Positions 1-64,000 of a stretch of 64,000 bases of DNA are shown piece after piece. Each line of letters starts with the position of its first letter. The first letter of the stretch is position 1. Both the position numbers and the translations under genes were made by a program. Under the pieces are notes generated by a model. The model searched no databases. It had not been told where the DNA came from and was given only the letters and a program-made list of their open reading frames with translations. The DNA lies in NCBI RefSeq assembly GCF_900095865.1, contig NZ_FMIZ01000007.1, positions 124,001-188,000 of the forward strand, given 5' to 3'. This DNA comes from Massilioclostridium coli. GTDB lineage: Bacteria > Bacillota > Clostridia > Oscillospirales > Ruminococcaceae.

Positions 1-1
1 G

Positions 2-556
2 GCATTGAAAGTTGTGGACCCCGTTATGGGGGACCATGGAAAAACATACCGTACTTATACACCTCAATTAGTGGCTAGGATGCAGGAGTTGGTAAAAGTA
101 GCCGATGTTATTACACCAAATTTGACAGAGGCAGCTATTTTATTAAAAGAGGAATACCCAAACGCTCCAATGACAGTAAGCAGGTTAAAGAGTTGGCTAG
201 TACGTCAAAGTGAACTGGGGCCAGAATATGTCTTAATTACTGGGGTAGCCATGGCAGATGGTCATCTTTCTAACGTGGGATATGATAGGAATAGAGGAGC
301 TTTTTGGCGGGTTAACTGTGACTATGTTCCAGTAGATTATCCTGGTACAGGGGATATTTATGCTAGTGTGGTGGTGGGCTCTTTGCTGAATGGCGATAGT
401 TTGCCTATTGCAATGGAACGTGCTACTAGGTTTTTAGAACTTGCTATTAAAACTACTTACAGTTATGGAACAGATAGCAGATATGGCGTTATGCTAGAAC
501 GTTCCCTACCATGGTTAATGGAACATCACTATTTAAAGGGATACGAAAAATTATAA
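2..556 (+). CDS. Pyridoxal/pyridoxamine kinase, 5'-truncated by window edge
   Basis: This is the C-terminal 184 codons of a ribokinase-superfamily kinase that phosphorylates B6 vitamers to feed pyridoxal phosphate. The reading frame is already open at base 2, so the start lies outside the window; the TTG at 5 is internal. The sequence shows the VVDPVMGDHG motif at once, then TPNLTEAAILL, and near the C-terminus a PGTGD motif (about residue 118 of the visible part), which in this family forms the anion hole and carries the catalytic aspartate. The motif order fits PdxK/PdxY and ThiD-like kinases; the VMGDHGKTY context favours the pyridoxal/pyridoxamine kinase branch, but thiamine-pathway activity cannot be excluded from this fragment. 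No convincing terminator follows the stop codon. Confidence 0.8.
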   Translation, partial: ALKVVDPVMGDHGKTYRTYTPQLVARMQELVKVADVITPNLTEAAILLKEEYPNAPMTVSRLKSWLVRQSELGPEYVLITGVAMADGHLSNVGYDRNRGAFWRVNCDYVPVDYPGTGDIYASVVVGSLLNGDSLPIAMERATRFLELAIKTTYSYGTDSRYGVMLERSLPWLMEHHYLKGYEKL

Positions 557-1018
557 AAAACAATATCTTTTCCATAGAGGATATATCATAAAAAGTGAGC
601 CAGAAAAAGAACATCCCCTGTTGTAGTATAATGATATATCAAAAGGAAACTAGTGTATTTTATCGTGTGTTTATTACAAATAATACGAAAAATTACAGGA
701 TTTATTTGAAGTTTGTAGGATGGATATTACATAGTTCATGAACCATTTTCTATAATCACGAATAAATATTTTATCAAATCGTTAGTGAAAAATAAATCAT
801 CCAAAATTATCTATTTGATTTTGGTTAAATATTATAAACAATCTTTTAAAAAGCAAGATTTGATAGTCGAATCGTGTAAAATGATATTGTTTCTTTGTTT
901 ATATCATACTATACTGACATTGTATTTATAAAGTAGGGTTTTCTGTTTGAAGCCAGTAATGACAGTAAAATCCTTCTTACTATAATTACAAATAAGACTA
1001 AAATCTTGAATAGGGAGG
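557..1018. other. Intergenic region, 462 bp, AT-rich
   Basis: It holds the rhamnosidase promoter near its right end (887-915) and the ribosome binding site at 1012-1018. The left 300 bases contain no convincing gene, hairpin terminator or repeat. A TATAAT-like hexamer at 627-632 lacks a partner -35 element. Confidence 0.6.
887..915 (+). promoter_or_regulatory. Sigma-A-type promoter of the rhamnosidase gene
   Basis: TTGTTT (887-892), a 17-base spacer and TATACT (910-915), with an approximately 110-base leader before the start codon. No operator dyad was recognised. Confidence 0.6.
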
Positions 1019-1027
1019 ATGAGAAGT

Positions 1028-4000
1028 TTGAAAAAGCTAATTGCAACTTTAGTTGCAACTGTTATGATGGCTTCTACTGTGCTTAGCTCTGGAATTACCG
1101 CGTTTGCCGCAGATGGCAATACTGCTCCAGAAGCTCCAACAAATACAAAAGTAGAGCTGTTGGAAAATCCTTATGGTATTAATACCAAAGACCCATCTTT
1201 TTCTTGGGCTATGGTAGATGCTGACAAGGATGAAGTACAAACCGCATACCGCATTGTGGTTGGTACTTCACAAGAAAATATGCAGAACCAGAACTATATT
1301 AAAGATACAGATTGGGTATCTTCTTCAGAATCCAGTTATATAAAAGCTGGTTTATCTGATGTATTAAAAGATAACAGCTTGTATTATTGGAGTGTCCAAT
1401 TAAAAGATAAAGATGGAAAAGAAAGCCCATTATCTGAGCCACAGGCGTTTACAACTGCTGTAGGCGATGGATGGGAAAGCATCAATGGTATTTGGGTTGA
1501 CCCAAATGCTGCCGCTGCTGTAGAAGACCCATTCCAAAAACATGGTTGGACAAACTATGCAGTTGAGATGGATATGAAAACTTCTGTTGCATTGGGTGTT
1601 GTGTTCCGCGCTCAGGATAATAGCAATGGATATATGATCCAATTCCGTTATGGTGGCGGTATTGATCAGGGTGGTAATACCATGAACCCACATACCATTA
1701 TCAATGGTGGCGTAAAAGCTTATGGCAACTCTATTAAACTGGCAGATAAGGGAATTGAATTGCCAAATAACGAATACTTCCGTGTAAAAATTGCGGTTTA
1801 TGGGGAAGTTGCTACCGTATATATTAACACTGGTGATGGATTTAAAGAAGCTGGAAAAGTTACCTTTGATGGCGGCTTAACCTATGGTTCTATCGGTTTC
1901 CGTAATGGAAGCACCGAAAATGGTTATGTGGATAATATTGATGTATATCCAATCTCTGATGAAGCTGGCACAAAATCAGGGGATAGCTTATATAGCGTAA
2001 ACTTTGATGATGGACAGACGCCAAATGACTTTAACACAGGCAACAAATTCAAAGTAGAAAATGGTGCTTTATATGTTCCAACTGGCAATGAAAATGGAAC
2101 AATTAAAACCATGGTACGCTTGAATTCTAATTCAGTATACCCTGGAGAAGGTTCTGATACCACAATTGCACCAAAAGGAAATTTTGCATTCCTGCGTAAT
2201 GAGTTCAATGTAGACAATAAAGATCAGATTGAAAAAGCAGTTGTGAATGTAACCGCAAAATCTCCAGAAAAAACTCGTCAATTTGTATTTAATCTGTACA
2301 TGAATGGTCAATTTGTTGGTTTAGGTCCAGCACGTTTTGGAACAAATCTGACCAATGGAAAAGGCGTTTTGTATTACAATACTTATGATGTAACGAATTT
2401 GTTACAGAATGGTGAAAATGTAATCGGTGCAATCAACTATACACAAGATGAAAAATCCTTCTTGTGCCAAATGACTGTCTTTTATAAAGATGGCAGCAGT
2501 GATGTATTGGTAAATTCTGCTGATGGTACATGGAAAGCATTGGATGGCACTAATATTTTTGGCGATAACGGAAAGAGCATTGGTACAGGCTACTTTAATG
2601 CAGCAGCTGAAAATATCAATGCAAACTTATTCCCATATGGATGGAATGAACCAGGCTATGATGATTCCGCTTGGACAACACCTGTTGACAAAGGTGCAAT
2701 TGTAGGTAGCTATGAATTAAATCCATATGATGCTGACAACGTAAACCGTTATTTGTATGATTCCGCTGTTGTAAAAGATATGGGCAATGGCCGCTGGTTT
2801 GTAGACTTAGGCAAAGAAATTGTTGGTGGTTTACATCTGGAACTAAACAGCCCTGTATCTCAGGAAATCACCCTTCATTACGGGGAAGAAGGCAATGCCG
2901 AAACTGGTGATGTTCAATGGCAGATGAATACTGGTAATAAGTATGAAGAAAAATGGACATTAAAAGAAGGGGAACAGACCATTGAAAATATTGGTATGAA
3001 AACCTTCCGCTATGTGGAAATTTTAAATGTTCCAGAAGGTGTTACCTTAACAACAGATAACTTCAAAGGGTTGGCAATGCATCAGGAGTTCAGTGAAGAT
3101 GAATCCAGCTTCAATTCTTCCGATGATTTGTTAAATCGTATTTATGACACCATGAAATACACCATTAAAGCAACCAACCAGGATTTGATGGTAGACTCCC
3201 AGTCCCGTGAACGTGGTGCTTATGAAGGGGACGTTTTAATTAACCAAATGTCTTCCTACTCTTTTGAAGATGATTATAGTTTAGCACGCTTTTCTATGGA
3301 ATATTTGGAAACCCATAGAACTTGGCCAGTAGAATATGTATTGTATATGGTAAACTCTACTTGGTACGATTATCTGTATACTGGCAATAAAGATTCTATG
3401 ATGGAATCTTATGAAAAACTAAAAACCAATCTGGTAGATTGTGGTGCGGATAAAAACATTGTAGATATGGGTGATGGAACTACTTTGGTTACTGTAAACC
3501 ATACCAATGTAAACCAATGGAACTCCGTTTTGGTTGACTGGCCAGTATCCGAACACGATGGGTACAATTTCAGCAGCGCATGGTATAATACCGTTATGAA
3601 CGCTGTAACCTATGGTGGTTTTGTAGATATGGCAAAAATTGCTACTGAATTAGGCAAAACAGATGACGCAAAAGCATACCAGGAAAAAGCGGATAAATTA
3701 AAAGCTGGTATGATCAAATACCTGTACAACTCTGAAACTGGTGCAGTAAGAGATGGTTTAACCAAAGATAAACAGCCAATTGACCATTATGCACAGCATG
3801 CAACAGCATTTGCTTTGGCATATGGTGTTTATGAAGACCAGGCAATGGCAGACAAAATGGCTGATTATATCCGCAGTCAAGGCAAAATTAAAACAAGCGT
3901 ATATGGCTCTTATTTTGTATTAGATGGTTTATACCGTGCAGGCGCAGGCGATGTTGCAAATGCAATGATGATGGATCGTAGCGCAAACAATGGCGACAGA

Positions 4001-6400
4001 ACATGGGCTTACATGATTGATACATTAGGCGCTACTATTACCACAGAAGCTTGGAATGAAACTAATAAGGGCAATATGACTTATTCCCATCCATGGGGTT
4101 CTGCTCCAGGTAGCCAGATTATCCGTGGCTTATTTGGTATCCAGCCAACTAAAGCTGGTTACAGTGAATTCCAAGTAAAATTACAGCCAGAAGGTTTGGA
4201 ATATGCTTCTATTAAAGTTCCAACCTTAAAAGGCAGCGTACAAGCATCCTTTGATACAAGGGATACCGCAAACGCAATTAGCACAACAGTAACAATCCCA
4301 GCAAATACAAAGGCAAATGTAATGGTTCCAACAATGGGGCAGGACCATGGCTATGTATCTGTGGATGGTACGATTACACAAGTTGAAATTGTAGATGGCT
4401 ACTACAGTGTAGAATTAGGTTCTGGCAACCATACAATTGCTGTTCCAAACGCAGGCAAATTGTCCGCTATGACATCGGATTCTTCCAAAGTTTATGTTGG
4501 TCAGACTGATAAAATCAGTACCATCTTTACTACAGCAGATGGGGAAGAAATGGATGCAGCAACAGTTGGCACATTAAGCTACGAATCCAGCAATCCAGAA
4601 GTTGCTTCTGTAGATGCACAAGGTACTATTACATACAATGCAGAAGGCAGTGCAACAATTACGGTAACAGCAGAATTGAAAGACGTTGATATGCAAGGTA
4701 CTCCAGTATCTTATACAACATCTACTAGCTTTACTGTTTCCTGTACCAATGCAAAGGTAGAACGTGTATACATCTCCGTTGATGGAGATTTATATCCAAA
4801 CGCAACTGTTCAGGCTACCCTAAAAGGTGTTCTGGAATCTGGAGAAGAGGTTGACTTGAAAGCAGCTTCCTTTACAGTAGATAATCCAGAAGCGTTTACA
4901 GTGGATGAAAATGGTGTATTAACCGGGGTTGCTCCTGGTGAAGGAACTGTGATTGTCAGCATGACCGAAGGTTTGAACGACCTGGTAGATGATTTCGATT
5001 TGGATTACTTCGCTTATAACGAAATGTATAGTGATAACTTTGATAATGGAAACAATACATTCGATGGCTTACAAGTACAGGATGGGGCAGTTGTTGTAAA
5101 CAAAGGTAACAAAGTATTCTATGATAATGAAGAAGCAAAACAGTGGACAGATTATACTGTTTCTGCTAAGGTAAAAGTTACCTCTAATGCGGCAAATATT
5201 ACTTTCCGTGCAACAGATTCCAATACATTCTACCTGTGGCAGTTTAGAGCTGATACTAATATGTTGAAAACCCATGTATTTAGTTCCGCCCATGCTTCTA
5301 GCCAAGGGTTCCAGTTGTTGGGTGAATATCCAATTTCCAACTTAAAAGCAGGGGAATATAATGATATCACCATCCGGGTAGAAGGCAATAAATTTACTAC
5401 TTATGTAAATGGTGAGTTTGTAAATGCTACTTATAATGATGAATTAACACATGGTAGTGTAGGTGTTCGTAATGGCGGCAGCGAAAGCTTCCTGATGGAT
5501 GATTTATTTGTTGGTGATACTCAATTAGTTACTACTTTGGATCTTACTGTAAATGAACCAGCAAACAAAAATATTTTGAATAAAGTAATTGATTATGCGG
5601 AAGACCAGAAAAATTCTGATGATTTCAACAATGTGATTGCAGATGTACAAAAATCCTTCAACGCAGCACTGGATAATGCAAAAGCAGTTGCAGCAGATCC
5701 AGCAGCAAGCCAGGAAACTGTAGATGAAGCATGGCAGACATTGATGAAGGAAATCCATAAACTAGGCTTTGTAAAAGGCGACCTGACTAACTTAAAGAAA
5801 TTGATTGAAGTAGCGGATGATTATGATTTAACAAAATATGTGGAAGCAGGACAGGCTGAATTTATTGCGGCATTAGAAGCAGCAAAAGCAGTCGTTGCAG
5901 ATGGTGACAATGCTTTACAGGGTGACGTAACAGAAGCAACTGACAACCTGCTAAACGCAATGATGAATCTGAGATTAAAAGCTGATAAATCTATCTTAGA
6001 AGAAGTTGTGAATCAGGCAACAGGAATGGATTTAAGCCAATATACCGATGAAAGTGTAGCAGTATTAAACGCAGCATTGGAAAAAGCAAACGCTGTATTA
6101 GCGGATGAAACATTAACAGAAGATCAACAAAATGTTGTAAATGATGCTGTAGATGCAGTAAAAGCTGCTATGGATGGCTTACAGACAAAATCGGATGAAT
6201 CCAACGCTGGCAATACATCTTCTAATGGACAAAATAATTCCAGCACAAATAATGGTGATAAACTTGCAAATAATACTGTAAATGCGGCAACAACAGGTGA
6301 TGTAGCGATGCCAATTATTCTGGTAGTAATCGCTGTTGTAGCAGCAATCGCAATTATTGCAGCTGTTGTTATTTCCAAAAGAAAAAATAAAAATCAGTAA
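1028..6400 (+). CDS. Multidomain membrane-anchored GH78 alpha-L-rhamnosidase
   Basis: A large secreted enzyme predicted to release L-rhamnose from plant or host glycans at the cell surface. The TTG at 1028 is chosen because GGGAGG at 1013-1018 touches the upstream ATG at 1019 but lies 9 bases from the TTG, giving 1790 residues. Order of parts: signal peptide ending near AFA-AD (about residue 28); an Ig-like strand-rich segment; a concanavalin-like domain (about 147-310); the rhamnosidase N-terminal beta domain (about 370-475); a six-hairpin catalytic domain with the acidic DSQSRERGAYEGD segment (722-734), which replaces the usual DCPQRDER-type GH78 motif; a C-terminal beta domain (about 1040-1080); two bacterial Ig-like domains (about 1145-1315); a second concanavalin-like domain (about 1325-1498); helical FIVAR-like repeats (about 1512-1722); and a TTGD tail, membrane helix (about 1762-1784) and RKNKN end. 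The last part resembles a sorting signal but lacks the proline of LPXTG. Specificity is inferred from family. Confidence 0.88.
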   Translation: MKKLIATLVATVMMASTVLSSGITAFAADGNTAPEAPTNTKVELLENPYGINTKDPSFSWAMVDADKDEVQTAYRIVVGTSQENMQNQNYIKDTDWVSSSESSYIKAGLSDVLKDNSLYYWSVQLKDKDGKESPLSEPQAFTTAVGDGWESINGIWVDPNAAAAVEDPFQKHGWTNYAVEMDMKTSVALGVVFRAQDNSNGYMIQFRYGGGIDQGGNTMNPHTIINGGVKAYGNSIKLADKGIELPNNEYFRVKIAVYGEVATVYINTGDGFKEAGKVTFDGGLTYGSIGFRNGSTENGYVDNIDVYPISDEAGTKSGDSLYSVNFDDGQTPNDFNTGNKFKVENGALYVPTGNENGTIKTMVRLNSNSVYPGEGSDTTIAPKGNFAFLRNEFNVDNKDQIEKAVVNVTAKSPEKTRQFVFNLYMNGQFVGLGPARFGTNLTNGKGVLYYNTYDVTNLLQNGENVIGAINYTQDEKSFLCQMTVFYKDGSSDVLVNSADGTWKALDGTNIFGDNGKSIGTGYFNAAAENINANLFPYGWNEPGYDDSAWTTPVDKGAIVGSYELNPYDADNVNRYLYDSAVVKDMGNGRWFVDLGKEIVGGLHLELNSPVSQEITLHYGEEGNAETGDVQWQMNTGNKYEEKWTLKEGEQTIENIGMKTFRYVEILNVPEGVTLTTDNFKGLAMHQEFSEDESSFNSSDDLLNRIYDTMKYTIKATNQDLMVDSQSRERGAYEGDVLINQMSSYSFEDDYSLARFSMEYLETHRTWPVEYVLYMVNSTWYDYLYTGNKDSMMESYEKLKTNLVDCGADKNIVDMGDGTTLVTVNHTNVNQWNSVLVDWPVSEHDGYNFSSAWYNTVMNAVTYGGFVDMAKIATELGKTDDAKAYQEKADKLKAGMIKYLYNSETGAVRDGLTKDKQPIDHYAQHATAFALAYGVYEDQAMADKMADYIRSQGKIKTSVYGSYFVLDGLYRAGAGDVANAMMMDRSANNGDRTWAYMIDTLGATITTEAWNETNKGNMTYSHPWGSAPGSQIIRGLFGIQPTKAGYSEFQVKLQPEGLEYASIKVPTLKGSVQASFDTRDTANAISTTVTIPANTKANVMVPTMGQDHGYVSVDGTITQVEIVDGYYSVELGSGNHTIAVPNAGKLSAMTSDSSKVYVGQTDKISTIFTTADGEEMDAATVGTLSYESSNPEVASVDAQGTITYNAEGSATITVTAELKDVDMQGTPVSYTTSTSFTVSCTNAKVERVYISVDGDLYPNATVQATLKGVLESGEEVDLKAASFTVDNPEAFTVDENGVLTGVAPGEGTVIVSMTEGLNDLVDDFDLDYFAYNEMYSDNFDNGNNTFDGLQVQDGAVVVNKGNKVFYDNEEAKQWTDYTVSAKVKVTSNAANITFRATDSNTFYLWQFRADTNMLKTHVFSSAHASSQGFQLLGEYPISNLKAGEYNDITIRVEGNKFTTYVNGEFVNATYNDELTHGSVGVRNGGSESFLMDDLFVGDTQLVTTLDLTVNEPANKNILNKVIDYAEDQKNSDDFNNVIADVQKSFNAALDNAKAVAADPAASQETVDEAWQTLMKEIHKLGFVKGDLTNLKKLIEVADDYDLTKYVEAGQAEFIAALEAAKAVVADGDNALQGDVTEATDNLLNAMMNLRLKADKSILEEVVNQATGMDLSQYTDESVAVLNAALEKANAVLADETLTEDQQNVVNDAVDAVKAAMDGLQTKSDESNAGNTSSNGQNNSSTNNGDKLANNTVNAATTGDVAMPIILVVIAVVAAIAIIAAVVISKRKNKNQ

Positions 6401-6425
6401 TTGATGAAATCCCCCTTATAATATT

Positions 6426-6460
6426 AAAAAAGCAGTAGGCATTTGTCTGCTGCTTTTTTT
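6426..6460 (+). terminator. Intrinsic terminator after the rhamnosidase gene
   Basis: AAAAAAGCAG pairs with CTGCTTTTTT around a short loop and runs into seven T residues. Confidence 0.85.
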
Positions 6461-6588
6461 GTACAGAAAAAATATCATTACTTATGTAAAATAGCTTAGA
6501 TGTTGTTTGAATTTTATCATCGTATTTCATTTATAACCATAACATACGATTTTGATATGCTTTAAGTAGTAAGATCTTGAAAATTCAA

Positions 6589-6617
6589 AGTATCCAATTG
6601 TATTGGATACTTTTTTA
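6589..6617 (+). terminator. Orphan terminator-like hairpin
   Basis: AGTATCCAAT (6589-6598), loop TGT and ATTGGATACT (6602-6611) form a perfect 10-bp stem followed by six T residues. It lies 130 bases beyond the rhamnosidase terminator, with no recognisable gene between. Confidence 0.6.
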
Positions 6618-6944
6618 GATCAGGCGAAACACTAGTTTTTATCTAAAAAGAACATTTATGTTTTTTCTTAATTGGATACAATGTTTTGTGGTGATATATG
6701 TCTGTTTGACAAACGATAAATAGAAAATCTTAATCTGATATAAAGCTTGCAGCTTATAAAATAAGGACATAAGTATTATTTGATAGAGCAAATAGAATTT
6801 TATAAGTTGATATAGAAAAAAGGCTATTTTGTAGAACTATGTTTTACATTTTATGATAAAAAGATTCGTTTTTAAATGGATCTGCTTTTCCAATAGAACA
6901 CGATAAAAGTTCGTCATAAATTTGTAAGAAAAATGATGGCAGGT

Positions 6945-6972
6945 TTGTAAATAATCTAAGTTATGATATAAT
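6945..6972 (+). promoter_or_regulatory. Sigma-A-type promoter of the two-component operon
   Basis: TTGTAA (6945-6950), 16-base spacer, TATAAT (6967-6972); the leader to the ATG at 7067 is about 90 bases. Confidence 0.6.
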
Positions 6973-7066
6973 TAGAATTTAGATGGAATCATTATTTCAA
7001 CTAAATTTTTTGATTGCTATTTTCCATGGAATTATATTTTAGCAGCAATAAGGAGAGTATAGAAAA

Positions 7067-7768
7067 ATGAATCAATGGACCGTTTTGGTAGTAGATGACG
7101 ACAAGGAGATTGTAGAATCAGTTGCAATTTTTTTAAGAAATGAAGGATTGCATGTAATGAAAGCATATGATGGAATGGATGCATTGGAGAAAATTTCTGA
7201 AAATACGATACATCTGATTTTAATGGACATTATGATGCCAAAATTAGATGGTATGAAGGCAATGATGAGAATACGGGAGCAGAAAAACATTCCAATTATT
7301 TTGGTTTCTGCTAAAACGGAGGATACCGATAAAATTATTGGGTTAAATATGGGTGCTGATGATTATATTACAAAGCCTTATAACCCTTTGGAATTAGTTG
7401 CAAGAGTCAAATCCCAGTTAAGACGTTATACAAATTTTGGCCAAATGCCAACACAAGCGCCTGTAGTACAGTTGAATGTTGGTGGAATCATAATGGATTT
7501 GGAAACCAAACAGGTATGGGTAGAAGGGGAAGAAGTGAAACTAACCCCAATTGAATACCGTATTTTAGAACTATTAATGCGGAACCCCAATCGTGTATTT
7601 TCCATCCAGGAAATTTATGAGCGTGTTTGGGAAGAGCCTTATTATAACGCGGATAATATTGTAGCCGTACATATTAGAAGAATTCGAGAAAAAATTGAAA
7701 TTAACCCGAAAGAACCTCGCTACTTAAAAGTAGTTTGGGGGATTGGCTACAAAATCCAATCGGAATAG
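7067..7768 (+). CDS. OmpR/PhoB-family response regulator
   Basis: A 233-residue DNA-binding response regulator. The receiver domain (about 1-120) shows the acidic pair VVDDDKE near residue 10, the phosphoacceptor in ILMDIMMP (about D53), a SAKTE switch residue and the conserved lysine in ITKPYNP. The C-terminal winged-helix domain (about 135-232) has the LTPIEYRILELLMRNP and VWEEPYYNADNIVAVHIRRIREK segments typical of PhoB-like and VanR-like regulators. AAGGAGAG precedes the ATG at good distance. The kinase gene follows after 9 bases, so the pair is one operon. Targets are unknown; the neighbouring rhamnosidase gene is upstream and separated by terminators, so control of it is only a possibility. 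Confidence 0.93.
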   Translation: MNQWTVLVVDDDKEIVESVAIFLRNEGLHVMKAYDGMDALEKISENTIHLILMDIMMPKLDGMKAMMRIREQKNIPIILVSAKTEDTDKIIGLNMGADDYITKPYNPLELVARVKSQLRRYTNFGQMPTQAPVVQLNVGGIIMDLETKQVWVEGEEVKLTPIEYRILELLMRNPNRVFSIQEIYERVWEEPYYNADNIVAVHIRRIREKIEINPKEPRYLKVVWGIGYKIQSE

Positions 7769-7777
7769 GAGGTTATT

Positions 7778-10060
7778 ATGAAAAAAAAGCGGCAATATCT
7801 ATGGATTACCGTTGTGTCCGTTTTATTTTTAGTTATTACTGGATGTTTGGGCGGATGGATGGCGAGTATGTATAGCTATGCCAGAGTACAGGAGGCAATG
7901 AGCCACGTCATCCGTTCCACAAATATAGACCGGCAAGAAAATTATCAAGAGTATTTTGAATCCCCTACTTCAGAATTACAGGAATCTGTTGTAACCAGTT
8001 TTTTAGGTTCTAAGCTGATGGATTCTTATATTCCAGAATTGGATACCAATGGCAGTTATCAAAAAGCAATCGAACTATATCAACAGGCAGAAAATCAGTT
8101 ATTGGAGAATAATGTAGAATATTTTGGAAACTATAATGGATATTCTAGAAGTACAAATTCTTTTCAGGATTTTGATTCCTTTCAAATGTATACTAGTGAA
8201 AATGTCAGCGCTTTATCCTGGGCATCCAATGGAAGTTATCAAGATTTGGAAGTCCATTATTTTGAAATGGATAATTATTATTTTACCTATTATCTTCAAG
8301 AAAACCAAATTGAAGTTTATCCAAATGGATATCAAGAAATTTTAAATGAACTTTCTGAGTTATCCAATATACTAGCGAATGAACAGCAGTATGAAGCTAA
8401 TGGTATGCTGGACGCCATCAATATGATCCTTTTATACCAACAAAATCCTGCACAATATTCATTTGGGTTTAGCATTTCTACCTTAAATACTACTCCAATG
8501 TATACAACTGCATGTCAAAATTTGATGAATGATGTACAGGTAAGTAGGGAAGACCAATTTATATTGATGTTTTGGGGATATTTGCTTGCGGCAGTATTGT
8601 TGATTTGTGTTACCCTGATTTTTAATTTAACAGGGCTTTTGCGCAAAGTATACCGAGGATTAGCAAAATTAATGAAGCATATTTTCCTGGAATTTAAGCT
8701 TCTTTTTTGGGGTGCTACTGTCATTGCAGTTAGTTGCTTCTTTATTGTCCTATTTGAGGTCTATTATGATACTGGCATTACAACGTATGATTTTCTGTTC
8801 CATATTTTTATTACCTTTTTGCCTGCCGCAATTACACTGCTCTTATTAAGCGCCCTGATTTCTGATTTATATTATAACCATAACAATGTGATATGCAATA
8901 ATATTATTAACCGTATTTTAAAATCCTATCGGAAGTTTGCACGGAAAAAACCTTACCAAAAACAAATGCATATGCGTATTTTTATCAATATGCTTATTTG
9001 GGGAATTGCAATTTTATTTAATGTAATAGGACTTTTTACACGTTCCGCTTTCCTTTATTTTGTTTCGATTGTGGCGCTAATTGTATCTTCTGTTTATTTA
9101 GGAAATAAATTATCCCAGATTGCTCATGACATGGATGTAGTAAGCGATAAGATTGAACAAATTAGTATGGGGAATTTAACTAATGAATTATCTGTACTGC
9201 CATCCTCTGAATTATCATCTGTGATTACCAATCTAGATCATTTGCAGGAAAATATCGACGAAGAAGTAAAAAATAGGATGAAAAGCGAGCGGATGAAGGT
9301 GGAGCTGATTACAAATGTATCCCATGATTTAAAAACTCCATTGACATCTATGGTGAATTATATTAATCTTTTGGAAAAAGAAGAGTTGCAACCAGAATTT
9401 GCGAATGATTACGTAAAAATTTTGCGGAATAAAATTGATCGGCTCAAAACCATGACAGAAGATTTATTTGATGTAGCAAAGGCAAATAGCGGAAATATGG
9501 AAGTACGGAAAGAGGTCATTGAATTAGGAGAACTGTTGGAGCAGACAATGGGAGAAAACCAGAAAGAAATTGATGCTAGCCAATTGGATTTCCGAATTCA
9601 AACATCGGGTAAGGTGTATATTGAAGCAGATGGAGCGAAGATGTACCGTATTTTCAGTAATATCATCAATAATACAGTAAAGTATGCTATGCACGGAACC
9701 CGTGTTTATATCCATATTTTTGAGCAAGATAATATTGCTACCTTTATCGTAAAAAATGTAGCCAACTATGAAATGAATTTTGATCCAGAAGAAATTTATG
9801 GTAGATTTAAACGTGGGGATGAATCCAGAAGTATAGAGGGTTCTGGTTTAGGGCTTTCGATTGTAAAAAGCTTTGTTGGATTACAAGGTGGGGATTTCCA
9901 TGTGGAAATTGATGGAGATTTATTTAAAGCAATTGTTCGTTTTCCAGTATATCGTCCTCATAAGCAGCCAGAAACCCAAGTAGCAATCAATAATATAGAA
10001 CAAAAACCAATCTATCCTTCCTATCCTTTTGAACAACAACCCCCTTTTTATAATAGTTGA
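7778..10060 (+). CDS. Membrane sensor histidine kinase, partner of the upstream regulator
   Basis: A 760-residue sensor kinase. The N-terminal helix (about 8-32) leads to an extracellular region of roughly 230 residues rich in Tyr, Asn and Gln without a domain I recognise; five further membrane helices follow between about 265 and 450. A linker leads to the HisKA box NVSHDLKTPLTSM with His516 as phosphorylation site, then the ATPase domain with the N box NIINNTVKYAM and the G box GSGLGLSIVKSF. The last 40 residues are a low-complexity Gln/Pro/Tyr tail. Signal unknown. The many-helix membrane region recalls VanS-like cell-envelope sensors in clostridia, but this is inference. A strong terminator follows. 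Confidence 0.9.
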   Translation: MKKKRQYLWITVVSVLFLVITGCLGGWMASMYSYARVQEAMSHVIRSTNIDRQENYQEYFESPTSELQESVVTSFLGSKLMDSYIPELDTNGSYQKAIELYQQAENQLLENNVEYFGNYNGYSRSTNSFQDFDSFQMYTSENVSALSWASNGSYQDLEVHYFEMDNYYFTYYLQENQIEVYPNGYQEILNELSELSNILANEQQYEANGMLDAINMILLYQQNPAQYSFGFSISTLNTTPMYTTACQNLMNDVQVSREDQFILMFWGYLLAAVLLICVTLIFNLTGLLRKVYRGLAKLMKHIFLEFKLLFWGATVIAVSCFFIVLFEVYYDTGITTYDFLFHIFITFLPAAITLLLLSALISDLYYNHNNVICNNIINRILKSYRKFARKKPYQKQMHMRIFINMLIWGIAILFNVIGLFTRSAFLYFVSIVALIVSSVYLGNKLSQIAHDMDVVSDKIEQISMGNLTNELSVLPSSELSSVITNLDHLQENIDEEVKNRMKSERMKVELITNVSHDLKTPLTSMVNYINLLEKEELQPEFANDYVKILRNKIDRLKTMTEDLFDVAKANSGNMEVRKEVIELGELLEQTMGENQKEIDASQLDFRIQTSGKVYIEADGAKMYRIFSNIINNTVKYAMHGTRVYIHIFEQDNIATFIVKNVANYEMNFDPEEIYGRFKRGDESRSIEGSGLGLSIVKSFVGLQGGDFHVEIDGDLFKAIVRFPVYRPHKQPETQVAINNIEQKPIYPSYPFEQQPPFYNS

Positions 10061-10063
10061 TAG

Positions 10064-10097
10064 AATAACGGATGTATTTTTACATCCGTTATTTACT
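10064..10097 (+). terminator. Terminator of the two-component operon
   Basis: Perfect 13-bp stem AATAACGGATGTA / TACATCCGTTATT with a TTTT loop, followed by a short T-rich stretch. Confidence 0.8.
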
Positions 10098-10163
10098 TAT
10101 AAAGAGAATATATATTTTATATCGTATTAAAATATATGATATTATAAATACTATAAAAATTGT

Positions 10164-10194
10164 TTGACATGGAGTTTACTCCAAGTGTTATACT
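10164..10194 (+). promoter_or_regulatory. MerR-type promoter with 19-bp spacer and operator dyad
   Basis: TTGACA (10164-10169) and TATACT (10189-10194) are 19 bases apart, the stretched spacing that MerR regulators untwist. Inside lies the dyad TGGAGT-TT-ACTCCA (10170-10183), extendable to 9-2-9 with one mismatch. It reads into the merR gene at 10227, indicating autoregulation. Confidence 0.85.
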
Positions 10195-10226
10195 AAAATA
10201 AAAAGATAAAAAAGGAGGAGATTTCT

Positions 10227-10613
10227 ATGACAATAGCAGAAGTAAGTAAAAAGTATGACCTTTCACCTGATACGCTCCGCTATTATGAGAGGATCGGTTT
10301 AATTCCGCCTGTACCCAGAAATAAAAGCGGTATCCGGAATTATGACGAAGACTCTTGCCTTTGGATTGAGTTGATGAAGTGTATGCGGAAAGCGGGAGTC
10401 CAGATAGAGGCTCTGATTGAATACGTTGATTTGTTTCAAAAAGGGGATGCTACGGTTGACGCTAGAAAAAATATCCTGATTGAACAGCGGAACCAATTGA
10501 TGGATCGGATGGAGGATATGCAGCAATCGTTGGACCGTTTAAACGAAAAAATTGAGCGGTATGAACAAGGGTTGATGGTTGCGGAAAAACAGCTGAAAAA
10601 GTGGAAGGACTAA
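10227..10613 (+). CDS. MerR-family transcriptional regulator
   Basis: A 128-residue regulator: N-terminal winged helix-turn-helix (TIAEVSKKYDLSPDTLRYYERIGL, about 2-25) with the wing GIRNYDEDS, and a long C-terminal dimerisation helix (about 80-125). It has no metal-binding cysteine loop or ligand domain, which places it with the short AdhR/YyaN-like group that often senses electrophiles. AAAGGAGGAG lies just before the ATG. Its promoter has the stretched spacer and dyad described at 10164-10194. No target gene lies downstream: a terminator follows and the next gene is convergent, so distant targets or simple autoregulation are likely. Confidence 0.9.
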   Translation: MTIAEVSKKYDLSPDTLRYYERIGLIPPVPRNKSGIRNYDEDSCLWIELMKCMRKAGVQIEALIEYVDLFQKGDATVDARKNILIEQRNQLMDRMEDMQQSLDRLNEKIERYEQGLMVAEKQLKKWKD

Positions 10614-10630
10614 AACCTGATGTCAAAAAA

Positions 10631-10668
10631 ATAAAAACCGGACTCTAATAATCCGGTTTTTATTTTTT
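10631..10668. terminator. Terminator after merR
   Basis: ATAAAAACCGGA (10631-10642) pairs with TCCGGTTTTTAT (10652-10663), with T or A runs on both sides, so it may act in both directions. Confidence 0.8.
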
Positions 10669-10882
10669 ATTTCTGATTTTATAGCAGGCAAAAAGTGTAA
10701 GCAGAAAAACAGATCGTATCAGGACTATCTTAACTGTCCGCCTTATCTTGCTTTTTCATAGAAAGCTAAAATAAATATTGGCAAAATAGTTTGTTTCCAA
10801 AGGAAATATCGTAGATTGTAACATATATATCATGAAATATCCTGGAAAGGTGAATTCAGTTCAGGGGATATATGGTTATCAT

Positions 10883-11524
10883 TTAAAAACCATAAGAATC
10901 ATCTAGAATCAATACCTTAATTCTGTCTTTGATTCGTTGGTGCGCTAAGGCAACATAAGCACAACAGACTCTATCCTCACTATGGCAGTGCATACATTCC
11001 CCTGTTTTTACACAAGGGGTGTTGCAAGATAAGCGCATTGTATTGGCTGGTGCTGCTATTTTTTCCATTCTGTTGATTGCATCCTGCATCGTTGGTACAA
11101 TTTTATTATATCCAACAATTAAAATAACACTTTTTGGACCATAGATCATAGCGGCTACACGGTTACCCCGTCCATCTACATTATATAAAATACCATCCTC
11201 TGTCACGGCATTCGAACTTGCAAAATAGGTATCTGCAGTAAAGGCTTCTGCCATAACACTTTGTACCTGCTCTGGTGTAAGTCCGGGTACATTTCTATCT
11301 TTTAACTCAATATTGCGACTCTTTAAGTAATCCAATACCCCTGTTTCCTCTAATGTACAGGAACCACCAAAGCAAACTTTTTCACCATCTTGAACCAATT
11401 CGTCTAACGTATTGAATAATTGCTCTTTATTGGTGATGTGGTATGCTTTCATCCGATTTTTTTCTAGGTTACGAATTGTTTTTTGAATCCGAAGTTGTTT
11501 CAGATTTTCTACCCATTGATTCAT
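10883..11524 (-). CDS. LUD-domain protein (LutC/YkgG family)
   Basis: A 213-residue protein of the LUD (DUF162) superfamily. Visible features are the CFGGSCTLEETGVLDYL segment, YFASSNAVTEDGILYNVDGRGNRV and the C-terminal IMIVGYNKI-like core, followed by a cysteine-rich stretch (SCNTPCVKTGECMHCHSEDRVC, with eight Cys/His) absent from LutC itself and typical of clostridial stand-alone LUD proteins. Lactate-oxidation partners LutA and LutB are not nearby, so a direct role in lactate use is not supported. AAGGAGTGG precedes the ATG. It is a single-gene unit, probably cytoplasmic; the cysteine cluster might bind metal, which is inference. Confidence 0.8.
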   Translation of the reverse strand: MNQWVENLKQLRIQKTIRNLEKNRMKAYHITNKEQLFNTLDELVQDGEKVCFGGSCTLEETGVLDYLKSRNIELKDRNVPGLTPEQVQSVMAEAFTADTYFASSNAVTEDGILYNVDGRGNRVAAMIYGPKSVILIVGYNKIVPTMQDAINRMEKIAAPANTMRLSCNTPCVKTGECMHCHSEDRVCCAYVALAHQRIKDRIKVLILDDSYGF

Positions 11525-11787
11525 AAAATTCCACTCCTTTTTTGACTGGCAGTTTAAAATTTATTCACTTACATTATATAATCACAGCATAACATTCAAT
11601 ACGAGATTAATTGAATCAACATACGTAAAAAAACGAATGTTAATTTCGAAATACGATATTACATACAAAATGTTATTTTTTATCGTAAAACTTTATAATT
11701 TGTCGAACACAAAATAGACACCCAAATTTATCAGGCATAAAACTAACATGATAACTTTACTATATTATAAAATAGGAAAATGAAATT

Positions 11788-12312
11788 TTAATGAACGCCA
11801 AATAGTATCCGTACAAATAAACTGCTACAGACAATACCAATCAAATCACCAAATAAGGCAGTGGGGAGGGTATAACGGATATTGGATACACCAACGGAAC
11901 TATAATAAACCGCAATGGTATAAAAGGTAGTTTCTGTTGAGCCTTGTAATACTGCTGCTACCCTGCCAATATAACTATCCGGATGAAATTGAGTAAAAAT
12001 CGTTTCACATACTGCTAAGCTTCCACTTCCAGACACTGGTTTTAAAATTGCTAAAGGGAGAATTTCTTGTGGAATTCCCAATGCTTTCGCCAATGGCGCC
12101 AAAAATGAAGTGAGTAAATCAATCGCTCCAGAGGCTTGTAACATCGCGATTGCCGCCAATAGACCTACCATAGTAGGGATAAGTCCAACCGCAATAGAAA
12201 CCCCTTCTTTTGCCCCTTTTAAGAAGCTTTCGAACAGATTCACATGATGGAACATAGCATATAAAATAATGCCGACCAGAATAGTGGGAATAAAAAATAA
12301 ATCAATCCGCAT
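11788..12312 (-). CDS. spmB: Spore maturation protein B
   Basis: A 174-residue membrane protein of the nucleoside-recognition (Gate) family. It shows four or five hydrophobic helices and the SpmB signatures GAKEGVSIAVGLIPTMVGLLAAI and LKPVSGSGSLAVCETI. In Bacillus, SpmA and SpmB are needed for proper spore core dehydration and heat resistance. It overlaps spmA by 11 bases, so the two are translationally coupled. No clear terminator was found downstream. Confidence 0.92.
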   Translation of the reverse strand: MRIDLFFIPTILVGIILYAMFHHVNLFESFLKGAKEGVSIAVGLIPTMVGLLAAIAMLQASGAIDLLTSFLAPLAKALGIPQEILPLAILKPVSGSGSLAVCETIFTQFHPDSYIGRVAAVLQGSTETTFYTIAVYYSSVGVSNIRYTLPTALFGDLIGIVCSSLFVRILFGVH

Positions 12313-12886
12313 GGCGTTTCCTTCTTCCCAACAGTTTTGCCATTAAAATTGCACCAAATAAAGAGGTAATGGAACACAATAGGGTAGCGGGGATTAAATC
12401 AAATGGATTTGCCGCTCCATGAGAACTTCTTAATACTGCGATTGTGGTAGGGATGAGTTGGATAGCCGCTGTATTCATGACTACAAATAAAATCATATTT
12501 TGAGAAGCGGTTTTTTTATCTGGATTTGCTTGCTGCAATAGTTTCATTGCTTGTATTCCAGAAGGGGTTGCTGCATTCCCTAGTCCCATTAAATTTGCGG
12601 TAATATTCATTGATATATTTTCTAAGACTTGATCCCCTTTGTTTATTCCATGAAATAATAGCCTTAACAGGGGAGAAAATAAATTAGCTAATTTTTTTGT
12701 GAGCCCAGCGTCTTTTGCTATTGTCATAATACCGTTCCAAAAACAGATACCACCCATTAAACCAATTAATAATTGAATTGCCTGGCTTGTACCGGTTAAC
12801 ACAGATTTGTTGACTTCTTCTAATCTTCCTGTCAAAAATCCACATCCAATTGCCAATAAAATCATCCAAGGAAATAATTTTTTCAC
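12302..12886 (-). CDS. spmA: Spore maturation protein A (GTG start)
   Basis: A 194-residue integral membrane protein, partner of SpmB. Diagnostic segments are GGICFWNGIMTIAKDAGLT, the helix around NITANLMGLGNAATPSGIQAMKLLQ and NMILFVVMNTAAIQLIPTT. The start is GTG at 12886-12884, preceded on the minus strand by GGGGGGAT at suitable spacing; no in-frame ATG offers a better site. First gene of the spmAB operon, divergent from the AbrB-like regulator. Mother-cell expression is expected from the family, but I could not assign a confident sigma-E promoter. Confidence 0.92.
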   Translation of the reverse strand: MKKLFPWMILLAIGCGFLTGRLEEVNKSVLTGTSQAIQLLIGLMGGICFWNGIMTIAKDAGLTKKLANLFSPLLRLLFHGINKGDQVLENISMNITANLMGLGNAATPSGIQAMKLLQQANPDKKTASQNMILFVVMNTAAIQLIPTTIAVLRSSHGAANPFDLIPATLLCSITSLFGAILMAKLLGRRKRHAD

Positions 12887-13072
12887 AAAAATCCCCCCAA
12901 AAAACTATCATATATTACATATATATGATATATTTTTCTATTTCATACATTTTTTACAATTTAAAATGCAACTTTTCTTGCTAAAACAGTAGAAATTTTT
13001 GACAAAATGATGTATGATATAAATGTGTTCGACATATCCTAGTTTATTTTTAGTAAAAAGGGAGGAATTATA

Positions 13073-13318
13073 ATGAAATCCACAGGTATTGTAAGAAACA
13101 CAGATAAAGTTGGTAGAATTGTTCTTCCAATTGAGTTGCGTCAGACTTTGTACATCGCAGAAGGGGATCCATTAGAGATTTATACAGAAGAGGATAAAAT
13201 TATTTTGAAAAAATATAATCCATCCTGTATTTTCTGCGGAAGCACAGAAGAAATGTTATCCTATAAAGGAAAATATATCTGCGCTGAATGTAAAAAAGAA
13301 CTGATGGACAAAGAATAA
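13073..13318 (+). CDS. AbrB/SpoVT-like regulator with zinc-ribbon tail
   Basis: An 81-residue protein. Residues 1-48 form the swapped-hairpin AbrB DNA-binding fold (GIVRNTDKVGRIVLPIELRQTL, then GDPLEIYTEEDKIILKKY). Residues about 50-78 carry CxxC-(17)-CxxC (CIFCGS and CAECKK), a small zinc-ribbon arrangement common in clostridial AbrB proteins. AbrB-type proteins are transition-state or sporulation regulators. GGGAGG precedes the ATG. Single-gene unit ending in a strong terminator. Regulon unknown. Confidence 0.9.
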   Translation: MKSTGIVRNTDKVGRIVLPIELRQTLYIAEGDPLEIYTEEDKIILKKYNPSCIFCGSTEEMLSYKGKYICAECKKELMDKE

Positions 13319-13325
13319 AAGTATA

Positions 13326-13365
13326 AAAAGCTGTTTGATTATATATCAAACGGCTTTTTCTTTTT
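13326..13365. terminator. Terminator between abrB-like gene and convergent permease gene
   Basis: AAAAAGCTGTTTGAT pairs with ATCAAACGGCTTTTT (one wobble) and is followed by CTTTTTT; it probably also serves the convergent minus-strand permease gene. Confidence 0.8.
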
Positions 13366-13454
13366 TACTATTATAAATGTATGGCAGTACTTTAGAAAAT
13401 TATGTTTTGTTCGATAAAAAAGTCCGGATTTATATTGATAATAGGTACTGGATT

Positions 13455-14567
13455 TTATCCCATTAAAAAATATAGTATAAGGGATGCGGTTAAAAAAACA
13501 AGATTAAAAATAGTAAAATACCCTAAATATGTGTTTTTTTTCTGAGGGGAATCCTTGCATATAAATTTAAAAGAGATAAGGCTTGCCATTGAAGCAATTA
13601 ATGTACCAAGTCCTCCTATATTCGTACCAATCAACAACAGATTCCAAGAGTTTGTAAAACCGGCCAGTAATAACGCCGCAGGAACATTACTGATAAACTG
13701 ACTGATGCCGACAGATACTAGAACTTCATTTCCTTGTAATACTGTCTCTAAAAAATGATGTATTATTGAAATCCGACCTATATTGCCAACAAAAATAAAA
13801 AATCCAATAAAGGTGAATAACAAAGAATAATCTACTTTTTTTAAAATTTTTCGGTCTGCTATTACTATCGTTGTTAACACAACAACGAATAACGCTATAG
13901 TAGGGATGAAATGAACTACCGTTGCCAAGCTTAAAATAAATAGAATACAATAAATAGAAAATAATTTTTTATTTTTCCCTAATTTTTCCTGTTTCAAAAA
14001 AGAAGTAGAGATAGGATAAGGCTTTTGAAAAAAGACAAAAAGGGCAATCAAAACAAACGATAAGATTGCATATGGCAAAATGGTGAAAATAAAATTTTGA
14101 ATAGAGATATTGAATTTTGAAAAAAGGTATAAGTTTTGGGGATTACCAATTGGAGTTAGCATACTTCCCAAGTTAGCGGCAATGGTTTGCATTACAACAA
14201 CAGGAAGAATCCTATTTTCTTGCTGTATCATATGTAAAATTTCCAATGTAAAAGGGACAAAAGTAATTAATGCTACATCGTTTGTGATAAACATACTGGA
14301 TATATAGCATAAAAAAATTAAGATCGCCTCTAATTGGCGAGTGTTTTTGACCTTCTTTAACAATAATTCTCCTGTATGACGAAAAATTCCCAATGCTTGA
14401 AAACCTTCCATAATTGCCATTAAGCAGAATAAAATACCTAATGTATTAAAGTCGATATATTCAACATATTTTTGATCAGGAAAAATGAAGCAGCAAGAAA
14501 TAATGGCTAAGCCCCAAGAAACCACTAGGATTGTTTCTTTTTTTACCCAATTTTTTATTTTTTCCAT
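13455..14567 (-). CDS. SLC13/ArsB-like ion transporter family permease
   Basis: A 370-residue polytopic membrane protein with about ten hydrophobic helices. It carries the IT-superfamily signatures FITNDVALITFVPFTLEIL and NLGSMLTPIGNPQNLYLF, and a second half with FISNVPAALLLAGFT and GTNIGGLGTLIASMASLI, the paired hairpin motifs seen in ArsB, CitM and SLC13 carriers. Substrate (arsenite, citrate, other anion) cannot be decided. The ATG at 14567 is preferred over the in-frame ATG at 14621 because GAGGG sits 9 bases upstream of it. Single-gene unit following a terminator. Confidence 0.85.
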   Translation of the reverse strand: MEKIKNWVKKETILVVSWGLAIISCCFIFPDQKYVEYIDFNTLGILFCLMAIMEGFQALGIFRHTGELLLKKVKNTRQLEAILIFLCYISSMFITNDVALITFVPFTLEILHMIQQENRILPVVVMQTIAANLGSMLTPIGNPQNLYLFSKFNISIQNFIFTILPYAILSFVLIALFVFFQKPYPISTSFLKQEKLGKNKKLFSIYCILFILSLATVVHFIPTIALFVVVLTTIVIADRKILKKVDYSLLFTFIGFFIFVGNIGRISIIHHFLETVLQGNEVLVSVGISQFISNVPAALLLAGFTNSWNLLLIGTNIGGLGTLIASMASLISFKFICKDSPQKKNTYLGYFTIFNLVFLTASLILYFLMG

Positions 14568-14628
14568 TTTATTTCCCTCAATATAAAAGCAATATTCTTT
14601 ATCATACCATAATTTAGACAAAAAAGGA

Positions 14629-14663
14629 ATGCCCTATTTGGGCTATAATACCAAATAGGGCAT
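14629..14663 (-). terminator. Terminator of the AIM24-family gene
   Basis: Perfect 13-bp stem ATGCCCTATTTGG / CCAAATAGGGCAT; on the minus strand it is followed by TCCTTTTTT. Confidence 0.85.
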
Positions 14664-14686
14664 ATTAACTACAGGTTCCAATAGTT

Positions 14687-15367
14687 TTAACTGTTGGATG
14701 GGAAAAATGGACGTAAAACAGCAGCCATTTGATTGATAGGCATTGTTTGTAAAATAATTGTACCAGGTCCGGTTACAACAGTGTTAAAGATACCTTCCCC
14801 ACCAAACAGCATATTTTTTACACCAGGAACTTTTTGTACATCAATGGTACAGGTTTCACTCATTGCGGCTAGATATCCGGTGTCTACAATCATACTTTGC
14901 CCAGGTTGTAATAGGTATTCCATGGCGTATCCGTCAATTTCAATAAATGCTGTGCCCTGACCTGATAAACGTTGCATAATAAAACCTTCTCCACCAAAGA
15001 ATCCTCCACCAATTTTTTTTTGGAAAGCAATAGAAAGCTGTACGCCTGATTCTGCTGCCAAAAATGCGGATTTTTGTACAATCATTCCTTGATTGGCAGA
15101 AATATTGATTGCGCGCATAGAACCAGGAAAACTGGATGCGAACGCGATCATTCCTTGGCCATTTTGTGCGGTATAACGGTTTAAAAACAGTGATTCTCCG
15201 GACATCATACGGCTAAATACTTTTCCTACTCCTCCTCCAGATGTGGTTTCCATTTTCATATTTGGTGTCATCCAAGACATAGCGCCGCTTTCGGTAATCA
15301 TGGTTTCCCCGTTTTCCAGAGTACAAACAACAACTGGCATGGGGGTGCCTTCAATTTTATATTGCAT
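14687..15367 (-). CDS. AIM24 / TIGR00266 family protein
   Basis: A 226-residue all-beta protein of the AIM24 family. Recognisable segments: VVVCTLENGETMITESGAMSWMTPNM near the N-terminus, glycine-rich SGGGVGKVFSRMMSGES, and GGGFFGGEGFIMQRLSGQGTAF in the middle. Such proteins form a trimeric beta-barrel-like fold; the bacterial role is not established. AAAGGAGGAT precedes the ATG. Single-gene unit. Confidence 0.88.
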   Translation of the reverse strand: MQYKIEGTPMPVVVCTLENGETMITESGAMSWMTPNMKMETTSGGGVGKVFSRMMSGESLFLNRYTAQNGQGMIAFASSFPGSMRAINISANQGMIVQKSAFLAAESGVQLSIAFQKKIGGGFFGGEGFIMQRLSGQGTAFIEIDGYAMEYLLQPGQSMIVDTGYLAAMSETCTIDVQKVPGVKNMLFGGEGIFNTVVTGPGTIILQTMPINQMAAVLRPFFPSNS

Positions 15368-15522
15368 GATGTAATCCTCCTTTTTTATTTGTTATTATAG
15401 AGGTTATTTGATTATAGGTCAATTGATTTTCATATTATTTTACGAATTCCATAAATATAATTTATATTTTTATGAAAAACAGATAGATTGGGTTGATTAA
15501 TGATGTTAAACATGGAAAAGAT

Positions 15523-15551
15523 TTGCGAATTATTTGGAATCATGATACAAT
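15523..15551 (+). promoter_or_regulatory. Sigma-A-type promoter of the sirtuin operon
   Basis: TTGCGA (15523-15528), 17-base spacer, TACAAT (15546-15551), 37 bases before the chosen ATG. It supports the internal start at 15589 rather than the longer open frame. Confidence 0.7.
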
Positions 15552-15588
15552 AAAAATGGTTATAATATCATGCAAAGAAGGGGTATCA

Positions 15589-16296
15589 ATGATTGACCAA
15601 TTAAAGCAGTGGGTACAACAAAGCGACAATATCGTGTTTTTTGGAGGTGCTGGAGTTTCTACCGAAAGTGGAATACCGGATTTTCGCAGTACCGATGGTT
15701 TATACTATCAAGAATATCAATATCCTCCAGAAACGATTTTAAGCCATACGTTTTATGAGGAAAATCCATTGGAATTTTTTCGGTTTTACCGCAATAAATT
15801 AATCTATCCAGATGCCAAACCAAACGCAGCCCATAATAAACTGGCGGAATGGGAAAAACAAGGAAAATTAAAAGCGGTTATTACCCAAAATATTGACGGT
15901 CTGCATCAGATGGCAGGCAGTAAAGAAGTGTTGGAACTGCATGGTTCCATCCATCGGAATTATTGTGAGTCTTGCGGAAAATTTTATCGTTTACAAGAAA
16001 TTATGGATTGTGACGGTATCCCAACATGTTCTTGTGGGGGACGGATTAAACCGGATGTTGTACTGTACGAGGAAGGGCTGGATAGCAATATTTTAAGCCG
16101 TTCTTTAAATTATATCCGCCATGCGGATGTATTGATTGTCGCTGGAACTTCATTGGCTGTTTATCCAGCAGCGGGTTTATTGCAGTATTATACTGGAAAT
16201 CATCTAGTATTAATCAATAAAACGCCAACCCCTTATGATGCCAATGCAGATTTATTAATTCAGGGGAAAATAGGGGAAGTACTCTCCCAATTATAA
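15589..16296 (+). CDS. SIR2-family NAD-dependent protein deacylase (sirtuin)
   Basis: A 235-residue cytoplasmic enzyme that removes acyl groups from lysines using NAD. It shows the NAD-binding GAGVSTESGIPDFRS (20-34), TQNIDG (99-104), the catalytic His118 in ELHGS, a zinc site made of C126, C129, C147 and C149, and GTSLAVYPAAGL near the C-terminus. The ATG at 15589 follows AAGAAGGGG by 6 bases and lies behind a good promoter; the open frame extends upstream to 15493, but that part overlaps the promoter. Forms an operon with the Spx/ArsC-like gene 20 bases downstream. Confidence 0.93.
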   Translation: MIDQLKQWVQQSDNIVFFGGAGVSTESGIPDFRSTDGLYYQEYQYPPETILSHTFYEENPLEFFRFYRNKLIYPDAKPNAAHNKLAEWEKQGKLKAVITQNIDGLHQMAGSKEVLELHGSIHRNYCESCGKFYRLQEIMDCDGIPTCSCGGRIKPDVVLYEEGLDSNILSRSLNYIRHADVLIVAGTSLAVYPAAGLLQYYTGNHLVLINKTPTPYDANADLLIQGKIGEVLSQL

Positions 16297-16316
16297 GTTT
16301 GAAAGGAATGTATATT

Positions 16317-16673
16317 ATGTCAATTTTATTTTTGGAATATCCGAAGTGTTCTACCTGCCAAAAAGCGAAAAAATGGCTAGATGAAAACGGAATACAATAT
16401 CAGGACCGCCATATTGTAGAACAGAACCCTACAGTGGCGGAATTAACCCAATGGTATCAAAAAAGCGGATTGCCATTAAAACGGTTTTTTAATACCAGCG
16501 GGATGCTATATAAAGAATTAAAATTAAAAGATAAACTGCCTACTATGACAGAACAGGAACAATTAGAATTATTAGCCACCAATGGGATGTTGGTAAAGCG
16601 CCCGTTGGTTATCTCTGATACTGTAATTTGTCCAGGGTTTAAACAGGATGTTTGGGAACAGTTGAAAGATTAA
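16317..16673 (+). CDS. ArsC/Spx-family thioredoxin-fold protein
   Basis: A 118-residue protein of the arsenate reductase/Spx family. The redox pair CSTC is at residues 11-14 (YPKCSTCQKAKKWL); the family helix NTSGMLYKELKLKDKLP and the cis-proline region MLVKRPLVI follow. The KRPL segment and intact CxxC fit the YffB/MgsR/ArsC-like branch; a true Spx role (RNA polymerase binding) is possible but not demonstrated by sequence. The ATG at 16317 lies 9 bases after AAAGGA; the ATG at 16308 would touch it. Confidence 0.87.
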   Translation: MSILFLEYPKCSTCQKAKKWLDENGIQYQDRHIVEQNPTVAELTQWYQKSGLPLKRFFNTSGMLYKELKLKDKLPTMTEQEQLELLATNGMLVKRPLVISDTVICPGFKQDVWEQLKD

Positions 16674-16694
16674 TGGATTTAGAAATACACAATT

Positions 16695-16742
16695 GGCTAT
16701 TTTTGTTTGTCAGAATTGGAACAGACAAAAATAGCCTTTTTT
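16695..16742 (+). terminator. Terminator of the sirtuin operon
   Basis: GGCTATTTTTGT pairs with ACAAAAATAGCC across a loop and runs into six T residues. Confidence 0.85.
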
Positions 16743-16905
16743 GATTGGTTAGGAAAATTAGTGGTATTTTCGGTAGGATATCTCGTTATAGGCTTTCATT
16801 TTATGTGATGTAAGACCAGTGAAATAAAGTGAATACATCATGAGATACTTGATAAAAAATTCTAAGAGAATTGTTTTTTAAATTATGAATATAGGAGGAA
16901 ATAAC

Positions 16906-17574
16906 ATGGTAAACATTGATGATTATATGCAGAGGCTACAGCTAGTGTTACAACAGGTATTTGGCAATCGATTATTGTATTTAGGGCTACAAGGAAGTTA
17001 TCGTAGAGGGGAAGAAACGCCAACAAGCGATATTGATGCTATGGTAATATTGGATTATTTTACGATACAGGACATGGATCTGTATCGAAAGACTGTTACC
17101 AATTTAACTCCAGAGGAACAAACTTGTGGGTTTATCTGTGGAAAACAGGAATTGCTTCACTGGAATCCAGGAGAAATCTGCCAGTTGATCCACGAAACCA
17201 AAGATTATTACGGAAATTTAAAGGATTTTGTGCCAGAATACACCTTACAGGATGTGAAAAACCATATCAAAGTGAATGTGGGAAACCTGTACCATGGGCT
17301 CTGTCATGAATTCATCCACTCCTCCCAAGGGGTAGAAAAAGAACAGTTGCAATTTGCATATAAATCTATTTTTTATCTTTTACAAAACCTACATTTTATC
17401 CGGACTGGAAAATTTATCTTAAAAAAACAGGATTTGGCTTCCTATTTGGAAGGATTGGATCTACAGGTTTTGCAAACAGCAGAATCGGTGAAAATCAAAG
17501 AGTTTAATGGCCAACATGCTTTTCAATTGCTGTTTGGTTGGTGCCAACAAGTATTACATACAATTGATTGTTAA
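16906..17574 (+). CDS. Nucleotidyltransferase-fold protein
   Basis: A 222-residue protein with a polymerase-beta-type nucleotidyltransferase core: GSYRRGEETPTSDIDAMVI (about 31-49) contains the GS and DxD motifs that bind metal and nucleotide. The C-terminal half is helical, like the substrate-binding region of kanamycin-type or HEPN-linked transferases. Resistance function cannot be assumed. The ATG at 16906 lies 7 bases after AGGAGG; the ATG at 16885 has no ribosome binding site. A shared terminator follows at 17724. Confidence 0.8.
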   Translation: MVNIDDYMQRLQLVLQQVFGNRLLYLGLQGSYRRGEETPTSDIDAMVILDYFTIQDMDLYRKTVTNLTPEEQTCGFICGKQELLHWNPGEICQLIHETKDYYGNLKDFVPEYTLQDVKNHIKVNVGNLYHGLCHEFIHSSQGVEKEQLQFAYKSIFYLLQNLHFIRTGKFILKKQDLASYLEGLDLQVLQTAESVKIKEFNGQHAFQLLFGWCQQVLHTIDC

Positions 17575-17723
17575 TATGAAAATTTTGTAGTTCTAAATGG
17601 TACATTTTTCTTCAATATTGGGGAATCAACATAACAATGGCAGGAAAACAATCTGACATGTAAACGAAAACATCCAAATATTTGCAGGATTTATGTTGGC
17701 AAAGAAATAATAGAATAAAATAC

Positions 17724-17765
17724 AAAAAAGCTCGTACAACTATTTGTACGAACTTTTTTATTTTA
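17724..17765. terminator. Bidirectional terminator between convergent genes
   Basis: AAAAAAGCTCGTACAA (17724-17739) pairs with TTGTACGAACTTTTTT (17744-17759) around a CTAT loop; T runs are present in both directions. Confidence 0.85.
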
Positions 17766-17797
17766 TTATCTTTTGTTAATTTAGCCTGATAGAATAA

Positions 17798-18130
17798 TTA
17801 TTTTCTTTTAAAACGAATTAGCTTGCTATTGTATTTGATAATAAAAAATAAAATGAGAACTACTCCAACCACAATCATAGCAACGCCAATGTAATATCCA
17901 ATATCAGGGCGGAAGATTAAATTGAGTATGGGTATTAGAAAAACACCTATCCCAACAAACATACCACCCATACCAATTCTTTTGGTATAAGATTTTGTAT
18001 CTTTTGGATCAAGGTTTCTATAATGATAACTATGAATGAGTGAAAAATTTCCTTTGCAACCCACTTGATAGGAGATGAAAATCAAAAATAATCCTAAAAT
18101 GATTTCCGTAATGATTTCTTGTAATTCCAT
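17798..18130 (-). CDS. Small three-helix membrane protein, last gene of the MoxR/vWA cluster
   Basis: A 110-residue protein with three predicted membrane helices (about 8-25, 50-70, 77-98) and a polar loop between helices one and two (HSYHYRNLDPKDTKSYTKR). The layout resembles the DUF3784-like small clostridial membrane proteins, though I cannot assign the family firmly. Its ATG comes 11 bases after the stop of the AAA+ gene, with AAAAGGG overlapping that stop region, so co-expression is likely. It could serve as a membrane anchor for the complex; that is inference only. Confidence 0.75.
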   Translation of the reverse strand: MELQEIITEIILGLFLIFISYQVGCKGNFSLIHSYHYRNLDPKDTKSYTKRIGMGGMFVGIGVFLIPILNLIFRPDIGYYIGVAMIVVGVVLILFFIIKYNSKLIRFKRK

Positions 18131-18141
18131 AATAACCCTTT

Positions 18142-19665
18142 TTAATCGAAATCTTTCCTTGTAAGCTGGGTAAGTTCTTGGATTTCTTCCAGCACTTCTT
18201 TTTGCCTATCTTGGAATAACAATCCTTTATTATACATATAGTATCGGTCACATCCGTGTTCATTGATAAACTTCATGCTGAAATAATTCGCGGTTAATTC
18301 TGTGATAAAAATCACCATTTCCTGGCTGTTACCAAAGGATGCTTCCATAAAATCAAAGGCATAGTCCAACATCATTGCAGCAGTTTGAATCAATTGTTTC
18401 CGTTTTTCCGGTTGTTGCTGGAATTGGTTTTTCACCAGTTCAAACGCATCTTGCCCTTCCAAGGATTCTTGTTTTAACTGTAAAACATATTTCTCCAATA
18501 TTTGGAGAACCTTTTGTCCGGTTTGCAGCTGTAGTTGATCCAATTGCCCTGCTTGTTTTTTCTGTTCTAAAGTATCCCGATATCCCTGAATAAGTTCAAC
18601 TAGGCTTTGGATAGCAGGATAGGTTTGTAATTTAGTCTTCCAGGATTTTAACTGTTCAAACAGCTGAGTGGTCAATAAATCTTGTAATTCTACTTGTTGG
18701 AATTGTTGAGATAATTTGCTGAGCAATAAACCAATAACACTAAGACGTTCATCGAACTGGGATGATTTTAGTTTGGAGATCGCCCGTTCTGAAATCATAC
18801 CGGATAAAATCGCCTCAATTTGATAGTCAGTTTGATATTTGTAATAAAGCTCCAGATAGTTAGCAAAGTCTTTTGCGATAGCAGGGAACTGAATATACTG
18901 AATAATTAAATCTTGGTCAACTGGTAGTCCCAAAATTTCGTATGTCTGGATGATTTGGGATAAGTCTTCCCACCCACGGGCTGTGGCAAATAATTTTCCA
19001 TCTACCGTGGTTTGAATCCGATAAAAGTTTTCCTTTTTAATTTCCAGATAAGAAATAATGGCACCATGTAGATTATTCTGATAGGCATATTCTTTCCAAA
19101 CAGAAAAATCTTCCTGTACATCAATCTTTTTAACGCGGTCTAGAGTAACAATATCGAATTCTTTCACCGATTTATTGTATTCAGGAGGGTTACCAGCTGC
19201 CGCTATGATCCATCCTTCCGGAACACGATGGCTGCCAAAAGTCTTTTGCTGTAAGAATTGCAGCATGGTGGGAGCTAATGTTTCGGATACACAGTTGATC
19301 TCATCAATAAACAAGATGCCTTCTTTCAGCCCTGTCTGTTCCATTTTCTCGTAAATCGAAGCAATGATTTCACTCATGGTATATTCTGTAACAGCATACT
19401 CTGTTCCACCATAATTTTTATGCTGAATAAAAGGCAATCCTACAGCGCTTTGGCGGGTGTGATGGGTAATGGTATAGGCGACCAGAGCCACACCACATTC
19501 CCTTGCCACTTGTTCCATAATCTGTGTTTTTCCAATACCAGGAGGGCCCATTACGAGAACAGGACGCTGCCGGATCGAAGGGATACGGTAATTTCCCAGT
19601 TCATCTTTTGCCAGATATGCCTGGATAGACCGTTTAATTTCCTGTTTGGCTTGTTTAATGTTCAT
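18142..19665 (-). CDS. MoxR-type AAA+ ATPase
   Basis: A 507-residue AAA+ ATPase of the MoxR/dynein-like class, expected to act as a ring-shaped chaperone with a vWA partner. Walker A GPPGIGKT (40-47), Walker B GILFIDE (116-122), sensor-1 Asn159 in AAAGNPPEYN and a conserved VTLDRVKK segment are all present. The C-terminal 250 residues are helical and glutamine-rich with no domain I recognise. The ATG at 19665 is preceded by GGAGG and overlaps the vWA gene by 11 bases; the frame stays open for 96 codons further upstream, but that part is antisense-like sequence inside the vWA gene. Translationally coupled to the vWA gene. Confidence 0.9.
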   Translation of the reverse strand: MNIKQAKQEIKRSIQAYLAKDELGNYRIPSIRQRPVLVMGPPGIGKTQIMEQVARECGVALVAYTITHHTRQSAVGLPFIQHKNYGGTEYAVTEYTMSEIIASIYEKMEQTGLKEGILFIDEINCVSETLAPTMLQFLQQKTFGSHRVPEGWIIAAAGNPPEYNKSVKEFDIVTLDRVKKIDVQEDFSVWKEYAYQNNLHGAIISYLEIKKENFYRIQTTVDGKLFATARGWEDLSQIIQTYEILGLPVDQDLIIQYIQFPAIAKDFANYLELYYKYQTDYQIEAILSGMISERAISKLKSSQFDERLSVIGLLLSKLSQQFQQVELQDLLTTQLFEQLKSWKTKLQTYPAIQSLVELIQGYRDTLEQKKQAGQLDQLQLQTGQKVLQILEKYVLQLKQESLEGQDAFELVKNQFQQQPEKRKQLIQTAAMMLDYAFDFMEASFGNSQEMVIFITELTANYFSMKFINEHGCDRYYMYNKGLLFQDRQKEVLEEIQELTQLTRKDFD

Positions 19666-20968
19666 TCTGTTCCTCCAAATCTTCTGGTTGTAATACCAAT
19701 TGAATCGCCCAAGGCGGCAAATCAAATTGGTTTCCTTCCTGTTCCATAAACAAAAAAGCTGTTTGGTAGCGGGGAGCTTTGGTGGGAAAAATACCACATC
19801 CATCGGTAAAGTATAACAATCCCCGCAAATGATGAAATTTCCCTTCTGATAAGAGCTGGTCCACATAAGTAAATACCGGGCGGAAATCGGTCCCACCATT
19901 TCCAATGAGCTGAAAATGGTCCATATATTCCACCAACTGCCGCTCATTTTCAATCAATTGGTCGGATTGGATCTGCTCATCACATTGGATAATATGGATA
20001 TTTACCTTTTTGAAGAAGCTGTCATTGGATTTTAAAATAGAGTAAGTTTCCTTTAAAAATGCCTGAACCAACTCCCCAGAACAGGACATAGATGTATCAA
20101 TCGCGATGACAAAATCCTCTACTTTTTTCACTTCTTTTACTTCCTGTGGTTCAATCAATGGCATGTTACCATAAAGTTCCAACCCATAAGTGTAGAAAGT
20201 ATAGTCAAACGTATCTGGGTCCAGTTGGACTTCTTCCCCCAGTACAGCGAATTTTCGTAAAAATTCCCGATAATCGTACTTTTGACGGTTTTCTACCTTG
20301 ACCTGCTCCAAAAGTTCACCGGACTGTGAAGCGGCGTCCCGGGAAAAGGTTTCCATATTGGTTTGTGTTTTTTCGCTGATGTCCTTCCACTTTTGCTCTA
20401 AGCTCTCTATTTGTGGTTGGTTTTCTTTTGGAGAAGGCCATAAGGTATGGTCATCCACTGTAAATTCTGTTACCAGACGCTGCAACGCTGTTTGAGAAAG
20501 GGACATCCGTAACAACGCACGGTAAATCCCTTCTGCAGTCAACACCTTTAACTGTTGGTTTAGCTGCCGATAGATCTCCTTTTTCAGAGCGGAAGAAGCC
20601 ATTCGAATACAGCGATGATACATGCTATCAATTACCGATTCAATGGCGATATCACAGGAAAGATGCCATAGGGTCAAATCGGTTTTTGGAGTCTTGGTCA
20701 GATGGCGAAACAGACAGTGGAGCATACTGTGTAGATAAGCTCGATTGATCCAAATCCTACTTTTCTGGAATTGTTCGGTGAGGAAAAATGGGTTGTAATA
20801 AAGGGAATATCCATCCGTCCCAATAAAATCAGTTTTTAGGCTGATTTGATATCCAAAACTGCTCAATGCCAGATCAAAAAAACGCATGGCTAAATAAAGT
20901 TCATTCCGGGAAGTGTTGAGAATTTGACCGCATACCTGTTCATACCGCTGGGTAATCTCTTCTGACAT
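19655..20968 (-). CDS. DUF2201-type protein: degenerate metallopeptidase-like domain plus vWA domain
   Basis: A 437-residue protein. The N-terminal region (about 1-150) resembles the putative metallopeptidase domain of DUF2201 proteins, but the expected HExxH appears as H80-S-M-L-H84 with H89 downstream, so the catalytic Glu is replaced. A variable helical linker follows (about 155-230). The C-terminal von Willebrand A domain (about 285-437) has an intact MIDAS start DTSMSCSG and GNGGTDFRP. The pair with a MoxR ATPase is a well-known arrangement in which the vWA protein is the effector or adaptor. Two ATGs are possible (20971, 20968); the second has better spacing from AAGGAGG. Confidence 0.85.
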   Translation of the reverse strand: MSEEITQRYEQVCGQILNTSRNELYLAMRFFDLALSSFGYQISLKTDFIGTDGYSLYYNPFFLTEQFQKSRIWINRAYLHSMLHCLFRHLTKTPKTDLTLWHLSCDIAIESVIDSMYHRCIRMASSALKKEIYRQLNQQLKVLTAEGIYRALLRMSLSQTALQRLVTEFTVDDHTLWPSPKENQPQIESLEQKWKDISEKTQTNMETFSRDAASQSGELLEQVKVENRQKYDYREFLRKFAVLGEEVQLDPDTFDYTFYTYGLELYGNMPLIEPQEVKEVKKVEDFVIAIDTSMSCSGELVQAFLKETYSILKSNDSFFKKVNIHIIQCDEQIQSDQLIENERQLVEYMDHFQLIGNGGTDFRPVFTYVDQLLSEGKFHHLRGLLYFTDGCGIFPTKAPRYQTAFLFMEQEGNQFDLPPWAIQLVLQPEDLEEQNEH

Positions 20969-20998
20969 CATATCCTCCTTCCCGCAATAAAATTTTGC

Positions 20999-21997
20999 TT
21001 ATAGTTCAAATGATTTTTCCTGTTTTTGAAAATGGGTGTGTCGGTAATCCATTAAAAAGCTAAGGATTTCTCCTCGTTGGGATTTGTTTGCAAGGGTGAT
21101 GGCATAATCAACATCCTCTGGCCCCATTAGATGATTCTGTACCATAAATTCAATACATTCTGCCCAATCGTTTTGGATAGCAAGCTGGCAGATAAAACGG
21201 TTGTGCTCTTTTAAATATTGCATATATTGTTCCTGTGCGGATTCGCTGAGCTGATAAGGATAACGGATACGTTCCATCGCAATTTTTGCTACCGTTTTTT
21301 CGTTGTCCTCAGCCTTTGCTACAGGCAACAGGCTGTCATATTCCCGGTAGTTGATACTTCCATCCAAAAAGCATTGACGATAACGATATCCGGAACCTCT
21401 TGCGAACCACTCAAAAATCCTGGCTGGAGCGTTTTCAATGGTTTCCTCAAAATATTGAGGAAAGGTGAGTTTTGCCTGCCGCGGTACACCATACATTCCA
21501 TTGTTATAATGGAGAAGGACATCCACTTCATGTTGGATATCTGTGATAATACTTTTTAGGCAGGTTTCCTGTCCGTTGATGTTGGTCAGTTCAATGGTAG
21601 TAAGGGATTCACAATTTTGGAAGGCACCCCCTCCAATTTCCTGCATATTTCCCGGCATGGAAACATACTGTAAATTGATACAGTTAAAAAAAGCATAGTC
21701 TCCAATTTGGGTAATGGTTTCAGGCAATTGGATTGAGGTAAGGTTTTTTCCGCATAGAGGAAGGGCGGATTCTTGAAATCCTAATTCCCCAGATAGTTGA
21801 ATTAACTGGAGTTCCCCAGTTGCTTTGGAAAGCCCTTCCGGAGAGGAAAAAGCATAAGCGCCGATTTTGGTTACTGGCATCCCTTGGATTTGATTTGGTA
21901 AAACAATATCCGTTTGGTCTGTTAAACATTGGTGGATGGTTACTGTTCCTTGTTGAACAGAATAATAAATTGTCATTCCCATAGAGCTTTGTTTCAT
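20999..21997 (-). CDS. LRR_5 (BspA-type) leucine-rich repeat protein with helical C-terminus
   Basis: A 332-residue protein without signal peptide. Residues about 12-150 hold BspA-type leucine-rich repeats (for example TSIQLPETITQIGDYAFFNCINLQ and VSMPGNMQEIGGGAFQNCESL). Residues about 200-325 are helical, ending in an ankyrin-like pair of helices (AIQNDWAECIEFMVQNHLM, then YAITLANKSQRGEILSFLMDYRH). It starts the cluster; the vWA gene follows after about 28 bases. Lack of a signal peptide suggests a cytoplasmic recognition or scaffold role, unlike surface BspA proteins. AAGGAGTG precedes the ATG. Function unknown. Confidence 0.8.
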   Translation of the reverse strand: MKQSSMGMTIYYSVQQGTVTIHQCLTDQTDIVLPNQIQGMPVTKIGAYAFSSPEGLSKATGELQLIQLSGELGFQESALPLCGKNLTSIQLPETITQIGDYAFFNCINLQYVSMPGNMQEIGGGAFQNCESLTTIELTNINGQETCLKSIITDIQHEVDVLLHYNNGMYGVPRQAKLTFPQYFEETIENAPARIFEWFARGSGYRYRQCFLDGSINYREYDSLLPVAKAEDNEKTVAKIAMERIRYPYQLSESAQEQYMQYLKEHNRFICQLAIQNDWAECIEFMVQNHLMGPEDVDYAITLANKSQRGEILSFLMDYRHTHFQKQEKSFEL

Positions 21998-22091
21998 AAA
22001 TGCACTCCTTCTACTACCATTTACAATAAGATTTCTCTTTTCTCAATAAAAATGTATGAATTACAAATAAAAATTTAAAATACAAAACAGC

Positions 22092-22124
22092 AAAAACGCC
22101 TGCAAGTAAAACGCAGACGTTTTT
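22092..22124 (-). terminator. Terminator of tyrS
   Basis: AAAAACGCCTGC pairs with GCAGACGTTTTT (one wobble); on the minus strand the stem ends in a T-rich tract. Confidence 0.75.
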
Positions 22125-22129
22125 AAACA

Positions 22130-23356
22130 TTAAGCTTTGATTGCTTTATGGAATACTTTTTTCCCTTTTTTGATGATGACATAACCTTTTTCAAAGTTGG
22201 AAGCATCCAATTTTGCAGTTGGGTCGGTAATTTTTTCATCGTCAATGGAAATACCGCCTTGTTGTGTGAGCCGGCGCGCTTCCCCTTTGGAAGGGCAAAG
22301 TTTTGTAGCAACCAATAAATCCAATAAACCAATGGTGCCATCTTGGAACGCGTCCGCACTTAATTCTGTGCTTGGCATATTTTCATCCTGTGCATTTGCA
22401 CTAAACAAGTTGCGGGAAGTTTCCAGTGCTTTGGTAGCTTCTTCTTCCCCGTGAACCAGTTTGGTTACTTCGTAAGCCAGAATTTCTTTTGCTTTATTTA
22501 ACTGGCTACCTTCCCAGCTTTCCATTGCCTCAATTTCTTCGATTGGAAGGAAAGTAATCAGCTTCAGGCAGTTAATCACATCGTCGTCGCTGACGTTTCT
22601 CCAATACTGGAAGAATTCGTATGGTGGACATTTTTCAGGGTCAAGCCATAAGGCGCCTTTTTGGGTTTTGCCCATTTTTTTGCCTTCTTTTGTGGTTAAC
22701 AGGGTAAAGGTCATCCCGTATACTTCTTCCCCTTTAACACGGCGCACCAAATCGATACCACCTAGGATATTGGACCATTGGTCGTCGCCGCCCAATTCCA
22801 TTTTACATCCGGTTGTGTTATACAGATGAAGGAAGTCATAGCTTTGCATCAACATGTAGTTGAATTCTAAAAAGCTTAATCCCACTGCCAAACGGCTTTT
22901 TACACATTCCGCTGTCAACATTTTGTTAACGGAGAAATGCCGTCCAACATCGCGTAAAAAGTCAATATAATTTAGGTTTAAGAGCCAATCGCCATTTTTC
23001 AGCATCAATGCTTTCCCATCAGAAAAATCAATGAATTTGGACATCTGCTTTTTAAAGCATTCCGCATTGTGATTGATTTCTTCTACTGTTAACATTTTTC
23101 TCATATCAGTACGTCCAGTTGGGTCGCCAATCATAGTAGTACCAGTACCAAGCAAAGCAATTGGACGATGGCCAGCCTGTTGCAGATGGCGCATTACAAT
23201 CAACTGCAAAAAGTGCCCAACATGCAGGCTGTCCGCAGTAGCGTCAAAACCGATATAAAAGGTAACTTTTTCGTTTTCCAGTAATTCTTTGATTTTTTCT
23301 TCATTGGTCATTTGGGCGATTAACCCACGGCGTTTTAATTCTTCAAATACAGTCAT
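22130..23356 (-). CDS. tyrS: Tyrosyl-tRNA synthetase
   Basis: A 408-residue class I synthetase that charges tRNA-Tyr. The HIGH-type motif is HVGH (45-48) within [13 protein letters not shown], the KMSKS-type loop is KKMGKT (226-231), and the tyrosine site shows YMLMQSYDF and GGDDQWSN. The C-terminal S4-like RNA-binding domain (about 340-408) includes [18 protein letters not shown]. The ATG at 23356 follows AAAGGAG by 8 bases; the frame is open further upstream only because it runs through the leader. Expression is controlled by the T-box leader directly upstream. Confidence 0.97.
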
Positions 23357-23399
23357 ATGAATTCTCCTTTTATCAATTTGATACGGAAGGGGAATAGTC

Positions 23400-23680
23400 A
23401 AAAACAAAAAAGCCCTCCGTATCCTGTTACAGATACAGAGGACGAAAATACGATTTTCGTGTTACCACCTCTATTTACAGAACCCTCACGGATTACTGCC
23501 TCGGCAGGTCAAAGGACTGATCTGCTACGCAATAACGGGCGTACCCGATGCAGCCTACTAACAAGTTCGGCTACACAACTCCAAGATGTATTCAGCATAA
23601 GGCCAGCTGCGTTTTTTCACCACCCAAACGCTCTCTGTGAATCTGGAAAACTTTGCTTACTTGTTCTTTTCTCAGTTATT
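23400..23680 (-). promoter_or_regulatory. T-box riboswitch leader of tyrS (specifier TAC)
   Basis: On the minus strand the leader shows the AGAGAGCG box of stem I, a specifier-loop segment GAATACATC with the tyrosine codon TAC at 23590-23588, and the conserved T-box AGAGGTGGTAACACG (23473-23458) whose TGGT pairs with the tRNA acceptor end. A competing terminator (23442-23400: stem around GATACGGAGGGC with a T run) precedes the start codon. Uncharged tRNA-Tyr would stabilise the antiterminator and permit tyrS expression. Confidence 0.95.
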
Positions 23681-23686
23681 ATTTGT

Positions 23687-23715
23687 ATCCTAACACAAAG
23701 TTTTTTCGTTGTCAA
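23687..23715 (-). promoter_or_regulatory. Promoter of the tyrS T-box transcript
   Basis: Minus strand TTGACA (23715-23710), 17-base spacer, TAGGAT (23692-23687). The -35 element lies in the inverted repeat GTCAAC-C-GTTGAC (23711-23723). Confidence 0.8.
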
Positions 23716-23741
23716 CCGTTGACGGAAAAAATCTTGTTTTA

Positions 23742-23799
23742 TTCGTCAGAATGAGCCACGAGCGTTTGACAAAATTAAGGCTTGTCCTGGGGGTATACT
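23742..23799 (+). promoter_or_regulatory. Spo0A-type spoIIG promoter with 22-bp spacer
   Basis: TTGACA (23766-23771) and TATACT (23794-23799) are separated by 22 bases, the same unusual spacing known for the Bacillus subtilis spoIIG promoter. A perfect Spo0A box (TGACGAA on the minus strand, 23748-23742) lies just upstream, and TGACAAA (23767-23773, one mismatch to TGNCGAA) overlaps the -35 element. This matches an activator-dependent Spo0A promoter for spoIIGA-sigE. Confidence 0.8.
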
Positions 23800-23822
23800 G
23801 GAAATTGGACGAGGTGAACAAA

Positions 23823-24674
23823 ATGCAGGTGATATATTTAGACGTACTTTTAGCGGTAAACTTATTTGTGAATTACTTTTTGCTGTTATCCGTAAAATTA
23901 TTTTTCCACAGCAAGGTGAAACGTTGGAGGATGATTTCGGCGGCTGTGATTGGCAGCCTGTTTTCCTTGATGATTTTTCTGCCCGATCCAGGATTGTTGC
24001 TAACATTCCTCATCAAAGGGATTCTTGGTGTATTATTGGTATGGCTCTGTTTTGGTTACCAACAAAGGGGAATTTTTATTAAAACAGTCTTAGGCTTTTT
24101 TGGAGTTAATTTTTTGTATGCTGGTGTAATGATGGCACTCTGGATATTTGTCTGTCCTGTGGGGATGTATTGGAACAACGGTGTGGCGTATTTTCACATT
24201 TCCGCATTAGCATTGGTCATTGGAACAATTGTCGCTTATATTGTAGTACGTGTAATCTGTTTTTTATGGAACAAACGGGTACATGCCAAGGAGTTATACC
24301 AAATTAAAATTATATGGAATCAAAAAGAAGCCAATTTATCTGCTTTTTATGATACAGGAAATCGGTTAATCGACCCATTTACAGGACATCCTGTCGTAAT
24401 CTGTGAATATCAGGCAGTTAAAAATCTATTACCCGCTTCCATTCAGCAGGTTTTGGAATCTGGTCAATACATACAATCCACTGAGCTTTTGCAGGCGGTA
24501 AAATTCCATCTGATTCCATTCCAGACAGTAGGAGGAGAAAGCTTTATAGTAGGGTTTGCCCCCGACCAGTTTTATTTAGAAGAAAAACCGGTGAGCGGTT
24601 TTATGATAGGGATTACTGTGAATCATCTTTCCCATGGAGAGTTTCAAGCAGTCCTCCCAGCAAAATTCAATTAA
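23823..24674 (+). CDS. spoIIGA: Sporulation sigma-E factor processing peptidase SpoIIGA
   Basis: A 283-residue membrane aspartic protease that cuts the pro-peptide from sigma-E in the mother cell. The N-terminal half has five membrane helices (about 5-155); the C-terminal cytoplasmic part carries the catalytic FYDTGN with Asp177, followed by PVVICEY and GFAPDQFYLE typical of the family. The ATG at 23823 follows GAGGTG by 6 bases; the upstream open frame contains the promoter and is not used. First gene of the spoIIG operon, 13 bases before sigE. As usual, one catalytic aspartate is present per chain, implying dimer formation. Confidence 0.95.
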   Translation: MQVIYLDVLLAVNLFVNYFLLLSVKLFFHSKVKRWRMISAAVIGSLFSLMIFLPDPGLLLTFLIKGILGVLLVWLCFGYQQRGIFIKTVLGFFGVNFLYAGVMMALWIFVCPVGMYWNNGVAYFHISALALVIGTIVAYIVVRVICFLWNKRVHAKELYQIKIIWNQKEANLSAFYDTGNRLIDPFTGHPVVICEYQAVKNLLPASIQQVLESGQYIQSTELLQAVKFHLIPFQTVGGESFIVGFAPDQFYLEEKPVSGFMIGITVNHLSHGEFQAVLPAKFN

Positions 24675-24687
24675 GGAGTGAAAGGTT

Positions 24688-25401
24688 ATGTTTTTAAAAT
24701 GGCTATGGAAAAAACGGAATCAATTATTACGATATTTAGGGCTAGTGGATCCTGTCCATTACATCAATGGTGCGGATACCTTACCGCCCCCTTTAGATAA
24801 GGAACAGGAACAGATTGTGTTTCGAAAATTATCGGAAAATGACCCTTGGGCAAGGGAACAGTTGATTGTACATAATTTAAGGCTGGTTGTTTATATCGCA
24901 AAAAAATTTGAATCCACTGGAATTGGCATTGAGGATTTAATTTCGATTGGGACGATTGGGCTAATCAAAGCGGTAAACACATTTTCCCCTGAAAAAAATA
25001 TTAAGCTAGCTACCTATGCTTCTCGCTGCATTGAAAATGAAATTTTGATGTATTTAAGGAAAACCAATCCTTTAAAAAATGAAGTTTCGATTGACGAGCC
25101 ATTAAAAATTGATTGGGATGGAAACGAACTGTTGTTGTCCGATGTGTTGGGGACAGAAAATGATTGTGTGAATAAAGGAATTGAAGAACGGGTAGAGCGG
25201 GATTTAGTAGTAGATTGTATTAATAAGTTAGGAGATAGGGAACGGGAAATTATGCAGCTGAGGTTTGGCATGGTGGATGGAAACGAATATACCCAAAAGG
25301 AAGTGGCAGATAAAATTGGAATTTCCCAATCCTATATTTCCAGGCTGGAGAAAAAGATTATCACAAGGTTGAAAAAAGAGATAGAACGGGTTAATATCTA
25401 A
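24688..25401 (+). CDS. sigE: RNA polymerase sporulation sigma factor E (pro-form)
   Basis: A 237-residue sigma-70-family factor that drives early mother-cell transcription. The basic, hydrophobic N-terminus (about 1-27) is the pro-sequence removed by Spo[16 protein letters not shown] matches the processing region. Region 2 contains [37 protein letters not shown] and region 4 ends with the helix-turn-helix [32 protein letters not shown] lies before the ATG. sigG, which follows sigE in many Bacilli and Clostridia, is not here; tRNA genes follow instead. Confidence 0.96.
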
Positions 25402-25480
25402 TAAAATTGCTTTGTCGTTTTGGATGAAAAATTGCTGTTTAAAAAAATCGAAAAAAATAAAAATAAAATGAAAAAAAGTG

Positions 25481-25509
25481 TTGACAAATAAAAAGTGGTC
25501 TGGTATAAT
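25481..25509 (+). promoter_or_regulatory. Promoter of the tRNA cluster
   Basis: Full-consensus TTGACA (25481-25486), 17-base spacer, TATAAT (25504-25509) with an extended TGG just upstream; strong, as expected for stable RNA. Confidence 0.9.
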
Positions 25510-25551
25510 AATATTCGTCGCTTGAGGGAACACCCCGGACGGCGGATAAAT

Positions 25552-25627
25552 GGGAGCATAGCTCAGCTGGGAGAGCATCTGCCTTACAAGCAGAGGGTCA
25601 TAGGTTCGAGCCCTATTGTTCCCACCA
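25552..25627 (+). tRNA. tRNA-Val (anticodon TAC)
   Basis: Cloverleaf with acceptor stem GGGAGCA / TGTTCCC, the D-arm sequence AGCTCAGCTGG, anticodon loop CTTACAA reading TAC, TTCGAG in the T-arm and an encoded CCA. Confidence 0.97.
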
Positions 25628-25630
25628 TAC

Positions 25631-25707
25631 GGCCCGTTAGTTCAGTTGGTTAGAACGCTTGCCTGTCACGCAAGAGGTCGTCAGTTCGAGTCTGATACGG
25701 GTCGCCA
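25631..25707 (+). tRNA. tRNA-Asp (anticodon GTC)
   Basis: Acceptor GGCCCGT / ACGGGTC, anticodon loop CTGTCAC reading GTC, T-arm TTCGAGT and encoded CCA. Confidence 0.97.
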
Positions 25708-25749
25708 ACCAGTTGTCTGAAAGAGATTGATTACAAGGGCGACTGAAAT

Positions 25750-25825
<76 letters not shown>

Positions 25826-25857
25826 AAAGACCTTTTCTGAAAAGAGAAGGCAAACAT

Positions 25858-25933
25858 GCGGGTTTAGCTCATCTGGTAGAGCGCCACCTTGCCAAGGTGG
25901 AGGTAGCGAGTTCGAGCCTCGTAACCCGCTCCA
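25858..25933 (+). tRNA. tRNA-Gly (anticodon GCC), copy 1
   Basis: Acceptor GCGGGTT / AACCCGC, anticodon loop TTGCCAA reading GCC, encoded CCA. Identical over its full length to the copy at 26015. Confidence 0.97.
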
Positions 25934-25939
25934 TTTCTT

Positions 25940-25975
25940 ATCCAAAGTTAAAAGGTTTAACTTTGGATTTTTTAT
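25940..25975 (+). terminator. Terminator of the four-tRNA operon
   Basis: TCCAAAGTTAAA / TTTAACTTTGGA, 12-bp perfect stem, followed by TTTTTTA. Confidence 0.85.
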
Positions 25976-26005
25976 TTGTTATGATCGATTTTCATGTAGT
26001 ATAAG
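25976..26005 (+). promoter_or_regulatory. Possible separate promoter of tRNA-Gly copy 2
   Basis: TTGTTA (25976-25981), 18-base spacer, TATAAG (26000-26005), placed right after the preceding terminator and 9 bases before the second tRNA-Gly. Confidence 0.45.
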
Positions 26006-26014
26006 ATAGCATTT

Positions 26015-26090
26015 GCGGGTTTAGCTCATCTGGTAGAGCGCCACCTTGCCAAGGTGGAGGTAGCGAGTTCGAGCCTCGTAACCCGCTCCA
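26015..26090 (+). tRNA. tRNA-Gly (anticodon GCC), copy 2
   Basis: Identical 76-base duplicate of the tRNA-Gly at 25858. It lies beyond a terminator and so needs its own promoter or read-through. Confidence 0.97.
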
Positions 26091-26098
26091 AATGGTTT

Positions 26099-26133
26099 GC
26101 CTTATCCTTTTTAAATAAAGGGTAAGGCTTTTT
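26099..26133 (+). terminator. Terminator after tRNA-Gly copy 2
   Basis: GCCTTATCCTTT (26099-26110) pairs with AAAGGGTAAGGC (26117-26128), then TTTTTC. Confidence 0.85.
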
Positions 26134-26326
26134 CATTAGGGAACTTTTATAGAAGGATATGATAAGATACTAATTTTTAAGATGATTGATCATAAAATAT
26201 CTGCTATTAAAATTTATCTATGTAAAGAAAAGTATAGATAAATATTTTACAGATGTTGTAATTCTATAGGAAGTTCAATCTGATAAAGATAAATTTCCTT
26301 CTCTATGATTTTATTGGAATATCTGT

Positions 26327-26332
26327 TATAAT
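26327..26332 (+). promoter_or_regulatory. Extended -10 promoter before the GIY-YIG gene
   Basis: TGT directly followed by TATAAT (26327-26332); the -35 region is poor. A 10-bp AT-only hairpin (26212-26243) lies 90 bases upstream. Confidence 0.45.
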
Positions 26333-26370
26333 ATTTGTAGAATAGAATGAATGCACTGGGGGAGTATATT

Positions 26371-27204
26371 GTGGCTTATGGAAAGACAATAGAATTATTC
26401 CTTGTCAATGGAACAGCGGATAGTTTAACAACAGCGGAATTGTCCAACTGGAATGGAAAAGCAATTAAAATCCCAAGAACTGAAGTAGCAGAATGTGAAC
26501 GGGAGGATATTCAAGGAGTAGGGGTATATTTTTTGTTCTGCCAAGAAGATGATGGGACAGATTCTGTTTATATTGGGGAAGCTGAAAATGTTTTAATAAG
26601 ATTAAAACAGCATTTGAGTGATTTTAAGGCGGGAAAAGAAAAATATTATTGGAATACAGCTGTTGCATTCCTCGGTAGGGATTTAAACAAAGCATTAGGG
26701 CGTTATTTAGAGGATCAATTGTTTCACATTGCGAAAAAATGCAATCGCTATAAAATACTTACAAAGGCAACTTATAATACAACCATTAAGGAATCTCAAC
26801 GTGCATCAATGGAAGAATTTATGGATAACATAAAGATTTTGCTGAACGCATTGGGATATAAAGTATTAACACCAGTACCGCAAGCCACTAGTACAACTAC
26901 ATATTTATATTGTAAAAGCTCAGATGCCTCGGCAAAAGGTTTTATTAGTATTGGTGGATTTACTGTATTAAAAGGGTCCACAATTTCCGACCGTATGGCT
27001 CCATCCTTTCCAACAGGGGCGAAAAGTTATTATAATCTGAGGAATCAATTGATAGCTGATGGGATTATTATCAATGGTGTTTTTGAGCAGGATTATGAGT
27101 TTAATGCCCCATCCGCTGCCTCTGCGGTTGTTTTAGGACGTGCCTCTAATGGAAAATTGTATTGGAAAACAGAGGATGGAAAAACACTAAAAGAAATACT
27201 TTAA
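26371..27204 (+). CDS. GIY-YIG nuclease-family protein with DUF4357-like C-terminus
   Basis: A 277-residue protein. The GIY-YIG core (about 50-150) reads GVGVYFLF...DSVYIGEAENVLIRLKQH, with Glu in the YLEDQLFHIAK helix; the second Y of the motif is intact. The C-terminal third (about 225-277) resembles DUF4357, a small domain often fused to such nucleases. GTG at 26371 is chosen because GGGGGAG ends 6 bases upstream and the family begins close to GKTIELFL; the ATG at 26347 has no ribosome binding site. Single gene beside a duplicated tRNA-Gly. Its target is unknown; restriction or DNA-repair roles are only guesses. Confidence 0.83.
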   Translation: MAYGKTIELFLVNGTADSLTTAELSNWNGKAIKIPRTEVAECEREDIQGVGVYFLFCQEDDGTDSVYIGEAENVLIRLKQHLSDFKAGKEKYYWNTAVAFLGRDLNKALGRYLEDQLFHIAKKCNRYKILTKATYNTTIKESQRASMEEFMDNIKILLNALGYKVLTPVPQATSTTTYLYCKSSDASAKGFISIGGFTVLKGSTISDRMAPSFPTGAKSYYNLRNQLIADGIIINGVFEQDYEFNAPSAASAVVLGRASNGKLYWKTEDGKTLKEIL

Positions 27205-27435
27205 ATGCTCAAGACCGCTTGGTTGATACACAGCCCCTAAAAGAGGATATTATCGGCTTAATTCCTATGGGGATTGAATTATATTATGCACTGCCACCTG
27301 TAAACGGGTTTAAAATAGTACTATTTTATTTATATAACCTTTTACTTTTTTAGTTCCTATAAAGCTCGCTGTTATGATTGTTGCACGACTCTTTTTCTTC
27401 CCTTGATAAAACAGGGAGATTAGATACCATTGAAA
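27205..27435. other. Gap with possible coding relic
   Basis: A short frame overlapping the nuclease end (27162-27353) encodes DRLVDTQPLKEDIIGLIPMG, which reads like protein but has no ribosome binding site and matches no family I recognise. It may be a remnant of a displaced gene, or chance. Confidence 0.3.
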
Positions 27436-27472
27436 AAAAGCTGATTCTTAGATAAGAATCAGCTTTTCTTTT
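27436..27472. terminator. Bidirectional terminator between GIY-YIG gene and glnN
   Basis: AAAAGCTGATTCTTA (27436-27450) and TAAGAATCAGCTTTT (27453-27467) form a perfect 15-bp stem with T runs on both strands. Confidence 0.85.
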
Positions 27473-27491
27473 TGCTGCATTTTACATTTTG

Positions 27492-29573
27492 TTATACTCG
27501 ATACAATAAATCGGTATAGGTTGGCATTGGCCAGTATTCAGAAGAAGTAATCGTTTCCATTGCATCAACACAATTCCGCAAGCTCTCCATTTGTGGAATG
27601 ACCTTATCACGATAGTTTACTGCTGTCTGCCATAAATCGTTTGTATGAGCAGCGTTTACTTCTTGTTCCAGGATTTCCATAATATCATGGACACAGTCAA
27701 TCATAGAGGATAATTGGTTAACCAGTTTTAACATTGCTTTATTCTCTACGCCACTGCTGGTCACTTCATTATAAGAAGCGGAAATATCACCGACATATTT
27801 TATAGCGGCAGGAAGAATCTGACGTTTTGTCATCTCTAACATGGTATTTGCTTCGATGCTGATTGTTTTGATATAGTTTTCCAGCATGATTTCATAACGG
27901 GATTCACATTCCTTTGGAGTAAAAATACCATAACGTTGGAACAGTTCGATACTTTTATCCATGATAAACGCCTTTGCTGCATCTACAGAATTTGAAATGT
28001 TTGGTAAGCCACGGCGTTCTGCTTCTTCCACCCATTTCTCAGAATAACCGTTCCCGTTAAAGATTACTTTGCCATGGTGGTACATAGTTTCATGCACAAT
28101 CAGGCGGACATCACGGTCAAAATCATCGGTGCTTTCCAAAATATCGGCAAAGGTTTCCAAGGATTCTGCCATAATGGTATTCAATACCCAGTTAGAAGAA
28201 GCAATAGAGGCAGAGGAACCAACCATACGGAATTCAAATTTGTTTCCAGTAAACGCAAATGGGGAAGTTCTGTTCCGGTCACTATCATCTTTTGGTAAGT
28301 TTGGCAGGATGGTTACTTTTGTGTTGAGTACTCCATTAGAAGATTTTTCTTCTGCTACACCATCCGCAATATGCTGTAATGTTGCGGTTAAATGTTCTCC
28401 TAAAAATATGGATATAATTGCTGGTGGAGCTTCGTTTGCCCCCAAACGGTGGTCGTTTCCAGGAGAGGCAGCAGTTAAACGGAGTAATTCTGGATATTTA
28501 TCAATCGAACGGATAACAGCACACAGAAAAATCAAAAACTGCATGTTTTCATATGGGGTTTTTCCTGGATCCAACAAGTTGATGCCATCATCGGTGGATA
28601 AAGACCAGTTGTTGTGTTTACCAGAGCCATTGATGTGTTCAAATGGTTTTTCATGCAGCAAGCATGCTAGACCGTTCTGTTTTGCGACAGAACGCATTAA
28701 TTCCATGGTTAACTGGTTATGGTCGGTTGCCACATTGGCGGAATCAAATACAGGCGCCATTTCATGTTGTGCCGGCGCTACTTCATTGTGTTTTGTTTTG
28801 GAGTTAATCCCATATTGCCAAAGCTGGTCATCCAGCTGGCGCATATAATCCGCAATCCGTAAACGGATACGGCCACAGTAGTGGTCATCCATCTCTTGGC
28901 CTTTTGGCGGTTTTGCACCAAACAAGGTGCGTCCACAGATTTTTAAATCCAAACGATCTTCATAATTTTTTCGGTCAACTAAAAAATATTCCTGTTCTGC
29001 CCCTACGGTTGGGATAACACGGGTAGAAGTATGGTTGCCAAAAAGTTTTAAAACACGCAATGCTTGGGTATTTACTACTTCCATGGAACGAAGCAATGGG
29101 GTTTTGGTATCCAATGCCTCTCCAGTATAAGAACAGAACGCGGTTGGAATATATAAAGTACCTTCTTTGATAAAAGCAGGGGAACTGCAATCCCAAATGG
29201 TATATCCTCTTGCTTCAAAGGTATTTCTTAACCCTCCGTTTGGAAAGGAAGAAGCGTCCGGTTCTCCTTTAATCAGTTCTTTTCCGGAAAACTCTAAAAT
29301 AATTGAACCATCTCCTTGAGGAGATAAAAAGCTATCATGCTTACCGGCAGTAATCCCAGTCATTGGCTGGAACCAATGGGTAAAATGGGTTGCCCCATTT
29401 TCCACTGCCCAATCTTTCATGGCAGACGCCACAATACTTGCGATTTCTGGATCAAGGGAACGTCCGTGATCCATGGACGCTTTTAAGCTTTTATAGGTTT
29501 CTTTTGGCAGGCGTTCTTTCATCACACGTTGGTCGAACACCTTACATCCAAACTTTTGTGCGAAACTTTTCAT
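27492..29573 (-). CDS. glnN: Glutamine synthetase type III
   Basis: A 693-residue GSIII, which makes glutamine from glutamate and ammonia with ATP. The length (near 700, versus about 450 for type I) and motifs such as [49 protein letters not shown] and [21 protein letters not shown] identify the type common in Bacteroidetes and Clostridia. The ATG at 29573 has GGAGG 9 bases upstream; the ATG at 29588 overlaps that site. It follows asnA by 21 bases, so both ammonia-using ligases appear co-transcribed. Confidence 0.96.
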
Positions 29574-29594
29574 AGTGTAATCCTCCATTTTCCA

Positions 29595-30605
29595 TTACAG
29601 CAGGTGAATTCCATGGCTGTCACAAACTGAAATCATACTTTCTGGCCAAACAGAAGCCTGTACTTCACCAATATGGGCTTTTTCCAATAATACCATACAT
29701 AAGCGGGATTGTCCGATACCGCCACCCATGGTAAGAGGAAGTTCGCCGTTTAGTAACATTTGATGGAATGTAAAGTTCTTACGTTCCTCGCATCCAGCAG
29801 CTTTGAGCTGGTTTTCCAGTGCATGCTGGTCAACACGGATTCCCATAGAGGATAATTCCATGGCACGTTCCAATACTGGATACCAAATGAGCAAATCTCC
29901 GTTTAAATTCCAGTCATCATAGTCAGGGGCACGGCCGTCATGAGGTTTTCCATCTTTTAAAGGACCGCCAATCTGCATTAAAAATACTGTTTTGTGTTCT
30001 TTACAGATCTGATTTTCCCGTTCTTTTCTAGAAAGGTTAGGATAAAGGGCTTCCAGTTCTGAAGTGGTAATAAAAAAGATTTCTTCCTCAATATAGGAAC
30101 TGATTTGAGAAAATTGCTGATGTAATTTATTTTGGGTTTCTTTTAAAGCGTGGACAATATCTCGTACGGTTTGTTTTAAAGTTTCAATATTTCGAGTTTC
30201 AGGAGTAATAATTTTCTCCCAGTCCCACTGATCCACGTATACAGAGTGGCAGTTGTCTAGTTCTTCATCCCGGCGGATAGCATTCATATCTGTATATAAA
30301 CCAGAACCAGGGGCAAAACCATAACGTTTTAAAGCAAGGCGTTTCCATTTTGCCAAGGAATGTACAATTTGTACATTTGCCCCGAGTTCTTTAATATCAA
30401 ATTCGACCGGACGTTCCACACCATTCAGGTCATCATTTAAACCGGTATGTGGCTGTACAAATAAAGGTGCAGATACTCTTGTTAAATTCAACCGATTGGC
30501 AAGTGTTTGTTGAAAAGTATCTTTTACCAGTTTAATCGCTTTTTCTGTTTCGATAATGTTTAGCTTAGACCAATAGCCTTGCGGCAAAACCAGTGTGTGT
30601 TCCAT
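29595..30605 (-). CDS. asnA: Aspartate-ammonia ligase (asparagine synthetase A)
   Basis: A 336-residue class II synthetase-like enzyme that makes asparagine from aspartate and ammonia. Clear segments: [81 protein letters not shown] and [13 protein letters not shown]. The ATG at 30605 has GGAGG 5 bases upstream; the in-frame ATG at 30617 overlaps it. First gene of asnA-glnN. The window also contains the glutamine-dependent enzyme asnB at 60155, so both routes to asparagine exist. Confidence 0.97.
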
Positions 30606-30961
30606 ATTTTCCTCCATCCATCCGCCATATTTTAGTTGCCAAAGCGGAAATTAAAAAATAATCTAAACAGTGCATCTGTTTTCATTTTATTTTATGCAAT
30701 AAAAACCATAACAAATTTTATGTATGTTTTATTTTAACATTATATCCATCTTTTTGCAAGAAGTAAGAAGCAATCCCTTCATTTATTGTAGGAAATTTTT
30801 TATTTTATTCTTATAGCGAGCAACAACTTTATTTTCTATTTTATCATTGTACATAGACGAATACTAGAAAAATAGATCTAATTTTGTGGTGGAAATCATT
30901 TCAAAAGAAAAAAATTCATGTTATAATTTGAATAAAATGTTATAAGTAAGAAGGGAATGTT
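30606..30961. other. Divergent control region asnA / lipoprotein gene
   Basis: Contains a minus-strand TATAAT (30744-30739) likely serving asnA without a good -35, and an extended -10 (TGT-TATAAT, 30922-30927) for the plus-strand gene. No riboswitch or operator was recognised. Confidence 0.5.
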
Positions 30962-31942
30962 ATGAAAAAATATTTATCTATCTGTTTTTGTTTGGTTTTT
31001 ATACTTGTTTTTACAAGTGGATGCTCAAACGAAGAGATAAAGACGGAAATTTGTTATGCGAAACAAGAGAATTGGGCTTATTGTGAAACACAAACAGATA
31101 GTAGGAAAGCAGATGTATTTTTTATCTGTCCGACAGTATTCGATGGAAATGAAACGAATATGTCTTTGGAAGATGAAGATGTAAAAGAATCGTTTTTAGG
31201 AGCGATTAATATGGAAAAAGGGATCTATGATGGTTCTTGTCGTGTTTTTGCGCCTTATTATCGACAAGCAGGACTTAATGTATATGAATTTCCCGACGAG
31301 GAAAGGGAGCCTTATCTTCAATCCGCTTACAAGGATGTGAAACAGGCTTTTGAATATTATTATAAACACTATAATAAAGGAAGGCCAATTGTGCTTGCTG
31401 GGTTCTCACAAGGAGCAGATATGAGTTTGAGGCTTTTGAAAGATCAATTTGATAATAAAGAACTATCAGAAAAATTGGTGGCTTGTTATGCGATCGGGTG
31501 GAATGTGACACAAGAAGAATTGGAGGAATATCCTCATATGAAATTCGCTACCAGTGAAACGGATACAGGGGTAATTATTTCTTTTAACAGTGAGGCGGAA
31601 AATATAGCCGATTCCCTTATTGTTCCTGAAAATATGAAAACTCTTGCGATCAACCCTCTAAATTGGAAAACAGATAGTACATTTGCGGACCAAAGTTTAA
31701 ACCAAGGAGCTTGTTTTACCAACTATAGCGGAGAGATTGAAACAGAAATTCCGCATCTTACAGGCGCTTATATTGATGATGTACGTGGTACCTTAAAGGT
31801 AATAGATGTAACGCCGGAGGAATATCCGCCAGTTTTAGAACTATTTGAAGATGGGATTTACCATTTATATGACTATCAATTTTTTTATCGGAACCTTCAG
31901 GAAAATGTCGGAAAACGGGTTGCTACATACGGATCTGATTGA
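30962..31942 (+). CDS. DUF3089 lipoprotein, alpha/beta-hydrolase fold
   Basis: A 326-residue predicted lipoprotein. Signal peptide with lipobox FTSG-C21, then a DUF3089 domain with the nucleophile elbow GFSQG (about residue 149) and early segment KADVFFICPTVFDG. The putative His/Asp partners lie near the C-terminus (EIPHLTGAYIDDVRG). Likely an exported esterase or hydrolase at the membrane; substrate unknown. AAGAAGGGA precedes the ATG. Single-gene unit; no clear terminator. Confidence 0.85.
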   Translation: MKKYLSICFCLVFILVFTSGCSNEEIKTEICYAKQENWAYCETQTDSRKADVFFICPTVFDGNETNMSLEDEDVKESFLGAINMEKGIYDGSCRVFAPYYRQAGLNVYEFPDEEREPYLQSAYKDVKQAFEYYYKHYNKGRPIVLAGFSQGADMSLRLLKDQFDNKELSEKLVACYAIGWNVTQEELEEYPHMKFATSETDTGVIISFNSEAENIADSLIVPENMKTLAINPLNWKTDSTFADQSLNQGACFTNYSGEIETEIPHLTGAYIDDVRGTLKVIDVTPEEYPPVLELFEDGIYHLYDYQFFYRNLQENVGKRVATYGSD

Positions 31943-32047
31943 AAATTTTCTATTATTGATATATAGATATATATTCGTATCCTAGAGGAGTATTTATGGA
32001 TCTGTTTCTGCTGAAAAGACTTAATATCATTTACTATATGAAAATAG

Positions 32048-32237
32048 AACAAAGATGCACGAGAAAATCTACTCAAAGAATTAAAAAGATTATAGTATAC
32101 AGAATAATCAATATGTTTTGATTATTCTATCAAGGAAAAACGGTACTATATCTTTCCAGGAATTGTGTGAATATCATTTTGATATGTATGGGGAACAGGA
32201 TTCGTTGTTGCGAAAGAATTATAATTTTTTGAACTGA
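32048..32237 (+). pseudogene. Frameshifted 3' remnant of an unknown gene
   Basis: Two adjacent frames read like one protein: NKDARENLLKELKRL (from 32048) and, after a shift near 32090, QYVLIILSRKNGTISFQELC and EYHFDMYGEQDSLLRKNYNF ending at TGA 32235-32237. There is no start codon or ribosome binding site, and stops separate the pieces. Function not recognised. Confidence 0.35.
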
Positions 32238-32297
32238 TTAAGATTATTTTATTGTAAAGCTGGGCTTGATTAAACAAGGATTTTACAGCAAAAAGAT

Positions 32298-32326
32298 TTG
32301 ATTTTTTATGATAACAGAAGTATAAT
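32298..32326 (+). promoter_or_regulatory. Promoter of the murD operon
   Basis: TTGATT (32298-32303), 17-base spacer, TATAAT (32321-32326), 45 bases before the ATG. Confidence 0.75.
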
Positions 32327-32370
32327 AATTTAGTTAAAGGTTAATTTATAAGGGTCTGGAGGATTTTGGT

Positions 32371-33765
32371 ATGTCAACAAAAGCGGAGTTATTTTTTCAA
32401 GAAATGAACAGCAAGAAGATTGCGTTTATCGGGATGGGTGTTACTAACCTGAATATTATTAAACTGTTTTTATCCAAACAGCTGGATGTTACTGTCTGTG
32501 ATCGGCAAACAAAAGAAAAATTGGGAAAAAACTATGATGAATTGCTGGCGTTGGGCGCCAAATTTGTGTTGGGGGAAGATTATCTAGAAACCCTTTGTGA
32601 TTATGATGTTATTTTCCGTTCCCCAGGAATTTATTTTTACCATCCAGCCTTGCAGAAAGCAAGGGAGCATGGCTGTGTTGTGACAACTGAGATGGAAGTA
32701 TTCTTTGATTTGTGCCCCTGTAAGATTTATGCGGTTACAGGTTCTGACGGAAAAACCACCACTACTACTTTGATTGGGAAAATGTTGGAACAACAGGGAT
32801 TTAAAGTCCATGTAGGCGGAAATATCGGCAAGGCACTGCTGCCAGAAATTGAAACCATCCAGCCAGAAGATATTGCTGTAGTGGAACTATCCAGTTTCCA
32901 GATTATTTCTATGCGACAGTCCCCAGATGTAGCAGTGATTACCAATATTTCTCCAAACCATTTGGATGTCCATAAAAACATGGAAGAATACATTCAAGCA
33001 AAATGTAATTTATTATGGCATCAAAACGCATTTTCTAAGGCTGTATTAAACCATGATAACGAAATTACCGATGGACTGGACCGTTATGTAAGAGGAAAAC
33101 TATGTAAATTTAGCAGGAAGGAATGCCCAACCACTGGAACCTGGTTGGACGAACAGGGCTATTTATATTTAGTCAACAATGGTGTCAAAACAAAATTATT
33201 CCATAAAGATGAGATTAAAATTCCAGGTATCCACAATGTAGAAAATTATCTTGCGGCAATCGCCGCTGTGTGCGATGTGGTAACCCCTGAAACCATGCAC
33301 CAGGTTGCCACTACTTTTGGCGGGGTAGAACACCGTATTGAGTTAGTACGGGAACTGGATGGTGTAAAATGGTATAATGATTCTATTGCTACTAGTCCAA
33401 CTAGGACAATTGCTGGTTTAAATTCTTTCCAGCAAAAAATTATTGTCATTGCAGGTGGTTATGACAAACATCTGGCATATGAACCATTGGCTCCAAAATT
33501 AGTGGAAAAAGTAAAAGCTTTGGTGTTGATGGGAGCAACTGCTCCAAAAATTGAAGCTGCTTTGCTGGCTTGTCCTGGTTATGATTCAGAACAGCTTCCG
33601 ATTTACCATGCAGAGAATATGGAACAGGCAGTTCAGAAGGCAAAAGAGATTGCCCATCCTGGGGATATTGTTTCCCTTTCTCCTGCATCCGCCAGCTTTG
33701 ATTTATATAAAAACTTTGAGGTGAGAGGAAATCACTTTAAACAGTTGGTAAATGAACTGCAATAA
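32371..33765 (+). CDS. murD: UDP-N-acetylmuramoyl-L-alanine--D-glutamate ligase
   Basis: A 464-residue cytoplasmic Mur ligase that adds D-glutamate to the peptidoglycan precursor. The ATP loop GSDGKTTTTTLIGKML (about 124-139), the metal/substrate region VVELSSFQI, ITNISPNHLDVH, and C-terminal GGVEHRIELVRELDGVKWYNDSIATSP and SPASASFDLYKNFEVRG are all MurD signatures. GGAGG precedes the ATG. It is outside the usual dcw cell-wall cluster and instead heads a five-gene run with two peptidases, an acetyltransferase and a PLP enzyme; 15 bases separate it from the next gene. Confidence 0.96.
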   Translation: MSTKAELFFQEMNSKKIAFIGMGVTNLNIIKLFLSKQLDVTVCDRQTKEKLGKNYDELLALGAKFVLGEDYLETLCDYDVIFRSPGIYFYHPALQKAREHGCVVTTEMEVFFDLCPCKIYAVTGSDGKTTTTTLIGKMLEQQGFKVHVGGNIGKALLPEIETIQPEDIAVVELSSFQIISMRQSPDVAVITNISPNHLDVHKNMEEYIQAKCNLLWHQNAFSKAVLNHDNEITDGLDRYVRGKLCKFSRKECPTTGTWLDEQGYLYLVNNGVKTKLFHKDEIKIPGIHNVENYLAAIAAVCDVVTPETMHQVATTFGGVEHRIELVRELDGVKWYNDSIATSPTRTIAGLNSFQQKIIVIAGGYDKHLAYEPLAPKLVEKVKALVLMGATAPKIEAALLACPGYDSEQLPIYHAENMEQAVQKAKEIAHPGDIVSLSPASASFDLYKNFEVRGNHFKQLVNELQ

Positions 33766-33780
33766 GCAGGAGGAATTGGA

Positions 33781-34806
33781 ATGGAAAGAACAGAATTATT
33801 ATTTCAGTTGGGGAGCCAGGTTGGCGTATCCGGCTTAGAAACCTCTGCAATACAATTCGCAAAAGAATTAATCAAGCCTTACGCCAAAAAAGTTGTGGTT
33901 GATCGAGGTGGCAGCTTACTGGCAACAATTGTAGAGCCAAAAGAAGGAAAGCCACACATTTTGTTGGATGCACATATTGACGAAATCGGGTTGATTGTAA
34001 CTGGAGTTACATCCGGTGGATTTTTACGTGTAGCAGCCTGTGGAGGAGTAGACCGAAAACTACTATTGGCGCAAGAAGTAATTGTACATGGAAATCGAGA
34101 TGTATACGCAGTAGTTGCTTCGAAACCACCTCACTTAGAAACAGCAGATGACCAAAAAAAATCCCCTGAAATTGACCAGATTTTATTGGACACTGGATTG
34201 ACAGAGCAACAGGCAAAAGAATGGATTCCATTGGGAAGCCGGGTGTCTTTCTGTGCCCGACCACAACAGCTGTTAAACGGGAGGGTTTCCTGCAAATCTA
34301 TGGATGACCGTTCCGGTGTCGCTTCTATTTTCATGGCGTTAGAGCAGTTAAAGGGAAAGGAACTTTCCTGTGGTTTGTCCGTGCTGTTCAGTTCCCAGGA
34401 AGAAACTGGGGAACGGGGAGCAAAAACAGGCGCTTTTGGTTTAGGTGTGACCCATTGTATTGCAGTGGATGTCAGTTTTGCATATACCAGTGACGCTCCG
34501 GAACATAAATGTGGCAAACTGAGCCAAGGGGTGATGATTGGTATTTCCCCTACTTTGGATGTTGGAATTAGCCAGGAACTAGAAGAACTGTCAAAACAAT
34601 ATCAAATCCCTTATCAATTGGAAGTGATGGGGGGAGCCACTTCTACCAATACGGATTCCTTGGCCTTAACTGGAGCGGGAATCCGATGCGGGCTTTGCTC
34701 GATTCCGCTCCGTTATATGCACACGCCGATTGAAGTAATCGACCCACAGGATGTGCAAAGTGTAGCAGACCTGTTGGCTGCCTATGTTTTGAAGATGGGG
34801 GGCTGA
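33781..34806 (+). CDS. M42-family metallo-aminopeptidase, copy 1
   Basis: A 341-residue M42 (FrvX/glutamyl aminopeptidase-like) protein. Metal-site segments in order: DAHIDEIG (about 61-68), SMDDRSGVAS (about 178), EETGERGAK with the catalytic glutamate pair (about 204), the aspartate region AVDVSF, and a terminal RYMHTPIEV histidine. The dinuclear site therefore looks complete. Such enzymes trim peptides in the cytoplasm as large oligomers. AGGAGG lies before the ATG. The paralogous gene follows almost without gap. Confidence 0.9.
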   Translation: MERTELLFQLGSQVGVSGLETSAIQFAKELIKPYAKKVVVDRGGSLLATIVEPKEGKPHILLDAHIDEIGLIVTGVTSGGFLRVAACGGVDRKLLLAQEVIVHGNRDVYAVVASKPPHLETADDQKKSPEIDQILLDTGLTEQQAKEWIPLGSRVSFCARPQQLLNGRVSCKSMDDRSGVASIFMALEQLKGKELSCGLSVLFSSQEETGERGAKTGAFGLGVTHCIAVDVSFAYTSDAPEHKCGKLSQGVMIGISPTLDVGISQELEELSKQYQIPYQLEVMGGATSTNTDSLALTGAGIRCGLCSIPLRYMHTPIEVIDPQDVQSVADLLAAYVLKMGG

Positions 34807-34811
34807 TTGTG

Positions 34812-35831
34812 ATGAAAGAACAATTGAGAAAATTATGCCAAATCAATGGGATTTCTGGAAGGGAACATAAGGTGAGGGAAGAAATCTTGTCCCAGATTTC
34901 CTCCTATTGTGATGACCTGCATGTGGACCCACTGGGCAATATTATCGCGTTTAAAAAAGGAAAAAAGACACCAAAACAAAAGCTTTTAATCTCCGCTCAT
35001 ATGGATGAGGTTGGACTGATTGTAGCCGGAATTACCTCGGACGGTATGCTGCGATTTGCCACGGTAGGAGGCATTGATGCCAGAGTATTGGTAGGGCGTT
35101 CTGTGTTGGTTGGGGATTCTGTCCCTGGTGTAATTGGAACCAAAGCAGTGCATATGCAGTCCGCTGAGGAAAAGGCAAAAGCAACCCCGGTAGACCAATT
35201 GTATATTGATATTGGCGCCAAAGACAAAGAGGATGCATTAAAGTATGTTTCTTTGGGAGAAAGTGTTTGTTTTCAAAGTGAACCTGTAGAATTTGGAAAC
35301 AATTGCTTGAAAGCAAAAGCCATTGATGACCGTTTTGGCTGCGCATTAATGATACAGCTATTGCAATCAGAACTTCCCTGTGATTTATATTGCAGTTTTG
35401 TAGTACAGGAAGAAGTGGGTCTGCGAGGCGCAAAAGTAGCTGCCCATGATATTTGTCCGGATATTGCGATTGTACTGGAAGCGACAACTGCTGGCGATTT
35501 GGCCGGAGTAGAAGAATTAAAGCAAGTATGTAGCTTGGGAAAAGGTCCTGTCATTCCATTTATGGACCGTGCCACCATTTATGATTATGACTTGTATCAA
35601 TTTGCAATGGAAACAGCAAAGCAACATCATATTCCGTGCCAGACCAAAACAGCAGTAGCTGGTGGAAACGATGCAGGGGCGTTTTCGGTTTCCTGTGGAG
35701 GAATCAAAACTGTATCAGTTTCTGTCCCTTGCCGTTACCTACATTCCCCTTGTTGCGTCATCAACTGGGAGGATGCGGAAAATAGCCTTGCTTTGGTTCA
35801 GGCAATGCTGGAAAGATTCGCAAACGAATGA
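34812..35831 (+). CDS. M42-family metallo-aminopeptidase, copy 2
   Basis: A 339-residue paralogue of the preceding protein, with SAHMDEVG, IDDRFGCA, QEEVGLRGAK, an EATTAGD segment and RYLHSPCCV. Sequence similarity between the copies is clear in motifs but modest elsewhere, so the duplication is old. The ATG at 34812 is preferred to the GTG at 34809 from spacing to GGGGGG. Its TGA stop overlaps the ATG of the next gene by four bases. Two M42 genes in tandem suggest a heteromeric assembly or different peptide preferences; both are inference. Confidence 0.9.
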   Translation: MKEQLRKLCQINGISGREHKVREEILSQISSYCDDLHVDPLGNIIAFKKGKKTPKQKLLISAHMDEVGLIVAGITSDGMLRFATVGGIDARVLVGRSVLVGDSVPGVIGTKAVHMQSAEEKAKATPVDQLYIDIGAKDKEDALKYVSLGESVCFQSEPVEFGNNCLKAKAIDDRFGCALMIQLLQSELPCDLYCSFVVQEEVGLRGAKVAAHDICPDIAIVLEATTAGDLAGVEELKQVCSLGKGPVIPFMDRATIYDYDLYQFAMETAKQHHIPCQTKTAVAGGNDAGAFSVSCGGIKTVSVSVPCRYLHSPCCVINWEDAENSLALVQAMLERFANE

Positions 35832-36556
35832 TTGTACAGATTCATCAAGAAAATAAAGGGCTGTTGGAGGCGTTTTTCCAGCAGGTAGACCATCCACAGC
35901 TATTAAAAATACAGGCGCATTATCGGGCTTATGGTTTACAATACCCCTTTTGCAGTTTTTTTGTGGCCGAACAGGATGCTGTAATGGCGTTAATCCATGG
36001 AGTCTTGCTCGTTTATGCAAAAGAATTTCAGCCAGAATACAATGAGTTTTTCCAGTGGTGTGGAGCGGGTTCCATTAGCATGAATCCAGTGGAAGGGGTT
36101 CGCCTTCCTTTGGCGGAATGTAGAACCGGTAATTTAATGGTTTGCAATAATCCTGTTTCCACCTCTGGAATTTCCTTGTCCAACGGGACAATTGAGCAGG
36201 CATTCCAAATCTTGCAACAGACGTTTCCAGAAGAATATTCCCAACAGTCCCATGACAGCTGGTATTGTGAGATGTCCCATTATATTCGCCATGGAGTGAG
36301 CAAATTGTTTGTAACTCCGGGACAAGCAACAGCGACGTTGTTTTGTGAAAATTCCAAGCTGGCGGTTCTCAACCAGATTGCTGTTTCCCCTAGTTTACAA
36401 GGAAAGGGAAAAGGTAGCCAGTTTGTGGGAAGTTTGGTAAACTATTTATTACACGAAAAAAAATCAGTTTGGGTATACAGCCGCAATCAGCGAACAGATC
36501 GTTTTTATCAACGGCTCGGTTTCGTAACCATAGAGCAATGGTGTGAATACAGATAA
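35828..36556 (+). CDS. GNAT-family N-acetyltransferase
   Basis: A 242-residue protein with an N-terminal region of unknown role (about 1-130, cysteine-containing GSISMNPVEG) and a C-terminal GNAT fold (about 150-242). The acetyl-CoA-binding motif is seen in LNQIAVSPSLQGKGKGSQFVGSLVNYLL, followed by VWVYSRNQRTDRFYQRLGF. It overlaps the preceding peptidase gene by ATGA, so translation is coupled. Substrate unknown. Confidence 0.85.
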   Translation: MIVQIHQENKGLLEAFFQQVDHPQLLKIQAHYRAYGLQYPFCSFFVAEQDAVMALIHGVLLVYAKEFQPEYNEFFQWCGAGSISMNPVEGVRLPLAECRTGNLMVCNNPVSTSGISLSNGTIEQAFQILQQTFPEEYSQQSHDSWYCEMSHYIRHGVSKLFVTPGQATATLFCENSKLAVLNQIAVSPSLQGKGKGSQFVGSLVNYLLHEKKSVWVYSRNQRTDRFYQRLGFVTIEQWCEYR

Positions 36557-36575
36557 CTACATAAAGGAGATATTT

Positions 36576-37844
36576 ATGATTGAGAACTTTTTTTCCATTG
36601 ATGGAAAATTATTGAAGCTTGCACAGCAGGCAGAAGCAGAAGCACAGGAGGCGTTTGCCCAGATTGAAGAAAATTCCGCTTATAATGAAGCGAAAGTGCT
36701 AAAAGCATTTATTGATAATCGAGTAAGTGAAAGCCATTTTGCCGGCAGTACAGGATATGGTTATGGTGATAGAGGGCGTGAAGCGTTGGATGCTGTATTT
36801 GCCCAGGCATTGGGAGCGGAAGACGCTCTGGTTCGCCATAATTTTGTTTCTGGCACCCATGCACTTACCACTGCATTATTTGGAGTACTGCGTGCAGGGG
36901 ATACTATGGTATCCATTACTGGAAAACCCTATGACACCATGGAAGAAGTGATTGGCATCCGTGGGGAAGGGAATGGTTCCTTAAAGGATTTTGGGGTTTC
37001 TTATCGTCAGGTAGACTTGTTGGAAAATGGGGAACCCGATTATGACCAGATTCCAGAAATAGTAAAAGGGGCGAAAGTAGTTTATTTGCAGCGGTCCCGT
37101 GGATATTCTTTGCGTCCATCTTTTACAATTAAAGTGATTGAAAAAATGATTGCAGCAGCACGTTCCACGAATCCAGACGCTATTGTGGTTGTGGACAACT
37201 GTTATGGCGAATTTGTGGAAAAGAAGGAACCTTTAGCAGTTGGTGCGGATTTAATCATCGGGTCGTTGATTAAAAATCCAGGTGGCGGTATTGCGGAAAC
37301 TGGTGGCTATATTGCGGGCAGAAAAGATTTGGTAGAGTTGTGTTCCTATCGTTTAACCTGTCCGGGAATGGGAAAAGAGGTTGGCTGCACCTTAGGACAG
37401 AGCCGTTCCATGTTTATGGGGCTGTTTTTCGCGCCAAGTGTAGTGGCAAATGCTTTGAAAACTTCCTGTTTCGCTTTAAAGCTATTTGAGTTGTTAGGAT
37501 TTGAAGTGTATCCCAAATGCGGGGATCCACGTACTGATATCATTGCGGCAATCCAGTTGGGAACACCAGAAGGGTTGGTTGCGTTCTGCCAAGGAATCCA
37601 AAAGGGTTCCCCTGTGGATGCTTTTGTCGCACCGGAACCTTGGGATATGCCAGGATATGATTCGGAGGTTATTATGGCAGCGGGTGCGTTTACACTGGGT
37701 GCTTCCATTGAACTTTCCGCTGATGCTCCATTAAAGGAACCTTACGCTGTTTGGCTACAAGGAGGATTGACCTATGCCTCTGGTAAAACGGGGATTTTGC
37801 TGGCAGCCCAATCCATGTTGGAAAAAGGCCTGTTGAAATTGTAA
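36576..37844 (+). CDS. YnbB/Met_gamma_lyase-family PLP enzyme
   Basis: A 422-residue fold-type I PLP-dependent protein of the family annotated as aluminium resistance protein or methionine gamma-lyase-like. The PLP lysine is K233 in GSLIKNPGGGIAETGGY; the cofactor pocket shows HNFVSGTHALTTALFG and VVVDNCYGEF. The true substrate of the family is not settled. The ATG at 36576 follows AAGGAG by 6 bases; the longer frame has no ribosome binding site. Last gene of the murD run. Confidence 0.9.
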   Translation: MIENFFSIDGKLLKLAQQAEAEAQEAFAQIEENSAYNEAKVLKAFIDNRVSESHFAGSTGYGYGDRGREALDAVFAQALGAEDALVRHNFVSGTHALTTALFGVLRAGDTMVSITGKPYDTMEEVIGIRGEGNGSLKDFGVSYRQVDLLENGEPDYDQIPEIVKGAKVVYLQRSRGYSLRPSFTIKVIEKMIAAARSTNPDAIVVVDNCYGEFVEKKEPLAVGADLIIGSLIKNPGGGIAETGGYIAGRKDLVELCSYRLTCPGMGKEVGCTLGQSRSMFMGLFFAPSVVANALKTSCFALKLFELLGFEVYPKCGDPRTDIIAAIQLGTPEGLVAFCQGIQKGSPVDAFVAPEPWDMPGYDSEVIMAAGAFTLGASIELSADAPLKEPYAVWLQGGLTYASGKTGILLAAQSMLEKGLLKL

Positions 37845-37851
37845 AATTTCC

Positions 37852-37880
37852 TTGCTTTTTCAAATAATCTATGGTATACT
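37852..37880 (+). promoter_or_regulatory. Promoter of rplS
   Basis: TTGCTT (37852-37857), 17-base spacer, TATACT (37875-37880). It begins 8 bases after the preceding stop codon. Confidence 0.75.
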
Positions 37881-37886
37881 AATTAA

Positions 37887-38003
37887 GCATTTATCCTACC
37901 GTCGTGCGGCTTGCCGTAAGGACGAGAGTTTATGCCGAATCAAATAAGCATGAAACCGGACAGTCCTCTGCCAATTGGGCAAGAATGTCCCTAAAAATTA
38001 GGA
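37887..38003 (+). promoter_or_regulatory. Structured 5' leader of rplS, probable L19 leader
   Basis: About 120 bases between promoter and start codon with a hairpin CGGC-TT-GCCG (near 37910) and a two-step stem GGACA (37958-37962) / TGTCC (37986-37990) enclosing TGCC-AATT-GGGCA. Firmicutes rplS genes often carry a protein-binding L19 leader; assignment here is by position and structure, not by a model search. Confidence 0.5.
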
Positions 38004-38010
38004 GGAAATT

Positions 38011-38352
38011 ATGGACGCTTTAAAATTGATCCATGAATCAAGCATGAAAAAAGAACTGCCTGTTGTTAACGTTGGTGACACAGTAAGAGTTCACGTTCTC
38101 ATCAAAGAGGGCGACAAAGAGAGAATTCAGGTATTTGAAGGAACTGTTATCGCTAAAAAACACGGCGGTGTTTCCGAAACCTTCACAGTTCGTCGTATCG
38201 CTTACGGCGTAGGCGTTGAAAGGGTATTCCCAATTCACTCACCTCATGTTGCAAAAGTAGAATTAGTTCGCTCTGGTAAAGTTCGCCGTGGTAAACTGTA
38301 CTACCTGCGTGACAGAGTTGGTAAAGCTGCTAAAGTTAAAGAAAAAATCTAA
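38011..38352 (+). CDS. rplS: 50S ribosomal protein L19
   Basis: A 113-residue ribosomal protein at the 30S-50S interface. [33 protein letters not shown] and the C-terminal [27 protein letters not shown] are diagnostic. AGGAGG precedes the ATG. It is transcribed alone here rather than with rpsP, rimM and trmD, and ends in its own terminator. Confidence 0.97.
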
Positions 38353-38365
38353 TTTTACTAAACAG

Positions 38366-38400
38366 AAAACACCCTGTATTTTTACAGGGTGTTTTTGTTT
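38366..38400 (+). terminator. Terminator of rplS
   Basis: AAAACACCCTGTA (38366-38378), TTTT loop, TACAGGGTGTTTT (38383-38395), then T-rich. Confidence 0.9.
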
Positions 38401-38625
38401 TATTATGAACTTTTAAACAGAAACATATAGTGTGATTTGCTAAATATGTAGTTTACAATCTTCATACCTAATCATTTCATTCTATTTAGGGATAAAAATC
38501 CTGTTTCTGTAACGGAGCATGAAGAGATACCGTTCTTAAAAACAAAATCCATAGAACTTTGCCGAAAGAATCCAATAAAATTTCTAGGGAATAAATTGGT
38601 TGATTTTTTAAAATGTAGGGATATT

Positions 38626-39045
38626 TTATTCCTGTTCAGCTGCTTTTTGAGCAATTGCTAAAATTTCTGGAAAATGTTTTTTCATATTGATCGGTTTCAA
38701 GCTGGTTGTTGTCCAGGCATGTTTGGTAAATCCAAAATTGATTGGCTTCTCTTCCCCGTTGCGGTACACTTCATATCCAAATTCAATACGGGAAGGGGTT
38801 AGTTTTGTAATCCTAGTACAGATGGTCAGCTCATCTTCATAATAAGCAGAACTTTTGTAGGTAGAACCCAATTCCAATAGTGGAAGCATCACACCGGCTT
38901 GTTCCATTTCAGAGTAGGTCATACCTGCCTGTTTGATAAAATCTGTCCTTGCTGCCTCATACCATACTGGGTAAACAGAATGGTGGATAATCCCCATCTG
39001 GTCTGTTTCTGCATAGCGGGCAATAATTTTTGTTTTTGAAACCAT
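38626..39045 (-). CDS. YbgC/FadM-type acyl-CoA thioesterase (hotdog fold)
   Basis: A 139-residue 4HBT-family protein. The catalytic-aspartate segment YAETDQMGIIHHSVYPVWYEAAR (about 9-32) fits the YbgC branch, followed by the beta-sheet ELTICTRITKLTPSRIEFGYEV. It should hydrolyse short or medium acyl-CoA thioesters in the cytoplasm; exact substrate unknown. Start ATG at 39045 with a GAGGTG-type site upstream. Single gene, with no clear terminator. Confidence 0.88.
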   Translation of the reverse strand: MVSKTKIIARYAETDQMGIIHHSVYPVWYEAARTDFIKQAGMTYSEMEQAGVMLPLLELGSTYKSSAYYEDELTICTRITKLTPSRIEFGYEVYRNGEEKPINFGFTKHAWTTTSLKPINMKKHFPEILAIAQKAAEQE

Positions 39046-39258
39046 TTGTTACACCTCATTTATGACAAGAAATAAATAGGAAACTTGAATTAGAACCTTT
39101 GAAATCCTTTATTTTTCATCATATCGCCTTTCTTTTTATTTGTCAAATCAGTATTGTTGGAAAAAAGAATTTTACATTACATTCCTACCTTTTTAGCGTA
39201 AAATATGGTATACTGACAATAGATTACCTTACTATTTGAATGGAAAGGGGGGCATTAT

Positions 39259-40245
39259 ATGAATCGGGAATTGGTTCGTCATTTTGAACCGGTAACAGCG
39301 GAAGAACAGCATATTTTGGAACGGATGAAACATGGGGTAAAGCGGATAGAGAAAGATTTATATACCTCTACAAAAGGATTTACAGTGGAAAGTAAAAAAA
39401 TGATGCAAAAAACTGGAGTTTTAATTGATATCCGTCCCCATACCCGTTTTATTTCTTTTCCAAAGCATAGCCATAACTATATAGAAATTCTGTATATGTG
39501 TTCTGGTAGGACCAAGCATATTATCAATGGCAATATAGAGGTTACTTTAAATACAGGGGATTTGCTGTTTTTAAACCAATATTCTACCCATGAGGTGTTG
39601 CCTGCCAGTATTGATGATATTGGAATTAATTTTATTGTATTGCCGGAATTTTTTGATGTGACATTTGGAATGTTGGAAAAAGAAAATGTATTAAGCAATT
39701 TTATTATTAGCACTTTATGCCATAACGTTAATGATTCTAACTATTTGCACTTTAAAGTGGCAGATGTTTTACCAATACAGAATTTGGTGGAAAACCTGGT
39801 ATGGTCGATTGTTTATCCACAGGAAAATGACCAGGAAATTAACCAAACTACAATGGGTCTGCTGTTTATGCAGCTATTAAATTATACAGATACTATTGAG
39901 CAGGTAAACCCAAACCAATATAAAAATTCTATTGTGATGAAATCCTTAAAATATATTGAGGAAAATTATAAAGAGGCCAGTTTGACAGAATTGGCTGCTA
40001 AATTAAACCAGTCTGTTTCTAATTTAAGTAAACTAATTAAAGAACAGACCCATTCTACTTTTAAAGAACTGCTACAAACTAAACGGTTACACCAGGCAGA
40101 ACGGCTGCTTAATAACACAAGAATACCAATTACAGATATTATTGGGGCTGTAGGATACGATAATACCAGTTATTTTTACCGGATTTTCCGTGAAAAATAT
40201 CATATGAGCCCAAAAGATTATCGCCGCTATCATCAAGGAAAATAA
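39259..40245 (+). CDS. AraC-family regulator, likely of rhamnose isomerase
   Basis: A 328-residue regulator. A cupin-type sensor domain (about 55-150) contains FPKHSHNYIEILYMCSGRTKHIINGN and LNTGDLLFLNQYSTHEV. The C-terminal double helix-turn-helix (about 225-325) begins with IEENYKEASLTELAAKLNQSVSNLSKLIK and ends with DIIGAVGYDNTSYFYRIFREKYHMSPKDYRR. AAAGGGGGG precedes the ATG. It sits directly before rhaA in the same direction, separated by a terminator and a promoter; control of rhamnose use is inferred from this position and from the RhaR-like cupin layout. Confidence 0.88.
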   Translation: MNRELVRHFEPVTAEEQHILERMKHGVKRIEKDLYTSTKGFTVESKKMMQKTGVLIDIRPHTRFISFPKHSHNYIEILYMCSGRTKHIINGNIEVTLNTGDLLFLNQYSTHEVLPASIDDIGINFIVLPEFFDVTFGMLEKENVLSNFIISTLCHNVNDSNYLHFKVADVLPIQNLVENLVWSIVYPQENDQEINQTTMGLLFMQLLNYTDTIEQVNPNQYKNSIVMKSLKYIEENYKEASLTELAAKLNQSVSNLSKLIKEQTHSTFKELLQTKRLHQAERLLNNTRIPITDIIGAVGYDNTSYFYRIFREKYHMSPKDYRRYHQGK

Positions 40246-40280
40246 GGACGTAAATTTGATAAAATTACGTCCTTGTTTTA
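40244..40280 (+). terminator. Terminator of the araC-type gene
   Basis: AAGGACGTAA (40244-40253) and TTACGTCCTT (40265-40274) form a 10-bp stem followed by GTTTTA. It begins inside the stop codon and its distal arm overlaps the -35 of the rhaA promoter. Confidence 0.75.
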
Positions 40281-40301
40281 TCGCGAAAAAACTCGTATAA
40301 T
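40273..40301 (+). promoter_or_regulatory. Promoter of rhaA
   Basis: TTGTTT (40273-40278), 17-base spacer, TATAAT (40296-40301). The weak -35 would suit an activator such as the upstream AraC protein. Confidence 0.7.
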
Positions 40302-40353
40302 ACAAGTACTAACAGACGAAAAAGTCAAAATAACTAATGGAGGAATAAAAATT

Positions 40354-41616
40354 ATGTACGATGTGAACAAAGGCTACGAAGTAGCAAAAGAATTTTACGC
40401 TCAGTACGGCATTGATGTTGATGAAGCAATTAAAATTTGTAATGAAACACCAATTTCTATGCACTGCTGGCAAGGCGATGATGTTATCGGTTTTGAAAAA
40501 AAAGAGGGCGGATTAACCGGTGGTATTCAAACAACAGGTAACTATCCTGGTAAAGCTAGAACTCCAGAAGAACTGCGCGCTGACATGGAAATGGCTATGA
40601 AATTTATCCCAGGTGTGAAAAAAGTAAACCTGCACGCAAACTATCTGGAAGCGGATACTTTTGTAGACCGTAATGAAATCGAACCAAAACACTTTGAAAA
40701 ATGGGCTGATTGGGCTGTAGAAAAAGGTATTGGCTTGGATTTCAACCCTACATATTTCTCTCATCCAAAGAGTGAAGTAGCTACTTTGTCTTCCGCTGAT
40801 GAAGATATCCGTAAATTCTGGATTGAACACGGTATCCGTTGCCGTAGAATTGGTGATTATTTCGCAAAAAGAACTGGTAAACCATGTGTTATCAATCACT
40901 GGACACCAGATGGGGACAAAGAATTCCCAGTTGATACAATTAGCCCTAGACTGCGTATGAAAGACAGCTATGACCAAATTTTTGAAGCAACGAAAGATGT
41001 AACAGGTGTTATTGATGGTATTGAATCTAAAGTATTTGGTATTGGTGCTGAAAGCTATACAGTAGGTTCCCATGAATTTTGCATGGGCTATGTAATGAGC
41101 AAAGGTATTGACCATATTATCATGACTCTGGATACCGGCCACTATCATCCAACCGAAGTTGTTTCTGCGAAATTAGGTGCTGTTTACGCATTTTCTGATA
41201 ATGTATTACTGCACGTTTCCCGTCCAGTTCGTTGGGACTCTGACCATGTAGTAAACTTTGATGATGAAACAAGAGCGATTATGGAAGAACTGGTTCGCTT
41301 GGGCAAATTGGATAAAACTTATATTGCAACAGACTTCTTTGATGCTTCTATCAACCGTGTTGTTGCTTGGGTTAACGGTTTGAGAAACGTTAGAAAAGCA
41401 ATCTTAGCAGCTCTGTTACAGCCAGTAGCTATGATGAAAGATTTGGAAGCAAAAGGCGATAACAGCTCTAGATTGGCTGTTACACAAGAATTTAAAGCTG
41501 CTCCTTTCAATCTGGTTTGGGATTATTACTGTGCAAAAGAAAATGCAGGCGTAGGTCTGGAATGGTTGGAAGAAGTAAAAGAATACGAAAAAAATGTTCA
41601 ATCTAAGAGAGGCTAA
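40354..41616 (+). CDS. rhaA: L-rhamnose isomerase
   Basis: A 420-residue metal-dependent isomerase that converts L-rhamnose to L-rhamnulose. SMHCWQGDDVIGFE, TGNYPGKARTPEELRADMEMA, VNLHANYLE, INHWTPDGDKEFPVDTISPR, MTLDTGHYHPTEVVSAKL and HVSRPVRWDSDHVV are hallmark segments containing the metal ligands. ATG at 40354 follows GGAGGA by 9 bases; the open frame further upstream covers the promoter. Rhamnulokinase and aldolase genes are not adjacent. Together with the secreted rhamnosidase at 1028 it indicates rhamnoside use. Confidence 0.96.
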   Translation: MYDVNKGYEVAKEFYAQYGIDVDEAIKICNETPISMHCWQGDDVIGFEKKEGGLTGGIQTTGNYPGKARTPEELRADMEMAMKFIPGVKKVNLHANYLEADTFVDRNEIEPKHFEKWADWAVEKGIGLDFNPTYFSHPKSEVATLSSADEDIRKFWIEHGIRCRRIGDYFAKRTGKPCVINHWTPDGDKEFPVDTISPRLRMKDSYDQIFEATKDVTGVIDGIESKVFGIGAESYTVGSHEFCMGYVMSKGIDHIIMTLDTGHYHPTEVVSAKLGAVYAFSDNVLLHVSRPVRWDSDHVVNFDDETRAIMEELVRLGKLDKTYIATDFFDASINRVVAWVNGLRNVRKAILAALLQPVAMMKDLEAKGDNSSRLAVTQEFKAAPFNLVWDYYCAKENAGVGLEWLEEVKEYEKNVQSKRG

Positions 41617-41666
41617 TTGATTTAGAATTTTATTTTCGTATGGCTTTTTCGTCAAAAACGTATTAT

Positions 41667-41700
41667 AAAAACAGGCGGTTGGATTACCGCCTGTTTTTTT
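41667..41700 (+). terminator. Terminator of rhaA
   Basis: AAAAACAGGCGGT (41667-41679) / ACCGCCTGTTTTT (41686-41698), perfect 13-bp stem and T run. Confidence 0.92.
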
Positions 41701-42008
41701 ATGGGTGTATTAGCTCAGTCCATAACCCCTTTATCACTTATTTCGTAAATATATCTTTACATCTGTTCCAGGAATAAACTTATCAATGAGGATATTTTTA
41801 TATTGGTAGTTTATCCACCAAAAAATAGCTGATATATTTATAGTAGCAATACCAAAAATTTTTGGATATTGGAAAAGAAATAGCATCTATTTTTCTTTAT
41901 AAAATAAGGAATTGGTGAAATAGCAAAGAGATTTCCTGAAAAATTACTGTTCATCTTTCATAACGGCATACCCCTTGAAAATGTTGAATGGAGAGAACAG
42001 AAAAATCC

Positions 42009-42037
42009 TTGAATATCAGCAAATTTTATGCTATAGT
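42009..42037 (+). promoter_or_regulatory. Promoter of the ABC-F gene
   Basis: TTGAAT (42009-42014), 17-base spacer, TATAGT (42032-42037). Confidence 0.7.
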
Positions 42038-42071
42038 GAAGAAAGATTTTTTCTGATTTTTGGAGGAATAA

Positions 42072-43625
42072 ATGAGTATTTTAACGGTAGAACATGTAAG
42101 CCATGGTTTTGGGGCTAGAAAAATTTTAGAAGACGCTTCGTTCCGTTTATTAAAAGGGGAGCATATTGGGCTAGTTGGAGCCAATGGGGAAGGAAAAACC
42201 ACCTTTTTAAATATTATTACAGGAAAATTGATGCCGGATGAAGGGAATATTAGCTGGTGCAAACGGATTACCACCGGCTATTTAGACCAGTATAGCACTT
42301 TAACTCCTGGAAAAACAATCCGTGAAGTATTACGGGAAGCGTTCCAATACCTGTTTGATTTGGAACAGGAAATGATGGAACTGTATGATAAAATGGGGGA
42401 CTGTTCTCCGGAAGAAATGGATGCTATGATGGAAGACGTCGGGGAAATCCAAGAAACATTGGAACACAATGGGTTTTATATCATAGATTCCAAAATTGAG
42501 GAATACGCCAATGGTTTAGGCTTAGGAGAAATCGGACTGGACCGGGATGTAACCGAACTCAGTGGCGGACAGCGAGCCAAAGTGCTATTAACAAAATTGT
42601 TATTGCAAAACCCAATGATTTTGATTTTGGACGAACCTACTAACTTTTTGGATGAAAACCATATCGCTTGGCTGAAAAACTTTTTAAAGAACTATGAGAA
42701 TGCCTTTATTTTGGTTTCCCATGATATTCCATTTTTAAACGATGTAGTGAATGTGATTTACCATGTAGAAAATGCTGTTTTGACCCGTTATACTGGAAAC
42801 TATGAGCAGTTTAAGGAAATGTATGAGCTAAAAAAACGCCAACTGGAACAGGCATATGAAAAGCAGCAAAAAGAAATTGCCCATCTAGAAGATTTTATCG
42901 CAAGGAACAAGGCCAGGGTTGCTACAACCAACATGGCAAAAAGCCGTCAAAAAAAGCTAGACAAAATGGAATTAATTGAATTGGCAAAAGAAAAAATAAA
43001 ACCCAGTTTTTCCTTCCGTACGGCTAGAACGCCAGGACGTTGCGTCATAACAGCGGAAAATTTAGTAATTGGATATGATTCCCCATTGACAAAACCACTG
43101 AACTTTATATTGGAACGTAACCAAAAAGTTGCGGTAAAAGGGGTAAATGGTTTAGGAAAAACTACCTTATTAAAAACCCTACTGGGCATACAGCCTGCAA
43201 TTTCCGGAAAAGTAGAACTAGACCAATTTGTAGAAGTGGGGTATTTTGAACAGGAAGTGCCGGATTCTTCAAAGACAGCATTGGATACCATTTGGGAAGA
43301 ATATCCCAGCATGACCAATGCGGAGGTACGGGCAGCTTTAGCAAGATGTGGGTTGACCACGGAACATATTACCAGCCAGATGAAAGTATTATCCGGTGGT
43401 GAAAATGCGAAAGTACGCCTTTGTTCATTAATGTTAAAAGAATGCAATCTATTGGTGTTGGACGAACCGACCAACCACTTGGACGTAGACGCCAAAGAAG
43501 AATTGAAAAAAGCAATCCGTGAGTTTAAAGGAACAGTATTATTAGTAAGCCATGAACCAGAATTTTACCAGGATGTTGCAACCGAAATTTGGAATGTAGA
43601 AGATTGGACCACAAAAATTGTGTAG
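42072..43625 (+). CDS. ABC-F family ATP-binding protein
   Basis: A 517-residue cytoplasmic twin-ATPase without membrane segments. First domain: Walker A GANGEGKT (36-43), signature LSGGQRAKV, Walker B ILILDEPTNFLD. Second domain: Walker A GVNGLGKT (about 357-364), signature LSGGENAKVRL, Walker B LLVLDEPTNHLD. The linker between them (about 240-330) is a charged helical pair, the P-site tRNA interaction motif of ABC-F proteins. Such proteins act on the ribosome, as translation factors or antibiotic protectors; which one cannot be told from sequence alone. GGAGGA precedes the ATG. Confidence 0.92.
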   Translation: MSILTVEHVSHGFGARKILEDASFRLLKGEHIGLVGANGEGKTTFLNIITGKLMPDEGNISWCKRITTGYLDQYSTLTPGKTIREVLREAFQYLFDLEQEMMELYDKMGDCSPEEMDAMMEDVGEIQETLEHNGFYIIDSKIEEYANGLGLGEIGLDRDVTELSGGQRAKVLLTKLLLQNPMILILDEPTNFLDENHIAWLKNFLKNYENAFILVSHDIPFLNDVVNVIYHVENAVLTRYTGNYEQFKEMYELKKRQLEQAYEKQQKEIAHLEDFIARNKARVATTNMAKSRQKKLDKMELIELAKEKIKPSFSFRTARTPGRCVITAENLVIGYDSPLTKPLNFILERNQKVAVKGVNGLGKTTLLKTLLGIQPAISGKVELDQFVEVGYFEQEVPDSSKTALDTIWEEYPSMTNAEVRAALARCGLTTEHITSQMKVLSGGENAKVRLCSLMLKECNLLVLDEPTNHLDVDAKEELKKAIREFKGTVLLVSHEPEFYQDVATEIWNVEDWTTKIV

Positions 43626-43651
43626 TGGCATCGAAAATTTTTCTTAACAAT

Positions 43652-43698
43652 AATAACCTGAGACATAGCCTCGTTTATGTTTCAGGTTTTACTTTTTC
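43652..43698 (+). terminator. Terminator of the ABC-F gene
   Basis: AACCTGAGACATA pairs with TATGTTTCAGGTT (one wobble), then TTTACTTTTTC. Confidence 0.75.
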
Positions 43699-43765
43699 TC
43701 TATTATTCTTCCATATCTAGGATAAAATTGATGAGTATCCTAAATATAAATTTGAAGGAATTGCC

Positions 43766-44047
43766 ATGAAGTTTGCATTCTTCATTATGGACACTGTGCA
43801 GCCAAAAGATCAGGCTGCTATCCACAACGGGGCAGCCCAGATAATAGGGGTAACCAATTTAACAGAGGCGTGTGAAGTGGCAAAGCAGCTATATGAAAAT
43901 GGGGTTGCTTGTATTGAGTTGTGTGGGGCTTTTGGTGAATCTGGGGCGAAAGAGATTATCCATGCTACCAAAAATAAAATTCCCATTGGTTATATCACAC
44001 ATTTACCAGAACAGGATACCATTTATCAATCCGCTTTTTCAAAATAA
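43766..44047 (+). CDS. DUF6506-like small protein
   Basis: A 93-residue soluble protein. The segments EACEVAKQLYENGVACIELCGAFG and IPIGYITHLP match the pattern of DUF6506 proteins, whose function is unknown; the layout suggests a small alpha/beta barrel-like fragment. GAAGGAA precedes the ATG. It stands between the ABC-F gene and eutS, but a separate promoter in front of eutS means it need not belong to that unit. Confidence 0.65.
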   Translation: MKFAFFIMDTVQPKDQAAIHNGAAQIIGVTNLTEACEVAKQLYENGVACIELCGAFGESGAKEIIHATKNKIPIGYITHLPEQDTIYQSAFSK

Positions 44048-44079
44048 AATTGCTAACAACCCTTTATCGAAGTTATGCC

Positions 44080-44108
44080 TTGACATCGGACGGAGAAAGT
44101 TCTACAAT
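44080..44108 (+). promoter_or_regulatory. Promoter of eutS-eutP
   Basis: TTGACA (44080-44085), 17-base spacer, TACAAT (44103-44108). There is no ANTAR-type tandem hairpin or cobalamin riboswitch before eutS, unlike many Firmicutes eut operons. Confidence 0.75.
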
Positions 44109-44152
44109 AATATTATGATACAAGATGAACAGAACAGGAGAATGTTTGATAT

Positions 44153-44503
44153 ATGGATAACCAACAGAAACAAAGGATTATCCAGGAATTTGTTCCTGGT
44201 AAACAAATTACTCTTGCCCATATTATTGCGAACCCTGTACAGGAATTGTGCGAAAAGCTTGGTATGATTGATATGGACAATGAGGCAATTGGCGTTATGA
44301 CGATTACACCAACCGAAGCTGTTATTATTGGTGCGGATGTGGCTTCCAAAGCAGGTGGTGTTTCTATTGCGTTTGTAGACCGTTTTAATGGCTCTTTGGT
44401 AGTGTCTGGGGATGTGGATGCGGTGGAATCTTCTGTAGACGCTGTGTTGGATGTATTGGGCAATAAAATGCATTTTGATACAGTGCCAATTACAAGGACC
44501 TGA
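44153..44503 (+). CDS. eutS: EutS-type bacterial microcompartment shell protein
   Basis: A 116-residue BMC-domain protein of the circularly permuted EutS/PduU type. EFVPGKQITLAHIIANP at the N-terminus forms the small beta-barrel strand region and GVMTITPTEAVIIGADVASKAGGVSIAFVDRFNGSLVVSGDVDAVESSV is the BMC core. Hexamers of this family are minor shell tiles or pore covers. An AGGAG lies 13 bases before the ATG, slightly far. It shares one base with eutP (TGATG). No catalytic or other shell genes are next to it. Confidence 0.92.
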   Translation: MDNQQKQRIIQEFVPGKQITLAHIIANPVQELCEKLGMIDMDNEAIGVMTITPTEAVIIGADVASKAGGVSIAFVDRFNGSLVVSGDVDAVESSVDAVLDVLGNKMHFDTVPITRT

Positions 44504-44940
44504 TGCCGATGAAAAAGATGATGTTTGTTGGGGCAGTCAGTGCTGGAAAAACCACCCTTTGCCAAGCTGTCCACAATTGGGAGTTAAAATATAAAAAAAC
44601 CCAGCAGGTAGAATTTTTAAACAATATTATTGATACACCAGGGGAATATGCGGAATTCCGTATTGATTACCGGGTGTTGGCGATTACTGCGGCAAATGCC
44701 GATGTGGTAGTGTTGCTGCAATCGGTCAGCGATAAAAGGAATATTTACGCACCTGGATTTTGCAGCATGTTTAACCGTCCCTGTATTGGTGTTGTAACGA
44801 AGATTGATTTGGCAGAAGATGAAAAAGAGCTGATCAATGCGGAGAAAAAGCTGCGCCATGCCGGATGTACAAAAATTTTCCGTTTAAGTAGTGTAACCCA
44901 GGAAGGGATTAAAGAGTTCCGAGAATTTATGGAACAATAG
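44503..44940 (+). CDS. eutP: EutP/PduV-family P-loop GTPase
   Basis: A 145-residue small Ras-like protein. P-loop GAVSAGKT (10-17), switch region FLNNIIDTPGEYAEFR, and the NKxD-like guanine-specificity motif TKIDLAE (about 105). PduV/EutP proteins are associated with microcompartments in enteric bacteria; some have acetate kinase activity, so the role here is uncertain. The internal ATG at 44509 is an alternative start. Coupled to eutS. Confidence 0.9.
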   Translation: MPMKKMMFVGAVSAGKTTLCQAVHNWELKYKKTQQVEFLNNIIDTPGEYAEFRIDYRVLAITAANADVVVLLQSVSDKRNIYAPGFCSMFNRPCIGVVTKIDLAEDEKELINAEKKLRHAGCTKIFRLSSVTQEGIKEFREFMEQ

Positions 44941-44951
44941 GTGTTAATAAA

Positions 44952-45659
44952 ATGGATAAAACAAAAAAATTGCTGGTTTCTATCATAGCAGTTGTGCTTG
45001 TCGTCATTTTGGCGATAGGCTTTTGTTTTCTATGGTCAAAACAGAATATGGAAACAGATCTTCTTTGTTTAAACCAGGCAATTACAGCATTTTCTGGATT
45101 GGAAAATGGGGAATTGCAGTCGGTATCCAGCCGTTCTTCGGCTAATCAGGATGCTGAGATGGAGTATATAGATCAAATACATCTGTTGTTTTCTCAGCAG
45201 GAAAATCAGTTGGATTATTTGTTAGAACAGAAATCCACACAACAGCAGGAAACGACTTCATTTTGCTATAAATCTGTTTCCGGAAAAATGTTTTATCAAA
45301 ACGATCAAGGTATTTGGGAAGAAGAGGACTTTTCTAATCAGGTTCCATCTGTGTTGGCTGAAATGTTATCCACATTGGAACAACAAAATGTTAAAAAACT
45401 TTCTGTTGTGAAAAAGGATGGAAATACAGTATATCAAGTTAAAATACAGCCATCCTCCTTATCAGATACCATAGGTGGATATCAAGATATCAGCTATATA
45501 AAAACCTATACTGTGGATTCTGAAGGGATGCTAATCCAAATAAAAACGGAAAACCAGTATGTCGTGAATCAAAATGGGAAAGAAGATACCTTAACGGTAA
45601 CAACAGAAACAAAATTAATTAATAAAAATCAATCTTCTATCCCTGATGCGATTCAATAA
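44952..45659 (+). CDS. Membrane-anchored secreted protein of unknown function
   Basis: A 235-residue protein with an N-terminal membrane helix (about 6-29, LLVSIIAVVLVVILAIGFCFLW) and an extracytoplasmic domain rich in Gln and Ser. The cysteine after the helix (C40 region) is not in a lipobox. The late beta-rich pattern (SYIKTYTVDSEGMLIQIKTENQ) recalls LolA/LppX-like lipoprotein folds with a C-terminal disordered tail, which is weak inference. The ribosome binding site is poor; it follows eutP by 11 bases and may be co-transcribed. A terminator follows. Confidence 0.7.
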   Translation: MDKTKKLLVSIIAVVLVVILAIGFCFLWSKQNMETDLLCLNQAITAFSGLENGELQSVSSRSSANQDAEMEYIDQIHLLFSQQENQLDYLLEQKSTQQQETTSFCYKSVSGKMFYQNDQGIWEEEDFSNQVPSVLAEMLSTLEQQNVKKLSVVKKDGNTVYQVKIQPSSLSDTIGGYQDISYIKTYTVDSEGMLIQIKTENQYVVNQNGKEDTLTVTTETKLINKNQSSIPDAIQ

Positions 45660-45663
45660 TCCT

Positions 45664-45690
45664 AACACCGCTATGCGGTGTTTTTTGCTA
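45664..45690 (+). terminator. Terminator after the secreted protein gene
   Basis: AACACCGC-TAT-GCGGTGTT followed by TTTT; ends the eutS-eutP transcript. Confidence 0.85.
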
Positions 45691-45703
45691 TAAGGAGAAA
45701 TTT

Positions 45704-46384
45704 ATGCATTACCCAAATATTCAACAGGCTGTTTTTTTGGAACGTCCCAACCGGTTTATTGCCCATATTTTAGTGGAAGGAAAAGAACAGCTCTGCCATG
45801 TGAAAAATACAGGACGATGTAAAGAGCTACTAATACCAAATACTACAATTTATGTGCAGCATCATGATAATCCCAATCGGAAAACAAAATATTCTTTAAT
45901 TGCCGTACAAAAAGGGGAACTGTTGATTAACATGGACTCCCAAGTTCCCAATCAGATTGTTGCAGAATGGTTAAAAACAGGAAAATTATTCCCCGATTTA
46001 AAACTGGTCAAACCAGAAACAGTATTTGGATCATCCCGTTTTGATTTTTATCTGGAAACTTCTCAAAAAAAGATTTTTATGGAAGTAAAGGGTTGTACGT
46101 TAGAACAGAATGGAGTTGTGATGTTTCCAGATGCTCCAACTCAGAGGGGAGTAAAACACATTCAGGAATTGATTTTAGCGAAACAACAAGGATACGACGC
46201 ATATCTGATTTTTGTTATCCAGATGAAAGGAGTCCAATATTTTACACCAAACCGTTTGACTCATCCTGAATTTGCGGATGTGTTGCTCCAAGCCAAGAAA
46301 GCAGGGGTAAATATTTTAGCGATGGATTGTATGGTAACGCCGGACAGTATCGAAATTGACCAACAGGTTCCAATTCAATTGTAG
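45704..46384 (+). CDS. sfsA: SfsA family DNA/RNA nuclease-like protein
   Basis: A 226-residue cytoplasmic protein. RPNRFIAHILVEGKEQLCHVKNTGRCKELL and SSRFDFYLE, FMEVKGCTLEQNGVVMFPDAPTQRGVKHIQEL are diagnostic; the latter contains the D-x(n)-E-x-K nuclease-like core. SfsA was first described as a regulator of sugar fermentation in E. coli; its biochemical role is not settled. AAGGAG precedes the ATG. The hydrolase gene 30 bases downstream may be co-transcribed. Confidence 0.93.
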   Translation: MHYPNIQQAVFLERPNRFIAHILVEGKEQLCHVKNTGRCKELLIPNTTIYVQHHDNPNRKTKYSLIAVQKGELLINMDSQVPNQIVAEWLKTGKLFPDLKLVKPETVFGSSRFDFYLETSQKKIFMEVKGCTLEQNGVVMFPDAPTQRGVKHIQELILAKQQGYDAYLIFVIQMKGVQYFTPNRLTHPEFADVLLQAKKAGVNILAMDCMVTPDSIEIDQQVPIQL

Positions 46385-46414
46385 CATTGAGGAGAGAAAC
46401 AATAGGAGGATGGG

Positions 46415-47128
46415 ATGCAAAAAGAATTTTTTTCAATCAATCAAATTCCTGCGGTATTGTGGGGAAAGCGAACTGAAAAACTAATCATTGCGGTTCATGG
46501 AAACCACTCGAATAAAACCGATTTACCGATTGAATATCTGGCACAATCCGCTACTTCCAAAGGATATCAAATTTTAAGCTTTGATTTACCCCAACATGGA
46601 GAGAGAAAAAATAAAATACCACCTTGTAAAGTACCGTTTTGTGTTGAGGACCTTACAACAGTAATGCAGTACGCCAAGAAAAACTGGAATGAAATCAGTT
46701 TGTTTGCGAATAGCATCGGGGCTTATTTTAGCCTTTTGGCTTATCAGCATGAAAACCTAAAACAGGCATGGTTCCTCTCTCCACTGGTAGATATGCAGCA
46801 TATGATTGAGAATATGATGCTGTGGTTTCATATTACGCCAGAACAGTTAAAACAAAAGCAGGAGATTTCTACTCCTATTGGAGAAACATTGGATTGGACA
46901 TATTATTGTTTTGTAAAAGAGCATCCAATTTGTTATTGGAAAACTCCTACTTATATTTTATGTGGGGGACAGGATACGGTTTGTGAACCAGATACAGTAT
47001 CTACGTTCGCGAAACGATTTTCCTGTCAATTGAAACTAGTACCAGAAGCAGAACATTATTTTCATACTCCAGAACAACTGGACATTTTTTCTTCTTGGCT
47101 AGAAGATACCTTATCGGTAGATTTTTAA
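46415..47128 (+). CDS. Alpha/beta-hydrolase
   Basis: A 237-residue cytoplasmic hydrolase. The oxyanion motif VHGNHSNKTD (about 24-33), nucleophile elbow FANSIGAY (about S106, with N in place of the usual second-position Gly), the acid in CGGQDTVCEPD (about 187) and His in PEAEHYFHTPEQ (about 211) form a plausible triad. Esterase-like; substrate unknown. AGGAGG precedes the ATG. Confidence 0.85.
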   Translation: MQKEFFSINQIPAVLWGKRTEKLIIAVHGNHSNKTDLPIEYLAQSATSKGYQILSFDLPQHGERKNKIPPCKVPFCVEDLTTVMQYAKKNWNEISLFANSIGAYFSLLAYQHENLKQAWFLSPLVDMQHMIENMMLWFHITPEQLKQKQEISTPIGETLDWTYYCFVKEHPICYWKTPTYILCGGQDTVCEPDTVSTFAKRFSCQLKLVPEAEHYFHTPEQLDIFSSWLEDTLSVDF

Positions 47129-47434
47129 AATTAGGATAAATTAAAGGAATTTGTGATAAGGTTTCTCCATAAATTATATAACAGTTTACAAAGACATGGT
47201 TTTTGATGAACAATGATGATACAATCAAAGATATGGGATTCATTATAAAGAAAAATGACTATTTGTAAAAGCAGTGGTTGATTTTTTATAATAAAAGTGT
47301 AAGGGGAACCATTAAAAAAATGGTTCCCTTGTATTTTTTATTTTATTTTTTTAATGAGATTATGCTATTATACATAGAGGATAAACTGATAGCCTACAAA
47401 ACGACGTTTTTTGATTGGAATAGAGATGATGACG
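47129..47434. other. Convergent intergenic region, 306 bp
   Basis: Contains a hairpin terminator (47301-47336) usable by the plus-strand hydrolase gene. Nothing else recognisable. Confidence 0.5.
47301..47337 (+). terminator. Terminator-like hairpin
   Basis: AAGGGGAACCAT / ATGGTTCCCTT with one bulged G, followed by GTATTTTTTATTTT. Confidence 0.7.
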
Positions 47435-48199
47435 TTAACATTGGTCTGCCCAGTGTAAAATTGCTTGATGCAAAAATTCCGCACATCCTGGTTGGCGTTC
47501 ATCATAATAGGTTCGGAAACGTTCATCAGAAACATACATTGCAGACAAGCCTTTGTGCGCTTGTGGAGTATACTGTTTCCACACCATGCAAAGCCATTTT
47601 TTATGGAGCACCACAATCTGTTTGGCTTGTTCACTATTGGGTTTGTTACCCGAGACAACGGCATTTTCTAGCAACTGTTTTATGTCGGATTCTAAGGAAT
47701 GGAATTGTTCATATTCTTGTTGGGTCATCTGCATTATTTTTTGATTTGTCGTATCCACTTCATGATTCCCATATTGTTTCCGCGCTTCTTCACCATATAA
47801 GATTTCATTTTGTTGTACTGCTCTTTGTTTAAATGCTTCAAATTTTTCGGTATCGTTCATTTGGTATTCTCCTTTCATGGATAAAATAGTCTGTTCCACT
47901 GTCTGTATCAGGGAAGCAATGTGTGCTTGCTGTTTTTTTAATTCCAGAAGATGTTCTTCCAATGCGTCCATTAGATGGAATTGCTCTTGGTATAGTATTT
48001 TTTGAATCCGTTTTAGATCAAATCCACGTTCTTTATAAAAAAGAATTTGCTGTAACAAATCCAGTTCCTGTTCACCGTAATAGCGGTATCCTGAATCTGT
48101 AGTGTATAACGGTTTTAATAATCCAATCTCATCATAATAGCGTAGGGTGCGTGCACTCACCCCAGCGATATTGGATAATTCTTTAATACTATAATTCAT
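47435..48199 (-). CDS. MerR-family regulator with TipAS-like domain
   Basis: A 254-residue regulator of the TipA/Mta type. Residues 1-70 are a winged helix-turn-helix (YSIKELSNIAGVSARTLRYYDEIGLLKP); a coiled-coil dimer helix follows (about 78-115), then a C-terminal helical TipAS-like domain (about 135-254) with the closing motif DERFRTYYDERQPGCAEFLHQAI. TipAS domains bind thiopeptide and related antibiotics or drugs. The ATG at 48199 lies after GAGGAGG; the longer frame has no ribosome binding site. It is divergent from another MerR gene and no transporter is adjacent. Confidence 0.9.
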   Translation of the reverse strand: MNYSIKELSNIAGVSARTLRYYDEIGLLKPLYTTDSGYRYYGEQELDLLQQILFYKERGFDLKRIQKILYQEQFHLMDALEEHLLELKKQQAHIASLIQTVEQTILSMKGEYQMNDTEKFEAFKQRAVQQNEILYGEEARKQYGNHEVDTTNQKIMQMTQQEYEQFHSLESDIKQLLENAVVSGNKPNSEQAKQIVVLHKKWLCMVWKQYTPQAHKGLSAMYVSDERFRTYYDERQPGCAEFLHQAILHWADQC

Positions 48200-48219
48200 T
48201 TTGATTCCTCCTCTGGATG

Positions 48220-48250
48220 AATACAAGCATACCACTTTCCGTAACGTCAA
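48220..48250 (-). promoter_or_regulatory. MerR-type promoter of the TipA-like gene
   Basis: Minus strand TTGACG (48250-48245), 19-base spacer, TGTATT (48225-48220). The spacer holds the GTTACGGAAAGTGG stretch expected for an operator. Confidence 0.65.
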
Positions 48251-48427
48251 AGTCAATAGCAAATTAAAAATTTTTATTGTAAAAAGAATATCAACTATAC
48301 TGAAATAGTTCTATTAATGATACAATGTCAGCATCATCAGATATTTTAGTTACTAGAAATGGTAAATCGCTGCTACACAATATTTTTAATTATTCTACCA
48401 CATAAAAAAGTTTTTTTCATTTTACTA

Positions 48428-48458
48428 TTGACTCTCCCCTTAGAGGATAGGCTATACT
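48428..48458 (+). promoter_or_regulatory. MerR-type promoter with 19-bp spacer
   Basis: TTGACT (48428-48433), 19 bases, TATACT (48453-48458). An imperfect 9-1-9 dyad (CTCTCCCCT / AGAGGATAG, 7 of 9 matching) fills the spacer. It reads into the MerR gene at 48498. Confidence 0.8.
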
Positions 48459-48497
48459 AGAAACAGATCCGGATCGGAACAACCAAAGGAGGACATT

Positions 48498-49301
48498 ATG
48501 ATTAGTATAGGGCAATTTTCAAAAACATGTTTGGTGACCATAAAGACACTCCATTATTATGATAAAATTGGATTGCTACATCCTGCTAAAATTGACCCTG
48601 ATACCGGCTACCGTTATTATGAGGAATCTCAGCTTTCCACCATGTTGCTGATTGCTAAGTTAAAACGGTACGGGTTTTCCTTACAGGAAATCCAGCAACT
48701 ACTTTGTGAATCGAACCAAAAAGCGCTTTATTCAAAACTCTACCACCAAAAACAAATCCTGGAACAACAGATGGTTCATACAAAAACCGTTATTCAGGAG
48801 TTGGAACAGCATTTATCTGATTTTGAAAGGACAGGCGAAATTATGAATTATCAAGGAAACTATGATGTTCAATTGGAACAAACCGATGACCGTATGATTT
48901 TAAGTAGCAGACAAAATATGAGTGTAGATGAATTTGGAATTTATTTTGGCAAACTGTATGAAACGATATTCCGCAAACAAATCCCAGCAGATGGAAAAGG
49001 TATGGCAATTTATCATGATGAGGAGTTTGATCCTACCTGTAATGACATTGAGGTTGCATTAGAAGTATTTGACCCATCCGCAGCTACCCGTGTGTTGAAA
49101 GGAGGCTTATGCGCAACCACAATCCATTATGGGGCTTATTCCAATTTGCCGGAAGCCTATGGCAAAATGATGCAGTGGATTAAAGAAAATGGATATGAAT
49201 TAATCAATAGCCCATATGAAATTTATGTAAAGACACAATACGACTGCCATACAGTGGAAGATTGGGAAACTAAAATTTATTTTCCCATCCGCAAAAAATA
49301 A
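48498..49301 (+). CDS. MerR-family regulator with GyrI-like effector domain
   Basis: A 267-residue BmrR/BltR-type regulator. Helix-turn-helix and wing (ISIGQFSKTCLVTIKTLHYYDKIGLLHP, then GYRYYEESQL) at about 2-50, a dimerisation helix (about 75-112) and a C-terminal GyrI-like ligand-binding domain (about 118-265) with CNDIEVALEVFDP, TIHYGAYSNLPEAYGKMMQWIKENGYEL and the closing WETKIYFPIRK. Such domains bind bulky cationic drugs. AAAGGAGGAC precedes the ATG. Autoregulated from the promoter at 48428. Confidence 0.9.
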   Translation: MISIGQFSKTCLVTIKTLHYYDKIGLLHPAKIDPDTGYRYYEESQLSTMLLIAKLKRYGFSLQEIQQLLCESNQKALYSKLYHQKQILEQQMVHTKTVIQELEQHLSDFERTGEIMNYQGNYDVQLEQTDDRMILSSRQNMSVDEFGIYFGKLYETIFRKQIPADGKGMAIYHDEEFDPTCNDIEVALEVFDPSAATRVLKGGLCATTIHYGAYSNLPEAYGKMMQWIKENGYELINSPYEIYVKTQYDCHTVEDWETKIYFPIRKK

Positions 49302-49327
49302 AGGTTTATTATAGCTTAACATAACAA

Positions 49328-49367
49328 ACAACCCATACTTTCCAATAAAAAGGAAGGTATGGGTTGT
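49328..49367. terminator. Terminator between merR and spoIVA (convergent)
   Basis: 16-bp stem ACAACCCATACTTTCC / GGAAGGTATGGGTTGT with one wobble. Its T-tract is short on both strands. Confidence 0.65.
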
Positions 49368-49410
49368 ATTTCCATGATAACGGGAAAAATAAAAGAAACG
49401 TTTCCGATTT

Positions 49411-50889
49411 TTATAAAATAATACAGATTAATCCGCTGCAGCCTTCGTTGATAATGCGTTCAATGGTTTCCTGCATTTTTAAGCGGGCGTCACTTGGCAT
49501 ATGGTACAGCTTATTGTGCAGCCCTTCATTTACCAGTTCATGCAGTGATTTGCCAAATATATTGGATTCCCATAGCTTTTCAGGGTTTTCCTCAAAATCA
49601 TTTAATAAGTACATAACCAGTTCTTCTGATTGTTTTTCTGTCCCTACGATTGGGCTGACTTCTGTTTTGATATTAGCTTTCATCATATGGATGGAAGGAG
49701 CTTCCGCTTTTAGTCGTACCCCATATTTTCCACCTTGTTTGACGATTTCCGGTTCTTCCAAAGTTAATTCATCCATTGTTGGCATGACAATGCCATACCC
49801 TGTGGCCTCCACTTCTTCCAAAGCGCTGGAAACTTTATCATACTTCTTTTTAATTTCTGCCAGTTCAATCATACAAGGCATCAAATCCGCTTCTCCTGAA
49901 ATTTCTAAACCTGTAGTTTCCCCGAGAATTTGATAGAATAAATCATTTTTCAGGTTGACTTGGATATTTGCTGTACCACTTCCCAAATCAATTTGATCCA
50001 CCATGCAGCCAGTGATATACTCGCAATCCTTTAATTGATCCAATGTTTTGGATACCTGGAAAATATGGGAAAGGTCTTGGTATGTATCCCGTATGGTCTG
50101 GAACAAAGAGGACTTAAGCCAATGGTCCTTTTGCAGCATGGTAATCCATTTTGGCATATCGATATTAACTTCTTTTACTGGGAACTGGAAGAGGATTTGC
50201 CGTAGAATTTCCCGGATGTTTTCTTCTGTCAATTCCAGGCAGTTTACTGGCATAACAGCCACCTGATATTTTTCCTGCATCTCTTGGGCAAGTTCTTGAG
50301 AAGATGGGGAATAGGGGTTTTCACAGTTTAATAATATGACAAACGGCTTATTGATTTCCTGCAATTCCTGGATAACCCGTTCTTCTGCTTCCTCATATTC
50401 TTCCCTTGGAATATCACTGATACTTCCATCTGTGGTAATCACCAGCCCAATGGTGGAATGTTCCGTAATTACTTTTTGGGTTCCCACCTCAGCCGCCATG
50501 TTAAAGGGTACTTCACTGTCAAACCAAGGGGTCATTACCATACGGGGCATTTCGTTTTCAATGTAGCCCAAGGAGCTGGGAACAATATAACCAACACAAT
50601 CAATCAGACGGACATTCATGACAGCGTTGTCTTCCAATACAATTTTTACCGCTTCTTCTGGAATAAACTTTGGCTCGGTGGTCATAATTGTTTTTCCGGC
50701 AGCTGACTGAGGAAGCTCATCCACTGCCCGTTCCTTTTGGAATTTACTATTGATGTTAGGGATAACCAGCGTTTCCATAAACTTTTTAATAAATGTGGAT
50801 TTCCCTGTACGTACTGGACCTACAACCCCAACATAAATATCACCGTTAGTCCGCTTGGCAATATCTTGATAAATGCTGTTTTTCTCCAT
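49411..50889 (-). CDS. spoIVA: Stage IV sporulation protein A
   Basis: A 492-residue ATPase that polymerises into the basement layer of the spore coat around the forespore. Walker A GPVRTGKS at 24-31, TRAFAC-type GTPase-like core with DCVGYIVPS and TTDGSISDIPREEYEEAEERVI, a NCENPYSP segment, and the C-terminal membrane-associated region ending in GCSGLICIIL. The sequence aligns in layout with the full-length family. It follows sipL by 13 bases with GGAGG before the ATG, so coat scaffold and its anchor partner are co-expressed. Confidence 0.96.
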   Translation of the reverse strand: MEKNSIYQDIAKRTNGDIYVGVVGPVRTGKSTFIKKFMETLVIPNINSKFQKERAVDELPQSAAGKTIMTTEPKFIPEEAVKIVLEDNAVMNVRLIDCVGYIVPSSLGYIENEMPRMVMTPWFDSEVPFNMAAEVGTQKVITEHSTIGLVITTDGSISDIPREEYEEAEERVIQELQEINKPFVILLNCENPYSPSSQELAQEMQEKYQVAVMPVNCLELTEENIREILRQILFQFPVKEVNIDMPKWITMLQKDHWLKSSLFQTIRDTYQDLSHIFQVSKTLDQLKDCEYITGCMVDQIDLGSGTANIQVNLKNDLFYQILGETTGLEISGEADLMPCMIELAEIKKKYDKVSSALEEVEATGYGIVMPTMDELTLEEPEIVKQGGKYGVRLKAEAPSIHMMKANIKTEVSPIVGTEKQSEELVMYLLNDFEENPEKLWESNIFGKSLHELVNEGLHNKLYHMPSDARLKMQETIERIINEGCSGLICIIL

Positions 50890-50902
50890 CTTTACAGCCT
50901 CC

Positions 50903-52417
50903 TTATTCTACAATTGGAATGAGCATCATACGGCGTTCCTCAATAATGGGACGTTCCATCACGTTTTCTTCCATAATAGCATCCATTGAGGTGTTATAAT
51001 GCCGGGCAATGTCCCATAAACTTTCACCGCCATCCGCATAATAAATCGTCAAGGCAGGACGGTTTTTTGTTTCTTTTGGTGCGGTTTCATCAATTGAAAA
51101 ATCAGTTACAATCCGAATCCAGTCTCGGCAGGAAACAGTGCCGCATAGTTTGATTTCTGCTTCTAAATCCAATATGGTTCCATTAAAAGAGTACTCCATA
51201 TTTACAATATCGCCTTTTGTTTGTACAATTGGGTTTTCACAGAGCTGGTCGCTGGATAATTGAAATTCAATTGGAATCTCTTTTGTTAGAAAGACAGGGT
51301 TGTTTTCCGAATCAACTGCCAAAATATCTGCTTCCAATTCCCCTGTAAAATCCAGGTGATCTTCCATTGACTTTGCGGATAGATTACGTACTTTTCCCCA
51401 GACATCAATTACTTGTTGAATATTTTGTAGTTCTACCTGCTGTTTGGACACCATGCTGTCATCCAGTATCCTTATCAGGCGGTCTGTTGCAATTTCTTTG
51501 GTGTCTGTCTGTGATTCATATAAAGTAGAAAAAGCGTCAGTGACACAGGCAATATCTTTTTGGATATAAGCATCCCCACAAAGGGTCAGATCGAACTGGG
51601 CGTTAATCATATTGGAGTCTTCTTCTTTGTGAAGGTCAACCCCCGTAACAAAGTAACAAACATTGCAGCTATAGTCTTCATCTACGCCGGGAAGATCCAA
51701 AATTTGGCTGATCGGAATGGTTTTGGTTGCGGTTTGCAGTTGTTGGTTTTCATCTGAGATACGGTAAATCACATGTAAGATGATATCTCCTTTGGTAACC
51801 ATTTTATTCGCGATTAATTTACATTCCCCTGCAACAGCGGAGGCATAGTAAGAGATAATTTCTTCTGCAGGAGGTTCCAGTGTGAATTGTTCTTCTGCGC
51901 TAAATTGTTTTGTCCCCCATAGGTGACTGCTTCCGGTATGGATGCTTCCCCGGTTTAATTGGATACCGTTCCCTTCGGCATCGGATAGTACCATCTCTTC
52001 TTTTGGGCAATATACCTTGATTTGGATGGTAATTGCTCCTCTCAGGTCAACCCTCCTGGGATTGATCACCCTGCAATTGATGTAATCCCCACTGGTAGAA
52101 TAACAGATAATAGGGGTATTACATTCCCCTTTGATATCCGCTGTTTTGGAAAATGGGTATTTTTGTTGGATGGAATGTAGTTGATTGTTTTCTTCCCCTA
52201 AATAGAGAATATCCACAAAAATAACTCCGTCTACCACTAATTTGTCTCCGGAGGTCCGGCAATTGTATACGCATGGTGTAATTGTAGTTTTTAGTACCTT
52301 AAAAATACCAGGATAATAGTCTGGTAAACTGTAATCCTGTTCGATTGATTGTTCTAAAGTACCATCGTATACTGATTCGTTGATACGAATGTTTTCATGA
52401 GAAAGATTCAGTTCCAT
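50903..52417 (-). CDS. sipL: SpoIVA-interacting protein SipL (DUF3794 repeats plus LysM)
   Basis: A 504-residue coat-anchoring protein. Three DUF3794-type beta domains fill about 30-430 (for example KLVVDGVIFVDILYLGEEN, RVDLRGAITIQIKVYC and VDVWGKVRNLSAKS-like copies); a LysM domain occupies the C-terminus (about 455-504: TIYYADGGESLWDIARHYNTSMDAIMEEN). This layout is that of clostridial SipL, the functional counterpart of SpoVID that binds SpoIVA through LysM. The adjacent spoIVA supports the assignment. GGGGAG precedes the ATG. Confidence 0.9.
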   Translation of the reverse strand: MELNLSHENIRINESVYDGTLEQSIEQDYSLPDYYPGIFKVLKTTITPCVYNCRTSGDKLVVDGVIFVDILYLGEENNQLHSIQQKYPFSKTADIKGECNTPIICYSTSGDYINCRVINPRRVDLRGAITIQIKVYCPKEEMVLSDAEGNGIQLNRGSIHTGSSHLWGTKQFSAEEQFTLEPPAEEIISYYASAVAGECKLIANKMVTKGDIILHVIYRISDENQQLQTATKTIPISQILDLPGVDEDYSCNVCYFVTGVDLHKEEDSNMINAQFDLTLCGDAYIQKDIACVTDAFSTLYESQTDTKEIATDRLIRILDDSMVSKQQVELQNIQQVIDVWGKVRNLSAKSMEDHLDFTGELEADILAVDSENNPVFLTKEIPIEFQLSSDQLCENPIVQTKGDIVNMEYSFNGTILDLEAEIKLCGTVSCRDWIRIVTDFSIDETAPKETKNRPALTIYYADGGESLWDIARHYNTSMDAIMEENVMERPIIEERRMMLIPIVE

Positions 52418-52506
52418 TGATTTCTCCCCTTATCTGATACGGTATTATTATTTTCTATGGCATATATATGAACAAGTTGTACAGCTTATTCCAAAAAACA
52501 AAGGTT

Positions 52507-52535
52507 TTGCGTATTGTAGTAAAATGTTGTATAAT
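52507..52535 (+). promoter_or_regulatory. Promoter of the ClC channel gene
   Basis: TTGCGT (52507-52512), 17-base spacer, TATAAT (52530-52535), about 57 bases before the ATG. Confidence 0.75.
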
Positions 52536-52591
52536 AAGGGTAATTTGCATTTCCAATCAAAAAGGATATAAAAGAAAAAGGGTTTGAAATT

Positions 52592-53845
52592 ATGAATATG
52601 AAACATCGAGTAAAATCGTTCTCCATCCATATTTTTGTTTTTTTCAAATGGATGGCGTTGGCGGCTTTAGTTGGAACGTTAATGGGAGGCATTGGTTCTG
52701 CATTCCGCTTTTGTATTGAAAGGGCTACTGAACTGCGGGAAGGAAATAGCTGGTTACTTTCTTTTTTACCAGTAGCAGGAGTGCTTATTGCAGTAATGTA
52801 TGTAATGTGTGGCATGAAAAACGACCGTGGAACTAACTTGGTAATTACATCGGTAAGAACGACAGAAAACCCTCCTTTGCGACTAGCACCGTTGATTTTT
52901 ATTGGAACCATTTTTACGCATTTGTGTGGGGGTTCCGCAGGCAGGGAAGGAGCAGCAATCCAGTTGGGAGGTAGTGTTGCTTCTAATATTGGGAAATTAT
53001 TTCACCTTGATCAAAATGACCAGCACATGATTACTATGTGTGGAATGAGTGCCGCTTTTGCTGCTTTATTTGGGACGCCATTGACTGCTGCGATTTTTTC
53101 GATGGAAGTCGTCAGTGTTGGAGTCATGTATTATGCCGCAATTGTTCCCTGTGTAATTGCTTCTTTAATTGGCAATCAAATTGCCCTTGCTTTTGGCGCT
53201 GCGTCAGTGGGGTTTGACATTACGGGGATTCCATCGTTAAACTTGATTTCTGCTGGGCAGGTAATTTTACTCGCTGCCCTCTGCGGAGGAGTTAGTATCC
53301 TATTTTGTGTTGCCATGCACAGTGCGGGGAAATTGTATGATAAAGTATTGCCAAATCGTCTGTTACAAGCAATTGTAGGCGGTGTTTTGGTAGTTGTATT
53401 GACTTTGATTTTTCAAACCTATGATTATAATGGAATTGGAACGGATGTAATTTTGAGAGCGACCCAAGGGGAGGTAAAACCAGAGGCGTTTCTATTAAAA
53501 ATTTTGTTTACAGCAGTTACGTTAGGTGCTGGATTTAAGGGGGGCGAGATTGTTCCTGCATTGTTTACCGGCGCTACTTTTGGAGGAACAGTAGGACCTT
53601 TGATTGGATTATCTGCTTCCTTTGGTTCCAGTATTGGCATGATCGGGTTATTCTGTGGTGTTGTCAACTGCCCTTTATCCGCACTATTAATGAGTATTGA
53701 ATTGTTTGGGATACAGGGGATTGGATTATATGCTATTACTGCTGCGGTAAGCTATATGCTCTCTGGGTATTATGGGCTGTATTCTTCTCAAAAAATTATG
53801 TACTCCAAATTAAAGACAAAATACATCAACCAGGATACAAAGTAA
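52592..53845 (+). CDS. ClC-family chloride channel or antiporter
   Basis: A 417-residue integral membrane protein with about ten to twelve helices. GSAGREGAAIQLGG (114-127) is the GxxGxEGP-type selectivity segment, with E119 as gating glutamate, the final Pro replaced by Ala. Second-half motifs GAGFKGGEIVPALFTGATFGGTVG are also typical. Loss of the intracellular proton glutamate cannot be checked without alignment, so channel versus Cl-/H+ or F-/H+ exchange is open. Ribosome binding site is weak (AAAGG). A clear terminator follows. Confidence 0.88.
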   Translation: MNMKHRVKSFSIHIFVFFKWMALAALVGTLMGGIGSAFRFCIERATELREGNSWLLSFLPVAGVLIAVMYVMCGMKNDRGTNLVITSVRTTENPPLRLAPLIFIGTIFTHLCGGSAGREGAAIQLGGSVASNIGKLFHLDQNDQHMITMCGMSAAFAALFGTPLTAAIFSMEVVSVGVMYYAAIVPCVIASLIGNQIALAFGAASVGFDITGIPSLNLISAGQVILLAALCGGVSILFCVAMHSAGKLYDKVLPNRLLQAIVGGVLVVVLTLIFQTYDYNGIGTDVILRATQGEVKPEAFLLKILFTAVTLGAGFKGGEIVPALFTGATFGGTVGPLIGLSASFGSSIGMIGLFCGVVNCPLSALLMSIELFGIQGIGLYAITAAVSYMLSGYYGLYSSQKIMYSKLKTKYINQDTK

Positions 53846-53852
53846 TGGATTC

Positions 53853-53884
53853 AAATGCTGTACCCTATGGTACAGCATTTTTTC
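53853..53884 (+). terminator. Terminator of the ClC gene
   Basis: AAATGCTGTACC / GGTACAGCATTT, perfect 12-bp stem with CTAT loop and a T run. Confidence 0.9.
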
Positions 53885-53963
53885 GATTTGTAATTTGGAA
53901 AAAGGATTACAATAGAATAATAGAACTGTTAACTTTTATAGATGCAATAGTGTAAAAAATTTA

Positions 53964-53978
53964 AAGGAATCTCCTTTA
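53964..53978 (+). repeat. Small inverted repeat in the glpK leader
   Basis: AAAGGA-ATC-TCCTTT, 6-3-6 perfect dyad about 70 bases before the glpK start. Possible operator or leader hairpin; no promoter was assigned with confidence nearby. Confidence 0.35.
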
Positions 53979-54044
53979 CAAATACAAAAGGTTCCGGTAT
54001 ATTTAAAGTGAAAAGCCAAATAAAACAGGAATGAGGTGTTAAAT

Positions 54045-55526
54045 TTGAATTATATTGTAGCGCTAGACCAGGGGACAACCAGCTCACGCTGTATTATTTT
54101 TGACAAACAGTTACATGTTGTTGCAATGGCACAGAAGGAGTACCCACAGATCTATCCAAAACCAGGTTGGGTGGAACAGGATCCAACCGATATTTATATT
54201 TCTCAATATAATGTGATGATGGAAGCAATTTTAAAAAGTGGGATTTCTGCGGAAGAAATTGCCGGAATAGGGATTACAAATCAGCGGGAAACTACAATTG
54301 TATGGGATAAAGAAACGGGAAAGCCCATTTATAATGCGATTGTTTGGCAATGCAGAAGGACATCCGAAATCTGTGAAGTTTTAAAGCAAAGGGGATTGGA
54401 AGGCTACATCCAACAAAATACTGGTTTGATTATCGACGCCTATTTTTCTGGAACCAAAATAAAATGGATTTTAGACCATGTGGAAGGTGCGAGGGAAAAA
54501 GCCAGGCAGGGAAAATTACTGTTTGGTACAGTGGATACCTGGCTAGTGTGGAAACTAACCAACGGAAGGGTACATGTGACCGACCATACCAATGCTTCCA
54601 GAACCATGCTGTACAATATTAAAAATTTAGAATGGGATGAAACTTTATTGCAGGCACTGGATATTCCAGCTTGTATGCTGCCTGAGGTTGCTAGCAGCAG
54701 CCAGGTTTATGGCACAACCAATATTAATGGTGTACAAGTCCCCATTAGTGGAATGGCCGGAGACCAGCAGGCTGCTTTATTCGGACAGGCTTGTTTTCAA
54801 AAAGGAGAGGCAAAAAACACCTATGGTACAGGGTGTTTTGCCTTAATGAACATTGGTGAAACCATGGCGGTGAGCAAGCAAGGGCTGATTACTACTTTGG
54901 CAGCTAGTGTAGGAAATCATATTACTTACGCCATGGAAGGTAGTGTCTTTGTAGGTGGTGCGGTTATCCAATGGCTACGGGATGAATTAAAATTACTACA
55001 AAATTCCGCCCAATCCGAGGAAATGGCAGTCAAAGTTTCTGATAACGGTGGTGTTTATGTGGTTCCGGCATTTACTGGAATGGGTGCCCCATATTGGGAT
55101 ATGTATGCCAGGGGAAGTATTTTTGGCTTGACAAGGGGAGCCAATCAAAACCACTTAGTCCGTGCTTGTTTGGAAAGTATTGCGTACCAGACAAAAGACG
55201 TGATTGACGCTATGGCGGCAGATACAGGGATTCCAGTAACTTCCTTAAAGGTGGATGGCGGGGCAAGTGCTAACCAGTTTTTGATGCAGTTCCAATCCGA
55301 TATTTTAGGCGTTCCATTATATCGTCCAGCGATTAGCGAAACGACGGCATTGGGAGCTGCTTATTTGGCAGGGCTTTCCACAGGATTTTGGCATGGCTTC
55401 GATGAAATTCGGGACTGCTGGTCGTTGGGAAATTCCTATGCTCCGCAAATGGACCAGCATCAATCTCGTAAGCTGGTCGCACATTGGCATAAGGCAGTAG
55501 AATGTACTAGAAATTTTATTGTTTAA
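54045..55526 (+). CDS. glpK: Glycerol kinase (TTG start)
   Basis: A 493-residue FGGY kinase that phosphorylates glycerol to glycerol-3-phosphate. [18 protein letters not shown] at the N-terminus, [41 protein letters not shown] and [14 protein letters not shown] are GlpK hallmarks. The TTG at 54045 is chosen because GAGGTG ends 6 bases upstream and family members start [11 protein letters not shown]; the GTG at 54036 lies within the ribosome binding site. A 51-codon small gene follows after 17 bases. No transporter GlpF or GlpO is adjacent. Confidence 0.95.
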
Positions 55527-55543
55527 GAACAGGAGAATAACAT

Positions 55544-55699
55544 ATGCCTTTTTTAATTGCAGTGATTGCTATTATTGTTTTAGTTGTTTGCGCTTTATTG
55601 TATTTTGTGATACGCAAGGCGGTAAAAGATGGATTTGTAGCAGGATATTGTAAAATACACCGGTTAAACCCCCATCAATTTGACAATGAAGACGACTGA
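55544..55699 (+). CDS. Small single-helix membrane protein, 51 residues
   Basis: Reading MPFLIAVIAIIVLVVCALLY then FVIRKAVKDGFVAGYCKIHRL and ending NEDD. One membrane helix (about 3-24) and a charged cytoplasmic tail. CAGGAG lies 8 bases before the ATG and the stop is TGA at 55697. It follows glpK by 17 bases and is probably co-transcribed. No family recognised. Confidence 0.75.
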   Translation: MPFLIAVIAIIVLVVCALLYFVIRKAVKDGFVAGYCKIHRLNPHQFDNEDD

Positions 55700-55814
55700 A
55701 TTATTTTAATATAAGATAAAAAAATTAATAAATTGTTTTTAGTTTCGTCTAGTTTCTTATGGTACACTAGAAGTAATTAAAAATAATCCTAATATTCCAT
55801 CGAGGTAAATGATC

Positions 55815-56465
55815 ATGTCTGCTAGCTGTAAACCAATGAAACACTATACATTAGGGGAAGAAATCGCCAATGCGGTTTCCCATGGATTAGGGGCGTTACT
55901 TGCCATTGCGGGGTGTGTTGTGCTGATTGTGTTTTCTGCATTAAACCATAGCCCTTTAAAAGTGGTTACTTCCAGTATTTTTGGCGCCAGCTTAATCCTT
56001 ATGTTTGGCATGTCTACGATGTATCACGCACTTAGCAACCAAAAGGCTAAGGCTGTTTTTCGCATTTTTGACCACAATGCCATATTCCTATTAATTGCTG
56101 GTACTTATACTCCTTTGACGTTAGTTGCGTTACGAGGATGGCTTGGATGGACCATCTTTGGAGTAGTATGGGCAGCTACTATTTTGGGGATTGTACTCAA
56201 CTCCATCAATATGGAACGGTTTAAAAAATTTTCTATGGTGTGCTATCTGGTAACAGGTTGGTGCATTATTGTAGCGATTGTTCCTTTGGTACAGCATCTG
56301 GACTTGGTTGACTTGGTCTTTTTATTGGCTGGTGGTGTTGCCTATACGGTGGGGATTTTATTTTACCGTTTAAAATCCATCCAATATATGCACTCTATTT
56401 GGCATCTGTTTGTATTGGCAGGGGCTATTTTCCACTATTTTTGTGTGTTAAACGTTATGCAATAA
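55815..56465 (+). CDS. Hemolysin III / TrhA-family membrane protein
   Basis: A 216-residue protein with seven membrane helices, of the PAQR-like HlyIII family. TLGEEIANAVSHGLGALLAIAG, STMYHALSN, FDHNAIFLLIAGTYTP, and YMHSIWHLFVLAGAIFHYF carry the conserved His and Asp residues that bind zinc in this superfamily. The ATG at 55815 has GAGG 9 bases upstream. The bacterial function is uncertain; membrane energetics has been proposed. A weak promoter (TACACT at 55763) may precede it. Confidence 0.9.
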   Translation: MSASCKPMKHYTLGEEIANAVSHGLGALLAIAGCVVLIVFSALNHSPLKVVTSSIFGASLILMFGMSTMYHALSNQKAKAVFRIFDHNAIFLLIAGTYTPLTLVALRGWLGWTIFGVVWAATILGIVLNSINMERFKKFSMVCYLVTGWCIIVAIVPLVQHLDLVDLVFLLAGGVAYTVGILFYRLKSIQYMHSIWHLFVLAGAIFHYFCVLNVMQ

Positions 56466-56504
56466 TATGATAAAATTACAATAGTATAAAAGGAGTGGGA
56501 CGGA

Positions 56505-56888
56505 ATGAACCGTACAGAGATTAACACAAAAAACGCACCAGAAGCATTGGGACCATATTCCCAGGCAATCCGGATAGGGGATTTGATTTTTACTTCGGGT
56601 CAAATTCCAATTGACCCAATCACCAATACACTGGTTTCCGGAGGAATAGTCGAACAGGCTACCCAGTCTTTGCAGAATCTACAGGCGGTATTAACAGAAG
56701 CCGGAAGTTCTTTATCTGATGCGGTGAAAGTAACGGTGTTTGTAAAAAATATGGATGATTTTGCAAAGTTAAATGAAGTATACGGCAGTTTCTTTACCGA
56801 GCCATATCCAGCACGTTCCTGTGTAGAAGTAGCTCGTCTTCCAAAAGATGTTTTGGTGGAAATTGAAATTGTAGCTTTGGCAAAATAA
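56505..56888 (+). CDS. ridA: RidA-family reactive intermediate deaminase
   Basis: A 127-residue trimeric enzyme that hydrolyses 2-aminoacrylate and related imines made by PLP enzymes. APEALGPYSQAIRIGDLIFTSGQIPIDP at the start and the catalytic arginine in EPYPARSCVEVARLPKDVLVEIEIVA are intact. AAGGAGTGGG precedes the ATG. Confidence 0.94.
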   Translation: MNRTEINTKNAPEALGPYSQAIRIGDLIFTSGQIPIDPITNTLVSGGIVEQATQSLQNLQAVLTEAGSSLSDAVKVTVFVKNMDDFAKLNEVYGSFFTEPYPARSCVEVARLPKDVLVEIEIVALAK

Positions 56889-56891
56889 AAT

Positions 56892-56928
56892 AAAAAACCT
56901 CAGTAGTGATTTACTGAGGTTTTTTTAT
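56892..56928 (+). terminator. Terminator of ridA
   Basis: AAAAAACCTCAGTA / TACTGAGGTTTTTT, 14-bp stem and T run. Confidence 0.9.
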
Positions 56929-57072
56929 ATCATGGTAGCATGGTTTCCAGTTTTATCGGAGATTGGACAGAAGAATTTTTCTGATAAAATTCTCGAACAT
57001 AAAGAAAAGAGAACTTGCTTTTATGGGAAACAGATTTACTTCATTTATGATTTATTTAACAGCAAATTCATT

Positions 57073-57101
57073 TTGCAAGCTATATATACTATTAGTATAA
57101 T
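57073..57101 (+). promoter_or_regulatory. Strong promoter without a following gene
   Basis: TTGCAA (57073-57078), 17-base spacer, TATAAT (57096-57101). The only feature downstream on this strand is the hairpin at 57114-57157. Confidence 0.65.
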
Positions 57102-57107
57102 AACTAT

Positions 57108-57157
57108 TTTATTCTCCTTATCATACTTGTATATGCCAGCATGATAAGGAGTTTTTT
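57108..57157 (+). ncRNA. Possible ~50-nt RNA: promoter-proximal hairpin
   Basis: CTCCTTATCAT (57114-57124) pairs with ATGATAAGGAG (57141-57151), an 11-bp perfect stem, followed by TTTTTT. With the promoter at 57073 this would give a transcript of about 50 bases. The right arm carries AAGGAG, hidden in the stem. No known family. Confidence 0.35.
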
Positions 57158-57322
57158 AAATACCTATTTGTATAATTGTCTACAAATGGGTAGGCCATTG
57201 TTCCAAGGTCAATTTTCTGGTAATAAAAAATTGTTGTTAGTAACTATTTTATTTGCTGTTCTAAGCAAAGGTACTTTACAGAATATTTCTAATTCATATA
57301 GTTTGCAGATTTTTGGAAATAA

Positions 57323-57360
57323 AAACGGGTATCTACTATTTATTTCGTAGATACCCGTTT
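57323..57360 (-). terminator. Terminator of the 54-codon minus-strand gene
   Basis: AAACGGGTATCTAC / GTAGATACCCGTTT, 14-bp perfect stem; on the minus strand it runs into TTTATTT. Confidence 0.8.
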
Positions 57361-57362
57361 GT

Positions 57363-57527
57363 CTATTCTATGATGGTATATACAAAGTTTTCCCATAACA
57401 ATCGGTTACCTTCATCTACTCCAAAAGGGAGCAGAGCCATAGCAACGGTATTTTCTACCCCATCATCTGAAAGCAAAACAGCATAATCACCATTGATTTT
57501 TTGTACGGTATAATAAACAGGTCCCAT
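57363..57527 (-). CDS. Small DUF3006-like protein, 54 residues
   Basis: Reading MGPVYYTVQKINGDYAVLLS then DDGVENTVAMALLPFGVDEG and WENFVYTIIE. The pattern (hydrophobic strand, GDYAVL, acidic stretch, LPFGVDEGN) resembles small DUF3006 proteins of Firmicutes. AGGTGGGG lies 5 bases before the ATG and a perfect terminator lies right after the stop, so it looks like a real gene despite its size. Function unknown. Confidence 0.8.
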   Translation of the reverse strand: MGPVYYTVQKINGDYAVLLSDDGVENTVAMALLPFGVDEGNRLLWENFVYTIIE

Positions 57528-57590
57528 ATTAACCCCACCTTATCCTTGATTTTTAATATAGTATAACATGGGGTAGTAAAAAAAGCAATG

Positions 57591-59165
57591 TTACTGGTTG
57601 TTAATCTCAGCACAGTCCAGAACATTACGGCAAAGGAACGCGATTAACCCTGCCATTAAAATATTCCATACAGTTGAGATTCCCAAGACAACAGCAAAAA
57701 TAGAGATGCCGGTATTTGCTAGGAAAAATCCAACAACCCCTCCTATAGCAAGACCAGGAGCGATAATAATTAACAGTGCAAGGAAGTAGAATCCCAAGAT
57801 AATAAATTTGTTTCCGGTACTGCCCAATAAACGTTCTGTCAGGAAATTTCCCGCAATAAACAGTAATCCAAAGCCAATTCTGGCAAAAATACACACAATC
57901 ACTTCGATAACAGGGAGTTGTACGACAACACCAATGATTGCGAACAGGAGGACTGCCTCAATAATAATTTTTTCAATCCCTTCCAAACATACATAGAATA
58001 GTTTTTTAAATGGACTTTGAGGGACCATATAAACATAGGGCAGCGTCAATTCTCGCACCCAACGCCCTGTATGGGCGGAAAAGAACTGCATATAAACTGA
58101 AAATATAAATATGGCAATAATCTCCTTCATAAAGAATGAGAAAACAATAGTAATGATAAAGAAGATAGTTGTCATGGTGTCAAATAAAAAAACACGGCCA
58201 CGGCGTTTTTCGATTTTATGTTTGAAATAAAATGCGCTGGCTCCCCAACCTTTTGTTAAACCGGACTTTCCTACCTTTACATTTTTCGGAACCACATCCA
58301 TTGTTTTGTTCTCTTTTTTTGCAGTAATCGCGCTAAAAGAAACCTCGGTTGCCTGTAGCACATCCTCATAAAAATCAGAATGAGTCTTTGTTAGGATGAA
58401 TATTAGCAAGGCAACAAAAAGGAGAGTTCCACCAAATCCACATAAAATACTAATGAAGTCACCGGATAAACAACCTACAATCGCAGCTTTGATCCAGCCA
58501 CCTACTGGGAAAAATGCCAGTACAGGAGAATTAACTTGTGCAACGGCAACACCTAAAATATCGTCTGATTCGCTGAGAAGTGGGTAACCAATATAAGCAA
58601 TTGCCAGGACGCCAACGACAATAAAGATAGTTTTCAAAATACGTTTCAGGGTTTCATTTCCACTGGTAAACGAATAAAGGATCATAGCACAGAGCTGACC
58701 ACAGAACATAATAATGGCGTATCCCAATAAAATCAGCAATACTCCTGGTAGTGTAATGCCATAAATCTGATTCAGCCAGGAATACTGAAATAGAATAAAA
58801 AACCCTACAAATAGGGAAGTTCCCATCTGTTTTACCAGCCCATACAGCAAAATCTTTTTGCTGGAAATTGGAGTGGAAAACAATAAATGGACGTCGGCCA
58901 TAGAATAAAAACTTCCTCCAGAACTGAATCCATGCATAGCCGTAAATAAGAAAATAAACAGGTATACCAAAAATATAATGGCGTATAGTTCCGTAATATT
59001 ACGGTGGTCAAGGATTTTTGTAGGGTCAGAGACCATAGTAGAAACTACCATAAGGGCAAACATAGCTACTACAAACAAGACAAGAACCAATTGCCCCGGC
59101 TTTTTTCGTAATTCTTTAATCCAGTTTTTAATTGTGGTAAATAGTAAGTATCTGAGGCTGGTCAT
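57591..59165 (-). CDS. ABC exporter permease
   Basis: A 524-residue integral membrane protein with about twelve hydrophobic helices, of the putative ABC_export family (features: HGFSSGGSFYSMADVHLLFSTPISSKKILLYGLVKQMG near the N-terminus and KKENKTMDVVPKNVKVGKSGLTKGWGASAFYFKHKIEKRRGR before the second half). It overlaps the ATPase gene by four bases (ATGA), so they form one transporter. Substrate unknown. Confidence 0.85.
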   Translation of the reverse strand: MTSLRYLLFTTIKNWIKELRKKPGQLVLVLFVVAMFALMVVSTMVSDPTKILDHRNITELYAIIFLVYLFIFLFTAMHGFSSGGSFYSMADVHLLFSTPISSKKILLYGLVKQMGTSLFVGFFILFQYSWLNQIYGITLPGVLLILLGYAIIMFCGQLCAMILYSFTSGNETLKRILKTIFIVVGVLAIAYIGYPLLSESDDILGVAVAQVNSPVLAFFPVGGWIKAAIVGCLSGDFISILCGFGGTLLFVALLIFILTKTHSDFYEDVLQATEVSFSAITAKKENKTMDVVPKNVKVGKSGLTKGWGASAFYFKHKIEKRRGRVFLFDTMTTIFFIITIVFSFFMKEIIAIFIFSVYMQFFSAHTGRWVRELTLPYVYMVPQSPFKKLFYVCLEGIEKIIIEAVLLFAIIGVVVQLPVIEVIVCIFARIGFGLLFIAGNFLTERLLGSTGNKFIILGFYFLALLIIIAPGLAIGGVVGFFLANTGISIFAVVLGISTVWNILMAGLIAFLCRNVLDCAEINNQ

Positions 59166-59872
59166 TGATGTGCACCTCTTCCTTCCGTAATCGAGAAGAA
59201 CAGGTCTTCCAAGGATTGATCCCCTTCTTCTGTTGGGGTATTGTATTTAGTTGCAGCAAAGCTTCCATTCATCATAATGTGTGCCACATCCCAGTAATCC
59301 TCTACGCTGTCAATCATATGGGTGCTAATTAAAACAGAGCTTCCTTGACGTTTTAATTCCCAGAATACTTCTTTTAATTCTTTGATTGCGTGAGGGTCAA
59401 GCCCAACCATAGGTTCGTCAAAAATAATCACCTTTGGTTTATGCAGCAAGGCACAGCAGATGCTTAGTTTTTGCTGCATCCCTTTGGAGAGCTCTTTTCC
59501 TAACTTTTGGCGTTTATCAGTCAATTCAAACCGCTGTAACAACTGCTCTATATCTTGTTGGTAGTTTTCTAACTGGTAGGCACGGGCGATAAATTCCAAA
59601 TGCTCCTCTACGGTAAGCAAGTCATATACAGCTGGCATTTCTGGAACATAGCCTAGTAGTTTTTTTGCTTGTAATGATTTATTTGGGTAACCACAAATAT
59701 TGATTTCCCCATGAAACCGCAACAATCCAGTAATACATTTAATAATAGTGGATTTACCAGCGCCATTTGGTCCCAGTAAAACCGCAATTTCTCCATCGTT
59801 TACCGAAAAATGGATTTGGTTGTTAGCGATTGTTTTTCCATAAGTTTTTGTTACGTTTTTTACTTCAAACAC
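59162..59872 (-). CDS. ABC transporter ATP-binding protein (GTG start)
   Basis: A 236-residue ATPase. Walker A GPNGAGKST (about 34-42), Q-loop GYVPEMPAVYDLLT, signature LSKGMQQKLSI, Walker B KVIIFDEPMVGLD and switch ISTHMIDS. The GTG at 59872 has GGGAGG on the minus strand 9 bases upstream. It resembles export-type ATPases (CcmA/EcsA-like) and pairs with the permease downstream. Confidence 0.93.
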   Translation of the reverse strand: MFEVKNVTKTYGKTIANNQIHFSVNDGEIAVLLGPNGAGKSTIIKCITGLLRFHGEINICGYPNKSLQAKKLLGYVPEMPAVYDLLTVEEHLEFIARAYQLENYQQDIEQLLQRFELTDKRQKLGKELSKGMQQKLSICCALLHKPKVIIFDEPMVGLDPHAIKELKEVFWELKRQGSSVLISTHMIDSVEDYWDVAHIMMNGSFAATKYNTPTEEGDQSLEDLFFSITEGRGAHQ

Positions 59873-60066
59873 AGAGATAACCTCCCAAAACCTCTATTAT
59901 TGAGGCTTGTATTATTGTATTATGATTCTAGTACAAATATACAATAGGGAAGGTAGTTTGTCAATAGGTTAAAACAATAAATTTTATCTAGTAGCTTGTA
60001 AAATAAAAAATAATAGTAAGGAGAATAAAGTTCATAGCTTTTTTACGGATACTGTTTGTGGATAAC

Positions 60067-60095
60067 TTGTATTTAATTAGTAAAAATAGTATAAT
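60067..60095 (+). promoter_or_regulatory. Promoter of asnB
   Basis: TTGTAT (60067-60072), 17-base spacer, TATAAT (60090-60095). The leader contains the small hairpin AGCCAG-ATT-CTGGCT (60116-60130). Confidence 0.75.
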
Positions 60096-60154
60096 AAGAA
60101 TTAATTTAGTTTTGTAGCCAGATTCTGGCTGAAGTGATATAGGAGGATTTGCCG

Positions 60155-61987
60155 ATGTGTGGCTTTGTAGGTTTTACAAACCGGATTGACAATGCACAAG
60201 AGACATTGAATAAAATGATGGATCGGATTGTCCATCGTGGACCAGATTCTGGTGGTAGCTTTATTGATGATGGAATTGCGTTGGGATTCCGCCGATTGAG
60301 TATTATCGACCTAGAGGGAGGCAGTCAGCCAATCTTTAATGAGGATAAAACAAAAGTATTGCTTTTTAACGGGGAGATTTATAATTATCAGATACTCCGT
60401 GAAAAATTGGTGGCAGCAGGACATCAGTTTACTACCCACACCGACAGTGAAGTTTTGCTTCATTCCTATGAAGAATATGGTAGTTCATTTGTAAAAGAAC
60501 TAAGAGGGATGTTTGCCTTTGTTATTTGGGACCGTGAAAAGCAAGAATTGTTTGGCGCTAGGGATTTCTTTGGCATTAAGCCTTTATACTATTCTCAAAT
60601 GGGAGAAAGTTTTTTGTTTGGTTCCGAAATCAAAAGCTTTTTAGACCATCCCCATTTTCAAAAAGAATTGAATACCACAGCATTGGAAAATTATCTTTCT
60701 TTCCAGTATTCCCCTTGTGCGGAAACCTTTTTTAAAGGGGTTTATAAAATGCCACCAGCCCATTATTTCCTTTATAAAGATGGAAAGATGGAAATGACCC
60801 GTTATTGGATTCCTGATTTTCAGGCGGAAGAAGATAAGGATTTGGACTACTGGGTGGATGAAATTGAAAAGACATTTGATAATTCGGTAGAAGCCCATAA
60901 AATTAGCGATGTAGAAGTAGGATCATTTTTATCCAGCGGGGTAGATTCCAGCTATGTTGCTTGTTCCGCCAATGTGGACAAGACCTTTACAGTAGGCTTT
61001 GATAATGGAGAAAAATACAATGAGATCAGCTATGCTCAGGAATTATCCGAACAAATTCCAGTAAAAAACATCAGCCATGTGATCACAGAAGAAGAGTTTT
61101 GGGGAACTTTCCCAAAAATCCAGTATCATATGGATGAGCCTTTGGCTGACCCAGCTGCTGCGGCACTGTTCTTTGTTTGTAAAGAGGCCTCTAAATACTT
61201 AAAAGTAGTGTTGTCCGGTGAAGGTGCGGATGAAATTTTTGGCGGGTATAATGTATATAAGGAACCCATTGATAAACGCTCCTATGATAAATTGCCATTC
61301 TGGATTCGTCGTGCTATTAGTAAAGTAGCAGGGCTGTTCCCAGCACACCGTGGTTTGAACTTTTTGGTGCGCCGTGGCAAATACCTGGAAGAACGTTTTA
61401 TTGGTAACGCCTATATGTTCACCGAAAAAGAACGGAAAAAGCTGTTAAAAATCCATACGGATGCCCCTTCCCCAGCGGAAGTTTGCCGTCCATTTTATAA
61501 TATTGTCAAGGATAAGGATGAAGTAACAAAAATGCAGTTCTTAGACCTGAACATGTGGATGGTGGGGGATATCCTGTTGAAAGCGGATAAAATGAGCATG
61601 GCAAACAGCTTGGAATTGCGTGTACCATTTTTGGATAAAGAAGTAATGAAGCTAGCGCAGCGGATACCTACCAAATACCGTGTCAATGAAACCAACACTA
61701 AATACGCTATGCGTTTGGCAGCGCTTCGCCGCATGCCAAAAAAATGGGCTGGTAAAAAGAAACTGGGATTCCCAGTACCAACTCGTGTTTGGCTAAAACA
61801 GGATAAATATTATCAACTGGTAAAAGAGAAATTTACTGGAGAAGTTGCCAATACCTATTTTGATACTGACCGTCTGGTAAAATTGCTGGACCAACATAAG
61901 GAAGGAAAAGCGGACAACAGCCGTAAAATCTGGACAGTTTATACCTTCCTGGTATGGTATGACCAATATTTTGCAGAAACAAACTAA
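60155..61987 (+). CDS. asnB: Asparagine synthetase B (glutamine-hydrolysing)
   Basis: A 610-residue amidotransferase. After Met removal the catalytic Cys is residue 1 (MCGFVGFTN); the N-terminal glutaminase domain includes IVHRGPDSGG and FNGEIYNY; the C-terminal synthetase domain has the PP-loop FLSSGVDSSYVA (about 256-267) and GEGADEIFGGYNVYK. The ATG at 60155 lies 8 bases after AGGAGG; the TTG upstream would destroy the catalytic N-terminus. Separate from the ammonia-dependent asnA. Confidence 0.96.
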   Translation: MCGFVGFTNRIDNAQETLNKMMDRIVHRGPDSGGSFIDDGIALGFRRLSIIDLEGGSQPIFNEDKTKVLLFNGEIYNYQILREKLVAAGHQFTTHTDSEVLLHSYEEYGSSFVKELRGMFAFVIWDREKQELFGARDFFGIKPLYYSQMGESFLFGSEIKSFLDHPHFQKELNTTALENYLSFQYSPCAETFFKGVYKMPPAHYFLYKDGKMEMTRYWIPDFQAEEDKDLDYWVDEIEKTFDNSVEAHKISDVEVGSFLSSGVDSSYVACSANVDKTFTVGFDNGEKYNEISYAQELSEQIPVKNISHVITEEEFWGTFPKIQYHMDEPLADPAAAALFFVCKEASKYLKVVLSGEGADEIFGGYNVYKEPIDKRSYDKLPFWIRRAISKVAGLFPAHRGLNFLVRRGKYLEERFIGNAYMFTEKERKKLLKIHTDAPSPAEVCRPFYNIVKDKDEVTKMQFLDLNMWMVGDILLKADKMSMANSLELRVPFLDKEVMKLAQRIPTKYRVNETNTKYAMRLAALRRMPKKWAGKKKLGFPVPTRVWLKQDKYYQLVKEKFTGEVANTYFDTDRLVKLLDQHKEGKADNSRKIWTVYTFLVWYDQYFAETN

Positions 61988-62015
61988 GATTTAAAAAATT
62001 TGATGGAAATAAAAA

Positions 62016-62049
62016 AGATATAGGCTCTCGTATTGGAGAGCCTATATCT
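62016..62049. repeat. Perfect inverted repeat between asnB and mnmM
   Basis: AGATATAGGCTCTC / GAGAGCCTATATCT, 14-bp stem, but no T-tract on the plus strand, and it ends 6 bases before AAGGAG of the next gene. It may be a weak terminator, an RNA processing site or a translational element. Confidence 0.6.
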
Positions 62050-62067
62050 ATAGAAGGAGATTTTTCA

Positions 62068-62637
62068 ATGAATACACGATTGAATGCTTTGGGGATTGCT
62101 CATCAATTTATTATAGAGCATGTAAAGCCAGGGGATTTATGCGTTGACGCGACGATGGGGCGTGGAAACGACACCGCTTTTTTGTGTGAACTGGTGGGGG
62201 AAACCGGAAAAGTAGTTGCTTTTGATGTGCAGCAGGATGCGGTGGAAAGCACCAAATTGTTGTTAGAACAAAAGGGGTTATCCAAACGTGCGGAACTTCA
62301 TCTTGATAGTCATAGTAATATGGCAAATTATCTACAACCAGAAACAGTAAGCTGCATTACTTTTAATTTTGGGTGGCTACCTGGTGGAGACCATAAAATT
62401 TTTACCCAGCCGGAAACCAGTATTGCAGCAATCAATCAGGGGCTGGAATTGTTAAAACCGGATGGAATCATGAGCCTGTGCATTTACTATGGAAAGGATA
62501 CCGGATTTGCGGAAAAGGATGCACTACTTGAATTTCTTCCTACAATTGACAGCCAAAAATATACGGTTATCATTAACAGTTTTGCCAACCGCCCTAACTG
62601 TCCACCAATTCCTGTTATGATCTATAAGCGAACCTGA
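62068..62637 (+). CDS. mnmM: SAM-dependent tRNA methyltransferase, MnmM/YtqB family
   Basis: A 189-residue class I methyltransferase. Motif I DATMGRGNDTAFLCELVG (about 27-44), acidic motif AFDVQQDA, and FNFGWLPGGDH where family members have NLGYLPGGDK; the conserved C-terminal NRPNCPPIPVMIYKR is also present. The Bacillus YtqB homologue methylates aminomethyl-thiouridine in tRNA wobble positions. AAGGAG precedes the ATG. Confidence 0.9.
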   Translation: MNTRLNALGIAHQFIIEHVKPGDLCVDATMGRGNDTAFLCELVGETGKVVAFDVQQDAVESTKLLLEQKGLSKRAELHLDSHSNMANYLQPETVSCITFNFGWLPGGDHKIFTQPETSIAAINQGLELLKPDGIMSLCIYYGKDTGFAEKDALLEFLPTIDSQKYTVIINSFANRPNCPPIPVMIYKRT

Positions 62638-62701
62638 GGTTTAAACTACTGATTTCCGTATATAATAATATTAGATTTAAGGAAGAAAGCGAGGGAACAA
62701 T

Positions 62702-62989
62702 ATGAATTTTAGCATGGAATCCAACCGCATTTATAAATTGGATGAGTCAGGCCGGCTAATTGCGGAGGTAACATTTCCTAGTGTTTCTACCAAAGTAGTG
62801 AATATTAACCACACTTTTGTGGATGAAAGCCTAAAAGGGCAAGGAATAGCGGATAAGTTAATGAAAGCCGTTGTATATGAACTGAGGGAAACTGGAAAGA
62901 AAGCCCGTACCACTTGCCCTTATGCAACCAAATGGTTTGAACGCCATCCAGAAGCCCAGGATGTTTACACAACCAGTTTTTTAGAATAA
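62702..62989 (+). CDS. Small GNAT-family N-acetyltransferase (Gcn5-like, YjdJ type)
   Basis: A 95-residue minimal GNAT fold. INHTFVDESLKGQGIADKLMKAVVYELRETGKKARTTCPYATKWFERHPE has the acetyl-CoA loop (KGQGIADKL) and the CPYATKWFERHPE end typical of PF14542-type proteins. Substrate unknown. Terminator follows at 62993. Confidence 0.88.
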   Translation: MNFSMESNRIYKLDESGRLIAEVTFPSVSTKVVNINHTFVDESLKGQGIADKLMKAVVYELRETGKKARTTCPYATKWFERHPEAQDVYTTSFLE

Positions 62990-62992
62990 TCT

Positions 62993-63023
62993 AAAATCCC
63001 CTGGAAAAACAGGGGATTTTTTG
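62993..63023 (+). terminator. Terminator after the GNAT gene
   Basis: AAAATCCCCTG / CAGGGGATTTT with GAAAAA loop and T run. Confidence 0.9.
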
Positions 63024-63370
63024 TGGTTAAATGCCTTTACTATTTAAGTAAATCTATCAATTTACAACAGTTATGGGGAGGATGCCATATAAAAATGCTT
63101 TGTTGTATAATTAAAACTAAGGTTTGATTTACAAGTTTATTTTGAAAGTTTGGAACAGCTATGGTTTCACAAATAGATAATCCCAATACTTATATTTTGT
63201 TCATTGGTAGTGTTATGATGAAATTAAAAATTAGTAATCTGCTTGTTTGATATAAAAAATAATTTTAATTGTAAAGAAAAACTCTTGACATTTTGTTGGA
63301 AATCAGGTACAATATCGTTTGTAAAGTTTTGAGCTTTACAAATCTGGTCAGAAACCCAGGAGGCGAGCCC
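63024..63370. other. Intergenic region, about 350 bp
   Basis: AT-rich. Contains only the ylxM-ffh promoter at 63285-63313; 63030-63280 shows nothing recognisable. Confidence 0.55.
63285..63313 (+). promoter_or_regulatory. Promoter of ylxM-ffh
   Basis: TTGACA (63285-63290), 17-base spacer, TACAAT (63308-63313). Confidence 0.85.
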
Positions 63371-63742
63371 ATGAGCAAAAATTTGCATGTATCCGTATTG
63401 TTGGATTATTATGGGAACTTGTTAACCGAAAAACAGCGGGATCTGGCAGAACTTTACTATAATGATGATTTATCGTTAGGCGAAATTGCCGAGATTACGA
63501 ATATAACCCGTCAAGGGGTACATGACAGTATCAAACGAACCGAAGCTGTGCTGTTAGAATATGAAGAGAAAATAGGGTTACAGCAAAAAACGGATGATAT
63601 AATTGGTTTATTGGAAAAAGTAAACAAACGCATCCAGCGTTTGCAAGATACCTGCCAAAAAACAAATGGGTCCAGTTTGATCATGGATGAGTTGATAAAA
63701 TTAGAAAAACTAGTAACCAACTGCTTAAAAGATTACGAATAA
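63371..63742 (+). CDS. ylxM: YlxM-family signal recognition particle-associated protein
   Basis: A 123-residue helix-turn-helix protein (VSVLLDYYGNLLTEKQRDLAELYYNDDLSLGEIAEITNITRQGVHDSIKR). In Firmicutes it precedes ffh and modulates SRP GTPase activity. The ATG at 63371 has AGGAGGCG 6 bases upstream; the longer open frame covers the promoter. 15 bases before ffh. Confidence 0.95.
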   Translation: MSKNLHVSVLLDYYGNLLTEKQRDLAELYYNDDLSLGEIAEITNITRQGVHDSIKRTEAVLLEYEEKIGLQQKTDDIIGLLEKVNKRIQRLQDTCQKTNGSSLIMDELIKLEKLVTNCLKDYE

Positions 63743-63757
63743 GGAGGATGAGCACCA

Positions 63758-64000
63758 ATGGCTTTTGAAGGCTTGACAGATAAACTATCCGCGGCGTTTA
63801 AAAAGCTTCGGTCTAAAGGAAAATTGACTGAGAGCGACGTCAAAACAGCAATGCGGGAAGTAAAGCTGGCTTTATTGGAAGCGGATGTAAACTACAAAGT
63901 AGTAAAAGATTTTGTTGCCAAAATCAGCGAACGCTGTGTTGGATCCGATGTGCTCACCAGTTTAACTCCTGCTCAGCAAGTAATTAAAATTGTAAATGAA
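63758..64000 (+). CDS. ffh: Signal recognition particle protein Ffh, 3'-truncated by window edge
   Basis: The first 81 codons of the SRP GTPase: MAFEGLTDKLSAAFKKLRSK then GKLTESDVKTAMREVKLALLEADVNYKVVKDF, the N domain helical bundle. AAGGAGG precedes the ATG. The GTPase and M domains lie outside the window. Confidence 0.95.
   Translation, partial: MAFEGLTDKLSAAFKKLRSKGKLTESDVKTAMREVKLALLEADVNYKVVKDFVAKISERCVGSDVLTSLTPAQQVIKIVNE

Follow-up and report, generated by a model that had tools for sequence, protein, structure and literature searches.

The spoIIGA-sigE operon analyzed here is preceded by what is, with a probability of roughly 0.88, a Spo0A-activated, sigma-A-dependent promoter. It was found in a 64-kb stretch of DNA (the window, meaning the whole of the stretch analyzed) and joins a sigma-A type -10 element to a -35-like hexamer 22 bp away. 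Most related promoters have the two elements 21 bp apart, and the substitutions found in relatives suggest that the motif over the hexamer is conserved as a Spo0A box.

The locus and its promoter elements

The promoter lies in a divergent intergenic region of the window, with tyrS (TIGR00234 match) on the minus strand and spoIIGA on the plus strand. The tyrS gene has a T-box leader on the minus strand (23435-23682). Its promoter, read from the sequence on the same strand, is composed of TTGACA (23715-23710), 17 bases and TAGGAT (23692-23687), and to the eye is of the ordinary sigma-A type. The stretch TTGTCAACCGTTGACGG at 23709-23725 contains an inverted repeat (GTCAA/TTGAC) that covers the tyrS -35. 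This stretch also holds a weak box-like GTTGACG, whose GAC is 47 bp upstream of the GAC of the proximal Spo0A box described below.

The spoIIGA gene (23823-24674, plus strand, ATG at 23823) encodes the pro-sigma-E processing peptidase. It matched TIGR02854 with an E value of 1.3e-53 and 182.3 bits, a score under the curated cut-off of 209.55. A likely ribosome-binding site, GAGGTG, was read at 23811-23816 on the plus strand. The sigE gene (24688-25401, plus strand) encodes sporulation sigma factor E and scored over the cut-off of NF006158 (366.6 bits). In many spore formers sigG comes after sigE. At least five tRNA genes were seen 3' of sigE (25401-26347), and no plus-strand ORF of sigG size was seen in that interval between sigE and the tRNA genes.

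The -35-like hexamer TTGACA (23766-23771, plus strand) is a perfect -35 consensus, and the -10 element TATACT (23794-23799, plus strand) matches the sigma-A type. They are separated by a 22-bp spacer (23772-23793, plus strand), in which TTGTCC (23782-23787, plus strand) stands 6 bp before the -10. A candidate proximal Spo0A box, TGTCAAA on the minus strand (TTTGACA on the plus strand, 23765-23771), overlaps the hexamer and has one mismatch to TGTCGAA. A candidate distal box, TGACGAA on the minus strand (TTCGTCA on the plus strand, 23742-23748), has the same orientation and lies 23 bp upstream of the proximal box. The initial annotation had named a TTGACA and a TATACT 22 bases apart, a perfect TGNCGAA box upstream on the minus strand and a near-match over the -35, and all of these were seen in the sequence.

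Promoters of the Spo0A-activated class have a sigma-A -10 hexamer, a -35-like hexamer 21-22 bp from it and a Spo0A box over that hexamer. In the window these are TATACT, TTGACA at 22 bp and TGTCAAA with its one mismatch; some relatives have the perfect TTCGACA. An ordinary sigma-A promoter would combine a spacer of about 17 bp with a conserved T at the second -35 base. The spacer in the window is 22 bp and the family mostly has C at this base, while the window itself bears T.

Could such a likeness be due to chance, the real promoter being at another place between the two genes? This explanation is hardly credible. A lone TGNCGAA heptamer is indeed at chance level in the window, with 19 observed and about 24 (23.8) expected; its count was rejected as evidence by itself. 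For this reason the distal box requires other support, and it is made weightier by its position. The pair of hexamers is another matter, with two matches to TTGACA-N16-23-TATACT in the window against 0.09 expected. Over the whole genome TTGACA-N13-25-TATAMT was found 114 times, compared with 23 for the reversed pattern (13 spacers). These consensus pairs peak at 17 bp: among the 100 listed of the 114, 63 have this spacer and five have 22 bp. Based on the reversed-pattern control, about 4e-5 chance pairs of the form TTGACA-22-TATAMT are expected per 130 bp of one strand. The pair in the window scored 17.9 and is by far the best in 23500-23822; the next scored 11.0 and reuses the same box. The named sister species C. 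methylpentosum has TTTGACA-22-TATAAT upstream of spoIIGA. Aligned locally with the window, the sister's sequence matches best over a segment that extends from TTTGACA across the -10 as far as the ribosome-binding site. This alignment was equalled by 0 of 1000 shuffles and also argues against chance. L002 and L009 have identical upstream sequences, and on this ground the same-genus genome G001 was taken as C. methylpentosum.

Conservation of the spacing among relatives

The spacing was compared across 208 distinct spoIIGA upstream regions, two from the genus (including the window), 71 from a named set, 45 from the family, 20 from other families of the order and 70 from the phylum. The named set was found via SigE similarity and not by taxonomic rank. 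We chose 60 family and order regions by hand from match lists, as well as 40 of the 70 from the phylum, whose remaining 30 were the best-scoring loci. Loci were dropped for having no spoIIGA match (L045, L083), a match starting too far into the gene (L063) or less than 100 bp of upstream sequence (L007, L030), along with five duplicates. Each region was scanned for TTYGACA and TATAAT 12-30 bp apart, with C and T treated neutrally, no preference for any spacing and a threshold score of 13.

A pair at or above the threshold was found in 175 of the 208 regions, compared with 6.25% of shuffled regions; the phylum set of 70 accounted for 21 of the 33 regions below it. Of the 175 scoring promoters, 166 had a spacer of 21 or 22 bp and nine a spacer of another length. 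Both members of the genus have 22 bp. Spacers of 21 and 22 bp were found in 61 and 2 of the 63 scoring promoters of the named set, in 28 and 10 of 41 in the family (about a quarter with 22), in 16 and 1 of 20 in the other families of the order and in 40 and 6 of 49 in the phylum. Outside the genus and family, 22 bp was seen in 9 of 132 scoring promoters. The usual spoIIGA spacer among relatives is 21 bp, not 22. The initial annotation had treated conservation in relatives as decisive, and a scoring pair at 21 or 22 bp in 166 of all 208 regions bears out its expectation for the spacing.

The same preference was recovered with a two-block motif fit that was initialized with TTNGACA and TATAAT and had flat spacing. 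This fit placed 85%, 67% and 69% of its weight at 21 bp in three sets; on shuffled sets the peak was 11-31% and the likelihood far lower. As a control, the upstream regions of 623 other ORFs from the window and the named loci (called mechanically, at least 100 aa) were scanned. Here 68 regions scored as high and 17 bp was the commonest spacer (23). Twelve control pairs had 21 bp, and a spoIIAA-like gene follows five of them.

Several further observations were made in these upstream regions. The motif TGTCC is present in the spacer of 8 of the 21 promoters with 22 bp and of 1 of the 145 with 21 bp. It was seen in the window (23782-23787) and in L002, L119, L124, L126, L145, L149 and L153, and in five of its promoters it forms an inverted GACA-N11-TGTC. 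On a SigE tree its presence changes at least six times, and two supported pairs on that tree bear on a possible tie to the 22-bp spacer. By eye, a recurrent CATATAATGGTAATAATTA-like element was seen tens of bases before the spoIIGA start codon in several phylum members (L099, L106, L108, L114, L117, L188, L197 and others). At about 847-977 of L035, ATCGACA-21-TATAAT is located upstream of a 315-aa ORF that appears DegV-like by eye and is possibly a further Spo0A target.

A probable Spo0A box in place of the -35 hexamer

The core of the Spo0A box is TGTCGAA (excerpt of PMC3485338). Its reverse complement is TTCGACA, which differs from TTTGACA at the second -35 base. A change from T to C at this base, as seen in relatives, makes a perfect box and spoils a -35; TTGACA is therefore best read as a Spo0A box. 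The base was counted at only 166 promoters, those with 21 or 22 bp. It is T in both genus members, C in 22, T in 14 and A in 2 of the 38 family promoters, and C in 6, T in 10 and A in 1 of those from other families of the order. In the 17-bp promoters with TATAAT from 61 family and order genomes, it is T in 3730 and C in 40, the latter slightly above the 22 matches to the reversed pattern. The family differs from these 17-bp promoters with a Fisher p of about 2e-32. Elsewhere T prevails, both in the named set (55 of 63, with C in the other 8) and in the phylum (36 of 46, with C in 5 and A in 5), so the case for a box and not a -35 rests on the family and the order.

These counts bear on whether the pair is an ordinary sigma-A promoter, with TTGACA as its -35, a poor 22-bp spacer and no need of Spo0A. 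The window's perfect -35 hexamer and the prevalence of T in the named and phylum sets would agree with this. The explanation is nevertheless very unlikely given the C in 22 of 38 family promoters, set against 40 C and 3730 T where the spacer is 17 bp, and given the lack of any 16-18-bp spacer among the 175 scoring promoters. A true -35 at TTGACA was rejected on this exchange of C and T between the family and the 17-bp promoters. The idea that the spacer conceals a canonical -35 at 17-18 bp was likewise rejected; when base composition was aligned on the -10, no TTGACA emerged there, and the only features were the GACA core and, 16-18 bp before the -10, a run of Ts.

The Spo0A box reading can also be examined through the conservation of single positions. 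In the motif fit on the family and order, the G, A, C and A of the core reached 95, 95, 97 and 91%, and the first T of the -35 reached 53%. This contrast was taken from the motif fit because the pair scan favors GACA over the Ts, while the fit weighted them alike at the start. A typical -35 shows the reverse. A quick SigE tree, built from 101 rows of the named set and the family and weak in many of its branches, shows at least 17 changes between T and C at the second base and at least 10 changes of spacer. This pattern of substitution suggests that the conserved TTYGACA acts as a Spo0A box, not as a -35. The initial annotation had likened the promoter to the Spo0A-activated architecture of B. 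subtilis spoIIG. The comparison supports the likeness, with 21 bp as the usual spacing and the TTGACA best read as a box.

Neighboring and distal boxes

Relatives also show conservation just upstream of the proximal box. Counted from the G of GACA, a C at -8 is present in 70% of the 57 genus, family and order promoters, in 85% of the Ruminococcus-type set and in 83% of the phylum set, where it is accompanied by an A at -7. The C at -8 fits the tail of a putative tandem box 10 bp upstream. The window has G at -8 and shows no such tandem box at about this distance from the proximal one. Only 3 of 166 promoters carry a box with at most one mismatch between -9 and -12. For the spoIIG/spoIIE class, the tandem box was treated as supporting and not obligatory.

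At the position of the distal box, -23, a box in the same orientation with at most one mismatch was found in 9 of the 57 genus, family and order promoters (0 of 200 shuffles). With the window set aside, it was found in 8 of 56 (0 of 300 shuffles, with a maximum of 5 at any offset). It was found in 0 of 63 promoters of the named set and 1 of 46 of the phylum set, and no distal box was seen upstream of spoIIGA in C. methylpentosum. The boxes named in the initial annotation fared differently in relatives: the proximal one is conserved as TTYGACA, and the perfect distal TGACGAA is missing from the sister species and, at that offset, from the named set, though 8 of the 56 other promoters of genus, family and order have a box there.

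For same-orientation boxes overall, the named set fell short of expectation (6 against 19.7) and the phylum exceeded it (32 against 12.4). Those of the phylum cluster at -33/-34 (10 of 46) and -53 (4 of 46) from the proximal box, in contrast to the -23 seen in the family of the window. Inverted upstream Spo0A boxes were considered as a further element and rejected for want of an excess (12 against 14.6 expected in the genus, family and order; 13 against 11.3 in the phylum). The named set had 24 inverted boxes against 14.1 expected, an excess that perhaps comes from close relatedness.

Related promoters at spoIIE and spoIIA

The upstream regions of spoIIE and spoIIAA were scanned as well. For spoIIE the best 30 loci of 57 genomes with a match were taken; two were truncated and 28 were used. 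For spoIIAA, the family and order sample held 50 of 57 genomes with a match (L257-L306; four were truncated and 46 used), and the phylum sample held the best 30 loci of 138 genomes (L307-L336; one was short and 29 were used). At spoIIE in the family and order, the best pair has 21 bp in 19 of 28 and 22 bp in 3 (shuffles, 2.5% and 5%). In the relatives examined, spoIIG and spoIIE both have 21 bp more often than any other spacing. At spoIIAA the best pair has exactly 21 bp in 27 of 46 family and order regions (shuffles, 4.5%), 13 of them at a score of at least 13, and in 3 of 29 regions of the wider phylum (shuffles, 4.7%). A tandem copy 10 bp upstream is clearer at spoIIAA of the order, with GAC at -10 in 6 of 27 and CCGACA as the commonest letters.

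These promoters help to judge whether the GACA element at 21-22 bp could belong to some response regulator or activator other than Spo0A. The GACA/TGTC core is short and Spo0A binding to it is putative, which gives this idea some room. It is still quite improbable, since the substitutions track the Spo0A box TTCGACA, a tandem copy lies 10 bp upstream at spoIIAA, and spoIIG, spoIIE and spoIIA are classic Spo0A targets. C. difficile Spo0A was also shown to bind spoIIGA DNA in vitro, though weakly (excerpt of PMC3485338). A Spo0A box remains the preferred reading of the element.

In B. subtilis, spoIIG and spoIIE are sigma-A-dependent and spoIIA is sigma-H-dependent (excerpt of PMC12090719). The C. 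difficile spoIIA operon is controlled by both sigma-H and Spo0A (excerpt of PMC3789822), and sigH is listed among the genes of all spore-forming bacilli and clostridia (excerpt of PMC3533761). For the order to which the window belongs, we lean towards the view that the spoIIA (sigma-F) operon has passed from sigma-H to the Spo0A/sigma-A 21-bp class. The sigma-H-like motif GCAGGAWW was found at spoIIAA in 14 of 29 phylum regions (0.30 expected) compared with 1 of 46 order regions (0.40 expected). A second motif, AGGAWWT with GAA or GTAG 9-15 bp after it, was found in 11 of 29 and 0 of 46, respectively. A sigma-H scan that counted mismatches gave no clear excess even in the phylum set, and the exact motif count was used instead. 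The 21-bp spoIIA pair is present in 17 of the 22 genomes without a SigH match at E<1e-19 and in 10 of the 24 with one (Fisher p 0.019). This link between the pair and the absence of a SigH match is suggestive only; not all of the SigH matches span the model, and 0 of 61 genomes scored over the family cut-off.

Other findings count against such a switch. In 19 of the 46 order regions the best spoIIAA pair is not at 21 bp, and within 500 bp of the genome's own spoIIAA no such pair was seen, just a loose sigma-H-like match with one mismatch that 6% of shuffles reach. The pair at C. methylpentosum spoIIAA is weak (AATGACA-21-TATCAT, score 12.7).

Gene order varies at some of these loci. At 640-3717 of L014, spoIIAA, spoIIAB, sigF, spoIIGA and sigE form one run with GTTGACA-21-TATAAT before spoIIAA; spoIIGA sits behind sigF and has no such promoter of its own. 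The same pair precedes a spoIIAA-like gene in L011, L012, L013 and L063. If the takeover is true, Spo0A~P and the housekeeping polymerase would command spoIIA, spoIIE and spoIIG alike, and entry into sporulation in the order would bypass sigma-H at the spoIIA step. Some members would join spoIIA and spoIIG in one run behind a single 21-bp promoter. The need for sigma-H in sporulation entry would then become directly testable in this order.

Spo0A and the proposed mechanism

The genome encodes one Spo0A over the family cut-off (TIGR02875, 267.3 bits). Its effector domain matched the solved Spo0A domain 1lq1, which we take to be B. subtilis Spo0A on DNA, with an E value of 6e-46. In this alignment TTSSRVERAIRHAIEVAW stands against TTASRVERAIRHAIEVAW, a stretch that presumably holds the recognition helix. 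In B. subtilis, Spo0A~P binds where the -35 would be read and the polymerase is repositioned. Spo0A~P is stated to act at B. subtilis spoIIG after formation of the closed complex, and work on the interaction of Spo0A with sigma is cited in the same article (excerpt of PMC12090719).

The geometry of the window's promoter, its conservation and the box-like pattern of substitution can be read from the compared sequences. By analogy with B. subtilis, Spo0A~P would dock on the proximal box (23765-23771), a place otherwise read as a -35 by sigma region 4. It would probably also dock on the distal box at 23742-23748, about two helical turns upstream. Sigma-A RNA polymerase would hold TATACT, and the distance of 21-22 bp would set the contact between Spo0A and the polymerase held at the -10. 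Activity without Spo0A would be low: with the -35-like hexamer some 5 bp farther away than in a normal promoter, the polymerase should start poorly until contacted by Spo0A~P. For the window itself, we infer both the binding of Spo0A and the start site. The mismatch in the proximal box and the degenerate upstream half adjacent to it (G at -8) count against this mechanism. So do the missing distal box in C. methylpentosum and the named set, the 33 regions under the threshold and the nine scoring promoters with other spacers, the prevalence of T at the second -35 base in the named and phylum sets, and, in the genome itself, the weak spoIIE pair (ATCAACA-21-TATAAT) and the lack of such a pair at spoIIAA.

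Significance and comparison with known systems

An oddity of B. subtilis, in which wrong spacing is rescued by Spo0A, turns into a rule, visible by eye in the majority of the sampled spore formers. The second -35 base would tell a Spo0A box from a -35, and this criterion should aid the search for Spo0A-activated promoters in uncultured gut clostridia. A literature search made largely outside subscription journals found no comparison of this spacing across clostridia, no reading of the -35 as a Spo0A box from its substitution pattern and nothing on a switch of spoIIA from sigma-H to sigma-A and Spo0A.

The spoIIG promoter of B. subtilis has a 22-bp spacer and two pairs of Spo0A boxes. Like it, the promoter in the window precedes spoIIGA-sigE and has a sigma-A -10, a -35-like hexamer 22 bp away over a Spo0A box and a further candidate box upstream. 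The window differs in having one proximal box, whose adjacent tandem half is degenerate, and a single box 23 bp upstream in place of two pairs. Its surroundings also differ, with a divergent tyrS and its T-box leader upstream and tRNA genes instead of sigG after sigE. The B. subtilis spoIIE promoter, which has a 21-bp spacer, belongs to the same class as the promoter in the window but controls a phosphatase gene and not sigma-E.

Among clostridia, the spoIIGA promoters of C. acetobutylicum and C. perfringens were characterized earlier (as stated in an excerpt of PMC3789822). At the C. difficile spoIIE promoter, a methylation site lies over a predicted Spo0A box near the -35 (excerpt of PMC13395437). 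For C. difficile spoIIGA, a sigma-A promoter with GTGACA and TATAAT boxes was mapped by RNA-seq, and sigE expression was down 240-fold without spo0A (excerpt of PMC3789822). The C. difficile promoter shares the GACA core and the sigma-A -10 with the promoter in the window; unlike the reading given here, it was reported simply as a sigma-A promoter in that excerpt.
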